Part shown: one piece after another, positions 1 to 64,000 of the stretch
How positions within the stretch are numbered: the first letter of the stretch is position 1
How the letters are laid out: every line of letters starts with the position of its first letter
Assembly: GCF_003710105.1 (NCBI RefSeq)
Contig: NZ_CP033325.1
Location: 1,984,001 to 2,048,000 of the forward strand
Length of the DNA stretch: 64,000 bases
Reading direction: 5' to 3'
From: Georgenia faecalis
GTDB lineage: Bacteria > Actinomycetota > Actinomycetes > Actinomycetales > Actinomycetaceae
Program-made: the position numbers and the translations under genes
The notes under the pieces: model-generated
Told to the model about the DNA's origin: nothing
The model's database searches: none
Seen by the model: only the letters and a program-made list of their open reading frames with translations

Positions 1-983
1 GGGTCGAGCTCCGCCGCGGCGGTGACGACGAGGTCGGCGCCGGCGACCGCGCGGGAGAGCCCGACGGCGCCCGCGACGACCTCCGCGCCGGGCAGCCGGC
101 GGCCCCCGACGAGGGTGAGCGCCAGCCCGGCCCCGCCGCCGGCGCCCGACCCGGCGGCGCGGGCCGCACGCCCGGCGCCGAGGTGGCGGGCCGGTGGCGC
201 GCCGGCGCCGGAGGCGAGACTGAGCACCTGGCGGGCCGGCAGCGCGGCCGCGCTCCGCTCGAGGAGGTCGGCGAGGTGCCCGACGCACCCGTCGAGCTCC
301 TGCGCGTCGGCGGGTGAGATCCCCGGGCGCTCGGCGAGGAGCGCGCCGGCCCCGTGCAGGCCCAGCAGCGGGACGTCGTCGGCGGTGGCGAGGACGAGGT
401 CGCGGCCCCGGAGGAGCTGCCCGACGGCGGCGAGGTCGGGGAGGTCACCCGGGGCCAGCGTCCCGAGGGCGCGGGCGCCGGCGAGCGACGTCTCGGCGGG
501 CGCGGTGCCGGTGCCCGCGGCGGCGAGGACGGCCAGCGCCCCGGTCCCGGCGTCGTGCGCGGCCCCGGCACCGAGGCCGACGACGACGCGGCTCGCGCCG
601 GTGCGCAGCGCCGCCAGGACGAGGTCGCCGAGACCGGCGCTGGTGCCGGCCTCGGCCCGCCGCAGCTCCTCCCCCGGCGGCGTGAGGTGGGTGCCGAGGA
701 CCTGGTCGGCCTCGACGTAGGCGGTGCCGCCGGCGTCGCCGGGGACGTGCAGGACGGCGGCCGGTACCGGCTCACCGAGGGGGCCGCGGGCGGTCAGCGG
801 GACCAGCCGGCCGCCGCACGCGGCGTGGACGACGTCGACCAGCCCGGCCGACCCGTCGGACAGGGCCAGCCGGGTGAGCTCGTCACCGGCCGCGCGCCGC
901 TGCCAGCCGCGGGCCAGCGCGGCCGCCGCCTGGACGGCGCTGAGCGGCCCGGAGAGCCGGTCGGGCGCGAGGAGGACGCGCAC
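1..983 (-). CDS. Glycerate kinase, GarK-type family 1 (3' end outside window)
   Basis: A continuous minus-strand frame opens at GTG 983 and leaves the window without a stop, giving about 327 residues. The N-terminus reads VRVLLAPDRLSGPLSAVQAA, the phosphate-binding opening typical of family 1 glycerate kinases (APD-x-F/L-x-G-x-L-S/T). It continues with a degenerate L-x-L-S-D-G-S-A-G-L-V-D segment where most relatives have SDGGxGF(V/T)D. A later GLGAGAAHDAGTG stretch matches the family's G-G-S-A-T-N-D-G-G glycine-rich loop only loosely. Known role of the family: ATP-dependent phosphorylation of glycerate to 2- or 3-phosphoglycerate in the cytosol. The start lies 12 nt after the M20 peptidase stop, so the two are probably cotranscribed. 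The weakened glycine motifs, with GSAG where GGxG is usual, leave open a non-canonical substrate or reduced activity. Confidence 0.72.
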   Translation of the reverse strand, partial: MRVLLAPDRLSGPLSAVQAAAALARGWQRRAAGDELTRLALSDGSAGLVDVVHAACGGRLVPLTARGPLGEPVPAAVLHVPGDAGGTAYVEADQVLGTHLTPPGEELRRAEAGTSAGLGDLVLAALRTGASRVVVGLGAGAAHDAGTGALAVLAAAGTGTAPAETSLAGARALGTLAPGDLPDLAAVGQLLRGRDLVLATADDVPLLGLHGAGALLAERPGISPADAQELDGCVGHLADLLERSAAALPARQVLSLASGAGAPPARHLGAGRAARAAGSGAGGGAGLALTLVGGRRLPGAEVVAGAVGLSRAVAGADLVVTAAAELD

Positions 984-995
984 CGCGGCGCGGGC

Positions 996-2357
996 TCAGA
1001 CCTGGCGCGCGAGGCGCGCCAGGAGCAGCGCCTCGGCGAGGACGACCCGCTCCAGCTCGCCGAGGTGAACCGACTCGTCCTCGGAGTGGGCCCGCGAGTC
1101 GGGGTCCTCCACGCCGGTGACGAGGATGGCCGCCTGCGGGTACGCCTCGAGGAGGTCGGCGATGAAGGGGATGGAGCCCCCGACGCCGATGTCGACCGGT
1201 TCGGTCCCCCACGCGGAGGTGAACGCCCAGCGCGCCGCGCGCATCGCCTCGGAGTCGGCCGGGGCCTGGAACGCCTGGCCCCGCTCCCCCCGCTCGACCC
1301 GCACCCGCGCACCGAAGGGGGCGTGGCTCACGAGGTGCTCATGGAGGGCGGCCTCCGCCGCGGCCGGGTCCTGCCCGGGCGCGATGCGCAGGGAGAGCTT
1401 CGCCCGGGCGCTCGGGGTGATCGTGTTGGAGGCGTGGTCGACCGTGGTGGCGTCGATGCCGATGACGGACAGGGCCGGCTTGGTCCACAGCCGGGCGGCG
1501 AGGGAGCCGGTGCCGGCCAGCGCGACGCCGTCGAGCACGCCGGCGTCGGCGCGCAGGTCGTCCTCCGGGTAGTCGACGGTGGGCGACGGCGCCGTGGTGA
1601 GGCCGGCCACAGCGACGTCCCCCGCGTCGTCGTGCAGCGTGGCGACGAGGCGGGACAGGAGGGTGAGCGCGTCGAGGACGGGCCCGCCGAACATGCCGGA
1701 GTGGACCGCGTGGTCGAGGACGCTCACCTCGACGACGCAGTCGACGAGGCCGCGCAGCGACGTCGTGAGGGCGGGGACGCCGACCTTCCAGTTGTTGGAG
1801 TCGGCGACGATGATGACGTCCGCGGCGAGCCGGTCGCGGTAGGTGTGGAGGAACCGGGAGAAGGTCGGGGAACCGACCTCCTCCTCGCCCTCGACGAAGA
1901 CGGTGACGCCGACCCCGAGGTCGTCGCCGAGCACGCGCAACGCGCCGACGTGGGCGACGATGCCGGCCTTGTCGTCCGCGGCGCCGCGACCGTAGAGCCG
2001 CTCGCCCCGCTGGGTGGGCTCAAACGGGTCGCTGCGCCAGCCCTCGGGCTTGCCGGGCGGCTGGACGTCGTGGTGGGCGTAGAGCAGGACCGTCGGCGCC
2101 CCCTCGGGGCCCTCGCGGTGGGCGACGACGGCGGGCCGGCCCGGCCGGCCCTCCTCGTCATCGACACGCAGGACGTCGACCTGTTCCATCCCGGCCCCGC
2201 GCAGGAGCTCGGCCACGGCGGCGGCGCTGGCCTCCACCCCCTCGGGTCCGAAGGCCGCGGCGGAGACGCTGGGGATCCGCACGAGGGCCTCGAGGTCGGT
2301 GCGCACCTGGGCGAAGGCCTCGTGGGTGCGCTGGGCGAGCTCGTCGACGCTGGTCAC
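996..2357 (-). CDS. M20 family zinc metallopeptidase (dipeptidase)
   Basis: A 453-residue M20/M25/M40 peptidase with all expected metal-site motifs: LLYAHHDVQP (His/Asp, residues 95-97), GRGAADDKAG (bridging Asp about 128), EGEEEVGSP (general-base Glu and metal Glu, 158-160), IVADSNNW (Asp about 186) and a C-terminal DSRAHSEDESV with the last His ligand. The lid/dimerisation domain occupies roughly residues 200-320. The family hydrolyses dipeptides or N-acyl amino acids in the cytosol using two zinc ions. The GTG start at 2357 is supported by a TACCCT -10 hexamer (2365-2370) placed 7 nt upstream, which implies a leaderless transcript. It faces DUF3043 divergently and probably shares its mRNA with the downstream glycerate kinase. 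Exact substrate cannot be read from sequence. Confidence 0.93.
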   Translation of the reverse strand: MTSVDELAQRTHEAFAQVRTDLEALVRIPSVSAAAFGPEGVEASAAAVAELLRGAGMEQVDVLRVDDEEGRPGRPAVVAHREGPEGAPTVLLYAHHDVQPPGKPEGWRSDPFEPTQRGERLYGRGAADDKAGIVAHVGALRVLGDDLGVGVTVFVEGEEEVGSPTFSRFLHTYRDRLAADVIIVADSNNWKVGVPALTTSLRGLVDCVVEVSVLDHAVHSGMFGGPVLDALTLLSRLVATLHDDAGDVAVAGLTTAPSPTVDYPEDDLRADAGVLDGVALAGTGSLAARLWTKPALSVIGIDATTVDHASNTITPSARAKLSLRIAPGQDPAAAEAALHEHLVSHAPFGARVRVERGERGQAFQAPADSEAMRAARWAFTSAWGTEPVDIGVGGSIPFIADLLEAYPQAAILVTGVEDPDSRAHSEDESVHLGELERVVLAEALLLARLARQV

Positions 2358-2364
2358 GTCTCCC

Positions 2365-2407
2365 AGGGTAGGCCAGCACCGGCAGCGTCCGCCCGCTCGA
2401 CTACCCT
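2365..2407. promoter_or_regulatory. Divergent pair of leaderless -10 elements
   Basis: TACCCT occurs once on each strand: on the minus strand at 2370-2365, 7 nt before the GTG of the M20 peptidase (2357), and on the plus strand at 2402-2407, 7 nt before GTG 2415 of the DUF3043 gene. Both would start transcription at or beside the start codon. No convincing -35 boxes are visible. The two promoters are back to back within about 45 bp, so they may interfere with or co-regulate each other. Confidence 0.6.
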
Positions 2408-2414
2408 TCGTCAG

Positions 2415-2999
2415 GTGATGGAACGCCGCAAGAACGACGCCCCGGCCACCCCGGAGCCCGAGGGCGAGAGCCGCCCGGGCGCCAAGGGCGGCCCCACGCC
2501 CAAGCGCCGCGAGGCCCAGGCGCAGAACAAGCGCCCGCTCGTCGCCTCGGACCGCAAGGCGGCCCGCCGCGCCGACCGCGAACGACGCAACGAGCTGTAC
2601 GCCCGCCAGCAGCAGGCGATGGCCACGGGCGACGAGCGGTACCTGCCCCAGCGCGACAAGGGACCGGTCCGGCGCTGGGTCCGCAACTACATCGACTCGC
2701 GGCGCAGCCCGAGCGAGTTCTTCCTGCCCATGGCGATGGTCGCCATCGTGCTCCTGCTCTTCGCGAGCCAGCTCCCCGAGGTCGCCGTCGTCGGGCTCGT
2801 CGTCATGTACGCCGGGTTCTTCATCGCCCTCGCCTTCGCGATCGGCTACACCGTCGCCGCCATGCGCAAGGTCAAGCGCCGCTTCGACGAGGACCAGATC
2901 CCGCGGTTCACCGCGATGTACGCCTTCACCCGCGTCTTCCAGCCCCGCTTCCTCCGGGCGCCCAAGCCCCAGGTCAAGCGCGGGGAGAGCGTGGAGTGA
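2415..2999 (+). CDS. DUF3043 membrane protein
   Basis: A 194-residue protein of the actinobacterial DUF3043 family. The first 110 residues are highly charged and rich in Lys/Arg (the conserved GGPTPKRREAQ and RPLVASDRKAARRADRERRN stretch, then DERYLPQRDKGPVRRWVRNYID). Two closely spaced transmembrane segments follow at about residues 104-121 and 128-148, and the tail is basic. Function is unknown; the layout suggests a cytoplasmic basic domain anchored at the membrane. GTG 2415 is preferred over ATG 2418 because the TACCCT -10 box ends exactly 7 nt before it; both are in frame. Its stop overlaps the pyrD start by 4 nt (GTGA), so the two are translationally coupled. Confidence 0.9.
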   Translation: MMERRKNDAPATPEPEGESRPGAKGGPTPKRREAQAQNKRPLVASDRKAARRADRERRNELYARQQQAMATGDERYLPQRDKGPVRRWVRNYIDSRRSPSEFFLPMAMVAIVLLLFASQLPEVAVVGLVVMYAGFFIALAFAIGYTVAAMRKVKRRFDEDQIPRFTAMYAFTRVFQPRFLRAPKPQVKRGESVE

Positions 3000-4042
3000 G
3001 CGGCGGCTCCCCCCTCTACCGGCTCCTCTTCCGCACCCTCGCGCTGCGCGCCGACCCCGAGCGCGCCCACCACGTGGGCCTGGGTGCCATCCGCGCGGCG
3101 GCGGCCGTCCCCGGCCTGTCGCACGCCGTGCGCGCCACCCTGGGGCGGCGCGCGCCGGAGGCGACGACCACCGCGTTCGGACGCCGGGTGCCGGGCCCGC
3201 TCGGCCTGGCGGCCGGGATGGACAAGGACGCCCGCACCGTCCTCGGGATGGACATGCTCGGCTTCGCCCACGTCGAGGTGGGCACCGTGACCGCGCACCC
3301 GCAGCCGGGCAACGAGCGCCCGCGCCTGTGGCGGCTGCCCGAGCAGGGCGCCCTGCGCAACCGGATGGGCTTCAACAACGACGGCGCCGCCGCCGCCGGC
3401 GCGGCCCTGCGGGAGCTGCGCCGCACCCGCCGGGGGCGCTCCGTCGTCGTCGGCGCCAACATCGGCAAGTCCAAGGTGACGCCCGCGGCCGACGCGGTGG
3501 CCGACTACGTCGCCAGCGCCCGGGAGGTGGCCCGCTGGGCCGACTACCTCGTCGTCAACGTGTCCTCGCCCAACACCCCGGGGCTGCGCGACCTGCAGGC
3601 GGTCACTGTCCTGCGCCCCATCCTCGCCGCCGCGCAGTCGGCGGCGGACGACGCCGCCGGCCGCCGCGTGCCGGTCCTCGTCAAGGTGGCCCCCGACCTC
3701 AGCGAGCCCGACCTCGACGCCGTCGCCGACCTTGTCCTCGAGCTGGGGCTGGCGGGCGTGGTCGCCACGAACACCACCATCGACCACGACCACGGGCCCG
3801 GCGGCCTGTCCGGCCCGCCCCTGCACGCCCGCTCGGTCGCCGTCGTCGCCCGGCTGCGCGCGCGGCTCGGCGCCGGCCCCACGATCATCGGCGTAGGCGG
3901 GATCACCGACGTCGAGGACGCTCGGCGGATGCTCCACGCGGGCGCCGACCTGCTCCAGGCGTACACGGCCTTCATCTACCAGGGGCCCGGGTGGCCGGGC
4001 CGGATGAACCGGGCCCTCGCCCGCGAGGCCCCGGCGCGCTGA
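2996..4042 (+). CDS. pyrD: Dihydroorotate dehydrogenase (quinone), class 2
   Basis: A 348-residue class 2 dihydroorotate dehydrogenase, which oxidises dihydroorotate to orotate in pyrimidine synthesis and passes electrons through FMN to membrane quinone. Visible signatures are the N-terminal helical extension that distinguishes class 2 (residues 1-60), LGLAAGMDKDA (about 69-79), the FMN/substrate motif RNRMGFNNDGA (121-131), NVSSPNTPGLRDLQ containing the catalytic serine (188-201), VLVKVAPDL, VATNTTIDHD, and the phosphate-binding IIGVGGI followed by GADLLQAYTAFIYQGP at the C-terminus. It starts with GTG inside the stop codon of DUF3043. It converges on a small membrane-protein gene with a 56-bp gap holding no obvious terminator. 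Length and motifs are normal for the family. Confidence 0.97.
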   Translation: MSGGSPLYRLLFRTLALRADPERAHHVGLGAIRAAAAVPGLSHAVRATLGRRAPEATTTAFGRRVPGPLGLAAGMDKDARTVLGMDMLGFAHVEVGTVTAHPQPGNERPRLWRLPEQGALRNRMGFNNDGAAAAGAALRELRRTRRGRSVVVGANIGKSKVTPAADAVADYVASAREVARWADYLVVNVSSPNTPGLRDLQAVTVLRPILAAAQSAADDAAGRRVPVLVKVAPDLSEPDLDAVADLVLELGLAGVVATNTTIDHDHGPGGLSGPPLHARSVAVVARLRARLGAGPTIIGVGGITDVEDARRMLHAGADLLQAYTAFIYQGPGWPGRMNRALAREAPAR

Positions 4043-4098
4043 GAGCCGCTCCGACGAGAGAGGCGCGCACCCGGGAGTCCCGCAGCCAGGAGGGTCGC

Positions 4099-4548
4099 TC
4101 AGCCGCCCGCGGTGGCGGCGATCCGCACGGGGCTCGACCGCCACAGCCAGACCATGCCCAGCAGGGGCAGGACGAGCGGCACGTAGCCGTAGCCCTGCCC
4201 GAACGCCGACCACACGGTGTCCTCGCCGAACAGCTCGGGCCGGGACAGGCTCAGGGCCCCGACGACGAGGACGCCGGTGAGCTCGAAGAGCACCGCCACC
4301 CACGCCGCCCGCCGGGCGCGCCGCCCGTTGTGGGCGAGCAGGACGGTCGCGGCGACGTAGACCACGGCGGCCAGGGCCGACAACCCGTAGGCCAGCGGCG
4401 CCTCCGAGGCGTCCCGCAGGAGCTGGACGACGGCGCGGGCCGTGGCCGAGATGGCGAAGACGGCGTACACCGCGATGAGCACGCGCCCGACGCCGTACGC
4501 CGGGCGGCGCCGGTCCTCGGCGGGGGTCGTCGACAGTCCTGCGCTCAC
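4099..4548 (-). CDS. Small four-helix membrane protein, unknown function
   Basis: A 149-residue hydrophobic protein with about four membrane segments (approximately residues 19-38, 50-70, 82-102 and 125-145) separated by short charged loops such as NGRRARRA. No recognised family motif is visible. The start is set at GTG 4548, which overlaps the TGA of the upstream membrane gene by 4 nt; longer in-frame versions would overlap that gene almost entirely. The coupling implies a two-subunit membrane pair, or at least co-expression. The pair sits divergently from pepA. I cannot assign a function; similar paired small membrane proteins are common in Actinobacteria and mostly unstudied. Confidence 0.72.
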   Translation of the reverse strand: MSAGLSTTPAEDRRRPAYGVGRVLIAVYAVFAISATARAVVQLLRDASEAPLAYGLSALAAVVYVAATVLLAHNGRRARRAAWVAVLFELTGVLVVGALSLSRPELFGEDTVWSAFGQGYGYVPLVLPLLGMVWLWRSSPVRIAATAGG

Positions 4549-4898
4549 GCGGACCACACCTGCCACACACGCAGCTCCATGACCGCGACCGTGAAGGCCG
4601 CCACGACGAGGACGACGGAGCTCCACCGGGTCCGGTCCGCCAGCGCCCAGGCCGCCGCCAGCGGCAGGACCATGAGGGCGACGACGAGGTAGCCCCACAG
4701 GGTCCACGGGTCGGCGACCGGGTGGCCGCCCGCCTGGCCGATGCCGGCGACGACCATCTGCACGAGGATCGCCGCCTCGACGACACCGCCGGCGATGAGC
4801 TGTCGCAGGATCACCGCACGGTCGCGGACGGCGAACAGGGCGGCCCAGAGGGCGAGGACGCCGGCCAACCCGGCCACGGCGACGACAGCAGCAAGCAC
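4545..4898 (-). CDS. Small three-helix membrane protein, unknown function
   Basis: A 117-residue protein with an N-terminal hydrophobic segment (about residues 2-22), a polar RDRAVILRQLIAGG turn, then two or three further membrane helices, ending RVWQVWSA. The start is GTG 4898. It is the first gene of a two-gene unit, because its stop overlaps the following membrane gene in a GTGA junction. It is divergent from pepA with a 93-bp spacer. No enzyme or transport motif is recognisable, and a regulatory or structural membrane role is only a guess. Confidence 0.68.
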   Translation of the reverse strand: MLAAVVAVAGLAGVLALWAALFAVRDRAVILRQLIAGGVVEAAILVQMVVAGIGQAGGHPVADPWTLWGYLVVALMVLPLAAAWALADRTRWSSVVLVVAAFTVAVMELRVWQVWSA

Positions 4899-4991
4899 GG
4901 GGCGAGCGTACCGACCTCCGGGACCACCGGACGCCCGCCCGGGGCTGCTCCCACCTGCCCGCCGTGCCGCCGCGCCGCTAGCATCGACACC

Positions 4992-6467
4992 GTGACCGAA
5001 CTGAGCCTGAGCCCCAAGGACCCTGCCCGCAGCCACGCCGACGCCCTCGTCCTCGCGACGACGAGCGACGACGGCGCCGCCCGCCTCCTCGCCGACCACC
5101 TCCCGCGCGCCGTCGTGGACCGCCTCACCGCGCTCCTGCCCGCCCTCGGCGTCAAGGGCACCGCGGACGAGGTCCTGCGCATCCCCGCCGGCGACGGCCT
5201 CGCCGCCGACGTCGTCGTCCTCACCGGGCTCGGGCCGGTCGCCGCAGGCCGTCCGGGCGCCGAGGCGCTGCGCCGGGCCGCCGGTGCGGCCGTGCGCTCG
5301 CTCGCCGGCACCGCCGACGCCGTCCTGGCGCTGCCCGCGACGACGGCCGAGGAGGTCGGAGCCGTGGCCGAGGGCGCACTGCTCGGCGCGTACCGCTTCG
5401 ACCGGTACCGCCGCACCGACCCGGCGCCGGTCACCCGCGTCGAGCTCGCCACGCCGCTGGCCCGCGACAAGGCCGCCAAGGCCGCCGTCGAGCGGGCGCG
5501 CGTGCTGGCCGACGCCGTCGCCGGTGTCCGCGACCTCGTCAACGCCTCCCCCCGCGACCTCTTCCCGCAGTCCTTCGCGGACGAGGCCAAGGCCGCGGCC
5601 AAGGGGACCAAGGTCAAGGTGAGCGTGCTCGACGAGCGCGAGCTCGCCGCCGGCGGCTACGGCGGCATCGTCGGCGTCGGCCAGGGCTCGCTGCGCCCGC
5701 CCCGCCTCGTCAAGGTCACCTACGCCCCCGCGCGCGCCAAGGCGCACTACGCCCTCGTCGGCAAGGGCATCACCTTCGACTCCGGCGGCCTGTCCATCAA
5801 GCCCGCCAAGGGCATGGAGACGATGAAAATGGACATGGCGGGCGCCGCCACCGTCCTCCACGTCGTCCTGGCCGCCGCCGCCCTCGACCTCCCCGTGCGG
5901 GTCACCGGCTGGCTCGCCCTGGCCGAGAACATGCCCTCCGGCAGCGCGCAGCGCCCCTCCGACGTCGTCACCATGCGCGGCGGGAAGACCGTCGAGGTGC
6001 TCAACACCGACGCCGAGGGCCGCCTCGTCATGGCCGACGCCCTCGTCGCCGCGTGCGAGGAGAGCCCCGACGTCGTCGCCGACATCGCCACCCTCACGGG
6101 CGCGCAGATGGTCGCCCTGGGCAACCAGGTCGGTGCCGTCATGGGCAGCGAGGACGTGCGGGGTGCTGTCGTCGCGGCCGCCGACCGCACGGGCGAGCAG
6201 TTCTGGCCGATGCCGCTGCCCACCGAGCTGCGGGACTCCCTGCGCTCCCCGGTCGCCGACCTCGCCAACATGGGCGACCGCTTCGGCGGCATGCTCGTCG
6301 CGGGCCTCTTCCTCCAGGAGTTCGTCGGCGAGACGCCCTGGGCCCACCTCGACATCGCCGGGCCCGCCTACAACGAGGGCTCGCCGCGCGGGTACACCCC
6401 CAAGGGGGGCACGGGCATGGGCGTGCGCACGCTCCTGGGCCTGCTCGAGGGCGCCGCGCAGCGCTGA
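4992..6467 (+). CDS. pepA: Leucyl aminopeptidase (M17 family)
   Basis: A 491-residue M17 aminopeptidase. The C-terminal catalytic domain shows KGITFDSGGLSIKP (metal-binding Lys258 and Asp263), METMKMDMAGAA (Asp ligand) and the family signature NTDAEGRL (residues 338-345, with Asp340 and Glu342 as zinc ligands and Arg344 catalytic). The N-terminal 170 residues form the usual alpha/beta domain. The family removes N-terminal amino acids from peptides in the cytosol as a hexamer with two metal ions. The GTG start at 4992 is preceded by TAGCAT at a 7-nt spacing, so the transcript is probably leaderless. A strong hairpin follows the stop within 10 nt. Confidence 0.96.
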   Translation: MTELSLSPKDPARSHADALVLATTSDDGAARLLADHLPRAVVDRLTALLPALGVKGTADEVLRIPAGDGLAADVVVLTGLGPVAAGRPGAEALRRAAGAAVRSLAGTADAVLALPATTAEEVGAVAEGALLGAYRFDRYRRTDPAPVTRVELATPLARDKAAKAAVERARVLADAVAGVRDLVNASPRDLFPQSFADEAKAAAKGTKVKVSVLDERELAAGGYGGIVGVGQGSLRPPRLVKVTYAPARAKAHYALVGKGITFDSGGLSIKPAKGMETMKMDMAGAATVLHVVLAAAALDLPVRVTGWLALAENMPSGSAQRPSDVVTMRGGKTVEVLNTDAEGRLVMADALVAACEESPDVVADIATLTGAQMVALGNQVGAVMGSEDVRGAVVAAADRTGEQFWPMPLPTELRDSLRSPVADLANMGDRFGGMLVAGLFLQEFVGETPWAHLDIAGPAYNEGSPRGYTPKGGTGMGVRTLLGLLEGAAQR

Positions 6468-6476
6468 ACGGACGTC

Positions 6477-6509
6477 ACGGGCCCGGCCGATCCTCGCGGC
6501 CGGGCCCGT
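6477..6509 (+). terminator. Hairpin terminator after pepA (possibly bidirectional)
   Basis: A perfect 13-bp stem (ACGGGCCCGGCCG, 6477-6489, pairing with 6497-6509) with a 7-nt loop. It begins 10 nt after the pepA stop. No long U tract follows, as is usual in GC-rich Actinobacteria. It also lies downstream of the facing gene at 6573-6896 and could end both transcripts. Confidence 0.8.
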
Positions 6510-6572
6510 TCGCGTTCGCGTTCGCGGCGGTGCGCGGGCCGGCATCGCGGGCGCGCGTACCGGCCGGCGCCG

Positions 6573-6896
6573 TCAGCCGCCGCGGCGCTGCTGCGCGCTC
6601 CACTCCCGCATGCGCGCCGGGTAGCCGGTGAGGTTGACGTCGTAGACGGGGATCTCCAGCGTCCGCCCCAGCTCGCGCGCCGCCTGCGCGTCGGGGACGC
6701 GGCGCCGGGTCCACTCCCCCGTGCGCGCGACGAGCACGAGGGTGGGCGGATCCACGTAGGTCGCGGGCTCGAGGTAGCCCTCGACGCCCACGCGGGTCGA
6801 GACGAACTGCCGGAAGTGCGCCGTCGTCTCGGCCTTCACCTCGGCACGGGAGGGCTCGCGCGTGGCCTGCTGGCGCCGTCGGGGGAACAACCGCAT
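6573..6896 (-). CDS. Conserved actinobacterial protein of about 107 residues, unknown function
   Basis: A 107-residue soluble protein with a basic N-terminus (MRLFPRRRQQ), a predicted alpha/beta body containing EGYLEPATYVDPPTLVLVARTGEWTRRR split around residue 60, and a conserved C-terminal PVYDVNLTGYPARMREW element. I recognise the pattern as a small conserved family that often sits next to lpdA in Actinobacteria; databases frequently label members oxidoreductase without support. No nucleotide-binding or redox motif is visible. A TAGTCT hexamer 8 nt before the ATG suggests a leaderless start. It is divergent from lpdA and convergent with pepA. Confidence 0.82.
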   Translation of the reverse strand: MRLFPRRRQQATREPSRAEVKAETTAHFRQFVSTRVGVEGYLEPATYVDPPTLVLVARTGEWTRRRVPDAQAARELGRTLEIPVYDVNLTGYPARMREWSAQQRRGG

Positions 6897-7035
6897 AACG
6901 CCACAGACTAGAGCGGCGGAGCGGTGCGTGTGACCCGCCGTACAACGGGTGTGGTGGTGCCCCGCCGCCGGACGGTGACAAGATGGGGGGACGCCGGGCC
7001 ACCGTCGGCCCTACCCCGCGCTCGAGGAGAGGTAC

Positions 7036-8421
7036 GTGACCACCACGTCTGAGGACACCATGTATGACCTGGTCATTCTGGGAGCGGGAAGTGGTGGGTA
7101 CGCAGCCGCGCTCCGCGGCGCTCAGCTCGGCCTGAAGATCGCGCTCATCGAGGCTGACAAGCTCGGTGGCACCTGCCTGCACCGCGGCTGCATCCCCACG
7201 AAGGCCCTGCTCCACAGCGGCGCCGTCGTCGAGGAGATCAACGAGGCGGCCTCGGTCGGCGTCAAGGCGTCGTTCGAGGGCATCGACATGCCCGGCGTCA
7301 ACTCGTACAAGGACGCCGTCGTCGGGCGCCTGTACAAGGGTCTGCAGGGCCTCGTCTCCGCCGCCAAGATCGACTACATCACCGGCTGGGGCCGGCTCGT
7401 CGCGCAGGACACCGTCGAGGTCGACGGGCGCGCCTACCGCGGCCGCAACGTCCTGCTCGCCTCCGGGTCCTTCTCCCGCACGCTGGGTGTCGAGATCGGC
7501 GGCCGCGTCATGACGAGCGAGCAGGCCCTCCAGCTCGACACCGTCCCCACGAGCGCCATCGTGCTCGGCGGCGGCGTCATCGGCGTCGAGTTCGCCTCCG
7601 TCTGGCGTTCCTTCGGCGCCGACGTCACGATCATCGAGGCCCTCCCCCACCTCGTGCCCAACGAGGAGGAGTCGCTGTCCAAGGCCCTCGAGCGGGCCTT
7701 CCGCAAGCGCAAGATCAACTTCGCCACGAGCACCCGCTTCGCCGGCGTCGAGCAGACCGCCGACGGCGTCGTCGTCACCACCGAGGACGGCAAGACGTAC
7801 GAGGCGGAGATCCTCCTCGTCGCCGTCGGGCGCGGCCCGGCCACGGCGAACCTCGGCTACGAGGAGCAGGGCGTGCCCATGGAGCGCGGCTTCGTCCTCA
7901 CCAACGAGCGCCTCCACACCGGCGTCGGCAACATCTACGCCGTCGGCGACATCGTCCCCGGCCTGCAGCTCGCGCACCGCGGCTTCCAGCAGGGCATCTT
8001 CGTCGCCGAGGAGATCGCGGGCCTCAACCCGGCGGTCATCGTGGAGTCCGGCATCCCGCGGGTCACCTACTGCGAGCCCGAGGTCGCCTCCGTGGGCGTC
8101 ACCGAGGCGAAGGCCAAGGAGCTGTACGGGGACGACGGCGTCGAGTCGGTCGAGTTCAACCTCGCCGGCAACGGCAAGAGCCAGATCCTCAAGACCCAGG
8201 GCTTCGTCAAGCTGGTGCGCCAGAAGGACGGCCCAATCGTCGGCGTCCACATGATCGGGTCGCGCGTCGGGGAGCTCATCGGCGAGGGCCAGCTCATCGT
8301 CAACTGGGAGGCCTACCCGGACGACGTGGCCTCGCTCATCCACGCCCACCCCACCCAGGACGAAGCCCTGGGTGAGGCGGCGCTGGCGCTCGCCGGCAAG
8401 CCGCTCCACTCCCACAACTGA
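7036..8421 (+). CDS. lpdA: Dihydrolipoyl dehydrogenase (E3)
   Basis: A 461-residue flavoprotein disulfide reductase. It has the FAD-binding [17 protein letters not shown] (about 16-32), the redox disulfide in [16 protein letters not shown] (Cys47 and Cys52), a second dinucleotide fold [10 protein letters not shown] for NAD, the GDI FAD motif in YAVGDIVPG, and the C-terminal HAHPTQDE pair (His438/Glu443) that completes the partner active site in the dimer. It reoxidises dihydrolipoamide on E2 subunits of the 2-oxo acid dehydrogenase complexes. The GTG start is preceded by GAGGAGAG with 6-nt spacing. sucB begins 26 nt downstream, consistent with an operon delivering E3 with E2. Confidence 0.96.
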
Positions 8422-8447
8422 CCGCCCATCGAAGGAGACGCCAGGTC

Positions 8448-10364
8448 ATGTCTGAGTCCGTGAAGATGCCCGCGCTGGGCGAGTCCGTCACCGAGGGCAC
8501 CGTCACCCGTTGGCTCAAGGCGGTCGGTGAGTCGGTCGAGGTCGACGAGCCCCTGCTCGAGGTCTCGACCGACAAGGTCGACACCGAGGTCCCCTCGCCG
8601 GTCGCCGGCGTCGTGGAGAAGATCCTCGTCGAGGAGGACGAGACGGTCGAGGTCGGTGCCGAGCTCGTCATCATCGGCGACGGCTCCGGCGGTGGCGGCG
8701 ACGCCTCCGCGCCCGAGCAGGAGGACGCCCAGGCGTCCGCCCCCGCCGAGGACGGCCCCCAGTCCTCCCCCGCGGCGAGCCCGACGCCCGCCGCCGAGGA
8801 GGTCGAGGCGGCCCAGCCCGCCGCCGGTGAGCAGCCCGCGCAGGCGGCCGCCGAGGCGACCGCGTCGGCCGGTGGCTCCGGGTCCGGAGGGTCCGGCTCG
8901 GGCGGTTCTGGCTCTGGGGGTTCTGGCTCCGGCCAGGCCGTGACGATGCCCGCCCTCGGCGAGTCCGTCACCGAGGGCACCGTCACCCGCTGGCTCAAGA
9001 GCGAGGGCGAGACCGTCGAGGTCGACGAGCCCCTCCTCGAGGTCTCCACCGACAAGGTCGACACCGAGGTCCCCTCCCCGGTCGCCGGTGTGGTGACGAA
9101 GATCCTCGTCGGCGAGGACGAGACCGTCGAGGTCGGCGCCGAGCTCTGCTACGTCGGCGGCGAGCCGGCCGGCGAGCCCACCGGCTCCTCCGCCCCGGCC
9201 GAGCAGGTGGCCCCCGCCGCCCAGGCCGCGTCCGAGCAGGCTCCCGCCGAGGACAAGGCCCCGGCGCAGGAGGCTCCCGCGCAGGAGAAGGCTCCTGCGC
9301 AGGAGGCTCCCGCGCAGCAGGAGCAGGCCCGCCCGGCCGCGCAGGCCGGTGCGGCGACGGCCAAGGAGACCGGCGGCGGCGAGCCCGAGCCGTCCTCCCC
9401 CGACGCCAGCTCCTCGCACAGCGCCGCCGCCGCGTCCTACGTCACGCCGCTCGTGCGCAAGCTCGCGAACGACAAGGGCGTGGACCTCGACTCCGTCACC
9501 GGTACCGGCGTCGGCGGTCGGATCCGCAAGCAGGACGTCCTCGAGGCGGCGGAGAAGGCCGCCGAGGCCGCCCGCGCCGCCGCTGCGGCCCCCGCCGCCG
9601 AGGCCGCGCCCGCCAAGCAGGCGGCGACCATCCCCGACGTCTCCCCGCTGCGCGGGACGACCGAGAAGATGTCGCGGCTGCGCAAGGTCATCGCCAAGCG
9701 CATGGTCGACTCGCTCCAGGTCTCCGCGCAGCTGACGACGGTCGTCGAGGCGGACGTCACCCGCATCGCGGCGCTGCGCGGCCGGGCGAAGAACTCCTTC
9801 GCCGAGCGCGAAGGCACGAAGCTCACGTTCCTGCCGTTCTTCGTCAAGGCCGCCACCGAGGCGCTCAAGGCCCACCCGAAGATCAACGCGCAGATCGACG
9901 GCGAGCAGATCGTCTACCACGGCCAGGAGAACGTGGCGATCGCGGTGGACACGCCGCGCGGCCTCCTCGTCCCGGTCATCAAGGACGCCGGCGACCTCAA
10001 CATCGCCGGCATCGCCCGCAAGATCAACGATCTCGCGGCCCGGACCCGGGACAACAAGGTCACCCCGGACGAGCTCGGTGGCGGGACCTTCACCATCACC
10101 AACACCGGTTCCGGTGGGGCCCTGTTCGACACGCCGATCATCAACCAGCCGCAGGTGGCGATCCTCGGCGTCGGCACCATCGTCAAGCGGCCCATGGTCG
10201 TCCAGGACGCCGACGGCAACGAGACGATCGGCATCCGCTCGATGGTCTACCTCGCCCTGTCCTACGACCACCGCATCGTCGACGGCGCGGACGCGGCCCG
10301 CTACCTGCAGACCGTGAAGAAGCGCCTCGAGGAAGGGGCGTTCGAGGGCGAGCTCGGCCTCTGA
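8448..10364 (+). CDS. sucB: Dihydrolipoamide acyltransferase (E2) of 2-oxoglutarate/pyruvate dehydrogenase, two lipoyl domains
   Basis: A 638-residue E2 protein. Domain order: lipoyl domain 1 (1-78, lipoyl-lysine Lys43 in STDKVDTEV); an acidic Ala/Pro/Glu linker; a Gly-Ser run (143-162); lipoyl domain 2 (165-237, Lys203); a second Ala/Pro/Glu linker with repeats of APAQE; an E3-binding domain (about 331-367, [12 protein letters not shown]); then the catalytic chloramphenicol-acetyltransferase-like domain (about 402-638) with active-site DHRIVDG near residue 607. It transfers the acyl group to CoA. In Actinobacteria this gene type, annotated sucB, usually serves as E2 of the pyruvate and mixed dehydrogenase complexes, so the exact complex is not certain. 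RBS GAAGGAG precedes the ATG. lipB and lipA, which make its cofactor, lie 7 kb downstream. Confidence 0.95.
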
Positions 10365-10378
10365 CCCGCTGCCCTGAC

Positions 10379-10411
10379 GAAGGCCCCGCACCCTGCCGGT
10401 GCGGGGCCTTC
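10379..10411 (+). terminator. Hairpin terminator after sucB
   Basis: A perfect 14-bp stem (GAAGGCCCCGCACC, 10379-10392, against 10398-10411) with a 5-nt loop, starting 14 nt after the sucB stop. Stem strength and position make it the transcription end of the lpdA-sucB operon. Confidence 0.88.
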
Positions 10412-10666
10412 GGCGTGCCGGGCGTCGGCGTCGGGCAGACGTGGGGCAGACGTGGGCGCCGCCCGCGCCCCCCCTGCTCACCGGCCCCGGGCCTACGCGG
10501 GGCCTACGCGTGACGGTGGGACTATGGGTGACTTTCCAGCGCCATAGGCACGGTTTTCTCACCCATAAGGGCGTGATCGACGGGCCAGGCAGCGCGACGC
10601 CACTACCACGGTGTGCCGGGCCGGCCCACGCGGCCAGGACGCGGCCGGCTATCCGTCAGCCCGGGG
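10412..10666. other. Convergent gap between sucB and the MFS gene
   Basis: This gene-free stretch holds a short duplicated GGGCAGACGTG (about 10433-10456), a duplicated GGGCCTACGCG around 10490-10510, and palindromic element A. The remainder shows no coding signal on either strand. Base composition is slightly less GC-rich around element A (a TTTTC run) than in the surrounding genes. Confidence 0.6.
10523..10567. repeat. Palindromic intergenic element, copy A
   Basis: Outer arms TATGGGTGA (10523-10531) and TCACCCATA (10559-10567) are perfectly complementary. The inner stem is decayed, but the loop core AGCGCCATAGGCACG (10538-10552) matches 12-13 of 15 bases with the cores of copies B and C. 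It lies between convergent genes, downstream of the sucB hairpin. It is the most degenerate of the three copies. Confidence 0.7.
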
Positions 10667-11863
10667 TCAGAGCTGCCCGCTGCGCCCGGCGAGCATGCCC
10701 GCCCCCGCCTGGACCACCAGGACGGCGAGCAGCGCGAGGATCGGGGCCGTCCACGAACCCGTGGCCTCGCGCAGGAGGCCCGCGCCGATGGGGCCGACCG
10801 CCGCGATGAGGTAGCCCGCGCTCTGCCCGGCGGCGGAGACGGCCGCCGTCTGGGCGGGGCTGCTCGTCCGCAGCGCGAAGAGACTCATGGTGAGGGGGAA
10901 CGTCGCGTTGCCGAGGCCGAGCAGGACCGCCCACAGCCACGCCCCTTCCGCGGGCGCGACGAGCAGGCCGGCGAACCCGGCCACGGCCGCCGCCGTCAGC
11001 CCGACCGCCCACGCCCGCTGACCGGGCCGCCGCGCCGCGAGCACCGGCACGACGAAGTACGTCGGCACCCCGATGAGCACGCACACCGCCAGCAGCGTGC
11101 CCGCGGTCGCCGCGTCGAGGCCCGCGTCGCGGTACACCGCGGGCAGCCAGCCGAGGATCGTGTAGAAGATGAGCGACTGGGCACCGAAGAAGACGGTCAG
11201 CCCCCAGACGACCGGGTGATGGACGAGGCGCCGGTCGACCCGCTCGCGCGGGCGCACCACGGGGGTGCCCCGCGGGTCTCGGCGCGAGGCCGCCACCCAC
11301 AGGGCCACCGCGACCACGCACGGCAGGGCCCACACGGCGAGGGCGATCCGCCACCCGCCGGGCCCGGCCGCCACGGCGAGGGGCGCCGTGACGGCGGCCG
11401 CCACGGCGGACCCGCCGGCCAGCGCCGAGGTGTAGAGGCCGGTGACGGTCCCGACGCGGTGGCCGAACCGCTCCTTGACGACCACCGGGAGCAGCACGTT
11501 GACCGCCGCGATCCCCGCGCACGCCGCGACGCTGCCGACGAGGAGGGTCGGCGACGCGCCGGTCACCCGGACGACGAGCGCGACGGCCAGGAGCACCAGC
11601 GCGGCCGTGATCGCGCGGGTGGTGCCCAGGGTGCGGGCGAGCCACGGGCTGGCGAGCCCGATCGCCGCGAAGCACAGCGCGGGCAGGGAGGTGAGGAACC
11701 CGGCCGCCCCGACCGACAGGCCGGTGCCGCTGCGGATCTCCTCCAGCACCGGCCCGACGCCTGCCACCGGGGCGCGCAGGTTGACCGCCACGGCGACGAC
11801 GGCGGCCAGTACCAGCACGCTCCCGGCCCCGTACCGGCGCCGCGCGTCGCGGGGAATGCTCAT
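10667..11863 (-). CDS. MFS transporter, CynX/NimT (cyanate permease-like) family
   Basis: A protein of about 398 residues with 12 predicted membrane segments and the opening AAVVAVAVNLRAPVAGVGPVL, which is characteristic of the CynX/NimT branch (the N-L-R motif in helix 1 and a following G-P-x-L). The family includes cyanate and 2-nitroimidazole transporters, but most members have unknown substrates. ATG 11863 is preferred, with a weak GGAT upstream; an in-frame GTG at 11878 would add five residues. The gene is divergent from the TIGR01777 gene across a tandem repeat, and convergent with sucB. Confidence 0.88.
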   Translation of the reverse strand: MSIPRDARRRYGAGSVLVLAAVVAVAVNLRAPVAGVGPVLEEIRSGTGLSVGAAGFLTSLPALCFAAIGLASPWLARTLGTTRAITAALVLLAVALVVRVTGASPTLLVGSVAACAGIAAVNVLLPVVVKERFGHRVGTVTGLYTSALAGGSAVAAAVTAPLAVAAGPGGWRIALAVWALPCVVAVALWVAASRRDPRGTPVVRPRERVDRRLVHHPVVWGLTVFFGAQSLIFYTILGWLPAVYRDAGLDAATAGTLLAVCVLIGVPTYFVVPVLAARRPGQRAWAVGLTAAAVAGFAGLLVAPAEGAWLWAVLLGLGNATFPLTMSLFALRTSSPAQTAAVSAAGQSAGYLIAAVGPIGAGLLREATGSWTAPILALLAVLVVQAGAGMLAGRSGQL

Positions 11864-11912
11864 CGGCACATCCAACACGCTCGGGCCGCCCGGCGCTGCG
11901 AGGACCGGCCCG

Positions 11913-12021
11913 CGCGCCTCCGGCGGGCCGTACCCCGCCGCGCGCCTCCGGCGGGCCGCACCCGCCGCGCGCCTCCGGCGGGCCGTACCCGCCGCGCGCC
12001 TCCGGCGGGCCGTACCTGCCG
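11913..12021. repeat. Four tandem copies of a 27-28-bp GC repeat
   Basis: The unit begins CGCGCCTCCGGCGGGCCG and ends ACCCGCCG. Copies start at 11913 (28 bp), 11941, 11968 and 11995 (27 bp each), differing at one or two positions. Each unit contains the near-palindromic CCTCCGGCGGG, so the array can fold into several alternative hairpins. It fills the space between the MFS gene and the TIGR01777 gene, ending 9 bp before the latter's -10 box. Confidence 0.9.
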
Positions 12022-12041
12022 CGCGTGGTTAGCGTGGCGGC

Positions 12042-12971
12042 ATGGCCGACCGCCCGCTCACCGTCCTCGCCGCCGGGGCCTCCGGACTCCTCGGCAGCCA
12101 CCTCGCGCGGCACCTCATCCACCGGGGCGACACCGTGCGCCGGCTCGTCCGCCGCCCGGCCACCTCGCCCGAGGAGGTGCAGTGGGACCCGGGCGCCGGG
12201 GTGCTGCCCGCCGACGCGCTCGAGGACGTCGACGTCGTCGTCAACCTCGGCGGCGCCGGCGTCGGTGACCACCGCTGGACGCCCGCCTACCGGGAGACCA
12301 TCCTCGCCTCCCGCGTGGACGGCACCCGCCTCCTGGCCGGCGCCCTCGCCGAGGAGGCGCGCCGCCGTGCGCGAGCCGGGCGCCCGGCGCCCCGCCTCCT
12401 CCAGGCCTCGGCCGTGGGCATCTACGGGGACCGCGGCGAGGAGGCCCTCACGGAGGACTCGACGCTGGGCAGCGACTTCCTCGCGAACGTCTGCCGGGCG
12501 TGGGAGGGGGCCACGGCACCGGCCCAGGAGGCCGGCGTGACGGTCACCCTCCTGCGCACGGGCATCGTCCTCGCCCCGGGCGGCGGCGCCGTCGGGCCGC
12601 TGCTCCCGCTGTTCAAGGCGGGGCTCGGAGGGCCCCTGGGGGGTGGGCGGCAGTGGTGGCCGTGGATCTCGCTGGCGGACCACGTCCGCGCACAGCTCCA
12701 CCTCATCGACTCCCCGCTCACGGGCCCGGTCAACGTCTCCGGGCCGAACCCGCAGCGACAGGGGGAGGTGATCCGGGCGCTCGCCCGCTCGCTCGGTCGT
12801 CCCGCGTTCGTCCCGGTCCCCCGCCTCGCCCTGCGGGTCGCCCTCGGCCCGTTCGCCGACGACGTCCTCGCCTCCCAGCGGATGCTCCCCTCACGCCTGC
12901 TCGCGGACGGCTTCACCTTCCTCCACCCCCGCGCTGAGGACGCCGCCGCGTGGGTGGGCGCCCGGGCCTGA
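12042..12971 (+). CDS. TIGR01777 family NAD(P)-dependent epimerase/oxidoreductase
   Basis: A 309-residue extended-SDR-like protein: GASGLLGSHLARHLIHRG (about 13-30) is the dinucleotide-binding loop, DVVVNLGGAGVGDHRWT follows the fourth strand, and ASAVGIYGDRGEE is the TIGR01777 signature. The C-terminal 50 residues match the DUF1731 extension (PRLALRVALGPFADDVLASQRMLP). The physiological reaction is not established; cell-division-inhibitor SulA annotations for this family are historical and not supported here. A TAGCGT box 6 nt before ATG 12042 indicates a leaderless transcript. Position between sucB and lipB is typical for Micrococcales. Confidence 0.92.
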   Translation: MADRPLTVLAAGASGLLGSHLARHLIHRGDTVRRLVRRPATSPEEVQWDPGAGVLPADALEDVDVVVNLGGAGVGDHRWTPAYRETILASRVDGTRLLAGALAEEARRRARAGRPAPRLLQASAVGIYGDRGEEALTEDSTLGSDFLANVCRAWEGATAPAQEAGVTVTLLRTGIVLAPGGGAVGPLLPLFKAGLGGPLGGGRQWWPWISLADHVRAQLHLIDSPLTGPVNVSGPNPQRQGEVIRALARSLGRPAFVPVPRLALRVALGPFADDVLASQRMLPSRLLADGFTFLHPRAEDAAAWVGARA

Positions 12972-12981
12972 GCCCGCCCCC

Positions 12982-14439
12982 CTACCGGCAGGGGGTCGCG
13001 TCCGCAAGGCGCCACGGCGGACCCGCGAGCGTGAGGCGCAGGCAGCGGGCGGGCTGCGCGGGGACGTCGACCACCTCGCCGTCGACGACGCGCCGGTGGG
13101 CCTGCTGACGGAGCACCGCCTCGAGCACCGCCCCGCGGGCCGACTCCTCGACGGTGCGCACCTCCACCACCTCCGTCCGCAGGTCGCGGATGGTCGTGGC
13201 CGAGGACGCGATGCGCCCGACCAGCTCCTCGTCCCCGGCCGCCGCTGGCCCACCCGGGACGCTGAGCGCCGCCAGGCCCTCCCGGTCCCCCGCCATGAGC
13301 GCGGCGTCGCGCCGGTCGAGGAGCGAGCCGACGACGGCGCGGGCGTCGAACGCCCCCGGGGCCGGGCCGGGCGACGCACCGGGACCGGGGCTCGGTGCAC
13401 CTGTGGTGGGGCTAGCGGGCTCCGCCGTCATGCCGGGTGTGGTGGCGGCAGGGCCGGTCGCCCCGGGCACCGGCCCGCGCGGCTCCCCCACCGCCCGACC
13501 CGCCGGCCCCTGGCCCGCCACCTGCATCCCCGCGACGACGAGCGCCGTCCCGACGGCGACGGCGGCCAGCGCGAGAGACCACGGCCTGCGCGCTCGCCGG
13601 GTCGGGCGAGCCTGCCGCACCGCCGCCCGCTCGCGCACCTCGCGCCGGGTCGGGGGCCGGACCCGGGTCGGGGAGTCCGTGGCGCGCAGCCGCGCCTGCG
13701 CCAGCTCGGGGGCGGAGGGCACCCGGACGCCCTTGGCGGCGACCGCCGGGGACCGGTTGGCGAGCGCGCGGGCCGTCGGCCGGCGGGGCGGGTCGGGATC
13801 GAGCGCGGCGGCCACCAGCGCGGCCACGCCCGGGTCGGGCTCGTCCGGGCCGGCCCACAGCACGAGCCGCGCCAGGGCCCACACGTCCCCCGGGGCGCCC
13901 GCCGCCTGGCCGCGGGCGCGCTCGGGCGCGATGAAGCCGGGTGTGCCGAGCTCGTGAGCGACCTCCCCGGCGAGGTCGACGAGCACTGGCACCCCGCCGG
14001 GGGCGATGACGACGTTGGCCGGCGAGACGTCTCCGTGGACCACGCCCCGGTCGTGGAGCGAGGCCAGGGCGTCCGCCAGGCTCGCCAGGAGCGTCGCCAG
14101 CTCGCCGGGCGACGCCCCGCCGCCCGCCGCGCGGACGGTGGCCAGTGTGGGCCCGGGGACCCGCTCGCTCACCAGCGCGCACCGGCGCTGGTCGAGCCCC
14201 ACGACGTCGACGACCCGGGCGAGGTGCGGGTGCGCCAGCCCCCGGAGGGCCGCGAGGCGACGCAGCTGGGCCGCCCCCGCCTCACCCGGGGCGAGCGGGA
14301 GGACGCTGACAACCACGTCCCGCCCCGCCGCGTCCCGCGCCGACCACACCGCCCCGTTCGCCCCGAAACCCACGGGAGCGCCCAACCGGTGCCCGGGGAC
14401 CTCGGGCCCCCCGGGCGAGCGGGTGCGCCGACCGACCAT
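12982..14439 (-). CDS. Membrane-anchored serine/threonine kinase-like protein, probably catalytically altered
   Basis: A 485-residue protein. The N-terminal kinase fold shows a P-loop-like GFGANGAVWSARD (24-36) and a catalytic loop HGDVSPANVVI (135-145) with Asp137 and Asn142 intact. DLAGEVAHELGTPGFIAPE stands where DFG...APE is expected (Asp155 retained). The beta-3 strand reads DVVVSVLPL, so the ATP-positioning lysine of VAxK is Ser45. A Pro/Arg-rich juxtamembrane region leads to one membrane helix (about 286-306), a Thr/Pro/Gly-rich spacer and an extracytoplasmic domain of about 120 residues with a conserved RRDAALMAGDREGLAAL motif. The layout resembles PknB-like receptors, but this is likely a pseudokinase or an atypical kinase. 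Its stop is 10 bp from the convergent TIGR01777 gene. Confidence 0.8.
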   Translation of the reverse strand: MVGRRTRSPGGPEVPGHRLGAPVGFGANGAVWSARDAAGRDVVVSVLPLAPGEAGAAQLRRLAALRGLAHPHLARVVDVVGLDQRRCALVSERVPGPTLATVRAAGGGASPGELATLLASLADALASLHDRGVVHGDVSPANVVIAPGGVPVLVDLAGEVAHELGTPGFIAPERARGQAAGAPGDVWALARLVLWAGPDEPDPGVAALVAAALDPDPPRRPTARALANRSPAVAAKGVRVPSAPELAQARLRATDSPTRVRPPTRREVRERAAVRQARPTRRARRPWSLALAAVAVGTALVVAGMQVAGQGPAGRAVGEPRGPVPGATGPAATTPGMTAEPASPTTGAPSPGPGASPGPAPGAFDARAVVGSLLDRRDAALMAGDREGLAALSVPGGPAAAGDEELVGRIASSATTIRDLRTEVVEVRTVEESARGAVLEAVLRQQAHRRVVDGEVVDVPAQPARCLRLTLAGPPWRLADATPCR

Positions 14440-14499
14440 GGCAGCAGGAAACTCCGTCCGGCCTGCCGCCGCCGGGCCTGTCCACAGGCCCGGCGGGCG

Positions 14500-16755
14500 T
14501 CAGTCCTGGGGGATCCGCTTCGCCCACGGCCACCACGAGGTGCGGCCGACGTCGTGGACCAGGCCGGGCACGAGCAGGGACCGCACGATGAAGGTGTCGA
14601 TGAGCACCCCGACCGCGACGATGAAGGCGAGCTGGACGAGGAAGAGCAACGGGATGACCACGAGCGCGCTGAACGTGGCGGCGAGGACGAGCCCGGCCGA
14701 GGTGATGACCCCGCCCGTGACCGCCAGGCCCCGGCGCACCCCCTCCCGGGTGCCATGGTGCAGCGACTCCTCACGGACCCGCGTCATGAGGAAGATGGAG
14801 TAGTCGATCCCCAGTGCGACGAGGAAGACGAACCCGTACAGCGGCACGGTGGCGTCGGCGCCCGGGAAGTCGAAGACGTGGTTGAAGAAGATCGCCGCGA
14901 GCCCCATCGTCGCGCCGAACGAGAGCAGGTTGGCACCGAGCAGCAGGAGCGGCGCGACGATGGAGCGCAGGAGCAGCGCGAGCATGATGAAGATCACGAC
15001 GAGGACGACCGGGATGATCGTGCGCAGGTCCTTGGCCGCGGTCTGCTGGGTGTCGAGCCGCTGCGCCGCCGCCCCACCCACGAGGGTGTCGGCGTCGACG
15101 TCGTGCACCGCGGTGCGCAGCGCCTCCACCGTGGCCACGGCCTCCTGGCTCTCCGCCGCGGCCGTCGTGACGACCTCGATGCGGACGTTGCCGTCGACGA
15201 CGACCGGCGGGGCGTCCTCGGTGGGCTGCTCCCCGCCACCGGGCTGACCGCCGGGCATCCCACCCGGCGCGGCGCCCTCGGGCGCCTCGGTGAGGATGGT
15301 CGCCGACTCCACGCCGTCGACCCCCTCGGCGGCGCCGAGCACGTCCTGAGCGTTGTCCTCGGCGGTGATGACCACCGACGGCTGCACCGTGCCCTCGTCG
15401 AAGTGCTCGGCGAGCACCTCCTCGCCGGCCACCGCCTCGACGTCGGTGAGGAACACGTCGGACTCGCTCGTGCCGTTGGCCTGCAGGGTCGGGACGAAGG
15501 CGGCGAGGGCCGCGAGCCCCAGGGCCGTGACCACCCAGACGGGACGGGCGCGGCGCGTGACGCCGTCGGCGACGCGCTGCCACAGGCCCGCGCGAACGGG
15601 ACGGGCGTCCTCGGCGGCGACGACGCGCGGCACGCGCGGCCAGAACAGGGCGCGGGACCGGCGGCCGGCGATGAGGAGCAGGGCGGGCAGCAGCGTGAGG
15701 GCGGCGAGGACCGCGGAGGCGATCCCGATCGCGGCGACCGGGCCGAGGCTGGAGTTGGAGCCGAGGTCGGACAGCAGGAGGCACAGGAGGCCGGCGATGA
15801 CCGTGCCGGCGCTGGCGAGGATCGGCTCGAGGGAGGCACGCCACGCCACCCGCATCGCGTCGACCGGGCGCTCGTGCCGGGTGAGCTCCTCGCGGTACCG
15901 GGCGACGAGGAGCAGCGAGTAGTCGGTCGCCGCACCGATGACGAGGATGGAGAGGATGCCCTGGCTCTGGCCGTTGAGGAGCAGCACCTCGGCCCCGGCG
16001 AGCGGCTTGATGACCAGCGCGGCCGCGCACAGGGCGAACACCGACGTGAGCAGCACCGTGAAGGGCAGGATCGGCGAGCGGTAGACGAGCACGAGGATGA
16101 CGAGGACGACGACGAGCGCCACCCCGAGGAGCAGGCCGTCGATGCCCGCGAACGCCTCGACGAGGTCGGCGATGGCGCCGGCCGGACCGGTGACCCACGA
16201 GGTGAGGCCCGTGCCGTCGAGCTCCTCGGCGGCGAAGACGCGCAGCTCGTCGACCGTGAGGTTGACGACGCGCTCCTCCTCCTCGCCGACGAGCTCGTTG
16301 GCGCGGTCGGCATCGAGCGAGATCGGCACGAGCATGGCCTCGCCGTCCTCCGACGGCACGGCGATCACCGGGCCGGTGAGGTAGTCCTCGAGCGGACCGC
16401 CGCCGGGCAGCTCCAGCGCCGGCACCTGCTCGGCGAAGGCGGTGCCCGCCTCGAGCTGCTCGGGCGTCAGCGCGGCGCCGTCGTCGGACTCGAGGACGAC
16501 GAGCGCGGGCAGGCTGGAGCTCTCGGTGAACTCTCGGGCCAGCTCGTCCGCGCGCGTCGACTCCGCACCCTCGGGGAGGAACGCGGCGTTGTCGTTCTCC
16601 TGGACCTCGGACAGCGTGCCCTGCGCCATACCGCCGAACGTGGCGATGGCGAGCCACGCGGCGAGGACGCCGAGCAGCAGCAGCGCCCGGCCGACGGCGG
16701 AACCCGCCCGGCTGCGGCGTTCTGGGGCAGGTGGACGGACGCGTGACGCGGGCAT
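14500..16755 (-). CDS. MMPL family RND-type exporter
   Basis: A 751-residue protein with the two-fold RND/MMPL architecture: helix 1 (about 22-43), a large external loop (44-205), five or six helices including GQSQGILSILVIGAATDYSLLLVARYREEL split over about 275-305 (the MMPL signature with the proton-relay Asp in GAATDY), a second external loop (about 400-545), and a repeat half containing GIDYSIFLMTRVREE. Known MmpL-like proteins export lipids, siderophores or drugs. ATG 16755 is chosen because GAGAGG lies 10 nt upstream; a longer in-frame start would overlap the operator. It is divergent from marR and almost certainly regulated by it. Confidence 0.93.
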   Translation of the reverse strand: MPASRVRPPAPERRSRAGSAVGRALLLLGVLAAWLAIATFGGMAQGTLSEVQENDNAAFLPEGAESTRADELAREFTESSSLPALVVLESDDGAALTPEQLEAGTAFAEQVPALELPGGGPLEDYLTGPVIAVPSEDGEAMLVPISLDADRANELVGEEEERVVNLTVDELRVFAAEELDGTGLTSWVTGPAGAIADLVEAFAGIDGLLLGVALVVVLVILVLVYRSPILPFTVLLTSVFALCAAALVIKPLAGAEVLLLNGQSQGILSILVIGAATDYSLLLVARYREELTRHERPVDAMRVAWRASLEPILASAGTVIAGLLCLLLSDLGSNSSLGPVAAIGIASAVLAALTLLPALLLIAGRRSRALFWPRVPRVVAAEDARPVRAGLWQRVADGVTRRARPVWVVTALGLAALAAFVPTLQANGTSESDVFLTDVEAVAGEEVLAEHFDEGTVQPSVVITAEDNAQDVLGAAEGVDGVESATILTEAPEGAAPGGMPGGQPGGGEQPTEDAPPVVVDGNVRIEVVTTAAAESQEAVATVEALRTAVHDVDADTLVGGAAAQRLDTQQTAAKDLRTIIPVVLVVIFIMLALLLRSIVAPLLLLGANLLSFGATMGLAAIFFNHVFDFPGADATVPLYGFVFLVALGIDYSIFLMTRVREESLHHGTREGVRRGLAVTGGVITSAGLVLAATFSALVVIPLLFLVQLAFIVAVGVLIDTFIVRSLLVPGLVHDVGRTSWWPWAKRIPQD

Positions 16756-16782
16756 GACGACCTCTCGGCGAAGCGGGGCGCA

Positions 16783-16806
16783 CATTGCTCAGCGCGCTGA
16801 GTAATG
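16783..16806. promoter_or_regulatory. Palindromic operator between MMPL exporter and marR
   Basis: Two 12-bp arms, CATTGCTCAGCG (16783-16794) and CGCTGAGTAATG (16795-16806), form a 24-bp inverted repeat with one mismatch. It is AT-richer than its surroundings, lies 28 bp upstream of the exporter start and 78 bp upstream of marR, and has the length typical of MarR dimer sites. TAGCCT at 16841-16846 is a possible marR -10 box. Confidence 0.75.
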
Positions 16807-16883
16807 GTGCGGCACGTCCCCGGCAGCCGCAACATGGGGATAGCCTGCGCACGCAGCGCACGGGGTACGGGAAAGGACCAGAG

Positions 16884-17300
16884 GTGGAGGAAGACCCGAG
16901 CCGGTGGCCGACCGGCCGGCTTCTCTCGGCGGCCGCCCGCAAGGTCGAACGCCAGTGGGACGAGTACCTGGCCCAGTGGGGCATCAGCCACGCGAGCCTG
17001 CCCGTCCTCGCCGTCCTCGCGCGCCAGGACCACTCCCAGCGGCAGATCGCCACGGCCCTGGGCGTCACCGAGCAGTCGGTGAGCCGGATGCTCGTGCGCC
17101 TCGAACGCACCGGGTACCTCCGGCGCGAGCCGCACGCCTCCGACCGGCGGCGCCACGTCGTGGCGCTCACCGACACCGGGCGCCAGGTCCTCGCCGAGGT
17201 GAGCCGACCGCAGGCGGTCGAGCAGCTCGTCACCCACGGCCTGTCCGCCGCGGAGGTCGACGACCTGCGGGCCGGGCTTCTCGCGGTACTGCGACGGTGA
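16884..17300 (+). CDS. MarR family transcriptional regulator
   Basis: A 138-residue winged-helix regulator: helix ARKVERQWDEYLAQWGI, then the HTH QRQIATALGVTEQSVSRMLVRLERTGYLRRE (split around residues 53-83), the wing DRRRHVVALTDTG with the typical D-x-R motif, and C-terminal dimerisation helices. MarR proteins repress divergent efflux genes and release DNA on binding phenolic or lipophilic ligands. GTG 16884 has AAAGGA at 7-nt spacing; longer frames run through the operator and lack homology. The gene pairs with the MMPL exporter across a shared palindrome. Confidence 0.92.
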   Translation: MEEDPSRWPTGRLLSAAARKVERQWDEYLAQWGISHASLPVLAVLARQDHSQRQIATALGVTEQSVSRMLVRLERTGYLRREPHASDRRRHVVALTDTGRQVLAEVSRPQAVEQLVTHGLSAAEVDDLRAGLLAVLRR

Positions 17301-17326
17301 GCGTCGCGGCACCTAGGATCGGGGGC

Positions 17327-17989
17327 ATGCGGGTCGAACGAGTAGGGCTCGGCGAGCTGCTCGTCGACTACCGCCGGGTCTGGGACCACCAGCGCGCGCT
17401 GCACGCCGAGGTCGCGGACGGGGTCCGGGAGGACACCATCCTGCTCCTCGAGCACGCGAGCGTGTACACCGCCGGCAAGCGCACGGCCCGCTCCGAGCGG
17501 CCGGTCGACGGCACCGAGGTGATCGACGTCGACCGCGGCGGCCGGATCACCTGGCACGGCCCGGGCCAGCTCGTCGTCTACCCCATCGTCCGGCTCGTCC
17601 CCCCGGTCGACGTCATCGCCTACGTCCGCGCGCTCGAGGACGCCGTCATCGCGCTCGCCGGCGACGTCGGCGTCGCCTCGGTCCGGGTGCCCGGCCGCTC
17701 CGGGGTGTGGATCCGCGACGCCGCCGGCGGCCAGGACCGCAAGCTCGCCTCCATCGGCGTGCGCGTCGCCCGCGGCGTGACGATGCACGGCGTGGCGATC
17801 AACGCCTGCCCAGACCTCACCGCCTTCTCCGCCATCGTCCCGTGCGGGATCCCGGACGTCGGCGTGACGTCGCTGACCGCCGAGACGGGGCGGGTGCTCA
17901 CCCCGCTCGACATCGCCCCGCTCGCCGAGCACCACCTCGGACGCGCGCTCGCCCCGCTCCTGCGCGAGAGAGTGGCCGAGCGGCCGTAG
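17327..17989 (+). CDS. lipB: Octanoyl-[acyl-carrier-protein]:protein N-octanoyltransferase
   Basis: A 220-residue LipB. It carries RGGRITWHGPGQLVVYP (70-86, the RGG-x-x-T-x-H-G-P-G-Q signature), the catalytic lysine in RKLASIGVRV (Lys139) and the acyl-accepting cysteine in IVPCGI (Cys173). It transfers octanoate from ACP to lipoyl domains such as those in the sucB product. The start is ATG 17327, with TAGGAT at 17314-17319 placed 7 nt upstream, so the mRNA is likely leaderless. lipA follows after 33 bp. Confidence 0.96.
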   Translation: MRVERVGLGELLVDYRRVWDHQRALHAEVADGVREDTILLLEHASVYTAGKRTARSERPVDGTEVIDVDRGGRITWHGPGQLVVYPIVRLVPPVDVIAYVRALEDAVIALAGDVGVASVRVPGRSGVWIRDAAGGQDRKLASIGVRVARGVTMHGVAINACPDLTAFSAIVPCGIPDVGVTSLTAETGRVLTPLDIAPLAEHHLGRALAPLLRERVAERP

Positions 17990-18022
17990 GCTGAAGGTCC
18001 GACGACGGACGGAGATGCGCTC

Positions 18023-19045
18023 GTGACGATCGCCCCGGAGGGCCGCCGCATGCTGCGGGTCGAGGCTCGCAACGCTGCGACCCCCATCGAGAAGAAGCCG
18101 GCGTGGATCAAGACGCGCGCGACGATGGGTCCCGAGTACCGCGACCTCAAGGAGCTCGTCCACGGCTCCGGGCTGCACACGGTGTGCGAGGAGGCCGGCT
18201 GCCCCAACATCTTCGAGTGCTGGGAGGACCGCGAGGCGACCTTCCTCATTGGTGGCTCGCAGTGCACCCGGCGGTGCGACTTCTGCCAGATCGACACGGG
18301 CAGGCCGTCCCCGCTCGACCGGGCCGAGCCTGCCAAGGTCGCCGCGTCGGTCGCCACCATGGGCCTGCGCTACGCGACGGTCACCGGCGTCGCCCGGGAC
18401 GACCTCGAGGACGGCGGCGCCTGGCTCTACGCGGAGACGGTGCGCCAGATCCACGCGCAGAACCCGGGAACCGGCGTCGAGCTGCTCATCCCCGACTTCG
18501 ACGCCGACCCCGCCCAGCTCGCCGAGGTCTTCTCCTCCCGGCCCGAGGTGCTCGCCCACAACGTCGAGACCGTCCCGCGGATCTTCCGCCGCATCCGCCC
18601 CGGGTTCCGCTACGACCGCTCGCTCAGCGTGCTCACCGCCGCGCGCGCCGACGGCCTGGTGACGAAGTCCAACCTCATGCTCGGCCTGGGCGAGACGTTC
18701 GACGAGGCCGTCGAGGCGCTGGGACTGATCCACGCCGCCGGCACGGACATCATCACCATCAACCAGTACATGCGGCCCTCGGTCCGCCACCACCCCGTCG
18801 ACCGCTGGGTCCGCCCCGAGGAGTTCGTCGAGCTGTCCCGCATCGCCGAGGAGATCGGCTTCCTCGGCGTCATGTCCGGGCCGCTCGTGCGCTCCTCCTA
18901 CCGGGCCGGGCGGCTGTGGGGCCGGGCCATGACCCGCCGCGGCGAGGCCCTGCCCGCCGCCCTCGCCCACCTCGCCGAGCCGACGACGGCGCGGCAGGAA
19001 GCCGCGGCCGTCGTCGCGACCGCCGCCGCGACCGCCGCCCGGTAG
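18023..19045 (+). CDS. lipA: Lipoyl synthase (radical SAM)
   Basis: A 340-residue lipoyl synthase. The auxiliary 4Fe-4S cluster ligands are in [12 protein letters not shown] (Cys55, Cys60, Cys66) and the radical SAM cluster in CTRRCDFC (Cys81, Cys85, Cys88). The C-terminal [11 protein letters not shown] contains the conserved serine that ligates the auxiliary cluster. It inserts two sulfurs into octanoyl-lysine to form lipoyl groups. The GTG start has GGAG at about 10-nt spacing. A TAGGCT at the lipB stop (17987-17992) could serve as a second promoter. The 15-residue Ala-rich tail after the conserved serine region is usual in Actinobacteria. Confidence 0.97.
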
Positions 19046-19056
19046 GATCGCCGATC

Positions 19057-19767
19057 ATGGCCCGCACGAAGAACCCCGACGGCACCCCGAAGCCGAAGAA
19101 GAGGCGTTGGTACCACCAGCTGTGGGAGGTCTACACCCTCACGCGGGGCGTGCAGCCGTCCATCACCTGGTGGCTCCTCGGAGCGTTCTTCGGGATCATC
19201 GCCCTCGGCGTGGTCATCGGCCTGCTCATGGACCAGGTGCTCTACCTGGTGCTGCTGAGCATCCCGTTCGCGGTCATCGTCACGATGCTCATCCTGTCCC
19301 GCCGGGCGGAGAAGGCCGCGTACTCGCGCATCGCCGGCACGCCGGGTGCCACCGGGTCCGCGCTCGGGACGATCCGCCGTGGCTGGAACATCGAGGAGCA
19401 GCCGGTCGCCATCGACCCGCGTCACAAGGACCTCGTGTTCCGCGCCGTCGGCCGCCCCGGCGTCGTCCTCATCAGCGAGGGCCCGTCGCACCGCGCGCAG
19501 CGCATGCTCGAGGCCGAGCGGCGTCGCGTCGCCCGCGTCGTCCCCAACGTGACGATCCACCTGATCCAGGTGGGCGACGGCGAGGGCCAGGTCCCCCTGC
19601 CCAAGCTCACCAAGACCATCCAGAAGCTCAAGAAGACCCTCACGCGGGCCGAGGTCGCCGAGGTCTCCAAGCGCCTGCGCGCGCTCGGCCAGGCACGCCT
19701 GCCCATCCCCAAGGGCGTCGACCCGATGCGCGCGCGCCCCGACCGCAAGGGCATGCGCGGGCGCTGA
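19057..19767 (+). CDS. DUF4191 membrane protein
   Basis: A 236-residue actinobacterial protein. After a basic N-terminus (KPKKRRWYHQLWEVY) come two membrane helices (about 38-57 and 61-82), then a soluble domain with the conserved LGTIRRGWNIEEQPVAIDPR and FRAVGRPGVVLISEGP stretches, and a basic C-terminus. DUF4191 genes sit next to lipA in many Actinobacteria; the function is not known. ATG 19057 is 8 nt after TAGGAT (19043-19048), which overlaps the lipA stop codon, so the gene may be transcribed separately as a leaderless mRNA as well as by read-through. Confidence 0.93.
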   Translation: MARTKNPDGTPKPKKRRWYHQLWEVYTLTRGVQPSITWWLLGAFFGIIALGVVIGLLMDQVLYLVLLSIPFAVIVTMLILSRRAEKAAYSRIAGTPGATGSALGTIRRGWNIEEQPVAIDPRHKDLVFRAVGRPGVVLISEGPSHRAQRMLEAERRRVARVVPNVTIHLIQVGDGEGQVPLPKLTKTIQKLKKTLTRAEVAEVSKRLRALGQARLPIPKGVDPMRARPDRKGMRGR

Positions 19768-19788
19768 GCCTCCTGCAGGGCCCCGTCG

Positions 19789-19815
19789 GGGGCGCCGCCC
19801 TGTGCGCGGCGCCCC
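19789..19815 (+). terminator. Hairpin terminator after DUF4191 gene
   Basis: A 10-bp perfect stem GGGGCGCCGC (19789-19798) with GCGGCGCCCC (19806-19815) and a 7-nt loop, 22 nt after the stop and before the convergent RDD gene. It may act in both directions. Confidence 0.7.
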
Positions 19816-19843
19816 ATCCCCGGGCGCCTTCCCACCGGCGCGG

Positions 19844-20218
19844 TCAGCGCCGCGGGCGGCCCACCGGTGCGCGCCGCTCGGTGACGACAGTGCCGGCCCA
19901 CAGGTCGTGCAGCCCGCGCCCCTGCGGGTCCCAGACGACCGCGGGGATGACGAGGCACAGCCCGAGCGTGCGGATGAACGCCCGGCGCGGGCCCACCGGT
20001 CCGCCGTCGGCGCGCCGGACGGTGAGCCCGACGAGGGTGTGGCCGATGGTCGCGCCGCGCGTGGCGAGGAGGATCCACGTGATGGCGGCGAAGACGGCCA
20101 CCGTGGCCAGGGGGTGGTTGTCGAGGAAGCCCGCCGAGATGGCCGTGGCGATGGCCCAGTCGACGACGAGGGCGATGACGCGGCGCCACAGCGGGGCGGT
20201 CGGGGCGTACGTGCTCAC
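19844..20218 (-). CDS. RDD family membrane protein
   Basis: A 124-residue RDD-domain protein with three membrane helices (about 14-32, 38-52 and 92-106). The characteristic opening is APLWRRVIALVVDWAIA, where Arg-x-x-Ala and Asp stand in the first helix region, and there is a loop RGATIGHTLVGLTVRRADGG before the last helix, then GRGLHDLWAGTVV. RDD proteins are small membrane proteins, some linked to ion or antiporter activity, mostly unstudied. The GTG start at 20218 follows TACGCT by 6 nt, suggesting a leaderless transcript. It is divergent from glnA1. Confidence 0.88.
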   Translation of the reverse strand: MSTYAPTAPLWRRVIALVVDWAIATAISAGFLDNHPLATVAVFAAITWILLATRGATIGHTLVGLTVRRADGGPVGPRRAFIRTLGLCLVIPAVVWDPQGRGLHDLWAGTVVTERRAPVGRPRR

Positions 20219-20271
20219 CCTGGGAGCGTAACCGCGCGGCCGCCGTCGGCCCGGCCCGGGCAGCGAGTTGT

Positions 20272-20309
20272 GTAACACGCCCGACACATTCGGGGAACAC
20301 GAGAGAAAC
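20272..20309 (+). promoter_or_regulatory. GlnR-type binding site upstream of glnA1
   Basis: Four half-site-like pentamers with strict 6-nt spacing: GTAAC (20272-20276), GACAC (20283-20287), GGAAC (20294-20298) and GAAAC (20305-20309). This is the a-b-a-b, 11-bp-periodic layout described for actinobacterial GlnR targets (gTnAc-n6-GaAAc repeated). It lies 10 bp upstream of a TAGCGT -10 box (20320-20325), so bound protein would cover the -35 region. Nitrogen-dependent activation of glnA1 is inferred. Confidence 0.72.
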
Positions 20310-20389
20310 GGTGCGCCGCTAGCGTCGGGGTGTCCCGGGCGGGGAACGTGTAACCCACCTGCTGACCCGACACCGCTAGAGGAGCGTGG

Positions 20390-21814
20390 ATGTTCACCAC
20401 TGCCGAAGAGGCCATCGCCTTCACGAAGGAGCAGGGCGTCAAGTTCGTCGACGTCCGGTTCTGTGACCTGCCGGGGAAGATGCAGCACTTCAACATCCCC
20501 GTGGAGGCCTTCAACGAGGACGCCTTCACCGAGGGCCTGATGTTCGACGGGTCCTCGATCCGCGGCTTCCAGGCGATCCACGAGTCGGACATGAAGCTCG
20601 TGCCCGACGTCACGAGCGCGTTCGTCGACCCGTTCCGCAAGCAGAAGACGCTCGTGGTCAACTTCTCCATCGTCGACCCGTTCACCGACGAGGCGTACTC
20701 CCGCGACCCGCGCAACATCGCGGCGAAGGCCGAGGCGTACCTGCGCAGCACCGGCATCGCCGACACCGTCTACTTCGGGGCCGAGGCCGAGTTCTACGTC
20801 TTCGACGACGTCCGCTTCAGCACGAACCAGCACTCCAGCTACTACCACCTCGACTCCGCCGAGGCGGCCTGGAACACCGGACGGGTCGAGGAGGGCGGCA
20901 ACCTCGGGTACAAGACGCAGTACAAGAGCGGTTACTTCCCCGTCTCCCCCAACGACCAGATGGCCGACCTGCGCGACGACATGGTCCGCGTCCTCCAGGA
21001 GGTCGGGCTCGACGTCGAGCGGGCGCACCACGAGGTGGGCACCGCCGGCCAGCAGGAGATCAACTACCGCTTCTCCACGCTGCGCGCCTCCGGCGACGAC
21101 CTCATGAAGTTCAAGTACGTCGTCAAGAACGTCGCGTGGGCGGCGGGCAAGTCCGCCACGTTCATGCCCAAGCCGATCTTCGGTGACAACGGTTCCGGCA
21201 TGCACTCCCACCAGAGCCTGTGGAAGGACGGCAAGCCGCTGTTCTTCGACGAGCGCGGCTACGGCGGCCTGTCCGACCTCGCCCGCTGGTACATCGGCGG
21301 CCTCCTGCGCCACGCCCCCTCGCTCCTGGCCTTCACCAACCCCTCGGTGAACTCCTTCCACCGCCTGGTCCCCGGTTACGAGGCCCCGGTCAACCTCGTG
21401 TACTCGGCGCGCAACCGCTCCGCGTGCATCCGCATCCCCGTCACGGGCGCCTCGCCCAAGGCCAAGCGCGTGGAGTTCCGCGTGCCCGACCCGTCGGCCA
21501 ACCCGTACCTCGCCTTCTCGGCGATGCTCATGGCCGGTCTCGACGGCATCCGTAACCGGATCGAGCCGCCGGAGCCGGTCGACAAGGACCTGTACGAGCT
21601 CCCCCCGGAGGAGCACGCCCAGATCCAGCAGGTGCCGGACTCCCTGCCGGCCGTCCTCGACGCGCTCGAGGCGGACCACGACTACCTCACCGAGGGCGAC
21701 GTCTTCACGCCGGACCTCATCCAGACGTGGATCGACTACAAGCGCGCCAACGAGGTCGACCCCCTGCGCCTGCGTCCGCACCCCCACGAGTTCGAGCTGT
21801 ACTACGACATCTGA
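20390..21814 (+). CDS. glnA: Glutamine synthetase type I, GlnA1
   Basis: A 474-residue GSI-beta enzyme: the N-terminal beta-grasp ([23 protein letters not shown]), the ATP/metal-binding region ([19 protein letters not shown]-like QQEINYRF), [16 protein letters not shown], and the adenylylation loop [11 protein letters not shown] with modifiable Tyr402. It makes glutamine from glutamate, ammonia and ATP in dodecamers. GlnE, encoded 5 kb downstream, would adenylylate Tyr402. An AGAGGAG RBS precedes ATG 20390. The four-box GlnR-type site and a TAGCGT -10 lie 65-120 bp upstream. Confidence 0.98.
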
Positions 21815-21848
21815 TCCGAGGGCTCTCCCCCTCGCTCAGTAGCGGCCC

Positions 21849-21907
21849 GGAACGGCGGCTGACCTGCGACACGTCGTGCGACGTCGTCCGGTGTCAGCCG
21901 CCGTTCC
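21849..21907 (+). terminator. Long-stem hairpin after glnA1
   Basis: A 15-bp perfect stem, GGAACGGCGGCTGAC (21849-21863) with GTCAGCCGCCGTTCC (21893-21907), encloses a 29-nt loop that can itself pair weakly (CGAC...GTCG). It starts 34 nt after the glnA1 stop. The long structured loop is unusual for a plain terminator. Confidence 0.65.
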
Positions 21908-21965
21908 TCGTCTTCGGCCCGCCCGGCCCAGCTGAGCGGGGCTCAGCCGCCCGGCGGGACGTCAA

Positions 21966-22006
21966 CGGGTGAGATCGCAGCGCTATAGCCACCGCGATGT
22001 CACCCG
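21966..22006. repeat. Palindromic intergenic element, copy B
   Basis: Arms CGGGTGAGATCGC (21966-21978) and GCGATGTCACCCG (21994-22006) pair over 12 of 13 bases around the 15-nt loop AGCGCTATAGCCACC (21979-21993). The loop matches copy C at 14 of 15 positions. It sits between the convergent genes glnA1 and P450. Confidence 0.82.
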
Positions 22007-22031
22007 CTAGTGCCCGGGACGCCGACGGCGC

Positions 22032-22051
22032 CAGCGTTTCTGCATGATCAC
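22032..22051 (+). repeat. Dispersed motif D, copy 1
   Basis: CAGCGTTTCTGCATGATCAC. The last 18 bases are identical to copies at 22108-22127 and, inverted, at 33095-33112. It lies 25 bp to the right of palindromic element B. Confidence 0.85.
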
Positions 22052-22107
22052 CACGGGGTGGCCCGGGGTGGCCCCGGGGTGGGCGGGGGTCGGGCGGCGT
22101 CGGGCGT

Positions 22108-22127
22108 CAGCGTTTCTGCATGATCAC
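22108..22127 (+). repeat. Dispersed motif D, copy 2, overlapping the P450 stop codon
   Basis: The same 20-mer as copy 1, 76 bp further on. Its GATCAC end covers the TGA stop (22124-22126) of the P450 gene, so the repeat has been placed at, or has supplied, the 3' end of that gene. Read on the minus strand in another frame it encodes VIMQKR. Confidence 0.85.
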
Positions 22128-23515
22128 GAGGGACGGGTGGTGCTGAAGCGCAGGCGGAAGGGGCTCAGCGTGCCGGGCATCGGGGCGTCGGCGGACAGCG
22201 GCGCGCCCCCCTCGAGCCGGAAGCCGCGCGCAGCCAGGAGCCGGGCGAGCACCGTGCTGGCGGTGAGGAGGACGACGTCGCGCCCCGGGCACATCCCCGG
22301 TCCCCCGCTGAACGGGACGAGCGGCCAGTCGGCCTCGGTGCGGGCGTCGAGCCACAGCTCCGGCGAGAACCGGTGCGCCTGCGGCAGCCGGGTGTCGTCG
22401 CGGTGGAAGAACGGTGCGAACAGCACGACGGACGCCCCGGCGGGCAGCGTGCCGCTCGACCACGTCGTCGGCGCGGTGGTGTCCCGCAGGATCGCCGGCG
22501 TCGTCGGCCACAGCCGCAGCGACTCGAGGACGCAGGCACGCAGGTACGGCAGGTCCGGGGCCACGCCGGCCTCGGCCCGGGCGCGCGCCCCCGCCTCGGG
22601 GAACGTCGACAGGAGGGCGAGAGCACGGAAGCTCGACCAGGCGCCCGCGTCGTAGGCGAAGAGCCACTGGGGGATCTGCTCGTGCGGCGCGCTCCCGCGC
22701 GGGGCGCGGGCCGCCGCGAGCCTGGCGGCCAGGCTGCCGGGCTCGGCCCGCTCGAGGTAGGCGCGCATCCGGGCGAGGAACCGTCGGCGCGTCGCCAGGC
22801 GCGTGGGGGCGAAGAACGACCAGTTGCCGGCCTGACGCAGGCGCAGGAGGTCGTCCGTGACGGCGTCGTCGTCGCGGGCGCCGTCGCCGAGGACGATCCG
22901 GCGCACGATGCGCATCCACGCGGTGACGTAGGCGTCCCAGTCGAGCACGCCGGCGCGGTCGACGTCGGCGAGGAGCGCGTCGACCTCCTCGCTGATGAGT
23001 GCCGCCATGTGCGCCCCGTGCTCGTGCACGGCGCGCCCGGGCTGGAGGGCGGCGTCGTTGAGCGGGCGCCGTCGGGCCCGGCCGGCCGGGTCGGAGATGA
23101 GGACGCCCCGTGGCTGGAAGTGGCTGAGTGCCCCACGCTTCTCCCGGGTGGCCGTGGCGAACGGCTCCGGGGACTGCGCGAGGACGCGGTGGACCTGGTC
23201 GGGTTCGAGGAGGAAGGTGAACCGGCGCCCCGGGATCCGCACCTGCACGGGCCCGGGCCCGTACCGCTCGCGCACGCGCTGCATCTGCGCGACGGCGCGG
23301 CGGTCGCCGTCGATCCGCTCGACGAGCCCGACGACGCGGGGTCGGCGGACGATCGCCCCGCGCGCGACGACCGGGAGCATGACGGTGGCCAGCGTCCGTG
23401 CGCCGTCGAGCAGGGTCGCCGTGGGGACCTCGCCCCCCTGCCCCGGTCCGGCGCGTGCGGCGAAGCGGTTCACCGGCCGGCCCGTGGCCGATCGCCCGGA
23501 TGTCTGCGCCGTCAT
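22124..23515 (-). CDS. Cytochrome P450
   Basis: A P450 of about 463 residues. The heme-binding loop is FSGGPGMCPGRDVVL with Cys409 as the thiolate ligand. The K-helix E-x-x-R is in CVLESLRLWPTTPAIL. The I-helix reads FAYDAGAWSSFRAL, a variant of the usual A-G-x-D/E-T oxygen-activation motif. A PERF-like FSPELW follows. ATG 23515 is chosen because GAGGGGAG lies about 6 nt upstream; earlier in-frame starts add low-complexity residues. No dedicated ferredoxin or reductase gene is adjacent, so electron partners must be encoded elsewhere. Substrate unknown; the variant I-helix leaves open peroxygenase-type or unusual chemistry. Confidence 0.92.
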   Translation of the reverse strand: MTAQTSGRSATGRPVNRFAARAGPGQGGEVPTATLLDGARTLATVMLPVVARGAIVRRPRVVGLVERIDGDRRAVAQMQRVRERYGPGPVQVRIPGRRFTFLLEPDQVHRVLAQSPEPFATATREKRGALSHFQPRGVLISDPAGRARRRPLNDAALQPGRAVHEHGAHMAALISEEVDALLADVDRAGVLDWDAYVTAWMRIVRRIVLGDGARDDDAVTDDLLRLRQAGNWSFFAPTRLATRRRFLARMRAYLERAEPGSLAARLAAARAPRGSAPHEQIPQWLFAYDAGAWSSFRALALLSTFPEAGARARAEAGVAPDLPYLRACVLESLRLWPTTPAILRDTTAPTTWSSGTLPAGASVVLFAPFFHRDDTRLPQAHRFSPELWLDARTEADWPLVPFSGGPGMCPGRDVVLLTASTVLARLLAARGFRLEGGAPLSADAPMPGTLSPFRLRFSTTRPS

Positions 23516-23616
23516 CGTGCTCCCCTCGGGCCCGCACCGCCCACACGGTGGAATGCCCACCTTCCCAGGCGGGCGCCCCGGTAGCATCCCGAGGTTGCGA
23601 CGCCGCACCCGCCGAG

Positions 23617-23634
23617 TTTGCATAACTATGCAGG
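23617..23634 (+). promoter_or_regulatory. ArgR-type box upstream of amino-acid ABC operon
   Basis: A perfect palindrome TGCATA-AC-TATGCA (23619-23632) sits within an 18-bp window that fits the general ARG-box layout (T-n-T-G-n-A-T-4W-A-T-n-C-A). It is the most AT-rich spot in the intergenic region, 78 bp upstream of the binding-protein start and about 10 bp before a TAACAT -10-like hexamer (23643-23648), so it would overlap the -35 element and allow repression. Confidence 0.55.
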
Positions 23635-23710
23635 GGTGCGCGTAACATGTGCGACAGAGCGCCGCTCAGCCCCGTGGCGCCCCCTCCAGCCCACCTCCCC
23701 GGGAGCCCCC

Positions 23711-24661
23711 ATGCGCCGTCTTCCCGCCCTTGCCGTGCTCGCCGCGGCCGGCCTCGCCCTGACCGCCTGCACCGACGCGTCCCAGAACCCGCCGAGCGAC
23801 GACGCCACCGGCACCACCAGCACGGACGGCGCCACCACCGGGGCGTCCGGTGAGCCCGAGGTCGACCTCAGCGGCATCGAGAAGGTGGACGAGATCGCCG
23901 CGATGCTGCCCGCGGCCGTCGCCGAGGACGGCACGCTCGACGTCGGCGTCAACCTCACCTACGCCCCGGCCGAGTTCGTCGGCGGCGCCGACGGCCAGAC
24001 CCCGGTGGGCTACGACATCGACCTCGCCGAGGCGATCGCCCTCGTGCTCGGGCTGGACGTGGAGATCCACCACGCGGAGTTCGCCTCGATCATCCCGGCC
24101 ATCGGCTCGCGCTACGACATCGGGCTCAGCTCCTTCACCATCACCCCGGAGCGCCTCGAGCAGGTCAACATGATCTCCAACTTCGAGGCCGGCTCCGCCT
24201 ACGCCGTCGCCGCCGGCAACCCCGCCGACGTCGACCCGGAGAACATCTGCGGCACCCGGCTGGGCGTCCAGACCGGCACGTACCAGGACGAGCTCACCAC
24301 CGACATGGTCGCCGAGTGCGAGGCGGCCGGCGAGACCCTCGAGGTGCTGCGCTACTCCTCGCAGTCCGACGTGACGACGAACCTCGTCGGCGGCCGCATC
24401 GACGTCATGTACGCCGACTCGCCGGTCATCGCCTACGCCATCTCCCAGACGGACGGCCAGGCGGAGCAGCTCGGCGAGGTCTTCGACTCCGCCCCGCAGG
24501 GCATCGCCGTGTCCGCGGACGACGCCGAGCTCACCGAGGCCGTCCAGGCGGCCGTCCAGCACCTCATGGACAGCGGTGAGTACCCCGCCCTCCTCGAGGC
24601 GTGGGGCAACGACTCCGGTGCGCTCACCACGGCCGAGCTCAACCCGGCCGTCGAGGGCTGA
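23711..24661 (+). CDS. Amino-acid ABC transporter substrate-binding lipoprotein (family 3)
   Basis: A 316-residue lipoprotein. The signal peptide ends in LALTAC with lipidated Cys20, followed by a Ser/Thr/Asp-rich tether (21-50). The bilobal family 3 domain starts LDVGVNLTYAPAEFVGGADG and contains GYDIDLAEAIALVLGL (the family signature for polar amino-acid binders) and ICGTRLGVQTGTYQDEL at the hinge. It acts outside the membrane to deliver a polar amino acid to the permease. ATG 23711 begins the hydrophobic signal; an upstream in-frame ATG near 23618 lies inside the ArgR-type box and is rejected. The permease starts 1 nt after its stop. Confidence 0.93.
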   Translation: MRRLPALAVLAAAGLALTACTDASQNPPSDDATGTTSTDGATTGASGEPEVDLSGIEKVDEIAAMLPAAVAEDGTLDVGVNLTYAPAEFVGGADGQTPVGYDIDLAEAIALVLGLDVEIHHAEFASIIPAIGSRYDIGLSSFTITPERLEQVNMISNFEAGSAYAVAAGNPADVDPENICGTRLGVQTGTYQDELTTDMVAECEAAGETLEVLRYSSQSDVTTNLVGGRIDVMYADSPVIAYAISQTDGQAEQLGEVFDSAPQGIAVSADDAELTEAVQAAVQHLMDSGEYPALLEAWGNDSGALTTAELNPAVEG

Positions 24662-24662
24662 C

Positions 24663-25661
24663 ATGCCAGCCCCCGCATCGACGGGCGCGACCGCGAGCAC
24701 TCCCGAGCTCATCCACGCGCGCCCGGTGCCCCGGCCCGGACGGTGGATCTCGGCTGCCGTGGTCGCCGTCCTCGCGGCGATGGCCGCCAACGCGCTCATC
24801 ACCAACGAGCGCTTCCGCTGGGACATCGTCTGGCTGTACCTGCGTGACGTCACCATCATCCGCGGCGTCGGGTGGACGCTGCTGCTCACCGCCGGGGCCA
24901 TGGCCATCGCCGTGGTCCTGGCGGTGGCGCTCGCCATCATGCGCCGCTCCGACAACCCCGTCATGCGAGGCGTGAGCTGGTTCTACATCTGGGTGTTCCG
25001 CGGGACCCCGATCTACACCCAGCTGGTGTTCTGGGGCCTGCTCAGCGTCCTGTACCCCCGCCTGAGCCTCGGGATCCCGTTCGGCCCGGAGTTCTGGACG
25101 TTCACCACCGCCGACGTCATCACCGCGTTCTGGGCCGCCCTGCTCGGGCTCGCGCTCAACGAGGCGGCCTACCTCGCGGAGATCGTCCGTGCGGGCCTCA
25201 ACAGCGTCGACCCCGGTCAGAGCGAGGCGGCACGCGCGCTCGGCATGAAGGAGTCCACGATCCTGCGCCGCATCATCCTGCCCCAGGCCATGCGGGTCAT
25301 CGTGCCGCCGACCGGGAACGAGACCATCTCCATGCTCAAGACGACGTCCCTCGTCCTCGCGGTCCCCTTCACCCTCGACATCACCTACGCGACGAACGCC
25401 ATCGGTAACCGTGTGTTCCTGCCGATCCCCCTGCTCGTCGTCGCCGCCCTGTGGTACCTCGCCATCACCAGCGTCCTCATGGTTGGCCAGCACTACCTCG
25501 AGCGGTACTACGGCCGCGGCTTCGACGGGGCCCACGGCGGTGGCCGCGGCGGTGGCCGGGGCGGTGGTGGGCGCGGCCGCAAGGCGCGCCTGAGCCGGCA
25601 CCAGGCGATCCTCGCCGCCGGCACGACGCCGGACCGCCCGTTCCTGGACGTGACCCCGTGA
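24663..25661 (+). CDS. Amino-acid ABC transporter permease (His/Glu/Gln family)
   Basis: A 332-residue permease with an N-terminal extension and about five or six membrane helices. The HEQRO-family motif [17 protein letters not shown] opens the permease domain (about 78-94), [16 protein letters not shown] is the conserved FRGTP motif, and the EAA loop [22 protein letters not shown] (split near residue 195-215) contacts the ATPase. The last 50 residues are a Gly/His/Arg-rich tail ([16 protein letters not shown]) not found in most relatives. The start is 1 nt after the binding-protein stop; its own stop overlaps the ATPase start in GTGA. Confidence 0.93.
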
Positions 25662-26500
25662 GCGCGGCGGGCACGCACGCCTCCGGCGCTCACGCAGCTG
25701 GCACGAGCGGCACCGGCGCGTCCCGGGACGTGCCGATGGTCGAGGCCCGTGGCATCCACAAGTTCTTCGGAGACCTCCACGTCCTGCGAGGCGTCGACCT
25801 CGTCGTCCCGCGCGGGTCGGTGTCCGTCGTCGTCGGACCGTCGGGGTCCGGCAAGTCGACGCTCCTGCGCTGCATCAACCAGCTCGAGGAGATCAGCGCG
25901 GGCCGCATCTACGTCGACGGCGAGCTCATGGGATACCGGGAGCGGGAGAGGAACGGCACGGTCGAGCTCCAGGAGCTCCACCCCTCCGTCGTCGCCCGGC
26001 AGCGCTCGAGCATCGGCATGGTCTTCCAGCGCTTCAACCTCTTCCCGCACATGACCGCGCTCGCCAACGTCATGGAGGCCCCGGTCCACGTGCGCGGGCT
26101 GAGCAAGGCGGCGGCCCGGGAGTCGGCGCGGGCCCTGCTCGACCGGGTCGGGCTGGCCGACCGCGCGGACCACTACCCCGCGCAGCTCTCCGGCGGTCAG
26201 CAGCAGCGGGTGGCCATCGCGCGGGCGCTGGCCATGGAGCCCGAGCTCATGCTCTTCGACGAGCCCACCTCGGCGCTCGACCCCGAGCTCGTCGGCGAGG
26301 TCCTCGGCGTCATGCAGGACCTGGCCGCCTCGGGCATGACCATGGTCGTCGTCACCCACGAGATCGGCTTCGCGCGGGAGGTGGGCGACCACCTCGTCTT
26401 CATGGACGAGGGCGTCATCGTCGAGTCCGGCCCGCCGCGCGAGGTCCTCGAGAACCCGCGCGAGCCGCGGACCGTGGAGTTCCTCTCCAAGGTCCTCTGA
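25658..26500 (+). CDS. Amino-acid ABC transporter ATP-binding protein
   Basis: A 280-residue ABC ATPase: Walker [10 protein letters not shown] (about residues 64-72), Q-loop [14 protein letters not shown], signature [16 protein letters not shown], Walker [15 protein letters not shown], and H-loop VVVTHE. An insertion between strand 3 and the Q-loop ([17 protein letters not shown]) marks a known subgroup of GlnQ/HisP-type proteins. A Ser/Ala/Gly-rich N-terminal extension of 25 residues precedes the conserved core. The GTG start at 25658 overlaps the permease stop by 4 nt. With the ArgR-type box upstream, arginine or another basic amino acid is a reasonable, unproven substrate. Confidence 0.94.
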
Positions 26501-26521
26501 GGCGCACCGCCGGGGCGCGGG

Positions 26522-29500
26522 TCAGTCGAAGAACACCCGTTCGACGACGGCCCGCGCCCGGCGCGCGGTACGCAGGTAGTCCTCCTCGAGCTCCGGGCCC
26601 TCCCCCGGCCCGTAGCCCAGGACGCGCGCGACACCGCCGAGCTCGTGCCGGTCGCCCGGCAGGACATCGATCTTGCCGCCCGTCGTCCGCCCGGTGAACA
26701 GCACGGTCGCGTTGCGGATCCGGGAGGCGAGCGTCCACGCCGCGCACAGCCGCTCGGCGTCCTCCCCGGCCAGCACCCCCGCCTCGCGCGCCGCGACGAG
26801 CGCGCCCAGCGTCGTCGTCGTGCGCAGCTCGGGCACCTCGAAGGCGTGCTGGAGCTGGAGGAGCTGGGCGGTCCACTCGACGTCGGTGAGCCCACCCCGG
26901 CCGAGCTTGAGGTGCCGCGTGGGCGGTACCCCGCGCGGCATCCGCTCGGACTCCACCCGGGCCTTGATCCGGCGCAGCTCGCGCAGCGCCGCGGCGTCGA
27001 GGCCGCCGTCGGGGTAGCGGACCGGCGCGATGAGCGCGACGAACCGCTCACCGAGCTCGGCGTCGCCCGCCACCGGCCGGGCCCGTAGCAGGGCCTGGCG
27101 CTCCCACGGCTCGGCCCACCGCTGGTAGTACTCGGCGTAGGAGGCGAACGACCGGGTGATGGGGCCGTTGCGTCCCTCGGGCCGCAGGGCGGCGTCGACG
27201 GGGAACGCCGGCTCGGGGCCGGGGTCCCCGAGGAGCGAGCGGACGTTCCCGGCGACGGTGAGCGCGACCTGCTGGGCGAGCGCCTCGTCCGCGCCCGGCA
27301 GCGGGTCGTGGACGAAGAGCACGTCGGCGTCGGAGGCGTAGCTCATCTCGGCACCTCCGAGGCGCCCCATGGCGACGACGAGGAACCGGGACAGCGGCTC
27401 GGCCAGCTCGTGGCTGCGCAGCGCCTCGGCGACGCCCACGCGGAGCGCCGCCTCGAGGGCGACGTCCGCGGCCGGCGTGAGGATCGCCGCGTCGCGTCCC
27501 CCGTGGATGCCGTCGAGGACGTCGCCGATGCCCGCCCGGACGAGCTCGCGCCGACGCTGGTAGCGGATGGCGGTCGCCGCGGGGCCAGGGGTGTCGCGGC
27601 GGGCGAGGACGGCGAGCATCTGGGACCGTAGCGCCGCCGGCTCGCGGGCGCACAGCTCGTCGTCGTCGGCGAGCCACGCGACGGCCTCGGGCAGGTGGGT
27701 GAGCGCCTCGGCGAGGTATCGGCTGCTCGAGAGCACCTCGGCCAGGCGCGGGGCGGCCGCGGTGGAGTCGCGCAGCAGCCCGAGGTACCAGTGGGTGCGG
27801 CCCATCTGCTCCGAGAGCTTGCGGAAGGCGAGCAGGCCGCCGTCGGGGTCGGGGCCCTCGGCGAACCAGCCGAGCATGACGGGCAGCAGCTGGCGCTGGA
27901 TCGACGCGCTGCGCGAGACCCCTGCCGACAGCGCGGCGATGTGGCGCACCGCGCCGTCGGGGTCGCGGTAGCCGATCGCCGCCAGGCGGGCCCGGGCCGC
28001 CTCGGGTGCCAGCGAGAGGTCCTCGGGCGCCAGCCGGGCGGCCGCCGGCAGCAGGGGCCGGTAGAAGATCTCCTCGTGGAGGCGCCGGACGTGGCGGCGG
28101 GTGGCGAGCCAGCGCTTCTCGAGGGAGTCGGCGCCGGAGATGCCGTCGTGCCCGATGGCGCGTCCGAGCCGGCGCAGGTCCGCCTCGTCGGTCGGCACCA
28201 CGTGGGTGCGGCGGAGCCGGAAGAGCTGGATGCGGTGCTCGAGGACGCGCAGGAACCGGTAGCACACGTCCATCCGCGCGGCGGGGTCGCGCCCGACGTA
28301 GCCGGCCTCGGCGAGCGAGGCGAGCGCCGTGAGCGTCGTGCCCGAGCGGATCCGCTCGTCGGTGCGGCCGTGGACGAGCTGGAGGAGCTGGACGGTGAAC
28401 TCCACGTCCCGCAGGCCGCCACGCCCGAGCTTGAGCTCCCGCTCCGCGTCGGCGGGTCGGATGTTGTCCTCCACGCGACGGCGCATCGCCTGGGAGTCCT
28501 CGACGAAGTTCTCCCGCTCGGCGGCGGACCACACGAGCGGGGCCAGGGCGGCGACGTACTCAGCGCCGAGGGCGGCGTCGCCGGCCACCGGCCGGGCCTT
28601 GAGCAGCGCCTGGAACTCCCACGTCCGCGCCCAGCGCTCGTAGTAGGCGCGGTGCGAGGCCAGGGTGCGCACCAGGGGGCCGTCCTTGCCCTCGGGCCGC
28701 AGGTTGGCGTCCACCGGCCACAGCGCGGGCTCGCCCCCCGCTCCCGAGCACGCGCGCGCCAGCGCGGCGGCGAGCCGGGTCCCGACGGTGACGGCCGCCC
28801 CCTCGGTGACGTCCTCGCGCGCCGGCGCGACGACGTACACGACGTCGACGTCGGAGACGTAGTTGAGCTCCCGGCCCCCGGTCTTGCCCATCCCCAGGAC
28901 GGCGAGGCGGACGCCGCGGGCCCCGTCCGGCAGGTCGGCGCGGGCGACGGCGAGGGCGGCGTCCAGGGCCGCCCCGGCGAGGTCGGCCAGCGCCGCGGCC
29001 ACCTTGGGCAGCGCGGCGAACGGGTCGGGGCTGGTGAGGTCCGCGGCGGCGACCTCGAGGAGGCGCCGGCGGTAGTGCCGGCGCAGGGCGGCGACCCCGG
29101 CGCTGCCGGTGACGGTGGCGACCGGCGGGTCCGCGGTGGGGTCCGCGCCGACGGCGGCGAGGGCCTTGGCCCGCTCGTCCTCGGGGAGGAGGTCGAGGAC
29201 GTCCACCTCGTCCCGCTCGGCGAGGAGGGCGACGTCCTCCGGGCGGGCGACGAGCATGTCCCCGAGGGCGCTCGAGGCGCCGAGGACGGCGACGAGGCGG
29301 CGCCGGTGGAGCGTGTCGGCGGCGAGCACCGTGGCGACGTCGCCGTGCCGGTCACCGCACGCCTCGAGGAGCCGGACCGTGGCCAGCAGGGCCAGGTCCG
29401 GGTCCGCAGCGCTCGCGAGCGCCTCCGGCAAGGGCGCCCCGGCCTCCTCGGCGCGCGCGAGCACCGGGCCGAGGACCGGCTCCGTGAGGAGCGACTCGGC

Positions 29501-29560
29501 CCGCCCCGGGTCGGTGAACCCGAGCCGCAGCAGGGTGGACCGGGTCGTCGCCGCGCGCAC
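26522..29560 (-). CDS. glnE: Bifunctional glutamine synthetase adenylyltransferase/adenylyl-removing enzyme
   Basis: A 1012-residue GlnE with two nucleotidyltransferase domains. The N-terminal adenylyl-removase half has LGMGKTGGRELNYVSDVDVVYV (active-site Asp237 and Asp239). The C-terminal adenylyltransferase half has AMGRLGGAEMSYASDADVLFVHDP (Asp744, Asp746). Each half has a GRGGLRDVEFTVQLLQL or GRGGLTDVEWTAQLLQL helix motif. It reversibly adenylylates glutamine synthetase according to nitrogen status; its target here is probably Tyr402 of GlnA1. GTG 29560 shares one base with the TAG stop of glnA2, so the two are tightly coupled. The stop is 21 bp from the convergent ABC operon. Confidence 0.96.
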   Translation of the reverse strand: MRAATTRSTLLRLGFTDPGRAESLLTEPVLGPVLARAEEAGAPLPEALASAADPDLALLATVRLLEACGDRHGDVATVLAADTLHRRRLVAVLGASSALGDMLVARPEDVALLAERDEVDVLDLLPEDERAKALAAVGADPTADPPVATVTGSAGVAALRRHYRRRLLEVAAADLTSPDPFAALPKVAAALADLAGAALDAALAVARADLPDGARGVRLAVLGMGKTGGRELNYVSDVDVVYVVAPAREDVTEGAAVTVGTRLAAALARACSGAGGEPALWPVDANLRPEGKDGPLVRTLASHRAYYERWARTWEFQALLKARPVAGDAALGAEYVAALAPLVWSAAERENFVEDSQAMRRRVEDNIRPADAERELKLGRGGLRDVEFTVQLLQLVHGRTDERIRSGTTLTALASLAEAGYVGRDPAARMDVCYRFLRVLEHRIQLFRLRRTHVVPTDEADLRRLGRAIGHDGISGADSLEKRWLATRRHVRRLHEEIFYRPLLPAAARLAPEDLSLAPEAARARLAAIGYRDPDGAVRHIAALSAGVSRSASIQRQLLPVMLGWFAEGPDPDGGLLAFRKLSEQMGRTHWYLGLLRDSTAAAPRLAEVLSSSRYLAEALTHLPEAVAWLADDDELCAREPAALRSQMLAVLARRDTPGPAATAIRYQRRRELVRAGIGDVLDGIHGGRDAAILTPAADVALEAALRVGVAEALRSHELAEPLSRFLVVAMGRLGGAEMSYASDADVLFVHDPLPGADEALAQQVALTVAGNVRSLLGDPGPEPAFPVDAALRPEGRNGPITRSFASYAEYYQRWAEPWERQALLRARPVAGDAELGERFVALIAPVRYPDGGLDAAALRELRRIKARVESERMPRGVPPTRHLKLGRGGLTDVEWTAQLLQLQHAFEVPELRTTTTLGALVAAREAGVLAGEDAERLCAAWTLASRIRNATVLFTGRTTGGKIDVLPGDRHELGGVARVLGYGPGEGPELEEDYLRTARRARAVVERVFFD

Positions 29561-30897
29561 TAGATACCCGGGAGCAACCGGGCGCGCTCGAACGGCGTCA
29601 CCTGCGAGCGGTACTCCGTCCACTCCTGGTGCTTGTTGCGGACGAAGAACTCGAAGACGTCCTCGCCGAGGGTCTCGGCGACGAGCTCGGAGGACTCCAT
29701 GATCTCCAGGGCGTGCTGGAGGCTGCCGGGCAGCGCGGGGATACCCAGCGCGCGGCGCTCGGAGTCGGACAGGCCCCAGACGTTGTCCTCGGCCTCCTCC
29801 GGGAGCTCGTAGCCCTCCTCGATGCCCTTGAGTCCGGCGGCGAGGAGGACGGCATAGGCGAGGTAGGGGTTGGCCGCCGAGTCCAGCGCGCGGTACTCGA
29901 CCCGGACGGACTGGCCCTTGTCGGGCTTGTGCATGGGCACCCGCACGAGCGCCGAACGGTTGTTGTGGCCCCAGGAGACGTAGCTCGGCGCCTCGCCGCC
30001 GCCCCACAGCCGCTTGTAGGAGTTGACGTGCTGGTTGGTCACGGCCGTGATCTCGGCAGCGTGCCGCAGCAGGCCCGCGATGAAGCTCCGCCCCGTCGAG
30101 GACAGCTGGTACTGCCCGGCCGGGTCGTAGAAGGCGTTGGAGTCCCCCTCGAAGAGCGAGAGGTGGGTGTGCATGCCCGACCCGGGCCAGTCGATGGACG
30201 GCTTGGGCATGAACGTCGCGTGGTAGCCCTGCTGGAGGGCGACCTCCTTGACCACCGTGCGGAACGTCATGATGTTGTCCGCCGTGGACAGGGAGTCGGC
30301 GTAACGCAGGTCGATCTCGTTCTGCCCCGGGCCGGCCTCGTGGTGGGAGTACTCCACGGAGATCCCCATGGACTCGAGCACGCCGATGGCGGCCCGGCGG
30401 AAGTCGTGGGTCGTGCCGCGGGCCACGTGGTCGAAGTAGCCCGCGCGGTCGACCGGGACCAGCGGCGCCAGCGGGTCGAGCTGGGGCTCGAGGAGGTAGA
30501 ACTCGATCTCGGGGTGGGTGTAGAACGTGAAGCCCGCGTCGGCGGCCCTGGCCAGCGACCGCTTGAGGACGTTGCGCGGGTCGGAGCGGGCGGGCTCGCC
30601 GTCGGGCGTGAGGATGTCGCAGAACATCCGCGCGACGCCGTGCTGGTCGCCGCGCCACGGCAGCACCTGGAACGTCGACGGGTCCGGCTTGGCCAGCATG
30701 TCGGCCTCGTAGACGCGCGCGAGCCCCTCGATGGAGCTGCCGTCGAAGCCGATGCCCTCGGCGAACGCCCCCTCGAGCTCGGCGGGGGCGATGGCCACGG
30801 ACTTGAGGACGCCGAGCACGTCGGTGAACCACAGGCGGATGAAGCGGATGTCGCGCTCCTCGATGGCCCGAAGCACGTACTCCTGCTGCCTGTCCAT
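29560..30897 (-). CDS. Glutamine synthetase GlnA2 (GSI-alpha-like)
   Basis: A 445-residue type I glutamine synthetase: IGFDGSSIEGLARVYEADM, HPEIEFYLLE, AGPGQNEIDLRYAD, KPSIDWPGSGMHTHLSL and NRSALVRVP. Where GlnA1 has the modifiable DKDLYELP, this protein has EDNVWGLSD, so there is no tyrosine to adenylylate. It is also about 30 residues shorter, as in GSI-alpha types. In mycobacteria GlnA2 homologues are non-essential and poorly active as synthetases, and some related actinobacterial enzymes act on polyamines. ATG 30897 has GAAGGG about 11 nt upstream; longer starts add an Arg-rich non-conserved extension. It forms an operon with glnE. Confidence 0.93.
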   Translation of the reverse strand: MDRQQEYVLRAIEERDIRFIRLWFTDVLGVLKSVAIAPAELEGAFAEGIGFDGSSIEGLARVYEADMLAKPDPSTFQVLPWRGDQHGVARMFCDILTPDGEPARSDPRNVLKRSLARAADAGFTFYTHPEIEFYLLEPQLDPLAPLVPVDRAGYFDHVARGTTHDFRRAAIGVLESMGISVEYSHHEAGPGQNEIDLRYADSLSTADNIMTFRTVVKEVALQQGYHATFMPKPSIDWPGSGMHTHLSLFEGDSNAFYDPAGQYQLSSTGRSFIAGLLRHAAEITAVTNQHVNSYKRLWGGGEAPSYVSWGHNNRSALVRVPMHKPDKGQSVRVEYRALDSAANPYLAYAVLLAAGLKGIEEGYELPEEAEDNVWGLSDSERRALGIPALPGSLQHALEIMESSELVAETLGEDVFEFFVRNKHQEWTEYRSQVTPFERARLLPGI

Positions 30898-30941
30898 CGC
30901 GTGGCCCTTCACTCGTCGGCGTCTCGGCCCCGCGCGGGCCA

Positions 30942-30965
30942 CCGGTGCCCATCATGGTGCACCGG
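30942..30965. other. Imperfect palindrome upstream of glnA2
   Basis: CCGGTGCC-CATCATGG-TGCACCGG: outer arms CCGGTGC/GCACCGG and inner arms CCAT/ATGG with a single bulged base. It lies 45 bp upstream of the glnA2 start and could be an operator or a leader hairpin. Confidence 0.4.
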
Positions 30966-30990
30966 GCGTCGCCGCCGCAGCACCGCCCGT

Positions 30991-31020
30991 GCCGTGCCGT
31001 GCCGTGCCGTGCCGTGCCGT
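30991..31020. repeat. Pentanucleotide microsatellite (GCCGT)6
   Basis: Six perfect GCCGT units, flanked by the near-matches CCCGT and GCCGC. They are located in the 228-bp divergent region between glnA2 and the Old Yellow Enzyme-type gene, about 95-105 bp from each start. Copy number could change by slippage. Confidence 0.95.
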
Positions 31021-31125
31021 GCCGCCGGCGAGGATCACCTCGCGCGCGCGGCTCGACGCGACGAAGGGCCCACCGCGTGCCGTACTGGCTGGCGTAGACA
31101 GGAAGGCACCGAAGGGAGAACCACC

Positions 31126-33045
31126 ATGACCGCCTACGACCACCTGCTCAGCCCCGGCACGATCGGGCCCCTCACCACCCGCAACCGCATCGTCCTGCCG
31201 CCCATGCACCTCGAGTACGGCACCACGATCAACGACCGCGAGCTCGCCTACTACGCCGCGCGGTCAGCGGGGGGCGCCGGTCTCCTCATCACCGGGACGA
31301 TGACCACCACGGAGGCCTTCGAGGTCAACGAGGGGTGGCCGAAGGTGCTCGACGACTCCTCGATCCCGGGGCTGCGCCGCCTCGCCGACGCGGTGCACGC
31401 CAGCGGCGGCCTCATCGCCGGCCAGCTCACGCCGGGGTCCGGACGCGTCGGCGGGCCGGAGCCGGGGCGGTCGGTGCCCGTGTCGGCGTCGCCCACCCCG
31501 TGGTTGGCCAACCCCTCGCAGACCTGCCGTGCGCTGAGCACCGAGGAGGTAGAGCTCCTCGTCACGCGGTTCGGCGAGGCCGCCGCACGGCTCGCCGCCG
31601 CGGGCTTCGACGCCGTCGACATCCACTCCCACACCGGGTACCTGCTCGACCAGTTCATGAGCGCGCAGTGGAACCAGCGAACCGACCGCTACGGCGGCAG
31701 CCTCGAGAACCGGCTGCGCCTCGCCGTCGACCTCATCGAGGCGGCACGACGCGCCGCGCCCGGCCTGGCGATCACGTTCCGCCTCACCGTCGACCACCAC
31801 ATGCCCGGTGGGCGCCGGCTGGCGGACGCGCTCGAGATGGCGCCGCTCATCGCGGCGGCCGGGGTGGACCTCCTCATGGTCGACGACGGCGCTTTCGAGA
31901 CCGTCGACTGGATCTTCCCGCCCTACTACATGGGGGACGCGCCCCTGCTCGCCGGGGCCGCGGCGGTGCGCAGGGTCGTCGACGTCCCCGTCATGGCGAC
32001 CGGGAACATCACCCCGGAGATCGGCGAACGCGCCGTCGCCTCCGGGGAGGTCGACTTCATCGGCATGGGGCGCGCGCTCATCGCCGACCCGGAGCTGCCG
32101 CTCAAGCTCGCGGCCGGCCAGCCCGAGGACATCCGCCCCTGCATCCGGTGCAACCAGCTGTGCGTCGGGAACGTGCTGGCGAAGATCCCCGTGGGCTGCG
32201 CCGTCAACCCGGTGGCGGGCTTCGAGGAGGAGCGCCGGCTCGTCCCCGCGACGACGGCGAAGCGGATCGCCGTCGTCGGGGCCGGGCCGGCGGGGCTCGA
32301 GGCGGCGCGGGTCGCGGCCCTGCGCGGTCATACGGTCGACGTCTACGACCGCGGCGAGCACACCGGCGGCGTGCTGTGGCCCGCCGCGACACCCGACTTC
32401 AAGCGCGAGCTGCGGCGCATGGTGACGTGGTGGGAGGGGCAGCTCGCCGACCTGCCCGTCACGCTGCACCTGGGCCACGACATCACCGCCGACTCCCCCG
32501 AGCTCGCGACCGCCGACGAGGTGGTCGTGGCGACCGGTTCCGTCCAGGTGATGCCCCGGTCGATCGAGGGGATCGACCGGGAGAACGTCGTCGACGTGCT
32601 CCAGTTCCACGAGGGGGCACCCGTCGGGCACCGCGTGGTGGTCGCCGGTGGTGGCCTCTCCGGCGCGGACGCCGCGCTCGAGCTCGCCCGTGAGGGGCAC
32701 GCGGTCACCGTCGTCGAGATGGCGGACGACATCGCCCGCGACATGCTCGTCGTCAACAGGATCACGCTCCTGCGCCAGCTCGCCGAGGAGGGCGTCACGC
32801 TGCTCACCGAGCACGCCGTCGAGGCCGTCACCGACGAGGGCGTGCTGGCGCGTGGGCCCGAGGGGCCGGTGACCGTGCCCACCGACACGGTCATCATCGC
32901 CCTGGGCAGTCGCCCACGGACGACGCTCGCCGAGGAGCTCCACGCCCGCGGCGCGACGAACGTCCACCCGGTCGGGGACTGCGTGGAGCCGGCGAAGGTC
33001 GGGGAGGCGATCAACGAGGCCTACGTGCTCGCGGCGTCCCTGTAA
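31126..33045 (+). CDS. NADH:flavin oxidoreductase / 2,4-dienoyl-CoA reductase-like flavoprotein
   Basis: A 639-residue two-domain enzyme. Residues 1-330 form an Old Yellow Enzyme TIM barrel with FMN (NRIVLPPMHLEYG, AAGFDAVDIHSHTGYLLDQFMS, NQRTDRYGGSLENRLRL). A 4Fe-4S cluster is bound by Cys339, Cys342, Cys346 and Cys358 (CIRCNQLC...GC). The C-terminal half has an FAD fold (VVGAGPAGLEAARVAALRG) and an NAD fold (VVAGGGLSGADAALELAREG). Relatives include dienoyl-CoA reductase FadH, trimethylamine dehydrogenase and bile-acid or enoate reductases. The H-S-H-x-G-Y active site suggests reduction of an activated C=C bond, but the substrate is unknown. GAAGGGAG is a strong RBS. It stands alone, with repeats on both sides. 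Confidence 0.93.
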   Translation: MTAYDHLLSPGTIGPLTTRNRIVLPPMHLEYGTTINDRELAYYAARSAGGAGLLITGTMTTTEAFEVNEGWPKVLDDSSIPGLRRLADAVHASGGLIAGQLTPGSGRVGGPEPGRSVPVSASPTPWLANPSQTCRALSTEEVELLVTRFGEAAARLAAAGFDAVDIHSHTGYLLDQFMSAQWNQRTDRYGGSLENRLRLAVDLIEAARRAAPGLAITFRLTVDHHMPGGRRLADALEMAPLIAAAGVDLLMVDDGAFETVDWIFPPYYMGDAPLLAGAAAVRRVVDVPVMATGNITPEIGERAVASGEVDFIGMGRALIADPELPLKLAAGQPEDIRPCIRCNQLCVGNVLAKIPVGCAVNPVAGFEEERRLVPATTAKRIAVVGAGPAGLEAARVAALRGHTVDVYDRGEHTGGVLWPAATPDFKRELRRMVTWWEGQLADLPVTLHLGHDITADSPELATADEVVVATGSVQVMPRSIEGIDRENVVDVLQFHEGAPVGHRVVVAGGGLSGADAALELAREGHAVTVVEMADDIARDMLVVNRITLLRQLAEEGVTLLTEHAVEAVTDEGVLARGPEGPVTVPTDTVIIALGSRPRTTLAEELHARGATNVHPVGDCVEPAKVGEAINEAYVLAASL

Positions 33046-33094
33046 CAGTCCCCGGTCCCCCTCCCTCGTGATGCCGGGGCGCTCCCCCTCCTTC

Positions 33095-33112
33095 GTGATC
33101 ATGCAGAAACGC
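33095..33112 (-). repeat. Dispersed motif D, copy 3 (inverted)
   Basis: GTGATCATGCAGAAACGC, the exact reverse complement of the 18-bp core of copies 1 and 2, 11 bp to the left of palindromic element C. A shortened relative, TCGTGATGCCGGGGCG, lies 25-30 bp to the left (33066-33081). Confidence 0.85.
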
Positions 33113-33123
33113 CGGGGCGGGGT

Positions 33124-33172
33124 CTTATGGGTGAGATCGCGGTGGCTATGGCGCTGCGATCTCACCCATAAG
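33124..33172. repeat. Palindromic intergenic element, copy C (perfect stem)
   Basis: Arms CTTATGGGTGAGATCGC (33124-33140) and GCGATCTCACCCATAAG (33156-33172) are perfectly complementary over 17 bp around the 15-nt loop GGTGGCTATGGCGCT, whose reverse complement is the AGCGCCATAGCCACC core of the family. It is the best-preserved copy, in the convergent gap between the oxidoreductase and the coiled-coil gene. Confidence 0.92.
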
Positions 33173-33256
33173 CCGCGGACGGGTGCGGCTGGGGGGCACG
33201 GGGTCGGGCCGCCCGGGGTCGGGCCCCGCGCGGCGCAGCGCCACACCGACGACGGC

Positions 33257-34474
33257 TCACGCGTCGACGTCGAGCGCGTCCAGCTCCTCGCGGGCGGCGT
33301 CGGCGGCCTCGCGCGCGTCGTCGGCCCTCCGGGACGCGCGGTCGCGGCGGGACTGCGCCGCCGCGAGGTCGTCCTCGGCGCGGTCGAGCGCGTGCTCGCG
33401 CTCGGCGATGCCGCGGCGGAGCTCGTCGATCTCGGCCTGGAGCTGGAGGATCCTCGCCTGCACGGTCCGGGCGCGCTCCTCGGCCTCGCGCAGCTCCTCG
33501 GTCGTCGTGGCCTCGCGGGCCTCGGCGCGGTCCCGCGCCGCCTGCGCCCGTTCCCTGGCGCGGGTGCGCCGGTGCTCGTCCGCGAGGGTGCGCGACCGCG
33601 TGCCGCTCCTCGTGCCCGCCGGGGGCTCCGCGGCCGCGGGCTCGTCGCCCTCCTCGGCCGCGTCGCCGTCCGAGGCCGCGCCGTCCTCCTCGGCCCGCGG
33701 GCCACCACCGCGCCGGCGGTCCTTGCCCGCCCGCCGACCCGGGCGCCCGGGACCGCGAGCCCCGGTCTCAGCGCCCGCGTCGTCCTCCTCAGGCTCGGCC
33801 GCCTTGCCCTCGTCGTCGTCCGCGGCCTCGTCGCCGCGCGCCCGAGCCGCCTCGCCAGCACGCGCCGCGCCGGGCCGCCCGGGCCGCCCGGGCCGCCCGC
33901 CCGCGTCACCCCCGCCACGGCCCCCGACCTCGACGAGGTCGTCCACGGCGTCGGCGTCGGGCACCACCCCGGGGACGGCGAGGGCGCCGTCGAGATCGAC
34001 GGCGCCGAGCCCGGTCGCCTCCATCGTCGCCACGAGCAGGCCGCTGAGCAGGGCCTGCGCGGCGCGCGGGTCCACCATCGCCGCCCGCACCATGGTGTCG
34101 AGCTCCCCCGCTGCGGCCTCGCCGACGTGCTGGCCGAGCTCGTCGCCCACCGCCCGAGCGGCCGCGACCACGTCCCGGAGCACCCGGCGGCGCTCCCGGT
34201 CGAGCTCCCGCATCCGCGCCCGGTCGAGCGCGGCCTGGGCGGTGCGCAGCTCCTCCCCCACCCGGACGACGTCGTCGAGCACCTCCGACCGGCGCCGGGC
34301 GAGCATGTTGGCGGCCCACGCCGCGACGGACGGCTTGCGCAGGGCCTTGACGGCCTGGGCCAGTCCCCGGTCGCCGTCGGCGCGCGCCGCCTTGGCTCGC
34401 CGGTCGCGCTCCGCGACGAACTCCGCCAGGCCCAGCCCGTAGAGCTCGCGAGCGACGACGACGACGTCGCTCAT
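33257..34474 (-). CDS. Uncharacterised actinobacterial protein with C-terminal coiled coil
   Basis: A 405-residue protein. The N-terminal 170 residues are a conserved helical domain with ELYGLGLAEFVAERDRRAKAAR, VKALRKPSVAAWAANML and a later DPRAAQALLSGLLVATMEATG. The middle (about 190-300) is a low-complexity Gly/Arg/Glu/Asp linker. The C-terminal 105 residues form a long coiled coil (TTEELREAEERARTVQ, IDELRRGIAEREHALDRAEDD). I recognise the N-terminal pattern as a widespread actinobacterial family with no known function. Its ATG overlaps the stop of the upstream 5'-3' exonuclease gene in ATGA, so the two are translated together and a role in nucleic-acid handling is possible. Confidence 0.85.
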   Translation of the reverse strand: MSDVVVVARELYGLGLAEFVAERDRRAKAARADGDRGLAQAVKALRKPSVAAWAANMLARRRSEVLDDVVRVGEELRTAQAALDRARMRELDRERRRVLRDVVAAARAVGDELGQHVGEAAAGELDTMVRAAMVDPRAAQALLSGLLVATMEATGLGAVDLDGALAVPGVVPDADAVDDLVEVGGRGGGDAGGRPGRPGRPGAARAGEAARARGDEAADDDEGKAAEPEEDDAGAETGARGPGRPGRRAGKDRRRGGGPRAEEDGAASDGDAAEEGDEPAAAEPPAGTRSGTRSRTLADEHRRTRARERAQAARDRAEAREATTTEELREAEERARTVQARILQLQAEIDELRRGIAEREHALDRAEDDLAAAQSRRDRASRRADDAREAADAAREELDALDVDA

Positions 34475-35421
34475 CTCGGGGCGGCCGCCATCGCCCGGAC
34501 GACGTGGGCCATCGGCGACCCGAGGTTCCACCGCTCCGCCAGTCGCGCGACGGCGTCGGGGTCCGCCGGCGTGGCGGGCACCGCGTCGTCGACCTCGGCG
34601 ACGGGGGCGTCCGGCGCGACCCGCACGACGCCGGGCGCCACGGCGAGGTAGTCACGCGCCTCGACGAGGCGCGTGCGCTGCGCCGGCGTGAGGCCGCTCC
34701 CCACCTGGTCGGCCGCCGCGATGACGCCCGCGAGGTCGCCGTACCGGCCCAGGAGGGCGACGGCGGTCTTCTCCCCGATCCCGGCCACCCCCGGCAGCCC
34801 GTCGCTCGGGTCGCCGCGCAGGGTGGCCATGTCGGCGTAGCCCTGCCCGCTCGTCACGCCGTACCTGGCCCGCAGCCACGCCTGGTCGACCCGCTGGAGG
34901 TCCTTGATGCCCTTCATGGGGTAGAGGACGACGACGCCCGCCGCGTCGTCGACGAGCTGGAAGAGGTCCCGGTCCCCGGTGACCACCTCGACGGTGCCGG
35001 CCCGCTCCCCGGCCGGCCGGGCGAGCTCGCGGGCGACGAGCGTGCCGATGACGTCGTCGGCCTCGAAGCCCGGCGCGCCCAGCCGAGGGATCCCCAGAGC
35101 GGCCAGGGCCTCGACGATGATCGGCACCTGCACCGTGAGCGCGGGCGCGACCTCCTCGGTCCCGTCCTCGGTGAGCCGGTTCGCCTTGTACGACGGCAGC
35201 GCCGCCACCCGCCAGGCCGGGCGCCAGTCGTCGTCCCAGCACGCGACGACGCGCGCCGGCCGGCGGTCCTCGATGAGCCGACCGATGGTGTCGAGGAACC
35301 CGCGGACCGCGTTGACCGGCGTCCCGTCGGGCGCCTTGAGGCTGTCCGGCACGCCGAAGAACGCGCGGAAGTACAGCGAGGCCGAGTCGAGGAGGAGCAA
35401 CGGACCACCGGTGGGAGCCAT
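34471..35421 (-). CDS. 5'-3' exonuclease (Pol I N-terminal domain-like, FEN family)
   Basis: A 316-residue stand-alone 5' nuclease: LLLLDSASLYFRAFFGVP with the first metal-binding Asp12, VACWDDDWRPAWRVAALPSYKANR (helical-arch region), GFEADDVIGTLVAREL (metal Asp pair), VVTGDRDLFQLVDD, then GDPSDGLPGVAGIGEKTAVALLGRYG, the helix-3-turn-helix DNA-binding motif with the final Asp ligand. Such proteins degrade flaps or RNA primers and back up DNA polymerase I. ATG 35421 is chosen since the upstream residues are not conserved. The unknown coiled-coil gene overlaps its stop. All catalytic acids expected by eye are present. Confidence 0.92.
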   Translation of the reverse strand: MAPTGGPLLLLDSASLYFRAFFGVPDSLKAPDGTPVNAVRGFLDTIGRLIEDRRPARVVACWDDDWRPAWRVAALPSYKANRLTEDGTEEVAPALTVQVPIIVEALAALGIPRLGAPGFEADDVIGTLVARELARPAGERAGTVEVVTGDRDLFQLVDDAAGVVVLYPMKGIKDLQRVDQAWLRARYGVTSGQGYADMATLRGDPSDGLPGVAGIGEKTAVALLGRYGDLAGVIAAADQVGSGLTPAQRTRLVEARDYLAVAPGVVRVAPDAPVAEVDDAVPATPADPDAVARLAERWNLGSPMAHVVRAMAAAPR

Positions 35422-35525
35422 GCAGGGACGGTACCCGGCCGGGTCCGGGGCCGCGCCGAGGACGCCGGCGCCCGGGTCACGGCGCCGAGTCATGGCGCCC
35501 TCCCGGGTGCGCGAGAATGATCATC

Positions 35526-35996
35526 ATGACCGAGACGACACCCCTTCCCCGTGACGAGGCAGGGGCGCACCTCGAGGCGCTCGCCGCTCGCCTGGGGACC
35601 GAGCTTGCCGGGCGGGCGACCCTCGAGCGGGTGACGCCGGAGGACCACCCCGGCGGCCGCAGCGTCGTCATCCGCCCTCGCCATCCCGCAGCGGCGTCGG
35701 TCACGTGGGTGGAGACGGCCGAGTTCCTCTCGGTGGAGGTCGGCGGGCACAGCCAGCGGCGAGGGCACTGGGACCTCGACCGCACCTCGCTCGACGCCGT
35801 CTTCCTCGCCGACATCGTGGACGCGGCGGTCCGTGGACACGTCGTCGAGGTGAGCGCCCCCGGCCGGTCGCGGATGGAGATCACCTTCCCCGACGGCGAG
35901 GTGATCGTCACGACCACCTCCCAGGTGCCGGCTGGCTGCCTGCCGATCCCGGGATGGGTCCGCCGCGGCAAGCGGATCCAGTACGCGCCCCACTGA
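35526..35996 (+). CDS. Hypothetical protein of 156 residues
   Basis: A soluble alpha/beta protein with no motif I recognise. The N-terminal half is helical (DEAGAHLEALAARLGTELAG); the C-terminal half appears to be beta-rich (SVVIRPRH, TWVETAEFLSVEVGGHSQRRGHW, SRMEITFPDGEVIVTT) and ends with the basic PGWVRRGKRIQYAPH. Codon usage is typical for the genome, with strong third-position GC, supporting a real gene. ATG 35526 is used; another in-frame ATG lies at 35517. It is divergent from the exonuclease gene and 112 bp from the following VOC gene. An immunity-like or antitoxin-like role would be speculation. Confidence 0.7.
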   Translation: MTETTPLPRDEAGAHLEALAARLGTELAGRATLERVTPEDHPGGRSVVIRPRHPAAASVTWVETAEFLSVEVGGHSQRRGHWDLDRTSLDAVFLADIVDAAVRGHVVEVSAPGRSRMEITFPDGEVIVTTTSQVPAGCLPIPGWVRRGKRIQYAPH

Positions 35997-36108
35997 TCGG
36001 CCCGGGCTCTCGGGTGGCCGAGCGGCGCCGGGCCGATGACTTCCGCGGCCGGCACCGGTCCGTATGGCAGGGGCACCGCGCGCCCTGACCCCAGCCGAGG
36101 AGCTCGAG

Positions 36109-36510
36109 ATGGACCGCATGATCTTCGTCAACCTGCCCGTCTCCGACCTCGACGTCTCCCGCCGCTTCTACGTCGGCCTCGGCTTCGCGGTCAACGAGCT
36201 CTTCACCGACGACCAGGGCGTGTGCATCGTCGTCTCGGACGCGGTCTGCCTGATCCTGCTCCCGTCCGAGCGCTTCGCCGAGTTCGCGCCGTCGACGGTC
36301 GCCGACCCCCGCCGGATCACCCAGGTGCTCAACGCCCTGTCCGCCGACTCGCGGGCGGAGGTCGACGCGCTCGTCGCCCGCGCGCTCACCCACGGCGGCA
36401 CCGAGTACCGCGACGCCATGGAGGACGGCCCGGGGTACGCCCGCGCGGTCACCGACCCCGACGGCCACGCCTGGGAGTTTCTCTACTACGACCTCGCGGC
36501 CGTGCGCTGA
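36109..36510 (+). CDS. VOC family protein (glyoxalase/bleomycin-resistance fold)
   Basis: A 133-residue single-repeat pair VOC protein: MIFVNLPVSDLDVSRRFYVGLGF is the first beta-alpha-beta-beta-beta module and YARAVTDPDGHAWEFLYYDL the last, with the metal-ligand type DPDGHAWEF element. The middle reads CIVVSDAVCLILLPSERF. The family covers glyoxalases, dioxygenases and antibiotic-binding proteins; the short Asn/His pattern does not identify a substrate. GAGGAG at 36097-36102 supports ATG 36109. Its stop is separated by one base from the stop of the convergent PHP gene. Confidence 0.88.
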   Translation: MDRMIFVNLPVSDLDVSRRFYVGLGFAVNELFTDDQGVCIVVSDAVCLILLPSERFAEFAPSTVADPRRITQVLNALSADSRAEVDALVARALTHGGTEYRDAMEDGPGYARAVTDPDGHAWEFLYYDLAAVR

Positions 36511-36511
36511 C

Positions 36512-37522
36512 TCAGCGACGCGTCCAGGCGAGCAGGTCGTCGACGTCCATCGCGTTGACGACCCGGTCGCGGGTGATCCCCTGCTCCTGCGCCCGGGCGC
36601 AGCCGTGGTCGAGGAAGTCGAGCTGGCCGGGGGCGTGCGCGTCGGTGTCGATGGCGAACCGGCAGCCGGTCTCGTCGGCGAGGGCGAGCAGCCGGGTGGG
36701 CGGGTCACGCCGCTCGGGCCGGGAGTTGATCTCGACGGCGACGTCGAAGCGCCGGCACGCCTCGAAGACGATCTCGGCGTCGAACTGTGACTCGGGCCGG
36801 GTGCCGCGCCCGCCGGTGACGAGCCGCCCCGTGCAGTGGCCGAGGACGTCGACCGCGGGGTTCGCGATGGCGGTGACCATCCGCCGGGTCATCGTGGCGG
36901 CGTCCATCCGCAGCTGGGAGTGGACGGAGGCGACGACGACGTCGAGCTCGGCGAGCAGCTCCGGTTCCTGGTCGAGCGAGCCGTCCTCGGTGATGTCGAC
37001 CTCGATGCCGGTGAGGATCCGGAACGGCGCGAGCTCGGCGTTGAGCCGGGCGACCACGTCGAGCTGCTCGCGCAGCCGCTCCGGGCTCAGCCCCCGGGCC
37101 ACTGTGAGGCGCGGGGAGTGGTCGGTGAGGGCGACGTAGGAGTGGCCGGCGGCGACGGCGGCCTGGGCCATCTCCGCGATCGGGCTGCCGCCGTCGGACC
37201 AGTCGGAGTGGGTGTGCAGGTCCCCGCGCAGCCAGCCGCGGACCACCTCCCCGCCCTCGACGAGCGGGCGGGCCCGCGCCTCGAGGTCGGCGAGGTAGGC
37301 GGGCACCGCGCCGCGGGCCGCCTCCGCCGCCACGGCCGCCGTCCTCGGGCCGACGTCGGGCAGCTGCGTGAGCGTCCCGGCGGCGAGGCGCTCCTCGAGC
37401 TCGCCGGCGGGCAGCGCCTCGAGCCGCCACGCGGCCTTGCGGAACGCCTTGACCCGGTGCGGCTCGGCGAGGTCTCGCTCGAGGAGGTAGGCGACGCGCT
37501 TGAGTGCCTCGACGGGATCCAC
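36512..37522 (-). CDS. PHP domain phosphoesterase with N-terminal helix-hairpin-helix region
   Basis: A 336-residue protein. Residues 1-90 resemble the pol-beta/PolX 8-kDa and fingers helices (EALKRVAYLLERDLAEPHRVKAFRKAAW and a helix-hairpin-helix TLTQLPDVGPRTAAVAAEA). Residues 100-336 form a PHP domain with the full metal set: DLHTHSDWSDGG, LTDHSPRL, LTGIEVDI, VASVHSQL, LGHCTGR, EINSRPERRDPP and IDTDAHAPGQ. This is the architecture of PolX without the polymerase core. PHP enzymes hydrolyse phosphoesters, often in DNA repair or nucleotide metabolism. GTG 37522 is the only start that preserves the first helix. Cytosolic. Confidence 0.9.
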   Translation of the reverse strand: MDPVEALKRVAYLLERDLAEPHRVKAFRKAAWRLEALPAGELEERLAAGTLTQLPDVGPRTAAVAAEAARGAVPAYLADLEARARPLVEGGEVVRGWLRGDLHTHSDWSDGGSPIAEMAQAAVAAGHSYVALTDHSPRLTVARGLSPERLREQLDVVARLNAELAPFRILTGIEVDITEDGSLDQEPELLAELDVVVASVHSQLRMDAATMTRRMVTAIANPAVDVLGHCTGRLVTGGRGTRPESQFDAEIVFEACRRFDVAVEINSRPERRDPPTRLLALADETGCRFAIDTDAHAPGQLDFLDHGCARAQEQGITRDRVVNAMDVDDLLAWTRR

Positions 37523-37618
37523 GTCGGTGAGGCTACGCGGCGGCGCGCGCACCGCAACGCGCGGGCGGCGCGGCGCGTGGTCTTGCCGGTCCGGGCGTGC
37601 GGGCGGTAGGAAAGCGGG

Positions 37619-38413
37619 GTGGACTTCCTCGACGTCATCCGCTCGGAGTCGGCACGCTTCTCCGCACTCGCCCGCCAGCTCGCGCCCCAGGCGCCCGTCC
37701 CCACGTGCCCCGGGTGGACCGGCGCCGACCTCGTCTACCACCTCGCGGAGGTCCAGGACTTCTGGGCGTACGTGGCGGTGGGGTCCGACGGCGAGGACGT
37801 GGCCCCGCTCCCCCGGCCCGAGAACCCTGCCGCGCTGCCGGGCCTGTTCGACGACGCGAGCCGGCGCCTGGCGACCGCGCTCGCCGGTGCCGATCCCGGG
37901 GATGTGTGCTGGTCCTGGGACGACGACGGCCACCACGTCGGGTGGGTGCTGCGCCGGCAGGCGCACGAGGCGCTCATCCACCGCGTCGACGCCGAGCTCG
38001 CGGCCGGCGTCCCCGTCACCCCGGTCGCCGACGAGCTCGCCGCGGACGGCGTCGACGAGATCCTCGCGGTCATGGTCGCCGGCGTGCCGGGCTGGAGCTC
38101 CTTCCACCCCGACGGGGCGGCGGTGCGCCTCGAGGTGGCCGACGGCGCCCAGGCGGGCCGGTCCTGGACGCTGCGGGTCGGCCGCTTCCGCGGGGTGGGT
38201 CCGGACTCGGGCCGGGAGTGGGACCTGCCGGCGGCCGAGCTCACCAAGGACCCCGCAACCGCGCGGACGGCCGTGCCGCTCGTGGGCGGTGCGTGGGAGC
38301 TGGACCGGTGGTTGTGGGGGCGCGGCACCCTCGCCACGCTCGAGGCCCTCGAGCCGGAGCAGCGCGCCGTCGCCGAGGGGTTCCGCGCCATGGTGGCCGC
38401 CACGACGCAGTGA
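37619..38413 (+). CDS. Maleylpyruvate isomerase/DinB-like (TIGR03083) family protein
   Basis: A 264-residue protein with the mycothiol-dependent maleylpyruvate isomerase N-terminal fold: VPTCPGWTGADLVYHLAEVQDFWA (His in the four-helix bundle metal site), then WVLRRQAHEALIHRVDAEL containing the conserved H-x-x-x-H-R-x-D-A-E motif. The C-terminal half is an SCP2-like alpha/beta module. Members bind a divalent metal and act as mycothiol-dependent enzymes, consistent with an actinobacterial host; the specific reaction is unknown. GTG 37619 follows TAGGAA by 6 nt, indicating a leaderless transcript. A tight hairpin lies 32 nt after the stop. Confidence 0.88.
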   Translation: MDFLDVIRSESARFSALARQLAPQAPVPTCPGWTGADLVYHLAEVQDFWAYVAVGSDGEDVAPLPRPENPAALPGLFDDASRRLATALAGADPGDVCWSWDDDGHHVGWVLRRQAHEALIHRVDAELAAGVPVTPVADELAADGVDEILAVMVAGVPGWSSFHPDGAAVRLEVADGAQAGRSWTLRVGRFRGVGPDSGREWDLPAAELTKDPATARTAVPLVGGAWELDRWLWGRGTLATLEALEPEQRAVAEGFRAMVAATTQ

Positions 38414-38444
38414 CGGACTCCCCCGTCCCCGCGGAGCACGCAGA

Positions 38445-38474
38445 ACGGGGGCGGCGCCGAAGCGCCGCCCCCGT
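38445..38474 (+). terminator. Bidirectional hairpin terminator
   Basis: ACGGGGGCGGCGC (38445-38457) pairs perfectly with 38462-38474 across a 4-nt CGAA loop, a 13-bp stem. It lies between the convergent genes ending at 38413 and 38489, 14-32 nt from each stop, and probably terminates both. Confidence 0.85.
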
Positions 38475-38488
38475 CCGTCAGCGTGGGT

Positions 38489-39292
38489 CTACTCGAGGTT
38501 GATCGTCACGTCCGCGCTCTCCCGCAGGGAGGTGACGAGCGCCTCGACGGCGGCCCCCTCCTTCTGCGAGCGCACCTGCTCCTCGACCTGCGGGCGGACC
38601 TCCTCCAGCGGCGGCATCTCGGCCGTCTGGCCGGACGCGGCGCCGGCCGCCTCCTGCTGGGCGACGGCCTCGTCGTAGGCGGCCTGGACCTCCTCGTCGG
38701 TGGGCGTGGTGTCCCCCGCCTCGTCGGCGATGAGCTGCTCGACCTTGACCTGGGTCTCCAGCTGAGAGCGGATCTCCTCCTCGGTCATCCCCTGCTCGGT
38801 GAGCGCGGTGATGACGGCGTCGGCCGACTCGAGCCCGTTCTGCTCCGCCATCTCGGCGAGCGCGGCGTCGACGGCGTCCGGGGTGGCGGTGAAGCCGCGG
38901 TTGTCGGCCTCCTGGATGAGCAGCGTGTTGCCCACCATGTTGTCGGCGACCTGCGCCTTGAGCAGGTCCTGGTCGACCGGCTGGCCGGACATCTGCGCCT
39001 GCATGGCGTACTGGGAGAACATCCCCTCGTACGTGGAGACGAACTCGTCGCGGCCGATCTCCTCGCCGTTGACGACGGCGACGACGTCCGGGATGCCCTC
39101 GAGGTCGGGCTCCGGGGCGGCGTTGGGGTCGGCGGGCGCCGTCGGCTCGGCGGACGCGGAGGCGGTCGACGTGGCGGTCGACGTCGCGCTGGGCGTGCCG
39201 TCGGTCGCGGCGTCGTCGGAGCCGCCGCTGCAGGCCCCGACGGCCATCAGCGAGAAGGCCAGGCTCACGCCCAGCAGTACGTTTTTCCTCAT
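38489..39292 (-). CDS. SurA N-terminal domain-like lipoprotein (putative foldase/chaperone)
   Basis: A 267-residue lipoprotein. The signal peptide MRKNVLLGVSLAFSLMAVGAC gives lipidated Cys21, followed by a Ser/Thr/Ala/Pro tether to about residue 70. The body starts PDVVAVVNGEEIGRDEFVSTYEGMF, the hallmark of SurA/PpiD/PrsA N-terminal chaperone domains. Helices such as LLKAQVADNMVGNTLLIQEADNRGF and a C-terminal VRSQKEGAAVEALVTSLRESADVTI follow. No parvulin isomerase domain is visible, so a chaperone role without prolyl isomerase activity is likely. AAGGAAAA precedes ATG 39292, and TACAGT (39334-39329) is a plausible -10. Confidence 0.9.
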   Translation of the reverse strand: MRKNVLLGVSLAFSLMAVGACSGGSDDAATDGTPSATSTATSTASASAEPTAPADPNAAPEPDLEGIPDVVAVVNGEEIGRDEFVSTYEGMFSQYAMQAQMSGQPVDQDLLKAQVADNMVGNTLLIQEADNRGFTATPDAVDAALAEMAEQNGLESADAVITALTEQGMTEEEIRSQLETQVKVEQLIADEAGDTTPTDEEVQAAYDEAVAQQEAAGAASGQTAEMPPLEEVRPQVEEQVRSQKEGAAVEALVTSLRESADVTINLE

Positions 39293-39377
39293 GAGGATTT
39301 TCCTTGCGTGCGTGGGCATGAACGCATCACTGTACGCCGCGCGCCCACCGGTTGCCTGACGTCAGGTCGCCCCTGCA

Positions 39378-40397
39378 TCACACCGGCAGCGCCTGCGGGA
39401 GGCCGAACGTGGTGAAGAGCTCGCGCGAGAACCAGCACGTCACGTGGGAGACGCCGTCGGCGGTCACGGTGAGCTGCTGGAGCTGGAAGGCCCGGTGGAC
39501 CCCGTCCTCGCCCCGCAGGTACAGCGCGAGGGTGGGGAGCCCGTTGGCGGCCGTCCGGACCACCCGCATGTCCCCCGCGGCGGTGGCGGGGCACCACGTG
39601 GAGATGAGCCGCCCGACGTCCTCGGCACCGAGGTACCAGTCCTCGAAGGGCGGCATCTCCCACACGACGTCGGTGGCGACGAGCTCGACGATGGCGGCGA
39701 CGTCGTACGCCTCGAAGGCGGCGACGTAGGCGGCCAGCAGCCGCCGCCGGCGGTCGTCGTCGGGCAGCTCGGGGCGGGCCTGCGTGTCGACGGCGGCCAT
39801 CCGCGCGCGGGCGCGCTGGAGCGTGGAGTTCACCCCGGCGACGGTGAGGTCGAGGGCCTCGGCCACCTCACTGGCCCGCCAGGCCAGCACGTCACGCAGG
39901 AGCAGGACCGCGCGCTGCTGGGCGGTGAGGTGCTGGAGCGCGGCGACGAACGCCAGGCGGACACTGTCCCGGGTCACGGTCCGCGCGGCCGGGTCCTCGG
40001 GGGCATCGGCCCACACCAGCGCGTCGGGCAGCGGCTCGGCCCAGGCCGTGGCGTGGTCCTCGCGGGGGGCGGTGGCCGGGTCCGACGCGGGCGCCCCGAG
40101 GCCGGTGGGCAGGGGGCGGCGGGCCCGGCCCTGGAGGTAGGTGAGGCACGCGTTGGTGGCGATGCGGAACACCCAGGTCCGCAGGGACGAGCGGTTCTCG
40201 AACCCGTGGAAGGAGCGCCACGCGCGCAGGTACGTCTCCTGGACGAGGTCCTCCGCGTCGTGCACGGACCCGGTCATCCGGTAGCAGTGGGCGAGGATCT
40301 CCCGGCGCAGCGGCTCGAGCAGGGCGATGACGTCGTCCGAGCCGCTGCGGGCGACGTCCTCGGCGCGCTGGCGCTGTGGCACAGCCTCCATGGCCAT
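39378..40397 (-). CDS. ECF sigma factor with C-terminal SnoaL-like domain
   Basis: A 339-residue sigma-70 family protein. Region 2 is in LEPLRREILAHCYRMTGSVHDAEDLVQETYLRAWRSFHGFENRSSLRTWVFRIATNACLTYL (residues about 30-90, in pieces) and region 4 in ALQHLTAQQRAVLLLRDVLAWRASEVAEALDLTVAGVNSTLQRARARM. The last 125 residues are a SnoaL/NTF2-like domain (RRRLLAAYVAAFEAYDVAAIVELVATDVVWEMPP). This is the design of SigJ/ECF41-like and TIGR02960 sigma factors, where the tail modulates activity instead of an anti-sigma factor. The adjacent upstream VOC gene on the same strand is a common companion. ATG 40397 is used; ATG 40391 is possible. Confidence 0.92.
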   Translation of the reverse strand: MAMEAVPQRQRAEDVARSGSDDVIALLEPLRREILAHCYRMTGSVHDAEDLVQETYLRAWRSFHGFENRSSLRTWVFRIATNACLTYLQGRARRPLPTGLGAPASDPATAPREDHATAWAEPLPDALVWADAPEDPAARTVTRDSVRLAFVAALQHLTAQQRAVLLLRDVLAWRASEVAEALDLTVAGVNSTLQRARARMAAVDTQARPELPDDDRRRRLLAAYVAAFEAYDVAAIVELVATDVVWEMPPFEDWYLGAEDVGRLISTWCPATAAGDMRVVRTAANGLPTLALYLRGEDGVHRAFQLQQLTVTADGVSHVTCWFSRELFTTFGLPQALPV

Positions 40398-40429
40398 GCG
40401 ACGACGGTAGAGGTCGGTGCTCGACGTGG

Positions 40430-40918
40430 CTAGACCCCTGCCGTCTCGCCGCGGGCCGCCGCCTCGAGCGCGGCGATGTCGAGCTTGACCATGCCGAGCA
40501 CCGCCCGGTTCACCCGTTCGGCCACGGCCGGGTCGGCGTCGACGGTGAGCTCGGGCAGCCGGCGCGGGACCACCTGCCAGGACAGCCCGAAGCGGTCGGT
40601 GAGCCAGCCGCACGCCACCTCGCGGCCGCCGTCGGCGGTGAGGTGGGACCAGTAGTGGTCGAGCTCGGCCTGGTCGGCGCACTCGATCTCGAACGAGACC
40701 GCCGCGGTGAAGGGGTACTCCGGACCGCCGTTGAGCGCGGCGAAGGGCGTCCCGTCGAGGGAGAACAGGACGGCCATGACCTGCCCCTGCCGCTCGGGGT
40801 TCTCCGGCCCGTACCGGTCGGTGCGGACGACGGCGGAGTTCGGGAAGACCGAGACGTAGAACTCGGCGGCGTCCAGGGCCTGGGTGTCGAACCACAACCA
40901 GGGAGTGATGGCGGGCAT
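40430..40918 (-). CDS. VOC family protein, PhnB/3-dmu-9_3-mt type
   Basis: A 162-residue protein opening ITPWLWFDTQALDAAEFYVSVFPNSAV, with GQVMAVLFSLDGTPFAALNGGPEYPFTAAVSFEIEC, and LTADGGREVACGWLTDRFGLSWQVVPRRLPEL, the pattern of the PhnB-like 3-demethylubiquinone methyltransferase-fold (glyoxalase superfamily) proteins. Despite that name, members have no proven methyltransferase activity. The C-terminus MVKLDIAALEAAARG matches the short tail of this group. AAGGAG precedes ATG 40918 by 7 nt. The ECF sigma gene follows after 32 bp, so the pair is probably cotranscribed. Confidence 0.92.
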   Translation of the reverse strand: MPAITPWLWFDTQALDAAEFYVSVFPNSAVVRTDRYGPENPERQGQVMAVLFSLDGTPFAALNGGPEYPFTAAVSFEIECADQAELDHYWSHLTADGGREVACGWLTDRFGLSWQVVPRRLPELTVDADPAVAERVNRAVLGMVKLDIAALEAAARGETAGV

Positions 40919-41048
40919 GGCGGGCTCCTTCGAGGAGGGGCGGCGGGCACGCTGCCGGACGGCGGCGCACTACCCGGATAGACCCGGCCCCCGCCCCGAA
41001 CTCATCGGAGCGCGCTCACTTGCCCGACCCCCTCCCTGTCGGTGTCCG

Positions 41049-42035
41049 TCAGCCCGTGCGCGCCCCCGCTGCCGGCGCGGGTTGTGGCGTGGTCGTGGGG
41101 CCCTGGCAGACCGGGCCCTCCGCCGTCCACGTCAGTCGGTCCAGGCACATGCGCCGGGCCGTACCGGCCGCGTCCCAGGCGTGGTAGACGAGCCAGTCGG
41201 CGCCGGCGTCGTCGGTGACGACGCTCGCGTGCCCCGGCCCGTGGACCACGCCGGGAACCGTCCGCACGACCGTCGGTCCGGCGGCAGCACCGTCGGGCTC
41301 GTGCCAGGGGCCCATCGGGGTCTGCGCCCACACCGCCGAGACGCCGTACCCCGCCTCCTCCCAGTTCCCACCGGAGTACAGGCACCAGTAGCGGCCCTGC
41401 CGGCGCACGACGAACGGGCCCTCGCAGGTGTGCCAGTCGTGCACGGCGCCGTACATCGGCCGGTCCGCGAGGAAGAGCTGCCAGTCCGCGGTGGCACTCA
41501 CCACCGGCCGCGGGTCGCCGGCGAGGCGACCGGGGCCGACGAGCCGGTCGACGACGACGGCGGTCCCCACCCGTTCTCCCTCGAGCCGGTCGACGGCGTA
41601 GAAGAGGTACCACTGGCCGTCGTCGTCCCGGAACGGGTGGGCGTCGATCGCGAACGGCTCGTCCGGGGTGAGCACCACGCCCGCGTCCCGGTAGGGGCCG
41701 CTGGGGCTGGTGCTCGTCGCCACCCGCAGGGCGTGGCCGCGGTCCTCGACGCCCGCGGAGTAGTACAGGACGTACTCGCCGCCCATACGCGCGATCTCCG
41801 GTGCCCACAGGTGCGTGGCCTCGCCGGGGACGTCGTCGGGGGCGAGGACGTCCCCGAGCGGTTCCCACCGGACGAGGTCGGCGGAGGCGAGGGCGACGAG
41901 GGACTGCGCGCCCTCCCCCGGCCCGGTCCCCACCGCCACGTACCCGCCGGGCGTGGCCAGCACGAACGGGTCCGCGAGGTAGCCGGGCCAGACGGGGTTG
42001 GTGTACGTCCGCCCCCGCGCCCCCTCGGACGTCAT
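41049..42035 (-). CDS. Glycoside hydrolase family 43 protein
   Basis: A 328-residue single-domain five-bladed propeller of GH43 type. The three catalytic acids are visible: the general base in YTNPVWPGYLADPFVL (Asp22), the pKa modulator in FAIDAHPFRDDDGQWYLFY (Asp131) and the general acid in HTCEGPFVVRRQG (Glu205). There is no signal peptide, so it acts inside the cell on imported oligosaccharides. GH43 enzymes cleave arabinose or xylose linkages; which one cannot be told here. Its start overlaps the upstream permease stop in ATGA, making it the last gene of the binding protein-permease-permease-GH43 operon. Confidence 0.92.
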   Translation of the reverse strand: MTSEGARGRTYTNPVWPGYLADPFVLATPGGYVAVGTGPGEGAQSLVALASADLVRWEPLGDVLAPDDVPGEATHLWAPEIARMGGEYVLYYSAGVEDRGHALRVATSTSPSGPYRDAGVVLTPDEPFAIDAHPFRDDDGQWYLFYAVDRLEGERVGTAVVVDRLVGPGRLAGDPRPVVSATADWQLFLADRPMYGAVHDWHTCEGPFVVRRQGRYWCLYSGGNWEEAGYGVSAVWAQTPMGPWHEPDGAAAGPTVVRTVPGVVHGPGHASVVTDDAGADWLVYHAWDAAGTARRMCLDRLTWTAEGPVCQGPTTTPQPAPAAGARTG

Positions 42036-42907
42036 CCCTTGAGTCCCGCCCGACCGACACCCTCGACGACGTACCGCTGGGCGGCGAAGTACATGAGGAG
42101 GACCGGGACGCTCGCGATGACCGCGCCGGCCATGAGGAGGTCGTACCGCACCGAGTTGGCGTTCTGCAGGGTCGACAGGCCGGCCGGCAGGGTCTGGTTC
42201 TCCGGGGAGAACAGGACGTAGACCGGCCAGAGGAAGTCGTTCCAGTTGGTGAGGAACGACAGCAGCGCCAGCGTCACGAGGGCCGGCCGGGACAGCGGCA
42301 GGATCACCGTGCGGAACGTCCGCCAGCGCGTCGCGCCGTCGATGAACGCCGCCTGCTCGAGCTCGAGGGGCAGCCCCATGAAGAACTGCCGCATGAAGAA
42401 CACCCCGAAGGCGCCGGCGGCGCCGGGGAGGATGACGGCGAGCAGCGTGTCGAGCCACCCCAGTCGGCCGACGATGAGGTAGTTGGGGATGAGGAGGATG
42501 ACGGGCGGCACGAACAGGGTGGCGACGATGATCGGGAAGAGGATGCGGCGGCCGCGGAAGTCGATCCGGGCCAGCGCGTAACCCGCCATCGAGGCGGTGA
42601 CGACGATGATCAGCGTCTGCCCGGTCGCCGCGGCGAGGCTGTTGATGAGCCAGCGGATCACCGGGGTGCCCTCGGCGCCGAGGATCGCCTCGTACGCCTG
42701 GAGGGTCGGCTCCTCCGGGATCCACTGCGGCGTGGGTGCGGCGGCGCCCGCCGTCGTCTTGAACGACGTGGAGAGCATGTAGAGCAGCGGCGAGATGAAG
42801 ACGAGGGTGAGGATGGCGAGCAGCACGTAGAGCAGGGTGCGGCTCGCGCCCCGGCCCTTGCGGTTCTCGTCGGGCCGGATGGTGCGCGGCGCGGTCGCGG
42901 TGCTCAT
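42032..42907 (-). CDS. Carbohydrate ABC transporter permease (MalG type)
   Basis: A 291-residue permease with six membrane helices: LYVLLAILTLVFISPLLYMLS near the N-terminus, IIVVTASMAGYALARIDFRG, and the EAA loop LEQAAFIDGATRWRTFRTVILPLSRPAL (about 195-222) that docks to the ATPase, followed by WNDFLWPVYVL. It works with the MalF-type partner. No ATPase gene is present nearby, so the transporter probably uses a shared MsiK-like ATPase, as is common in Actinobacteria. It overlaps both neighbours by 4 nt. Confidence 0.94.
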   Translation of the reverse strand: MSTATAPRTIRPDENRKGRGASRTLLYVLLAILTLVFISPLLYMLSTSFKTTAGAAAPTPQWIPEEPTLQAYEAILGAEGTPVIRWLINSLAAATGQTLIIVVTASMAGYALARIDFRGRRILFPIIVATLFVPPVILLIPNYLIVGRLGWLDTLLAVILPGAAGAFGVFFMRQFFMGLPLELEQAAFIDGATRWRTFRTVILPLSRPALVTLALLSFLTNWNDFLWPVYVLFSPENQTLPAGLSTLQNANSVRYDLLMAGAVIASVPVLLMYFAAQRYVVEGVGRAGLKG

Positions 42908-43908
42908 CGGGCATCCTTCCTGGGCCGGTCGGGACGTTCACGGAAGAGGAAGAAGACCGCCATGCTGATGATCGCGAGGAAGACCGAGAAGATCATCGAC
43001 ATGGCCGAGGCGAGGCCGGAGTTGAAGCTCGTGAGCCCGGTCTCCGCGATCTGGTAGATCGCCGTGCGCGTCTCCTGGCCGGGACCGCCCTGGGTCATGA
43101 GGTAGGACTGCCCGAACATGTTCACCGAGGCGATGATCGTCACGCTGGTGATGAAGAGCAGCACGGGACGCAGCCCCGGGATGGTGATGTGCCGGAACCG
43201 CTGCCAGGGCCCGGCGCCGTCCATCTTCGCGGCCTCGTAGAGCTCCGGGGAGATGTCCTGCAGGGCGGCGAGGTAGATGACGGTGTTGAAGCCGAGCGTC
43301 CACCACACCGTCACCCCGATGAGCGAGATCCACGCCCACGGCAGCTGCGTGAGCCACGGGATGGCGTCGTTGAGGCCGATGACGCCGAGGTAGTGGTTGA
43401 CGAGGCCGATGTTGGTGTCCAGCAGGTAGCGCCACAGCACGGCGACGACGGCGACGCCGAGGACGTACGGCGCGAAGTACATGGCCCGGAAGAAGTTCCG
43501 GCCACGGAACTTGATGTTCATCGCCAGGGCCACCACGAGCGGGAGGACGAGGAGGAGCGGGACGGTGGCCACCGTGAAGATCGCCGTGCCCTGCATGCCC
43601 TGCCAGAACGCCCCGGCGAACGGGGAGCTGCCGTCGATGAGGCCGGTGTAGTTGTCGAGGCCGATGAACGGCTTCTCCGCCAGGGTGTAGTCGTAGTCGT
43701 GGAGGCTGATCCACACGCCGATGATGGTCGGCAGGATGACGAAGGCCGTGAAGACCACGAGGTACGGCGCCATGAAGAGCCAGCCGTCGCGGTTGTCGCG
43801 GGAACGGGTGGCGGCGGCCCGTGCGCTGGTGCGCACGGCGCTGGTCCGGCTCGCGCTCGCGCCCGTGGCCACCCCGGCGGCGGGCGGATTGATCGCTACA
43901 TCGCTCAT
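42904..43908 (-). CDS. Carbohydrate ABC transporter permease (MalF type)
   Basis: A 334-residue permease. After a variable Ala/Ser/Arg-rich N-terminus come GWLFMAPYLVVFTAFVILPTIIGVWISLHDYDYT (split over residues 42-76), PLLLVLPLVVALAMNIKFRGRNFFRAMYFAPYV, and the EAA loop LYEAAKMDGAGPWQRFRHITIPGLRPV. Six membrane helices are predicted. The start ATG 43908 lies in the stop of the binding-protein gene and its stop overlaps the MalG-type gene start. It imports a sugar or oligosaccharide supplied by the lipoprotein encoded just upstream. Confidence 0.94.
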   Translation of the reverse strand: MSDVAINPPAAGVATGASASRTSAVRTSARAAATRSRDNRDGWLFMAPYLVVFTAFVILPTIIGVWISLHDYDYTLAEKPFIGLDNYTGLIDGSSPFAGAFWQGMQGTAIFTVATVPLLLVLPLVVALAMNIKFRGRNFFRAMYFAPYVLGVAVVAVLWRYLLDTNIGLVNHYLGVIGLNDAIPWLTQLPWAWISLIGVTVWWTLGFNTVIYLAALQDISPELYEAAKMDGAGPWQRFRHITIPGLRPVLLFITSVTIIASVNMFGQSYLMTQGGPGQETRTAIYQIAETGLTSFNSGLASAMSMIFSVFLAIISMAVFFLFRERPDRPRKDAR

Positions 43909-45230
43909 GCCTGGCCCCTCTCGAACTTGCGGAGGTTGTTCTGCATCATCGCCGTCGCCCGGGAAGCGGCACCCTCGAGCGCGGACCGCGCGTCCGCCCG
44001 GCCGAGGATGGTGTCGGCGATGGCCGTCTCCAGCGTCTGGACCTGCACCTCACCCACGGCCGCGACCGGCGGGAGGAACCGCATCGAGGGGATGGCCTCG
44101 GTGAGCGCGGCCTGGGGGGTCGCCCGGAACTCCTCGGTCTCCCGGGCCGAGGTCAGCGCGGGGATCATCCCCGCGTCGGCCCAGGACGCGGAGTTCTCCA
44201 CGAGGTACTGGAGGAACTGCTTGCTCGCGAGGAGCCGGTTGTCGTCCGGGCGCCGGCTCCGGAACAGCACGAGCTGGTGGGAGTTCGCCCAGACCGCCGG
44301 CTCCGTGCCCACGGTCGGCAGCGGCGTCATCGTCCACGACAGGTCGGGGGCCGTGGTGGTGAGGTCGTTGGCCTGCCAGATCCCGTCCCAGGTGTAGGCG
44401 CCCTCCCCGTTCTTGAACGCCGTGTACTGCGAGTCGATGGCGACGTTGGCGGGGCTGTAGCCCTGCTCGATGTGGTCGACCATCCACTGCAGCGCGTCGA
44501 CGCCGGCGTCGCTGCCGAACGTCGCCGCCGTGCCGTCCTCGGCGTAGGGCTCCCCGCCGAACTGCCACAGCAGCGACAGGAAGATGAGGTGCGCCGGCCA
44601 GCGGTTGGGCATCCACAGCGGGGAGGACACCCCGGCGCCCACGAGGGCGGACATCTGCTCCTCGAACTCGGCCCCGGTGGCGGCCGGGGTGGTGATCCCC
44701 GCCTGCTCGAGGACCGAGCGGTTGCCGTACATCGCGAGGGAGTGCATGTCGAGCGGGATGCCGTACCGCTGCTCCTGGTACATCCCGGCGTTCCACACGT
44801 CCTCGGGGTAGTCCCCGCCGCTGAGCCCCAGCTCGGTGACGACGTCGTCGATGGGGGTGATCGTGCGGCGGGCCGCCTGGGTGGCGAGCTGCTCGACGTG
44901 CATGGCGCCGACGTCGGGCCCCTGCCCCGCGTGCACCGCCGCGATGACCCGCTGGTAGTACTGCGCCCACTGGACGACGTTCATCCGGACGTCGATGAGG
45001 TCCTGGCTGGCGTTGAAGTCCTCGACGAGCTGGCGCATGGCCGGGCCGTCACCGCCGGTGAAGCCGTTCCAGTACTGGATCGTCACCGGCGGCCCCGAGT
45101 ACCCGCTGCTCTCCAGCGTGGGGCCGGTGGACGTCAGGGGCGTCGCACTGGCGCACCCCGCCATCACCAGCCCGGTGCCTGCCGCCCCGAAAACAAGAAA
45201 GTCCCGCCGTGAAACTGAACGGCCCCCCAT
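43905..45230 (-). CDS. Extracellular sugar-binding lipoprotein with Tat-like signal
   Basis: A 441-residue family 1 solute-binding protein. The signal peptide has a twin-arginine motif SRRDFLVFG (Arg8, Arg9) and a lipobox VMAGC (Cys26), so it is probably exported folded by Tat and then lipidated. The mature body begins VTIQYWNGFTGGDGPAMRQLVEDFN, typical of sugar-binding proteins, and contains AMHVEQLATQAARRTITPIDD and GIPLDMHSLAMYGN. AGAAGG lies 8 nt before ATG 45230; a GTG at 45239 is a weaker option. A CRP-like palindrome is centred 38 bp upstream. First gene of the transport-GH43 operon. Confidence 0.94.
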   Translation of the reverse strand: MGGRSVSRRDFLVFGAAGTGLVMAGCASATPLTSTGPTLESSGYSGPPVTIQYWNGFTGGDGPAMRQLVEDFNASQDLIDVRMNVVQWAQYYQRVIAAVHAGQGPDVGAMHVEQLATQAARRTITPIDDVVTELGLSGGDYPEDVWNAGMYQEQRYGIPLDMHSLAMYGNRSVLEQAGITTPAATGAEFEEQMSALVGAGVSSPLWMPNRWPAHLIFLSLLWQFGGEPYAEDGTAATFGSDAGVDALQWMVDHIEQGYSPANVAIDSQYTAFKNGEGAYTWDGIWQANDLTTTAPDLSWTMTPLPTVGTEPAVWANSHQLVLFRSRRPDDNRLLASKQFLQYLVENSASWADAGMIPALTSARETEEFRATPQAALTEAIPSMRFLPPVAAVGEVQVQTLETAIADTILGRADARSALEGAASRATAMMQNNLRKFERGQA

Positions 45231-45259
45231 GCCAACCACCTTCTCGCGTCATCGTCGAG

Positions 45260-45275
45260 TGTGATGGCGCTCACA
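45260..45275. promoter_or_regulatory. CRP/GlxR-like palindrome between sugar operon and alpha-galactosidase
   Basis: TGTGA-TGGCGC-TCACA, a perfect 5-6-5 inverted repeat matching the CRP/GlxR consensus TGTGA-n6-TCACA. It lies 30 bp upstream of the binding-protein start and overlaps a possible minus-strand -10 (TACTGT, 45278-45273), a position suited to repression. A LacI-type operator reading (GTGAGCGC core) is also possible. Confidence 0.6.
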
Positions 45276-45424
45276 GTAGCCCCGCCGTGCCGTGCGGGTC
45301 ACCATTCCAGCGTCCGACACGCGCGCCGGTGCCGCGTGGTCGCCCGGCGCGCCCGTGGGTACCGTCGTCGCAGGCGACCGGCCCGCATCCGGCCGGGCTG
45401 CCCGACCTCCGACGAAGGAGACCC

Positions 45425-47581
45425 GTGACCGAGCCCAGCACGGACATCCGCCACCTCCGGGCGGGCGGCACGTCGCTCGTCCTCGACTGCACGGGGACGG
45501 CGCTGCCCCGCGTCCTGCACTGGGGCGCGGACCTCGGGGACCTCGACGGCGCCGACCTCGCCACGCTGCGGCGGGTGAGCGAGCCCCCGCTGGTCTCCGG
45601 CCAGGCCGACGTCGTCGTGCCGCTCGGGCTGCTGGCGGAGCACTCCGCCGGGTGGCTGGGCACGCCGGGTCTGGTGGGCCACCGCGCCGGCACCGACTTC
45701 TCCACCGCGTTCGCCGTGTTCGCGGTGGAGGACGAGACGCCCGATGAGGACCCCGTCGTCGCCCGCCGGGTCGTCGCCCGCGCGGACGACGCCACGGCCC
45801 GCCTGGGGCTCGTCGTCGTCGTGGAGCTCCTCCACGCCGGCCTGGTGCGGATGCGGGGGCAGGTGACCAACCTCGGCGACGGCGTCTTCGACCTCGCCGC
45901 CCTCGACCTCGCCCTTCCGGTCCCCACCGAGGCCGTGGAGATCCTCGACCTCACCGGTCGCCACCTGCGCGAGCGCTCACCCCAGCGGCACGCGTTCACC
46001 CTGGGCACCCACCTGCGCGAGTCGCGCGGCGCCCGGGGCCCCGACGCCAGCCTCGTCCTCGCCGTCGGGACGCCCGGGCTCGCGTGGCGGCGCGGGGAGG
46101 TGCGCGGCGTCCACGTCGCCTGGTCCGGCAACACCCGCACCTACGCCGAGCGGACCAACCTCGGCCTCTCCCTCGTCGCGGGCGGCGAGCTGCTGCTGCC
46201 CGGCGAGGTGCGCCTCGGGCCGGACGAGTCGTACACCGGGCCGTGGGTCTACGGCTCGCACGGCACCGGCCTCGACGGGCTGTCCGGGCGCTTCCACCGC
46301 TTCCTCCGTGGTCGTCCGGAGCACCCGCGCCGCCCCCGTCCCGTCACGCTCAACGTGTGGGAGGCGGTCTACTTCGACCACGACCTCGCGCGGCTCACCC
46401 GCCTCGCCGACGTCGCGGCCTCGGTGGGGGTCGAGCGCTACGTGCTCGACGACGGGTGGTTCGGCTCGCGGCGCGACGACACCTCCGGGCTCGGGGACTG
46501 GGTGGTCTCGCCCGAGGCGTGGCCGCACGGGCTGGGGCCGCTCGTCGAGCACGTCCACGGACTCGGCATGGAGTTCGGCCTGTGGTTCGAGCCGGAGATG
46601 GTCAACCCCGACTCCGACCTCTACCGCGCACACCCCGAGTGGATCCTCGCGGTGCCGGGCCGCGTGCCGGTGCCCATGCGCCACCAGCAGGTGCTCGACC
46701 TCACCCACGCCGGCGCGTACGCCCACGTCCGCGACCAGATCCTCGCGGTCCTCGCCGCCTACCCCATCGACTACCTCAAGTGGGACTACAACCGGGACCT
46801 CGTCGAGCCGGGCCACCAGCCCACCGGCCGCGCCGCGGTCCACGAGCAGACCCGGGCGCTCTACCGCCTGCTCGACGAGATCCGCGCGGCGCACCCCGGT
46901 CTGGAGATCGAGTCGTGCGCGAGCGGCGGCGGGCGGGTGGACCTCGGCATCCTCGCCCGGACCGACCGCGTGTGGGGCTCGGACAGCATCGACCCGCTCG
47001 AGCGGCAGCAGATCGAGGCCTACACCTCCCTCCTGCTCCCGCCCGAGCTCGTGGGCTCCCACATCGGCTCCCCGGTGAGCCACACCACCGGTCGCGCGCA
47101 CGCGCTCGACTTCCGCGCCGCCACGGCCTTTTTTTCCCACCTCGGCATCGAGTGGGACCTCACGGCGGCCAGCCCGGCCGAGCACGACCGCCTGCGCGAG
47201 TGGGTGAGCGCGCACAAGGCGCACCGCCCGCTCCTCCACGGCGGCACCGTGGTCCACGCGGATTACGCCGACGACGCGATCTGGGTGCACGGCGTCGTCG
47301 CCCCGGACGGCGGCGAGGCGATCGTCACCATCGTCGCGCTGGCGACCACCGTCGCCTCACCGCCCGGGCGCCTGCGGATCCCCGGCCTCGCGCCCGACGC
47401 CCACTACCGGCTCACGCCGCTCGCCCCGGGCGACGTCGTCCACGGGCGCACCGGGCACCGGGCTCCGCCCTGGTGGGCGGAGCCCGTGACGCTGCCGGGT
47501 GCCGTGCTCGGCGGGGTCGGCGTGCAGGCCCCGGTACTCAACCCCGAGCAGGCGGTGCTGCTGCACCTCGTGCGGGTCTGA
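45425..47581 (+). CDS. Alpha-galactosidase (GH36)
   Basis: A 718-residue GH36 enzyme: an N-terminal beta-supersandwich (1-320), then a TIM barrel with NVWEAVYFDHDLARL, VLDDGWFGSRRDD, EFGLWFEPEMVNPDSDLYR, the nucleophile in YLKWDYNRDLVEP (Asp454), SCASGGGRVDLGILARTD, and the acid/base Asp520 in VWGSDSIDPLERQ. A C-terminal beta domain closes the protein. It removes terminal alpha-galactose from raffinose-type oligosaccharides or galactomannan fragments. There is no signal peptide, so it is intracellular. GAAGGAG is 4 nt before GTG 45425, a rather short spacing. It is divergent from the sugar ABC operon and probably co-regulated. A T7 run sits at 47129-47135 within the gene. Confidence 0.95.
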   Translation: MTEPSTDIRHLRAGGTSLVLDCTGTALPRVLHWGADLGDLDGADLATLRRVSEPPLVSGQADVVVPLGLLAEHSAGWLGTPGLVGHRAGTDFSTAFAVFAVEDETPDEDPVVARRVVARADDATARLGLVVVVELLHAGLVRMRGQVTNLGDGVFDLAALDLALPVPTEAVEILDLTGRHLRERSPQRHAFTLGTHLRESRGARGPDASLVLAVGTPGLAWRRGEVRGVHVAWSGNTRTYAERTNLGLSLVAGGELLLPGEVRLGPDESYTGPWVYGSHGTGLDGLSGRFHRFLRGRPEHPRRPRPVTLNVWEAVYFDHDLARLTRLADVAASVGVERYVLDDGWFGSRRDDTSGLGDWVVSPEAWPHGLGPLVEHVHGLGMEFGLWFEPEMVNPDSDLYRAHPEWILAVPGRVPVPMRHQQVLDLTHAGAYAHVRDQILAVLAAYPIDYLKWDYNRDLVEPGHQPTGRAAVHEQTRALYRLLDEIRAAHPGLEIESCASGGGRVDLGILARTDRVWGSDSIDPLERQQIEAYTSLLLPPELVGSHIGSPVSHTTGRAHALDFRAATAFFSHLGIEWDLTAASPAEHDRLREWVSAHKAHRPLLHGGTVVHADYADDAIWVHGVVAPDGGEAIVTIVALATTVASPPGRLRIPGLAPDAHYRLTPLAPGDVVHGRTGHRAPPWWAEPVTLPGAVLGGVGVQAPVLNPEQAVLLHLVRV

Positions 47582-47654
47582 CGCCCCCGCGCGAGCGGGT
47601 CTGATGGGCCACGGCCCCGCCGCGGGCCAGAATGCCGCCGAGGGGTCCGAGCCC

Positions 47655-49103
47655 TCAGGCCGCGGTCGGCTTGGACGGACGCGAGTGGGACTCGTTCGTC
47701 ATGTCCTCGAGCTCCCGGCCGAGCGTCTCCGGCACGCGGCGTATCACGAAGATGAAGGAGATGAGCGCGCACGCCGCGTAGATCCCGTAGGCGAGCGTGA
47801 GGCTGATGTTGGAGAGCACGGGGAACGTCGTCGAGACCGCGAAGTTGGCCAGCCAGTTGAGCGCGGAGGCCACGGAGATCGCCGTCGCGCGGATCCGGTT
47901 GGGGAACATCTCCCCGAGCATCACCCACATGATCGGACCCCAGGTGGCGCCGAAGAAGACGACGAAGCCGTTCGCCGCGAGCAGCGCGATGGTGCCCCAC
48001 GGGGCGTCGAGGCTGGCCTCGCCGTCGACCACCGTGGCCTGGGAGAAGGCGAGCGCCATGACCCCGAGGGTGATGGCCATGCCGAGCGAGCCGGTGAGCA
48101 GCAGCGGGCGGCGGCCGACCTTGTCGATGAGCATGATCGCCACGATCGTCACGACGATGTTCGTCACCGACGTGATGACGGAGGTGAGCATCGCCTGGCT
48201 CTCGCCGAAGCCGACCGAGCGCCACAGCGACGTCGAGTAGTAGAAGATGACGTTGATCCCGACGAACTGCTGGAAGACCGCCAGGAAGATGCCCACCCAG
48301 ACGATGGGCTTGAGCCCGAGCTTCTCCCCCCGCAGGTCCCGCAGGCTCTCCGACGACTCCCGGGTGAGCGAGCGGCTGATCTCGGCGATCTTTGCCGCCG
48401 TGTCCGTGACACCGGTGTAGGTGCTGAGCACCCGGGCGGCCTCCTTGAGGCGCCCGACGTCGACGAGGTAGCGCGGCGACTCCGGGACCGTGAGCGCGAA
48501 GATCCCGTAGAGGACCGCCGGCACCGCCTCCGCCAGGAACATCCAGCGCCACGCCTCGAGGCCGAGCCACAGCTCGCGTGCCGCCCCGCCGGCGACGTCG
48601 GCGAGCACCGCGTCGGAGAGCAGCGCGGCGAAGATGCCGACGACGATGGCGAGCTGCTGGAGGGACCCGAGCCGCCCGCGCACGTTGGCCGGGGAGACCT
48701 CGGCGATGTACGCCGGGGCGATGACCGAGGCGGCTCCCACGCCGAGGCCCCCGAGGGCGCGCCAGAAGATGAGGTCCACCGGCCCGACGGCGAGGCCGGA
48801 GCCGATGGACGAGACGGTGAAGAGCACCGAGGCGATGACCATGACCCGCACGCGGCCCTGACGGGCGGCCAGCGGCCCGGCGAACCAGGCGCCGATGACG
48901 CACCCGAGGAGCGCCGAGGAGACGGTGAAGCCCTGGAGGAACCCGGTGATGCCGAAGTCGTTGCTCATGGCCTCGAGCGCCCCGTTGATGACCGAGGTGT
49001 CGAACCCGAAGAGGAAGCCGCCCATCGCGGCCGCCAGGGAGATCGCCACGATCCTTGCGTTGAACACTGCCGGTGCTGCCGGTCGCTGGGTCATCATCGC
49101 CAC
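47655..49103 (-). CDS. Sugar porter family MFS transporter
   Basis: A 482-residue, 12-helix MFS symporter with sugar porter signatures: GGFLFGFDTSVINGAL in helix 1, RALGGLGVGAASVIAPAYIAEVSPANVRGRLGSLQQL covering the R-x-G-R/K and PESP loops, VPESPRYLVDVGR before the central loop, QQFVGINVIFYYSTSLW in helix 7, and DKVGRRPLLLTGSLGM. These match proton-coupled xylose, arabinose, galactose or glucose importers such as XylE, AraE and GalP. The neighbouring GH36 and GH43 genes favour galactose or arabinose, not proven. ATG 49103 has a weak GGTGG upstream; ATG 49094 and 49097 are possible. It is convergent with the GH36 gene. Confidence 0.94.
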   Translation of the reverse strand: MAMMTQRPAAPAVFNARIVAISLAAAMGGFLFGFDTSVINGALEAMSNDFGITGFLQGFTVSSALLGCVIGAWFAGPLAARQGRVRVMVIASVLFTVSSIGSGLAVGPVDLIFWRALGGLGVGAASVIAPAYIAEVSPANVRGRLGSLQQLAIVVGIFAALLSDAVLADVAGGAARELWLGLEAWRWMFLAEAVPAVLYGIFALTVPESPRYLVDVGRLKEAARVLSTYTGVTDTAAKIAEISRSLTRESSESLRDLRGEKLGLKPIVWVGIFLAVFQQFVGINVIFYYSTSLWRSVGFGESQAMLTSVITSVTNIVVTIVAIMLIDKVGRRPLLLTGSLGMAITLGVMALAFSQATVVDGEASLDAPWGTIALLAANGFVVFFGATWGPIMWVMLGEMFPNRIRATAISVASALNWLANFAVSTTFPVLSNISLTLAYGIYAACALISFIFVIRRVPETLGRELEDMTNESHSRPSKPTAA

Positions 49104-49170
49104 CTGCCCCCCGCCGAGGTCGATGGCACGATCGGACCACGCGCCGCGCCGCTCCGCCAGCGGAGGTGCG

Positions 49171-50433
49171 CTACCCGCCGGCGTCGAGCACGCCGGCCGG
49201 CCGGACCACCCCGACCCGCGGGTCGACGAGGAAGACCTCCAGCGCGTCGAGGACGGCGCGCATCCGCCACGAGCTCACGACGTCGAAGCCGTGCTGGCCG
49301 CCGGGGAGCTCGGCGAGCACCACCGGCTGCGCCGAGCGCGAGCGCAGCGCCGCCGCGAAGGCCCGGGCGCCGTCGACCGGGACGTAGCTGTCCCGGTCGC
49401 CGTGGACGAGGAAGAAGGGCGGCGCCCCCGCGGCGTCGAGCGCGAGGGGGGTCGAGGGGGGCGCCCCGTCCCGGTCGGCGCCGTAGTAGCGCCCGTAGTA
49501 GCCGTAGAGGCAGACGGCGGCCGCGATCCTCGGCGGCGCGGTCGGTGCGGTCGGTGCAGTGGGCGCGGTCGGTGCGCCGGGCGACGCCACGGCCGGTGCC
49601 CCGGGCGAGGCCGAGTCCGCCGCTCGCCCCGGCGCGAGCGCGCACAGCGCGGTGAGGTGCGCGCCGGCAGAGCTGCCGGCCATGACGAGGGTCGACGGGT
49701 CGCCGCCGTAGGCGGCGGCGTGGCACTGCGTCCACTCGAGCACCCGGTGCGCGTCGCCGAGGTGGTCGGCGAAGCCCGCCTCGGGGCGCAGCCGGTAGGT
49801 CGCGCTCACGCACACCCAGCCCCGCTGCGCGAGGCGGTGGAGCAGCGCGCGGGCCTCTCGGTGCTTCCCGCCGGAGGTGTAGCCGCCGCCGTGGAAGTAG
49901 ACGAGGACCGGGCCGCCGACGGGCCCGCCGCGGCGCCGGTACACGTCGAGCCGGTGGCGCCGGTGCTCCCCGTACCTCAGGTCCGCGATCCGCTCCACCG
50001 TGCGGGGACGCCACGGCAGGGGGGTCAGCGCCGACGTCAGCGCCCACCGCCGGTCGGAGCGGGTCCACGCGCTCGTGGCCGGCAGCGCGTCCGCCCCGGG
50101 GACAGGGGTCCCGGCCCCCGCGAGTGCGTCCCGCACGGCGGCGCGGGCGCGGACCGCCCGCCGGGCGAGGACGGTCAGACCGGCGAGCGTGACGGCGGCC
50201 AGCGCGAGCACCGCCGCGGCGCCGGCGCCCAGGCGTCCCGGGTCGCCCAGCTCGCTCAGGGTCAGCGCGGTCACGCCGAGGAGGAGCACCGCCGCCACGT
50301 GCGGGAGCTCGCTGAACCCCACGCCGAGGACGAAGGCGGCGCGGGCCAGCGGGCGCGGCCGGAGCGGGGGGTACAGCGCCAGGGCGGTGCACGCCGCGGC
50401 CAGGACGACATTGACGACGTACCCCATCGGCAT
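49171..50433 (-). CDS. Alpha/beta hydrolase with N-terminal membrane segments
   Basis: A 420-residue protein. The first 95 residues form three or four membrane helices. The rest is a hormone-sensitive-lipase-like hydrolase: oxyanion-hole HGGGYTSGGKH, nucleophile elbow GSSAGAH, DRDSYVPVDGA with the acid residue, and GGQHGFDVVSSWR with the catalytic His. A low-complexity insertion (PGAPTAPTAPTAPTAPP) in the cap region is encoded by 9-bp repeats at 49541-49576. The expected activity is an esterase or lipase tethered at the membrane. Its promoter overlaps a palindrome shared with the divergent TetR gene, with TATACA as -10 and a GAGGGGG RBS. Confidence 0.88.
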   Translation of the reverse strand: MPMGYVVNVVLAAACTALALYPPLRPRPLARAAFVLGVGFSELPHVAAVLLLGVTALTLSELGDPGRLGAGAAAVLALAAVTLAGLTVLARRAVRARAAVRDALAGAGTPVPGADALPATSAWTRSDRRWALTSALTPLPWRPRTVERIADLRYGEHRRHRLDVYRRRGGPVGGPVLVYFHGGGYTSGGKHREARALLHRLAQRGWVCVSATYRLRPEAGFADHLGDAHRVLEWTQCHAAAYGGDPSTLVMAGSSAGAHLTALCALAPGRAADSASPGAPAVASPGAPTAPTAPTAPTAPPRIAAAVCLYGYYGRYYGADRDGAPPSTPLALDAAGAPPFFLVHGDRDSYVPVDGARAFAAALRSRSAQPVVLAELPGGQHGFDVVSSWRMRAVLDALEVFLVDPRVGVVRPAGVLDAGG

Positions 50434-50445
50434 GGCGAACCCCCT

Positions 50446-50459
50446 CTACACCTGTATAG
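50446..50459. promoter_or_regulatory. TetR-type operator between hydrolase and tetR genes
   Basis: CTACACCTGTATAG contains the perfect inverted repeat CTA-n-AC-CT-GT-n-TAG. It is in an AT-rich pocket 13 bp upstream of the hydrolase start and covers its -10 box (TATACA on the minus strand), 38 bp from the TetR start. The divergent layout is the classical one for TetR autoregulation and repression. Confidence 0.65.
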
Positions 50460-50496
50460 GCTCCCACCGTAGCCGTCGCCGAGCCCGGGAGGAAGA

Positions 50497-51036
50497 GTGC
50501 CGCAGCGCCGCACCCAGATCGCCGACGCCGCCATCGCCACGCTGGCCGCGCACGGCAGCCGAGGGCTCACGCACCGCGCCGTCGACCAGGCCGCCGGGCT
50601 GCCGCCCGGGTCGACGTCGTACTACCTGCGCACCCGCCTGGCCCTCCTCGAGGCCACGGTGGAACGCCTCGCCGAGCTCGACGCCGGGGAGGTCCCCGAC
50701 CTCGCCGGCGCCGACCCGGCCGGGGCCCTTGCCGACGCCCTGGTCCGGCTGCTCACCGACGGGCGCGACCGGCTGCTCGCCCGGTACGAGCTCTCCCTCG
50801 AGGCCTCCCGGCGTCCCGAGCTGCGCCCCGCGCTCGTCGCCGGAAGCCGACGGATCCACGACGCCTTCGCGGGGTGGCTGGACGGGCTCGGCGTGAGCGA
50901 CACCGCCGTCCGCGCGGACGCCGTGCAGGCACTGGTCGAGGGCCTCCTGCTCGCCGAGGCGACGAGCACGCGGAACCCGCCGCGGACGCGCGAGGAGATA
51001 CGTCGTTCCCTCACCGTGGTCATCGGGGCCCCGTAG
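50497..51036 (+). CDS. TetR/AcrR family transcriptional regulator
   Basis: A 179-residue TetR protein. The N-terminal HTH is in RRTQIADAAIATLAAHGSRGLTHRAVDQAAGLPPGSTSYYLRTRLALLEAT (about 4-55), with the recognition helix near PGSTSYYL. The remaining helices form the ligand-binding/dimerisation domain. The GTG start at 50497 has GGGAGGA at 4-nt spacing. It most likely represses the divergent membrane hydrolase gene through the palindrome at 50446-50459 and responds to an unknown, possibly ester-type, ligand. Confidence 0.93.
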   Translation: MPQRRTQIADAAIATLAAHGSRGLTHRAVDQAAGLPPGSTSYYLRTRLALLEATVERLAELDAGEVPDLAGADPAGALADALVRLLTDGRDRLLARYELSLEASRRPELRPALVAGSRRIHDAFAGWLDGLGVSDTAVRADAVQALVEGLLLAEATSTRNPPRTREEIRRSLTVVIGAP

Positions 51037-51098
51037 CCCGGGGCGCCACCCCCCTCGGCGCCGGGCGACGGCGAGGCGCGGGCTGACCGAGGCGCGGC

Positions 51099-52328
51099 CT
51101 ACTCGTCGGCGGCCGCGGCCTCGGCCCGCCGGCCCTGGAGGAACGCCCGTTCCGCCGCGTTGCCCGCGAGCGCGATGGCCCGCTCGTACTCCTGCGCCGC
51201 CTCGCCCCTCCGGCCGAGCCGGCGCAGCAGGTCGGCACGGACCGCGTGGAGGACGTGAAAGCCGAGCAGCTCCAGGCGGTCGACGACGGCGAGCGCCGCG
51301 GCCGGCCCGGCCACCTCCGCCAGCGCGACCGCGCGGTTGAGCGCGACGACGGGCGTCGGGGCGAGCGCGAGCAGCCGGTCGTACAGGCCCAGGATCGCCG
51401 CCCAGTCGGTGTCCCGACCCGTGCGGGCAGCGCTGTGCACGGCGGCGATGGCGGCCTGGAGCTGGTACGGCCCGGGGCGGTCGCGCGCCAGGCACCACCG
51501 CACCAGGGCCTGCCCCTCCTCGACCAGCGCGGCGTCCCAGGCGGCGCGGTCCTGCTCCCCCAGCGGCACCAGCCGGCCGTCCGCCGTCGTCCGGGCCGGA
51601 CGGCGGGCCTGCGTGAGGAGCATGAGCGCGAGCAGCCCCACCACCTCCTCCTGCTCGGGCAGGAGGTCGGCGAGCAGCCGGCCGAGGCGGACGGCGTCGG
51701 CGCACAGGTCCGGGCGGACGAGGGTGTCGCCGGAGCTCGCGGCGTACCCCTCGTTGAAGACGAGGTAGACCACCGCGAGCACGGCGGGCAGGCGCTCGGG
51801 CAGCTCGGCGGCGGCCGGGACGCGGTACGGGATCCGCGCCTGGCGGATCTTCGCCTTGGCGCGGGAGATCCGCTGGGCGACGGTCGCCTCCGGCAGGAGG
51901 AACGCGTCGGCGATCTCGCGGGTGGTGAGGCCCCCGAGGAGGCGGAGCGCGAGCGCCACCTGCGCCGTCGGCGCCAGCGACGGGTGGCAGCAGGTGAAGA
52001 CGAGGCGGAGCTGGTCGTCGCGCACGGTGTCCTCCTCCTCGAGGCCCCGCCCCGGCGCGTGGAGGAGCTGGGACTGGGCGTGCCGGGCGTCGCGGGTCGC
52101 CTCGCGGCGCAGGCGGTCGATGGCCTTGTTCCGGGCGGTGGTGATGATCCAGCCCGCCGGGCTGGGCGGGACGCCCGCGGCCGGCCAGCGGTCGACGGCG
52201 GTGACGAACGCCTCCTGGACCGCCTCCTCGGCGAGGTCGATGTCGCCGAGGAGGCGGACGAGGACGGCTACGGCGCGCCCGTACTGCTCGCGGAAGACGC
52301 GCTCGACCGCGTCCCCCGGGGTGCTCAC
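51099..52328 (-). CDS. ECF42-type sigma factor with C-terminal TPR-like domain
   Basis: A 409-residue sigma factor. Region 2: FREQYGRAVAVLVRLLGDIDLAEEAVQEAFVTAVDRWP with SPAGWIITTARNKAIDRLRRE. Region 4: LALRLLGGLTTREIADAFLLPEATVAQRISRAKAKIR. A 220-residue helical C-terminal extension follows, including VYLVFNEGYAASSG, the ECF42 hallmark, and TPR-like helices (ALAVVDRLELL...EAAQEYERAIALAGNAAERAFL). This group has no anti-sigma factor and is encoded with YCII/DGPF proteins. The GTG start overlaps the stop of the YCII gene by 4 nt, giving strict coupling. Confidence 0.94.
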   Translation of the reverse strand: MSTPGDAVERVFREQYGRAVAVLVRLLGDIDLAEEAVQEAFVTAVDRWPAAGVPPSPAGWIITTARNKAIDRLRREATRDARHAQSQLLHAPGRGLEEEDTVRDDQLRLVFTCCHPSLAPTAQVALALRLLGGLTTREIADAFLLPEATVAQRISRAKAKIRQARIPYRVPAAAELPERLPAVLAVVYLVFNEGYAASSGDTLVRPDLCADAVRLGRLLADLLPEQEEVVGLLALMLLTQARRPARTTADGRLVPLGEQDRAAWDAALVEEGQALVRWCLARDRPGPYQLQAAIAAVHSAARTGRDTDWAAILGLYDRLLALAPTPVVALNRAVALAEVAGPAAALAVVDRLELLGFHVLHAVRADLLRRLGRRGEAAQEYERAIALAGNAAERAFLQGRRAEAAAADE

Positions 52329-52675
52329 GTCTCGGAGTACCGGAACGGGCGGACCTCGATGGACAGGCCGCTGGCGTCGACGAGCTTGCGCGCCCAGCCG
52401 AGCGCGGCGTCAAGGTCGGGGGCGTCGACGATGGAGATCCCGCCGAGGTGCTCCTTGCCCTCGGCGAAGGGGCCGTCGGTGGTGACGACGTCGCCGTCGC
52501 GGGCGAGGACCATCGTGGCGGTCTCGCCCCCGTGCAGGCCGCCGGCGTACACCCAGGCGCCGGCTGCCCGGATCTCCGCGTTGACCTCGCCGATGCGCGC
52601 CATGATCGGCTCGAGGAACTCCGCCGGCGGCGTCGGTCCGACGGGCTCGATGACACTGAGCAGGTAGTGGGCCAT
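52325..52675 (-). CDS. YCII/DGPF domain protein
   Basis: A 116-residue YciI-like protein with the signature TTDGPFAEGKEHLGGISIVDAPDLDAALGWA (in two parts, about residues 65-95) and opening MAHYLLSVIEP. YCII proteins are small dimeric alpha/beta-barrel proteins of uncertain catalytic role, and are conserved partners and probable targets of ECF42 sigma factors. GAGGTG precedes ATG 52675. Cotranscribed with the downstream sigma gene, whose start lies within its stop. Confidence 0.93.
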   Translation of the reverse strand: MAHYLLSVIEPVGPTPPAEFLEPIMARIGEVNAEIRAAGAWVYAGGLHGGETATMVLARDGDVVTTDGPFAEGKEHLGGISIVDAPDLDAALGWARKLVDASGLSIEVRPFRYSET

Positions 52676-52845
52676 GCTGCACCTCCGTGGGTCGTCGGCC
52701 GGCGGTGCCGGCCTCGGGGCCGGCGCCCTGCCGGCCTCTTACCCCTTGTACGAACGGCGGGCGCCGATCTCGACACCCGGGACCACCGGGCGGCCGAGCT
52801 CCACCAGCGCGTCCCCCTAGCCTCGCACCGGCACCTCCCGCCGGG

Positions 52846-52911
52846 GGCCGCAACGGGCCGACGCCCTCCGGGCCGCAACGGGCCGGCGCCCTGCGGGCGG
52901 CAACGGGCGCG
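52846..52911. repeat. Three tandem 25-bp repeats
   Basis: Units starting GGCCGCAACGGGCCG occur at 52846, 52871 and 52896; the third is truncated and begins GGCGGCAACGGGCG. They lie between the YCII gene and the LexA-controlled radical SAM gene, ending 9 bp before its -35 TTGACA. Confidence 0.85.
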
Positions 52912-52930
52912 GGTCACGATTGACACGGCT

Positions 52931-52946
52931 TCGTACGCGTGTTCGA
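52931..52946. promoter_or_regulatory. LexA (SOS) box in radical SAM gene promoter
   Basis: TCGTAC-GCGT-GTTCGA matches the actinobacterial SOS box TCGAAC-n4-GTTCGA at 11 of 12 positions. It lies between a consensus -35 TTGACA (52920-52925) and a -10-like TCGACT (52943-52948), 9 bp before the start codon at 52955, so LexA binding would block transcription. Confidence 0.8.
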
Positions 52947-52954
52947 CTCCTCTC

Positions 52955-54091
52955 ATGCGGTGGGACGGGCAGGAGATCCAGGCCGACCAGGCGGGCGCGC
53001 TGCCGGGCCTCGCGCGCATGGCCGGGCTGCTGCGCACCGTCCGCACCCCGGAGTTCGCCGGCATCACCTTCCACGAGGTCGCCGCCCGCTCGGTGCTCAA
53101 CAAGGTGCCCGAGGCGTCGAGCATGCCCTTCCGCTGGACGGTCAACCCGTTCCGCGGGTGCAGCCACGCCTGCACGTACTGCTACGCCCGGGCGACCCAC
53201 CGCTACCTCGACATGGACACCGGGGCGGACTTCGACACCCAGATCGTCGTCAAGGTCAACGCCGTCGAGGTCCTGCGCCGCGAGCTCGCCCGGCCCGGCT
53301 GGACCCACGAGCAGGTCGCGCTCGGCACCAACACCGACCCCTACCAGCGGGCCGAGGGCCGCTACCGGTTCATGCCCGGGATCATCGAGGCGCTGGCCGA
53401 GGCCCGCACGCCGCTGTCCATCCTCACCAAGGGCACGCTGCTGCGCCGCGACCTCCCGCTCCTCGCCCGCGTCGCCGAGACCGTCCCGGTCTCGCTCGGC
53501 GTCTCGCTCGCCGTCCTCGACGAGGACCTCCAGCAGCTGCTCGAACCGGGCACCCCGACACCGCGGGCGCGCCTGGACCTCATCCGCTCCATCCGCGACG
53601 CCGGCCTCGACTGCCACGTCATGGTCGCCCCGATCCTGCCGTGGGTCACCGACTCCCGCGAGCACCTCGACGCCCTGTTCGCGGCCGTCGCCGACGCGGG
53701 CGCCTCCTCGGCGCACGCGTTCCCCGCGCACCTGCGCCCCGGCGTGCGCGAGTGGTACCTGGGGTGGCTCACCGAGCACCGGCCGCACCTCGTCGCCCGG
53801 TACCGCCGGCTCTACGGGCGAGGCTCGTACGTGAGCGCGGAGTACCGGGACTGGCTGCGCGAACGGACCCGGCCCCTGCTCCGCCGCCACGGCCTGGCGG
53901 GACGGTCGGGGTTGCGCGACGTCGGTGACGCGGAGCGGGCCGGGGCGGAGGCGATGGGGGTGATGGCCGCGTCGGGTGCCGCCAGCGCGGCAAGCGACGG
54001 CGCTGCGCCGGGTGACGGGGCACGGCCAGGCGACGGCGCCTGGGCTCCACCGAGCGCCCCGGACGCCGTCATGCAGCAGGCGCTGTTCTAG
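52955..54091 (+). CDS. Rv2578c/SplB-like radical SAM protein
   Basis: A 378-residue radical SAM protein. The cluster motif is NPFRGCSHACTYCYARATHRYL (split; Cys69, Cys73, Cys76), preceded by the family-specific TFHEVAARSVLNKVPEAS. The TIM-barrel continues with ALGTNTDPYQRAEGRYR, LSILTKGTLLRRDL and VMVAPILPWVTDS. The last 60 residues are Ala/Gly/Asp-rich and probably disordered. This family is related to spore photoproduct lyase-type proteins and is named SplB or Rv2578c-like. The mycobacterial homologue is reported in the LexA regulon, and a LexA box is present here too, supporting a DNA-damage role. The exact reaction is unproven. Confidence 0.92.
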   Translation: MRWDGQEIQADQAGALPGLARMAGLLRTVRTPEFAGITFHEVAARSVLNKVPEASSMPFRWTVNPFRGCSHACTYCYARATHRYLDMDTGADFDTQIVVKVNAVEVLRRELARPGWTHEQVALGTNTDPYQRAEGRYRFMPGIIEALAEARTPLSILTKGTLLRRDLPLLARVAETVPVSLGVSLAVLDEDLQQLLEPGTPTPRARLDLIRSIRDAGLDCHVMVAPILPWVTDSREHLDALFAAVADAGASSAHAFPAHLRPGVREWYLGWLTEHRPHLVARYRRLYGRGSYVSAEYRDWLRERTRPLLRRHGLAGRSGLRDVGDAERAGAEAMGVMAASGAASAASDGAAPGDGARPGDGAWAPPSAPDAVMQQALF

Positions 54092-54095
54092 GAGC

Positions 54096-54121
54096 GCGGC
54101 CCGGCCCGTCCGGCCGGCCGC
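54096..54121 (+). terminator. Hairpin between radical SAM gene and dinB
   Basis: A 10-bp stem with one bulged C: GCGGCC-C-GGCC (54096-54106) pairs with GGCCGGCCGC (54112-54121) across a 5-nt loop, starting 4 nt after the stop and before the convergent dinB stop at 54180. Confidence 0.6.
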
Positions 54122-54179
54122 GGGGTGTGCCCCGGCCGTGCGGGCGCCGTGGGAGACGGCGGGGCGGGACGCCTCGGGC

Positions 54180-55439
54180 TCACAGGTCGTGCTCGGCGAG
54201 CTCGCGGAACTCGTCGGGCACCCCACGGCCCCCGCGCATGGTCGCGGGCAGGTAGCCCACGGCGCCGGGCCCGAACTTGTCCCGGACGGCGTCCATCGAC
54301 CGGTCGAGCGCCCACCGCGCCGACCCCGTCTCCGAGCCGGGCCGCCACGGGTCCGGCGGCGGCAGCGGGAGCTCGAGCTGGATCGCCTCCTGGGCGGTGA
54401 GGTTGGAGACGGAGACGGCGAGCAGGCTGATCTCGGGCTCGTGCTGGTCTTGCTCGCGGAGCGCCTGCCACACGAGGCGCTCGGCGACCTCGGTGAGCGT
54501 GAGCGTCGCCGACACCGGCGCGGCGAGGGTGAGCGAGCGCGTGACCGCGCGCATCCCCGGGAAGCGCACCCGCACGGTGACGGTGCGGCCCGCCCGCCCC
54601 TTCGCACGCAGCCGCCCGGCCACCCGCTCGGCCAGGTGCCCGAGCACCTCGCGGACGAGCTCCGGCGTCACCCGGGTGCGGCCCATGGCCGACTGCGCCC
54701 CGACGGAGCGCGCCCGCGGCGACGCCGCCACGCGCCGCGGGTCGTCGTTGTGGGCGAGGGCGTGCAGCGTGGTGCCGGTGGCGCGCCCGAGGGCACGCTC
54801 GAGAGTCCCGCTCTCGGTGCGGGCGAGCTCGCCGATGGTGCGGATGCCCCGCTCGGCGAGCCGGCGTTCCGTCACGGGTCCGACGCCCCACATGAGGCCG
54901 ACCGGCAGGGGGTCGAGGAAGGCCCGCTCGTCGGCAGCGTGGACGACGACGAGGCCGTCCGGCTTGGCGACCTGCGAGGCGATCTTGGCCAGGTGCTTGG
55001 TCCGCGCCGCCCCCACCGAGATGGGTAGGCCCACCTCGGCGCGCACCCGCTCGCGCAGCCGCGTGGCGATCTGCTCGGGCGGGCCGAAGAGGTGGGTCGA
55101 TCCGGCGACGTCGAGGAAGGCCTCGTCGATCGAGATCCGCTGCACCGCCGGCGTCACGGTGCCGAGGATGTCCATCACCCGGTCGGCGAGGCCCTGGTAC
55201 TGGTCGAAGTGCGCGCGGACGAAGAGCAGACCGGGGCACAGGTGGGCCGCCCGCCAGCCCGGCATCCCGCCCTGCACGCCGTGCGCCTTCGCCTCGTAGG
55301 ACGCCGCGAGCACCACGCCGCCGGCGGCGCTGCCCCCCACCGCGATGGGCCGCCCCCGCAGGGACGGGTCGAGGAGCTGCTCGACGGAGGCGTAGAACGC
55401 GTCGAGATCCGCGTGGAGGATCGTCGGGCCCACCGTCAT
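54180..55439 (-). CDS. dinB: DNA polymerase IV (Y-family)
   Basis: A 419-residue Y-family polymerase. Palm/finger motifs: ILHADLDAFYASVEQLLDPSLRG (metal-binding Asp11), VVLAASYEAKAHGVQGGMPG, and ISIDEAFLDVAGS with the catalytic Asp-Glu pair. The thumb helix-hairpin-helix is in LMWGVGPVTERRLAERGIRTIGEL, and the little-finger domain includes KGRAGRTVTVRVRFPGM. It performs error-prone translesion synthesis. ATG 55439 lies 6 nt after a TACGAT -10 box on the minus strand, so the mRNA is probably leaderless, and a near-consensus LexA box sits directly upstream. Longer in-frame starts would run through the SOS box and are rejected. Confidence 0.96.
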   Translation of the reverse strand: MTVGPTILHADLDAFYASVEQLLDPSLRGRPIAVGGSAAGGVVLAASYEAKAHGVQGGMPGWRAAHLCPGLLFVRAHFDQYQGLADRVMDILGTVTPAVQRISIDEAFLDVAGSTHLFGPPEQIATRLRERVRAEVGLPISVGAARTKHLAKIASQVAKPDGLVVVHAADERAFLDPLPVGLMWGVGPVTERRLAERGIRTIGELARTESGTLERALGRATGTTLHALAHNDDPRRVAASPRARSVGAQSAMGRTRVTPELVREVLGHLAERVAGRLRAKGRAGRTVTVRVRFPGMRAVTRSLTLAAPVSATLTLTEVAERLVWQALREQDQHEPEISLLAVSVSNLTAQEAIQLELPLPPPDPWRPGSETGSARWALDRSMDAVRDKFGPGAVGYLPATMRGGRGVPDEFRELAEHDL

Positions 55440-55452
55440 CGCCCTATCGTAG

Positions 55453-55468
55453 TCGAACACACGTTCGG
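55453..55468. promoter_or_regulatory. LexA (SOS) box upstream of dinB
   Basis: TCGAAC-ACAC-GTTCGG matches the SOS box TCGAAC-n4-GTTCGA at 11 of 12 positions. It is 1 bp upstream of the dinB -10 box (minus-strand TACGAT, 55451-55446), overlapping the core promoter. Confidence 0.88.
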
Positions 55469-55617
55469 ATGACGAGGGGCGGCGCGGTGGGTCGGGCGGG
55501 CCCCGACGGGGCGCGAGCCCGGGCGCCACGCGCCCGGCGGGAAGGAAGCCGCCAGGGCGGTGCCGGCGGCGGGCGCCGCCGGCGGGCGCGGGGGCGCCGC
55601 CGGCCGGGCCCTGCCGC

Positions 55618-55899
55618 TCAGAGGCGCACGAGCGAGCCCTCGCGGGTGACGGCGTCGGCGGACTCGTCGTCGAACCACACCCCGCCGGTGGCGAGGTAGC
55701 GGAACTGCACGGGCTGACCGGGCTCGACGAGCACCGAGGTGCTCACCGTGCCGTTGCTCCGGCGCCGCAGGACGTGCGCGCCGGGGGTCCAGTCGTTGAA
55801 GGTGCCGACCACGCTCACCGTGCCGACGATCTGCGTGGCGGGCAGGATGAACGTGAGCTTCGCTGCGCCGGTCTTCGGGTCACGGGACTTCTTGATCAT
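55618..55899 (-). CDS. Isoamylase early-set (CBM48/AMPK-beta-like) small protein
   Basis: A 93-residue stand-alone CBM48-like immunoglobulin fold: KLTFILPATQIVGTVSVVGTFNDWTPGAHVL contains the hallmark G-x-F-N-x-W, and the second half (STSVLVEPGQPVQFRYLATGGVWFDDESADAV) contains the F-R-Y-x-x-x-G-x-W-x-x-D-x-x-A motif. Such small proteins bind alpha-glucans in eukaryotic AMPK and glycogen enzymes; single-domain bacterial versions have no known role. GAGGAAC precedes ATG 55899. No glycogen gene is adjacent. Confidence 0.88.
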   Translation of the reverse strand: MIKKSRDPKTGAAKLTFILPATQIVGTVSVVGTFNDWTPGAHVLRRRSNGTVSTSVLVEPGQPVQFRYLATGGVWFDDESADAVTREGSLVRL

Positions 55900-56043
55900 T
55901 GGTTCCTCGTTCGGTCGGGGGTGGGCGCAGGAAGTCTCATCCGCGGCAGTGCGAGGAGCCGGGCGACACTCCGGTGACACCGGTGCGGCGCGCGCCACAC
56001 TCCGGACCGCGTCCCGTCCCCCGCCGACCGGGGCACGCTCCCG

Positions 56044-56421
56044 TCAGGCGTTCTGCCAGAGCCCCACGACGTTGCCCTCGGTGTCGGTGAAGTAGGCGGC
56101 GAAGCCCATGTCGCCGACCGGCTCCTTCTCCGTCACGACCTTCCCGCCGTGCGCGAGCACCCGGGCGAGGTCGGCGTCGATGTCCGCGCTGTGGAGCACG
56201 ACGACGGTGCCCCCGTTCGTGGCGTCGCGCGGCGTCATCCCCCCGCCGATGTACCCCGGCTCGCCGGGCATCCCGTCCTCGCCCACCGGCCCGGTGGAGA
56301 CGCCGACGTAGTCGAGCTCGGGCATCTCCTCCGTCTCCCACGAGAAGACGTCGCGGTAGAAGGCCTTGGCCCGCTCGCGGTCGTCGAACGGGATCTCGAA
56401 GTGGATGACGCGCCCGCTCAT
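56044..56421 (-). CDS. VOC family protein (glyoxalase fold)
   Basis: A 125-residue VOC protein: VIHFEIPFDDRERAKAFYRDVFSWETEEMP (in two pieces), GYIGGGMTPRD, and KEPVGDMGFAAYFTDTEGNVVGLWQNA, with the conserved E-G-N-x-x-G-L-W end. It belongs to the CFP-30-like subgroup common in Actinobacteria. Enzyme activity is not known. GAGGAGG lies 6 nt before ATG 56421. Third VOC-fold gene in the window; the three are not close copies of each other. Confidence 0.9.
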   Translation of the reverse strand: MSGRVIHFEIPFDDRERAKAFYRDVFSWETEEMPELDYVGVSTGPVGEDGMPGEPGYIGGGMTPRDATNGGTVVVLHSADIDADLARVLAHGGKVVTEKEPVGDMGFAAYFTDTEGNVVGLWQNA

Positions 56422-56544
56422 GCTGACCTCCTCGTCAGGGCCGGCACCCCCGTCGGCCTGTACCTCCGATGCTAGGCGCGGGCCGTCGGAGCGCCAAGGG
56501 GCACCGCGTTGACCCGTGCGCCCCGTCGCCGCAACGATGCAGCC

Positions 56545-56844
56545 ATGACTGTCGAGTTCGACGCCGAGCTCTGGCTGTGGGAGGAGCGCGCGGGCCACTG
56601 GACGTTCGTCGCCCTGCCCGCCGAGGTCGCGGACGAGGTCCTCGAGCTCTCCGCGCCGTATGCCCGGGGGTTCGGCTCGGTGCGGGTGGAGGTGACGGTC
56701 GGGACGACGGTGTGGCGCACCTCGATCTTCCCCGACGCCGGGCGTCGCACGTACGTCCTCCCGATCAAGAAGGCGGTCCGGCGGGCGGAGTCCGTCGACG
56801 TCGGCGACACGATCCGGGTCACGCTCCGGCTCCTCGACCTCTGA
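56545..56844 (+). CDS. DUF1905 domain protein
   Basis: A 99-residue protein: VEFDAELWLWEERAGHWTFVALPAEVADEVLEL, GFGSVRVEVTVGTTVWRTSIFPD, and RTYVLPIKKAVRRAESVDVGDTIRVTLRLLDL (each read in pieces). These are the conserved blocks of DUF1905, a small beta-barrel-like domain of unknown function that is often fused to YdeI-type bacteriocin-protection domains. Here it is alone. ATG 56545 gives the family's normal N-terminus. Its stop is 12 bp from the convergent DUF3995 gene. Confidence 0.9.
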   Translation: MTVEFDAELWLWEERAGHWTFVALPAEVADEVLELSAPYARGFGSVRVEVTVGTTVWRTSIFPDAGRRTYVLPIKKAVRRAESVDVGDTIRVTLRLLDL

Positions 56845-56856
56845 CGCCTCGGGGCC

Positions 56857-57366
56857 TCACGCGCCCCGCCGGGTCCTCGCGGCCGCACCGCGCCCCGGGC
56901 GGGTGAGCCACAGGTGCGCGAGCAGCGCGGCCCCCCACACGAGGAACAACGGGTCCCACAGCCAGGCGTGCCCGATCATCGCGGGCCGGTCGTACCCGCC
57001 GTCGGGACGGATGACGCCCGCGAGCACGGCGTTGCTCACCAGCGTGTTGACGCCGCCGTAGGCGACGAGCGCGACCGCGCCGACCCAGCTGAGAGCCCGC
57101 CAGAACGCCCGCCCGCCGATCCGCTGCCGGTCGACGAGCACCGGGACGACGGCGCCCGCCGCCTTCGCGAGCGCGACGGCCGCGAGGACCAGGCCGGCCT
57201 GCAGGGGCGCCTCGGCGTGCAGCCGCACCGCCCACTGACCGACCGTGTCGAGCAGCCAGGTGCCTCCGACGGCCCAGTAGAGGCTGAAGGCGGCGTGCAC
57301 CAGCCCCGCGGCGCACGCCAGCCCGAGGCAGACGCGGCTCGCCCGCGCCCGACGCGGCGACCCCAT
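56857..57366 (-). CDS. DUF3995 membrane protein
   Basis: A 169-residue protein with four membrane helices and the family block VHAAFSLYWAVGGTWLLDTVGQWAV in the first helix pair, then WVGAVALVAYGGVNTLVSNAVLAG and DPLFLVWGAALLAHLWLTRP. DUF3995 members are small membrane proteins without known function. ATG 57366 follows a TAGCGT -10 box by 7 nt (leaderless), which decides it over an in-frame GTG nine bases upstream. Confidence 0.9.
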   Translation of the reverse strand: MGSPRRARASRVCLGLACAAGLVHAAFSLYWAVGGTWLLDTVGQWAVRLHAEAPLQAGLVLAAVALAKAAGAVVPVLVDRQRIGGRAFWRALSWVGAVALVAYGGVNTLVSNAVLAGVIRPDGGYDRPAMIGHAWLWDPLFLVWGAALLAHLWLTRPGRGAAARTRRGA

Positions 57367-57498
57367 GCCCACCACGCTAGGCGCACCCGGCGTGCGCCAC
57401 CTGTGCGATGGACTGCTCGCTGCCGGACCGTGAAAACCTCATCGCGCCGACGCCCGCGCCCCTACGCTCCGGCCAGGACAGCTCCGGGCAGGACGGAG

Positions 57499-57847
57499 GT
57501 GCTCGAGGGGCGGGTGGTCACCGGTCCCCCCGTCGCGGCACCCTCCCGGGGCGCACTCACCCTGCGGCTCCTCCTCACGCTCGCGCTCCTGGCCGCGTGG
57601 GCGCACGCGAGCACGGTGGCCCGCGAGCGCCCGCTCGCCGACCTCGTCGACGCGCTGGGGGCCGGCCGGGTCTCCGCCGTCGTCCTCGGGCGGCCGGAGT
57701 CGGGCTCCGTTCGCCTTCCTGCTCCTCGAACCCGCGCCGGTGTGGCGGCGCTCGCCGGTCGAGCGCCCCCGCCGCCGGCTCACCGGCGGCTGGGCCTTCC
57801 TCCTCTCCCTCTTCCTCGACCCCGTATCGGTGTCGGGGGCGGGCTGA
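57499..57847 (+). pseudogene. Probable frameshifted or decayed membrane-protein gene
   Basis: The 509-bp space between DUF3995 and the SDR gene contains one plus-strand frame from GTG 57499 encoding TLRLLLTLALLAAWAHASTVARERPL and DALGAGRVSAVVLGRPESG, which looks protein-like. Near 57705-57715 this frame turns into Pro/Arg-rich sequence, while the next frame resumes sensible sequence (FAFLLLEPAPVWRRSPVE, then GWAFLLSLFLDPVSVSGAG) to a TGA at 57847. A one-base shift would join them into a protein of about 115 residues with two membrane segments. No similar family is recognised. It could instead be two fragments left by an internal deletion, or a sequencing error. Confidence 0.42.
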
Positions 57848-57875
57848 ACCCGCTGCACGCTCCCGTCGTGCCGCG

Positions 57876-58703
57876 TCAGTCGGCCGGCACCCCGACGCGC
57901 TCGGCACTGACCCGCCACAGCGCCGCGGCGAGGGCGGCGTCGTCCGCCTGGGGGTTGGTGGCGGCGACCTTGCGGCGCTCGTAGTACTGCCCCGGCTGCC
58001 AGTCCTGGCCGGGCGTGGTGGTCGCGAGCCACACCAGCTGGTCGGCGCCCCGGTCCGGGCCGGGAAGGAGCCGGTGGAGCGGGGTGCGGTAGAGCAGGCG
58101 CATCGCGCTCGTCGAACCCTCGGCGAAGTTCGTCGCGATGACGCCGGGGTGGAAGGCCACCGCCGCGATCCCCTTGGGCCCGTACCGGCGCTGGAGCTCC
58201 TTCGTGAAGAGGATGTTGGCGAGCTTGGAGTCCCCGTAGGCCCGGTCGGCGCCGTAGTCGCGGACGTGGTCGAGGTCGTCGAGGTCGAGGCGGCCGAAGG
58301 CGCGGGCGGCTCGGCTGGAGGACGCGATGACCGTCGCCCGGGAGGTCTCCAGCGTGGGCAGGAGCAGGTGGGTGAGGAGGAACGGCGCGAGGTGGTTGAC
58401 CTGGAGGGTCATCTCGTTGCCGTCGACCGTGACCTCGCGCCCGCCCATGATGCCGCCGGCGTTGTTGGCGAGGACGTCGATGCGCGGGTAGGTCGCGCGG
58501 AGGTCGTCAGCGAGTGCCCGGACCTCGGCGAGGCGGGCGAAGTCCGCGACCCGGTACGGCTGGCCGATCTCGGCCGCGAGCGCCGCGGTCTTCTGGGGGG
58601 AGCGTCCGACGAGGACGACGGTGTGCCCGGCGGCGCTGAGGCGGCGCGCCGCGGCGGCCCCGATCCCGTCGCTGGCGCCGGTGAGGACGATGGTGCGAGT
58701 CAT
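57876..58703 (-). CDS. Short-chain dehydrogenase/reductase
   Basis: A 275-residue SDR similar to retinol-dehydrogenase/WW-domain oxidoreductase-like bacterial proteins: TGASDGIGAAAARRLSAAGH (nucleotide-binding loop, 8-27), LANNAGGIMG, ASSSRAAR with the catalytic Ser, and YGDSKLANILFTKEL with the Tyr-x-x-x-Lys pair. GRS in the second strand end (VVLVGRSPQK) suggests NADP preference. Substrate unknown. A TAGGGT box lies 6 nt before ATG 58703, indicating a leaderless transcript, and the mug gene is divergent with a similar promoter. Confidence 0.94.
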   Translation of the reverse strand: MTRTIVLTGASDGIGAAAARRLSAAGHTVVLVGRSPQKTAALAAEIGQPYRVADFARLAEVRALADDLRATYPRIDVLANNAGGIMGGREVTVDGNEMTLQVNHLAPFLLTHLLLPTLETSRATVIASSSRAARAFGRLDLDDLDHVRDYGADRAYGDSKLANILFTKELQRRYGPKGIAAVAFHPGVIATNFAEGSTSAMRLLYRTPLHRLLPGPDRGADQLVWLATTTPGQDWQPGQYYERRKVAATNPQADDAALAAALWRVSAERVGVPAD

Positions 58704-58784
58704 CCGCCGACCCTACGGACGTCGCCGCGGGTGTGCGCCCGGGGGCGGCGCGGCAGCCCTCACAGCGGCCTAAGGTACGGGGGC

Positions 58785-59339
58785 ATGTCCCCCGCCTCGC
58801 GCCCGACGCGCGCCGACCTCCTCGCCTCCGCGGACCGGACCCTCCCGACCATCGCCGCCCCCGGGCTGCGGGTGCTGTTCTGCGGGATCAACCCGGGCTT
58901 GTACTCGGCGTGGACGGGGCACCACTTCGCCCGGCCGGGCAACCGGTTCTGGCCGGCGCTGCACCGCTCGGGGTTCACCCCACGCCAGCTGGCCCCCGCC
59001 GAGCAGCTCGAGCTGCTCACCTGGGGCCTCGGGGTGACGAACGTCGTCGAGCGGGCGTCGGCGACGGCGGCTGAGCTCTCCCCCGCCGAGCTCCAGGCCG
59101 GCGGCGAACGGCTCGTCGCCGACGTCGAGCGGTACGACCCGGCGTGGCTCGCCGTCCTCGGCGTCACGGCCTATCGCGCGGCGTTCCACCGGCCGAAGGC
59201 GACGTTCGGGGAGCAGGAGCCGATCGGGGCCACGCGGGTGTGGGTGCTGCCCAACCCCAGCGGGCTCAACGCGCACTTCACGCTCGCCCGGCTCGCCGAG
59301 CGCTTCGCCGAGCTGCGGTCTGCCGCTACAGGACCGTGA
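58785..59339 (+). CDS. mug: G/U mismatch-specific uracil-DNA glycosylase
   Basis: A 184-residue Mug/TDG-family glycosylase. The catalytic motif is CGINPGLYSAWTGHHFA (about 33-49, with Asn36) and the base-intercalation motif is VLPNPSGLNAHFT near residue 156. LLTWGLGVTNVVERASATAAEL is also typical. It removes uracil or ethenocytosine opposite G in DNA. ATG 58785 is 8 nt after TAAGGT (58771-58776), a likely leaderless start. Its last 14 bp overlap tail-to-tail with the DUF429-RusA gene on the other strand. Confidence 0.95.
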   Translation: MSPASRPTRADLLASADRTLPTIAAPGLRVLFCGINPGLYSAWTGHHFARPGNRFWPALHRSGFTPRQLAPAEQLELLTWGLGVTNVVERASATAAELSPAELQAGGERLVADVERYDPAWLAVLGVTAYRAAFHRPKATFGEQEPIGATRVWVLPNPSGLNAHFTLARLAERFAELRSAATGP

Positions 59340-60483
59340 CGAGGATCGTGGCGCCCGTGTTCTCGCCCTCCCGGACGGTCCGCTTCGACGCGACGAGCCT
59401 GTCCACCCGCTCGTCGTCCGACTGCTCCGGTCCCGCGATCGCGCGTCGCCCGAGCACAGGGGTCAAGGCGTCCAGGGTGGGCTTGACCAGGTTGTCGAGA
59501 TCCCAGCCCTGGCCGGATCGCCATGGCGGCGGAAGCCGGAAGTGCATGGTGACCTCGAGGCGCCCGGGCAACGGGCCGTCGTCGGCGACCGCCGCGACCG
59601 CCGCCTGATGGACGGCGGCGCGCCACGGCCGCTCACCCGCGGTGGCGAACGTGGCGGGCACACCGCGGACCTCGAACGCCGTCATCACCGGGCGCTCAGC
59701 CACCGGCGCAGTGGACCGGTCGTCCGACTCACCGGCCACCGTCGCCACCCGCGCCGAGACCGGGTGGGTCGGGGGCGGCGTGGCGACGATGTAGCCGTCG
59801 GCGGGCGTGCCGTAGAGGTGCAGGGACTCCGGGGCCTCTCGCCACCGCCACGCGAGGTGCGCGCAGAAGACCGCGTCGACCTCGTCCTCGAGGCGTTCCA
59901 GATGCATGGGCCGTCTCGCGTCCTCTACCGCCGCTCGGATGCTGCGCCAGCGCTCGTTCGCCGGCAGTCCCAGGACGTCCACGGACTCCAGGTGTGCCAG
60001 CAGCTCGAGGAAGGCCGCCCGTCGACGCTCGAAGCTCCGACCTCCCTTCGCCTTGTACGGCAGGACGCTTCCGAGCTCGAAGAGCCCGACCATCGCCGGG
60101 TGCGGGTAGACCTCGATGCACGGGGGCACGCCCGCGGCATAGGTCGGGTCCGGGTCGAGCGTCCACCCCAGGCGTCTGGCGATCGTCGCGCCGCGAGGGG
60201 GGTTGAAGTAGGGGCGGGTGAGGTTGCTGGCGTGGCACGAGGCGCCGTACCGCCCGAACACGCGCGAGACCTCGCGCTCGCAGTCGCGCTGCCCGGACGC
60301 GTTGGTGACGATCAGTGGCGCATCCATCGCGGCGGCCCGGACGGGAGCGTGCGCGCCGACCCACGCGACGATCTCGTCGTCGGTGGTCACGCTGGCGGAG
60401 TCGACCAACCGGCCTGCACGGTCGACGGCGGCGAGGCCCGTCCGCGCCCGGTTGCTCCACGCCAGGTCCACGCCCACGTACAT
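59326..60483 (-). CDS. DUF429-RusA fusion: two predicted nuclease domains in one protein
   Basis: A 385-residue protein. Residues 1-225 match DUF429, an RNase H-like predicted nuclease: MYVGVDLAWSNRARTGLA (Asp6), AAMDAPLIVTN (Asp54), CEREVSRVFGRYGASCH, PPCIEVYPHPAM (Glu124) and DEVDAVFCAHLAW (Asp203). After a spacer, residues 265-385 match RusA-type Holliday junction resolvases: MTAFEVRGVPATFATAGERPWR, MHFRLPPPWR, GWDLDNLVKPTLDAL (Asp328, Asp330, Lys334) and QSDDERVDRLVASKR (Asp356/Asp357). The acidic and lysine positions fit RusA's active site. The start at ATG 60483 follows TAGTTT by 7 nt (leaderless). The neighbour is mug, convergent and overlapping by 14 bp. I know of no assigned role for this fusion. 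Confidence 0.85.
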   Translation of the reverse strand: MYVGVDLAWSNRARTGLAAVDRAGRLVDSASVTTDDEIVAWVGAHAPVRAAAMDAPLIVTNASGQRDCEREVSRVFGRYGASCHASNLTRPYFNPPRGATIARRLGWTLDPDPTYAAGVPPCIEVYPHPAMVGLFELGSVLPYKAKGGRSFERRRAAFLELLAHLESVDVLGLPANERWRSIRAAVEDARRPMHLERLEDEVDAVFCAHLAWRWREAPESLHLYGTPADGYIVATPPPTHPVSARVATVAGESDDRSTAPVAERPVMTAFEVRGVPATFATAGERPWRAAVHQAAVAAVADDGPLPGRLEVTMHFRLPPPWRSGQGWDLDNLVKPTLDALTPVLGRRAIAGPEQSDDERVDRLVASKRTVREGENTGATILVTVL

Positions 60484-60560
60484 CTGCCACAAACTAGCCG
60501 CGAGCGCCCCGGTGCGTCGGCAAATGACGCCCGCGCGTGGCACCCACGCGCCCGCCGTCA

Positions 60561-62012
60561 CTAGCCGCGCGCCACCGGCCGGCCGTAGGCCTCGAGGAGG
60601 CGCAACCACACCTCGCTCGACGTCGGGAACGGTGGCACGGCGTGCCACAGCCGGTCCAGCGGGACCTCCCCCGCGACGGCGACGGCCGCGGAGAACAGCA
60701 GCTCGGCGACGTCCTGGCCGACGAACGTCGCCCCGAGCACCACCCCCCGGTCCTCGTCGACGACCATCCGCGCCCGGCCCACGTACCCGTCCGCGTGCAG
60801 GCTCGCCCCGGACACCGCGCCCAGGTCCGCCTCCACCACCCGCGTGCGGTAGCCGGCCTCGTCGGCCGCCGCCGCGGTGAGCCCGGCGCTGGCCACCTGC
60901 GGGTCGGTGAAGACTACCTGCGTGACGGCGCGGTGGTCGGCGGTGGCCGCGTGCACGCCCCACGGCGCGTCGTCGACGGTCCCGCCCTGGGCGCGGGCGG
61001 CGATGACGTCCCCGGCGGCGCGCGCCTGGTACTTGCCCTGGTGGGTGAGGAGGTTGCGGTGGTTGATGTCCCCGACGGCGTAGAGCCACTCGACCGGCTC
61101 ACCGTCCGGGCCGAGCACCCGCAGGGTCTCGTCCACGTCGAGCCAGCCGCGCTCGCTCCCCAGCCCGACGGCGCCGAGGCCGAGGTCGTCGGTGCGCGGT
61201 TCCCGGCCGGTGGCGACGAGCACCTCCGCCACCCGCAGCGTCGACCCGTCGTCGCACTCGAGGACGACGGCGCCGCCGGCCTCGCGCTCCACCCGGCGCG
61301 CCGAGACCCCCCGGCGCAGCGTCACGCCACGCTCCTCGAGTCTCTTGCCGACGAGCTCCGCGGCGAACGGCTCGTACCCCGCGAGGAGGTCGTGCCGCAC
61401 GAGCATCGTCACCGCGCTGCCGAGGTCCGCCCACGCGCCCGCCAGCTCGCACGCGACGGCCCCGCCGCCGATGACCGCGAGGCTCTCGGGGACGACCCGC
61501 GCCGCGACGCCCTCGCGGTTCGTCCAGGGCTGCGCCGCGCGCAGCCCGAACGTGTCCGGCACGTGGGCGCGGGTGCCGGTGGCGAGCGCGACGGCGTGCC
61601 GCGCGGCCAGGTGCACCTCGCCGTCGGGCGTGGTGACCGTGACCTCGCGCGGGCCGGTGAGGCGGCCGTGACCGCGGACCAGGTCGATCCCGGCGCTCTC
61701 GAGCCAGCTCACCTGGCCGGCGTCGTCCCAGTCGCCGACGAAGCTGTCGCGCCGGGCGAGGACCGCCGCGGCGTCGAGGCCGCCGGTGACCGCCTGGCGG
61801 GCGCCGTCGACCCGGAGCGCCGCCCGGCGGGCGTCCCCGCTGCGCAGCAGCGCCTTGGACGGGATGCACGCCCAGTACGAGCACTCCCCGCCGACGAGCT
61901 CGGACTCGACGATGACCGCGCTGAGCCCGCCGCGGACCGCGCGGTCGGCGACGTTCTCCCCCACGGGTCCGGCTCCGATGACGACGACGTCGTAGACCTG
62001 ACGCTCGGGCAT
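60561..62012 (-). CDS. FAD/NAD(P)-dependent disulfide reductase, dihydrolipoyl dehydrogenase-like
   Basis: A 483-residue class I pyridine nucleotide-disulfide reductase: VVVIGAGPVGENVADRAVRGG (FAD, 9-29), the redox cysteines in GGECSYWACIPSKALLR (Cys44, Cys49), VIGGGAVACELAGAWADLG (NAD(P)), YAVGDINHRNLLTHQGKYQARAAG, and the C-terminal VPPFPTSSEVWLRLLEAY. The C-terminal pair normally reading H-x-H-P-T-x-S-E is here H-A-V-P-P-F-P-T-S-S-E, as in the mercuric-reductase/LpdA-like branch of unknown substrate. It is only about 25-30% like the lpdA product by eye and lacks dehydrogenase-complex neighbours, so a role in thiol or metal redox is likelier. Divergent from the osmoprotectant ABC operon. 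Confidence 0.9.
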   Translation of the reverse strand: MPERQVYDVVVIGAGPVGENVADRAVRGGLSAVIVESELVGGECSYWACIPSKALLRSGDARRAALRVDGARQAVTGGLDAAAVLARRDSFVGDWDDAGQVSWLESAGIDLVRGHGRLTGPREVTVTTPDGEVHLAARHAVALATGTRAHVPDTFGLRAAQPWTNREGVAARVVPESLAVIGGGAVACELAGAWADLGSAVTMLVRHDLLAGYEPFAAELVGKRLEERGVTLRRGVSARRVEREAGGAVVLECDDGSTLRVAEVLVATGREPRTDDLGLGAVGLGSERGWLDVDETLRVLGPDGEPVEWLYAVGDINHRNLLTHQGKYQARAAGDVIAARAQGGTVDDAPWGVHAATADHRAVTQVVFTDPQVASAGLTAAAADEAGYRTRVVEADLGAVSGASLHADGYVGRARMVVDEDRGVVLGATFVGQDVAELLFSAAVAVAGEVPLDRLWHAVPPFPTSSEVWLRLLEAYGRPVARG

Positions 62013-62088
62013 GGCGCACTCCGCTCCACGAGACAGGCCCCGACCCTACGCTCGGGGGAACGCCGCGCGCATCGAACGGAGGACCGCA

Positions 62089-62997
62089 ATGATCGAGTTC
62101 CGCTCCGTGAGCAAACGCTTCGCCGACGGCACGGAGGCCGTCGCCGACCTCGACCTCGTCATCCCGGCCCACCGCACGACCGTCCTCGTGGGCTCGTCGG
62201 GGTCCGGCAAGACGACGATCCTGCGGATGATCAACCGGATGGTCGACCCCACGGCCGGCACGGTGAGCATCGACGGTGTCGACGTCCGCCAGCGCGCCCC
62301 CGTCCCGCTGCGGCGCGGGATCGGCTACGTCATGCAGAGCGCCGGCCTGCTCCCGCACCGGAGGGTGCTCGACAACGTCACCACGGTGCTGCGCCTGGCG
62401 AAGACCCCCCGGGCCACGGCCCGCGAGCGCGGGCTCGCCCTCATGGACACGGTGGGGCTGGACCGCTCCCTCGCGCGCCGCTACCCGCGCCAGCTCTCCG
62501 GCGGCCAGCAGCAACGGGTGGGCGTGGCGCGGGCCCTGGCCTCGGACCCGAACATCCTCCTCATGGACGAGCCGTTCGGGGCGGTCGACCCCATCGTGCG
62601 CGCCGAGCTCCAGGACGAGCTGCTGCGCCTGCAGCAGCACCTGGCCAAGACCATCGTCTTCGTCACCCACGACATCGACGAGGCGTTCCGCCTCGGCGAC
62701 CAGGTGGTCATCCTCGAGACCGGGGGGCGCATCGCGCAGCAGGGCACCCCGGCGGACATCCTCGCCGCCCCGGCCAGCCCGTTCGTCGCGCGGTTCATCG
62801 GCGCGGACCGGGGCCGGCGCTCGCTGCAGGTGGTCGAGCAGGACGGGCGCCGCCTCGTCGTCGACGCCGCGGGGCGCCCGGCGGGCGTGCTCGACGGCGC
62901 TCTCGACGCGCGGCCCGGCGGGGGGCCCGGCACGCTGCCCGATGCGGTGCCCGGCGGCACGCCCGACGCACGGCCCGACGGCGGAGGGCGGCCCTGA
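62089..62997 (+). CDS. Osmoprotectant (quaternary amine) ABC transporter ATP-binding protein
   Basis: A 302-residue ABC ATPase of the OpuCA/ProV type: Walker A VGSSGSGKTTILRM (35-48, Lys41), GYVMQSAGLLPHRRVLDNV (the Q-S-x-G-L-x-P-H Q-loop variant typical of this group), signature [15 protein letters not shown], Walker B ILLMDEPFGAVDPIVR and FVTHDIDEA. No CBS pair is present; the last 45 residues are a Gly/Pro/Asp low-complexity tail with ARPGGGPG-like repeats. ACGGAGGA is a strong RBS and TACGCT (62046-62051) a likely -10. Overlaps the next permease by one base (TGATG). Confidence 0.93.
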   Translation: MIEFRSVSKRFADGTEAVADLDLVIPAHRTTVLVGSSGSGKTTILRMINRMVDPTAGTVSIDGVDVRQRAPVPLRRGIGYVMQSAGLLPHRRVLDNVTTVLRLAKTPRATARERGLALMDTVGLDRSLARRYPRQLSGGQQQRVGVARALASDPNILLMDEPFGAVDPIVRAELQDELLRLQQHLAKTIVFVTHDIDEAFRLGDQVVILETGGRIAQQGTPADILAAPASPFVARFIGADRGRRSLQVVEQDGRRLVVDAAGRPAGVLDGALDARPGGGPGTLPDAVPGGTPDARPDGGGRP

Positions 62998-63677
62998 TGG
63001 GCTGGGTCACCGCCAACCTCGGCCTCATCGGCGAGCTCACGCTCCAGCACGCGCGCCTCAGCGTCGTGCCGGTAGTGCTCGGGTTCGTCCTCGCCCTCCC
63101 CCTGGGCGTGCTCGCGGCGCGGTACCGCCGGGTCCAGGGCCCGCTGCTCGGCGCCGTCGGGCTGATCTACACGGTCCCCTCGCTCGCCCTGTTCGTCCTC
63201 CTCCCCCCGGTCCTCGGCATCAGCTTCCTCAGCGACGTCAACGTCGTCATCGCCATGACGCTCTACGCGGTGGCGCTCATGACCCGGTTCGTCAGCGACG
63301 CCCTCGGCTCCGTCGACCCCGCGGTGCGTGCCTCGGCCACCGCCATGGGGTACTCCGCGTGGGGCCGCTTCTGGGCGGTCGAGCTGCCGCTGGCCGGCCC
63401 GGTGCTGCTCGCGGGCCTGCGGGTGGTCGCCGTGAGCACGGTGAGCCTGGTGACCGTCGGCGTCCTCGTCGGCATCCGCACGCTCGGCACCCTGTTCATG
63501 GACGGGCTCCAGCGCGGGATCCCGGCGGAGATCGTCACCGGGATCGTCGCCACCGTCGTCGTCGCCCTCGTGTTCGACGTCGCGCTCATCGTCCTCGGCC
63601 GCGCCCTCATGCCGTGGGCGCGCACCGCCCGCCGCGCCGAGCGCCGCGTCCGGCTCACCGCGGGGGCACCGGCATGA
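62997..63677 (+). CDS. Osmoprotectant ABC transporter permease (OpuCB type)
   Basis: A 226-residue permease with five or six membrane helices: TLQHARLSVVPVVLGFVLALPLGVLA, GLIYTVPSLALFVLLPPVLGIS (the typical Y-T-I/V-P-S-L-A block), and the EAA-like loop VDPAVRASATAMGYSAWGRFWAVELPLAGPVLLAGLRV. The family imports glycine betaine, choline or carnitine. It is the first of two permeases, which together with the ATPase form a compact operon; the binding protein must lie beyond the window's right edge. Confidence 0.93.
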   Translation: MGWVTANLGLIGELTLQHARLSVVPVVLGFVLALPLGVLAARYRRVQGPLLGAVGLIYTVPSLALFVLLPPVLGISFLSDVNVVIAMTLYAVALMTRFVSDALGSVDPAVRASATAMGYSAWGRFWAVELPLAGPVLLAGLRVVAVSTVSLVTVGVLVGIRTLGTLFMDGLQRGIPAEIVTGIVATVVVALVFDVALIVLGRALMPWARTARRAERRVRLTAGAPA

Positions 63678-64000
63678 GCCTCTTCGCGCAGGCGTGGGCC
63701 TGGCTCACCGCCCCCGAGCAGTGGACCGGCGCCGGGGCGCTGCCGGTGCGGGTCGGCGAGCACCTCCTCTACACGCTCGTCGCCCTGGCGCTCGCCACGC
63801 TCGTCGCCGTCCCGGTGGGCTACGCCGTCGGGCACACCGGCCGCGGCCGCCAGCTCGCCGTCGGCCTCGCGGGGGCGGCCCGCGCGCTGCCCTCCCTCGG
63901 GGTGCTCACCGTGCTCACGCTCGCGGTCGGCGTCGGGCGGGCCGGGCTCGCCGCCACCGCGGTGCTCGTCGTGCTCGCGATCCCCCCGGTGCTCGCCGGC
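63674..64000 (+). CDS. Osmoprotectant ABC transporter permease, second subunit (3' end outside window)
   Basis: ATG 63674 overlaps the previous permease stop in ATGA, and the frame stays open for 109 codons to the window edge. The product starts MSLFAQAWAWLTAPEQWTG, then GEHLLYTLVALALATLVAVPVGYAVGHTGRG and GAARALPSLGVLTVLTLAVG (the A-R-A-L-P-S-L/T-G block of OpuCB/OpuCD-type permeases). Normal length would be about 210-250 residues, so half is missing. Confidence 0.9.
   Translation, partial: MSLFAQAWAWLTAPEQWTGAGALPVRVGEHLLYTLVALALATLVAVPVGYAVGHTGRGRQLAVGLAGAARALPSLGVLTVLTLAVGVGRAGLAATAVLVVLAIPPVLAG

What the first reader, a model, noticed from the sequence alone, without database searches (positions are those of the whole stretch)
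59326..60483. DUF429-RusA fusion: an RNase H-like predicted nuclease joined to a Holliday-junction-resolvase domain
The N-terminal half keeps the acidic residues of DUF429 and the C-terminal half keeps the D-x-D-N-x-x-K and downstream D-D of RusA. RusA proteins are usually small and prophage-derived, and DUF429 proteins usually stand alone. A single chain with both, in a chromosomal setting beside mug and a few kb from LexA-controlled repair genes, may be a structure-specific nuclease for repair or defence.
Basis: partly seen in the sequence, partly recalled or inferred. Interest (0 to 1): 0.7.

Follow-up and report, generated by a model that had tools for sequence, protein, structure and literature searches.

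The report
RNase H-like nuclease fused to RusA
One actinobacterial protein joins two DNA/RNA-cutting domains that normally occur apart, an RNase H/RuvC-like domain (DUF429) and a RusA Holliday-junction resolvase; the fusion is real, conserved in at least six genera and apparently undescribed, but whether it serves DNA repair or phage defence is still a prediction.

Summary
A single 385-aa ORF (59326-60483, minus strand) carries DUF429 (residues 4-219, Pfam E 3e-20) and RusA (about 264-385). AlphaFold2 gives two confident domains joined by a disordered linker (246-263). Foldseek places the C-terminal half on E. coli RusA, and the N-terminal half weakly on RuvC/MOC1/TEFM.

It is not a sequencing join. 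The same fusion occurs in at least nine other actinobacterial genomes, and both halves are under purifying selection. The putative catalytic residues are conserved (D6, D54, E124, D200, D203; D328, D330, K334, D357).

On the DUF429 tree all fusions form one clade, sister to a clade that includes RelZ-type proteins (DUF429 + RelA_SpoT). RelZ of M. smegmatis, per literature, degrades RNA:DNA hybrids and R-loops. In three Georgenia species the RusA part is missing from the same syntenic locus. The RusA branch also exists alone, and fused to a uracil-DNA glycosylase inside a defence-like cluster in Pseudonocardia.

Best reading: a chromosomal, non-phage, two-headed nuclease for R-loops and branched DNA at blocked forks (inferred). 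Phage defence is a serious rival: DUF429 matches PADLOC candidate PDC-S44, but the fusion's neighbours are mostly not defence genes. No LexA box precedes it, mug adjacency is not conserved, and no phage relatives were found.

The parts
59326..60483 (-). Fusion gene, 385 aa, ATG start, TAG stop
   Evidence: single copy in a closed 3.43-Mb genome
59827..60474 (-). DUF429 domain (residues 4-219), RNase H/RuvC-like fold; D6, D54, E69, E124, D200, D203 almost invariant in 32 homologous domains
   Evidence: Pfam PF04250 E 3e-20; PADLOC PDC-S44 E 1.5e-72; AF2; Foldseek TEFM, RuvC, MOC1; conservation
59695..59748 (-). Disordered linker (residues 246-263), pLDDT below 50, variable in sequence and length
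59329..59694 (-). RusA-like domain (residues 264-385)
   Evidence: Pfam PF05866; profile to PDB 1q8r E 0.0017; Foldseek 1q8r E 2e-5
59482..59502 (-). RusA motif D328-L-D330-N331-L-V-K334, aligned with E. coli RusA D70, D72, K76
   Evidence: Profile alignment to 1q8r; D328 and D330 invariant in 23 domains, K334 in 21
59413..59418 (-). RusA D356-D357; D357 invariant in 23 domains, presumed equivalent of E. coli D91
   Evidence: the D91 equivalence is from knowledge of the family, not from a printed alignment
58785..59339 (+). mug-type G/U mismatch DNA glycosylase, convergent, 3' ends overlap by 14 nt; a neighbour, not shown to belong to the system
   Evidence: NCBIfam NF007570 E 4e-55, Pfam UDG; not conserved next to other fusions

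Best explanation
A chromosomal two-headed nuclease of Actinomycetota. The N-terminal DUF429 domain is a metal-dependent RNase H/RuvC-like endonuclease that cuts RNA:DNA hybrids or R-loops, as the related RelZ protein of M. smegmatis does. A flexible linker joins it to a RusA domain that dimerises and cuts four-way or other branched DNA. Together they would clear R-loop-blocked or reversed replication forks, or similar branched nucleic acids, as an accessory to RnhA, RnhB and RuvC. Shown here: the fusion, both folds by prediction, conservation of the acidic residues and of the RusA lysine, selection on both halves, common descent of the fusions, kinship with RelZ-type DUF429. Inferred: both catalytic activities, dimerisation, the R-loop/fork substrate and the physiological role.
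For: DUF429 half: Pfam; 43% identity to the DUF429 half of a DUF429-RelA_SpoT protein; all fusions lie in one clade (99/98) whose sister clade (100/99) holds the RelZ-type proteins, whose RelA_SpoT domains were confirmed. RelZ is reported to hydrolyse RNA:DNA hybrids and R-loops and to be induced by UV (PMC7591505; PMC4429107). DUF429 is placed in the RNase H-like superfamily, in the clade with RuvC (PMC3985635); Foldseek gives TEFM, RuvC and MOC1. RusA half. Catalytic-type residues conserved. dN/dS about 0.1-0.35 in both halves. The genome already has RuvC, two RNase HI-type genes and RNase HII, so the role is accessory.
Against: No activity was measured. In RelZ the DUF429 part is reported to be inactive when separated from its RelA part (PMC7591505), so activity beside a RusA partner is not guaranteed. 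The RuvC similarity is weak (Foldseek E 0.009-0.05; hhalign probability 13%). No LexA box and no conserved repair neighbour. The distribution is patchy: 8 of 101 family genomes matched the query, only two of them with the full fusion, and three Georgenia species lack the RusA half.
Confidence: 0.42

Rival explanations
1. A single-gene anti-phage nuclease: DUF429 and RusA together attack R-loops or branched recombination and replication intermediates of invading phage or mobile DNA.
For: The DUF429 half matches the PADLOC phage-defence candidate PDC-S44 (E 1.5e-72). Relatives of the RusA half sit in defence surroundings: between an Mrr-type and an HsdR-type restriction gene (L038), and fused to a uracil-DNA glycosylase next to DrmD-like helicase, PD-(D/E)XK and NERD-kinase genes (L029). 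One fusion (L031) has a HmaA/DrmD-like helicase within 5 kb. Some fusions lie near integrases or transposase-like genes (L043, L041). Patchy distribution.
Against: Only about 3-4 of 65 genes around the window gene and eight other fusions match PADLOC models at 1e-10. In Georgenia the locus is syntenic across four species, unlike a fast-moving island. Window GC is uniform and there is no tRNA. PDC-S44 is only a candidate system.
Confidence: 0.3
2. Only one half is catalytic: RusA acts as a junction-binding, dimerising and targeting module for the DUF429 nuclease, or DUF429 is a nucleic-acid-binding pseudo-nuclease (as in TEFM) that recruits RusA.
For: The best Foldseek match of the DUF429 half is TEFM, an RNase H-like fold without nuclease function (function from general knowledge). 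The RusA half is dispensable in three Georgenia species. One standalone RusA relative has S in place of the lysine (L035).
Against: All acidic catalytic-type positions of both halves are nearly invariant and both halves are under purifying selection; a pure binding module would not need them.
Confidence: 0.2
3. A base-excision partner: the protein works with uracil-DNA glycosylases (mug next door; UDG-RusA fusion in Pseudonocardia), cutting branched or abasic intermediates.
For: mug is convergent and overlaps the gene by 14 nt; the RusA half of L029, fused to a UDG-superfamily domain, is the closest in sequence to the window's RusA half (53%).
Against: mug is not next to any other fusion examined; the convergent arrangement does not suggest one transcript; only one UDG-RusA fusion was seen.
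Confidence: 0.05
4. Artefact: two genes joined by a sequencing or assembly error.
For: None found.
Against: Same architecture in at least ten genomes from different projects, one clade, purifying selection on both halves.
Confidence: 0.01

Closest known systems
RelZ / MS_RHII-RSD of Mycobacterium smegmatis (MSMEG_5849)
   Same: N-terminal DUF429 domain of the sister clade (43% identity between this family and a RelZ-type relative), followed by a C-terminal partner enzyme domain
   Different: Partner is a RelA_SpoT (p)ppGpp synthetase, not RusA; RelZ has been tested in vitro and in vivo, this protein has not
E. coli RusA (Rac prophage Holliday junction resolvase, PDB 1q8r, 2h8c)
   Same: Predicted fold; D70/D72/K76 motif equivalents conserved
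   Different: About 120 aa alone and prophage-borne in E. coli; here a C-terminal domain of a chromosomal protein in a branch with no phage relatives found
DUF429 family (PF04250; COG2410, COG4328, COG4923)
   Same: Pfam score far over cut-off, RNase H-like fold, conserved acidic residues
   Different: Described fusions are to Nudix, phosphomethylpyrimidine kinase and RelA/SpoT domains (PMC3153485, PMC3985635), not RusA
PADLOC PDC-S44 phage-defence candidate
   Same: The DUF429 half matches model PDLC05019 at E 1.5e-72
   Different: The model covers only the DUF429 half; the defence function of the candidate was not found in the papers searched
SPP1 G44P (phage RusA-like enzyme with an N-terminal extension)
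   Same: RusA domain at the C-terminus of a longer chain, cleaves Holliday junctions and, less well, D-loops (PMC3485210)
   Different: Phage-encoded; nothing in the passages read indicates a DUF429 domain, and no comparison was made here

Membership tests
RusA (PF05866) | Profile match over the curated cut-off | tested here: met
   Domain alone 23.3 bits against 22.8; whole chain 20.0, just under; 17 of 18 related domains match at E<=0.01
RusA (PF05866) | RusA fold | tested here: met
   AF2 model, Foldseek 1q8r E 2.3e-5, target TM 0.66, probability 1.00
RusA (PF05866) | Catalytic Asp70, Asp72, Asp91 and Lys76 | tested here: met
   D328, D330, K334 align with D70, D72, K76; D357 invariant, D91 equivalence from family knowledge
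RusA (PF05866) | Dimer that resolves four-way junctions | not testable with these tools
   Needs purified protein
DUF429 (PF04250) | Profile match over the curated cut-off | tested here: met
   73.3 bits against 23
RNase H-like superfamily, RuvC clade | RNase H-like fold with acidic residues in strands 1 and 4 and the C-terminal helix | tested here: met
   Predicted strands E2-6 and E50-53, helix 192-216 carrying D6, D54, D200, D203; literature placement; Foldseek only weak, E 0.009-0.05
RuvC family proper (PF02075) | Sequence match to RuvC | tested here: not met
   No RuvC hit in Pfam; hhalign probability 13%; the genome has a separate RuvC
RelZ / actRel small alarmone synthetase | DUF429 followed by a RelA_SpoT synthetase domain | tested here: not met
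   C-terminal half is RusA, no RelA_SpoT hit
RelZ / actRel small alarmone synthetase | RNase H activity on RNA:DNA hybrids and R-loops | not testable with these tools
   Reported for RelZ (PMC7591505); not known for this clade
PDC-S44 defence candidate | Match to PADLOC model | tested here: met
   PDLC05019 E 1.5e-72
PDC-S44 defence candidate | Located among defence genes | tested here: inconclusive
   About 3-4 of 65 neighbours match PADLOC models; relatives of the RusA half are in defence surroundings in two loci

The most novel reading that the evidence does not exclude
A partner-swapping family of compact nucleases in Actinomycetota, in which RNase H/RuvC-like (DUF429), RusA and uracil-glycosylase domains are recombined into single-gene systems that sense and destroy R-loops or branched intermediates of invading DNA. 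The window protein would be the DUF429-RusA form, a new kind of single-protein phage defence using two junction-nuclease heads.
Probability: 0.22. Interest if true: 0.72.

Novelty: new variant of a known kind. Interest (0 to 1): 0.48.

Why it matters
Both halves are predicted cutters of unusual nucleic-acid structures, and a fusion suggests that they act on one substrate. DUF429 is still a domain of unknown function in Pfam; one relative, RelZ, links it to R-loop removal and alarmone synthesis. A sister clade in which the alarmone synthetase is replaced by a junction resolvase makes it testable whether R-loop removal is the common function of actinobacterial DUF429. Georgenia offers natural pairs with and without the RusA half at the same locus.

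Tried and rejected
Sequencing-error join: rejected. Prophage origin of the RusA half: no relatives in phage records, none confirmed in IMG/VR, only DUF429-alone proteins on plasmids. SOS control: no box within 350 bp upstream of the fusion or its homologues, best 3-4 mismatches. Operon or conserved cluster with mug: neighbours are not conserved. Replacement of a missing RuvC or RNase H: all are present in the genome. Direct sequence proof of RuvC kinship: hhalign too weak. PDB search with the single sequence found nothing. The original RelZ paper (PMC3416543) and the RusA-DNA structure paper were not held. RusA tree too short to resolve the order of fusion and fission.

Full report
Check of the observation. 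The minus strand of 59326-60483 is a single open frame of 385 aa, present once in a closed 3.43-Mb genome. Pfam finds DUF429 at residues 4-219 (E 3e-20) and RusA at 274-367 (E 1.1e-3; 20.0 bits, just under the cut-off of 22.8). Scanned alone, the RusA half scores 23.3 bits, over the cut-off, and 17 of 18 related domains match RusA. PHROGs gives a RusA-like resolvase at 1.3e-6. A profile of the RusA half finds E. coli RusA first in the PDB (1q8r, E 0.0017), with D328, D330 and K334 aligned to D70, D72 and K76. These are the genome's only DUF429 and only RusA matches.

Structure. AlphaFold2 on 17 aligned sequences gave mean pLDDT 88, two folded domains and one disordered linker at 246-263; pTM 0.65 fits two domains with no fixed relative position. 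Foldseek against the PDB lists E. coli RusA seven times at the top (E 2e-5 to 1e-3, target TM 0.62-0.69), and the viral library lists mostly phage RusA proteins. The DUF429 half, modelled separately, matches TEFM, Thermus RuvC bound to a Holliday junction and the chloroplast resolvase MOC1. These are among the best matches but weak (E 0.009-0.05). They agree with the published placement of DUF429 in the RNase H-like clade that contains RuvC (PMC3985635).

The fusion is real and conserved. A genome-contig scan with the RusA half gave 17 loci. Eight are DUF429-RusA fusions of 382-407 aa, all with the same order: Serinicoccus (three), Georgenia, Cellulomonas, Geodermatophilus and Nocardioides (two). 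A class-wide search added one more, L048. With the window this makes ten genomes. Both halves are under purifying selection (dN 0.06-0.16, dS 0.3-1.05 for pairs of fusions). D54, E69, D328, D330, D357 and K367 are invariant in all domains aligned, and D6, E124, D200, D203 and K334 nearly so.

Relatives and history. On the DUF429 tree all ten fusions fall in one clade (support 99/98) that also contains three Georgenia proteins without RusA. Its sister clade (100/99) holds proteins with DUF429 followed by RelA_SpoT, the RelZ architecture, plus DUF429-only proteins. The simplest history is one DUF429-RusA fusion. The three Georgenia loci (genus assigned because they share a genus handle with G. 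satyanarayanai) are syntenic with the fused one of G. satyanarayanai and about 90% identical in DNA, but lack about 440 bp that encode RusA; each keeps an open DUF429 frame. The tree favours loss over gain, since the fused G. satyanarayanai protein and the deeper lineages are fused. The short tails at the C-termini of two of them (for example VSPDAR against VSPHAW) suggest in-frame deletion, though this is suggestive only. The RusA branch also exists alone in Micromonosporaceae, Streptosporangium and others, and in Pseudonocardia (L029) fused to a uracil-DNA-glycosylase-superfamily domain (Pfam UDG 31.6 bits over the cut-off of 24.3; profile to PDB finds UdgX/type-4 UDG, E 0.004). No relatives were found in phage records or IMG/VR.

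Context. In the window, mug is convergent with a 14-nt 3' overlap, and a pyridine nucleotide-disulphide oxidoreductase gene ends 77 nt upstream on the same strand. No neighbour is shared across genera. LexA-type boxes lie at 52931 and 55453, next to a radical-SAM-like gene and dinB, but none precedes the fusion or its homologues. The surrounding DNA is compositionally uniform and holds no tRNA. RuvC, two RNase HI-type genes and RNase HII are present elsewhere in the genome, so the protein is accessory.

Repair or defence. For a nucleic-acid-stress role: RelZ of M. smegmatis is reported to hydrolyse RNA:DNA hybrids and R-loops and to be UV-induced (PMC7591505; PMC4429107; PMC4300193). For defence: the DUF429 half matches the PADLOC candidate PDC-S44; RusA relatives sit between Mrr and HsdR genes (L038) and in a cluster with DrmD-like helicase, PD-(D/E)XK and NERD-kinase genes (L029); and one fusion lies within 5 kb of a HmaA/DrmD-like helicase (L031). 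Against defence: of 65 genes around the window gene and eight other fusions, only about 3-4 match PADLOC models at 1e-10, and the Georgenia locus is stable across species.

Mechanism. Shown: the fusion, the predicted folds, conserved catalytic-type residues, selection and kinship. Inferred: metal-dependent cutting by both domains, RusA dimerisation, and action on R-loops and branched DNA at blocked forks. The linker would let the two heads act on neighbouring parts of one structure. I put 0.42 on this reading and 0.30 on phage defence.

Novelty. Papers found here describe DUF429 fusions to Nudix, phosphomethylpyrimidine kinase and RelA/SpoT domains (PMC3153485; PMC3985635). None held in the library contains DUF429, RusA and fusion together. 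The two families are known and the combination appears undescribed, so this is a new variant of a known kind.

Noticed in passing
L029:5290-6372 (+): Pseudonocardia pini protein joining a uracil-DNA-glycosylase-superfamily domain to the same RusA branch, in a cluster with a DrmD-like helicase, a PD-(D/E)XK nuclease and a NERD-kinase protein; looks like an undescribed defence-associated fusion.
   Followed up: partly
L038:5123-9826 (+): Standalone RusA-like gene lying between an Mrr-type (type IV) and an HsdR-type (type I) restriction gene in Nocardioides sp. 1609.
   Followed up: partly
L003, L004, L005 against L039:5780-6420: Three genomes of the genus of Georgenia satyanarayanai have the same syntenic DUF429 gene with the RusA part missing and the reading frame kept; a natural with/without comparison.
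   Followed up: yes
L006, L007: DUF429-RelA_SpoT (RelZ-type) proteins in the window's own family; the review read (PMC7591505) reports such proteins from environmental mycobacteria only.
   Followed up: partly
window 52931-52946 and 55453-55468: LexA-type boxes with one mismatch to TCGAAC-N4-GTTCGA, next to a radical-SAM-like gene (52955-54091, +; identification by eye) and dinB (54180-55460, -).
   Followed up: partly
L031:10914-12338 (-): HmaA/DrmD-like helicase (E 2e-100 to HmaA) within 5 kb of a fusion gene in Serinicoccus.
   Followed up: no
L033:5308-8722 (-): Standalone RusA gene near a phage-type integrase and a pSAM2-type RepSA replication gene, suggesting carriage on an actinobacterial integrative element.
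   Followed up: no
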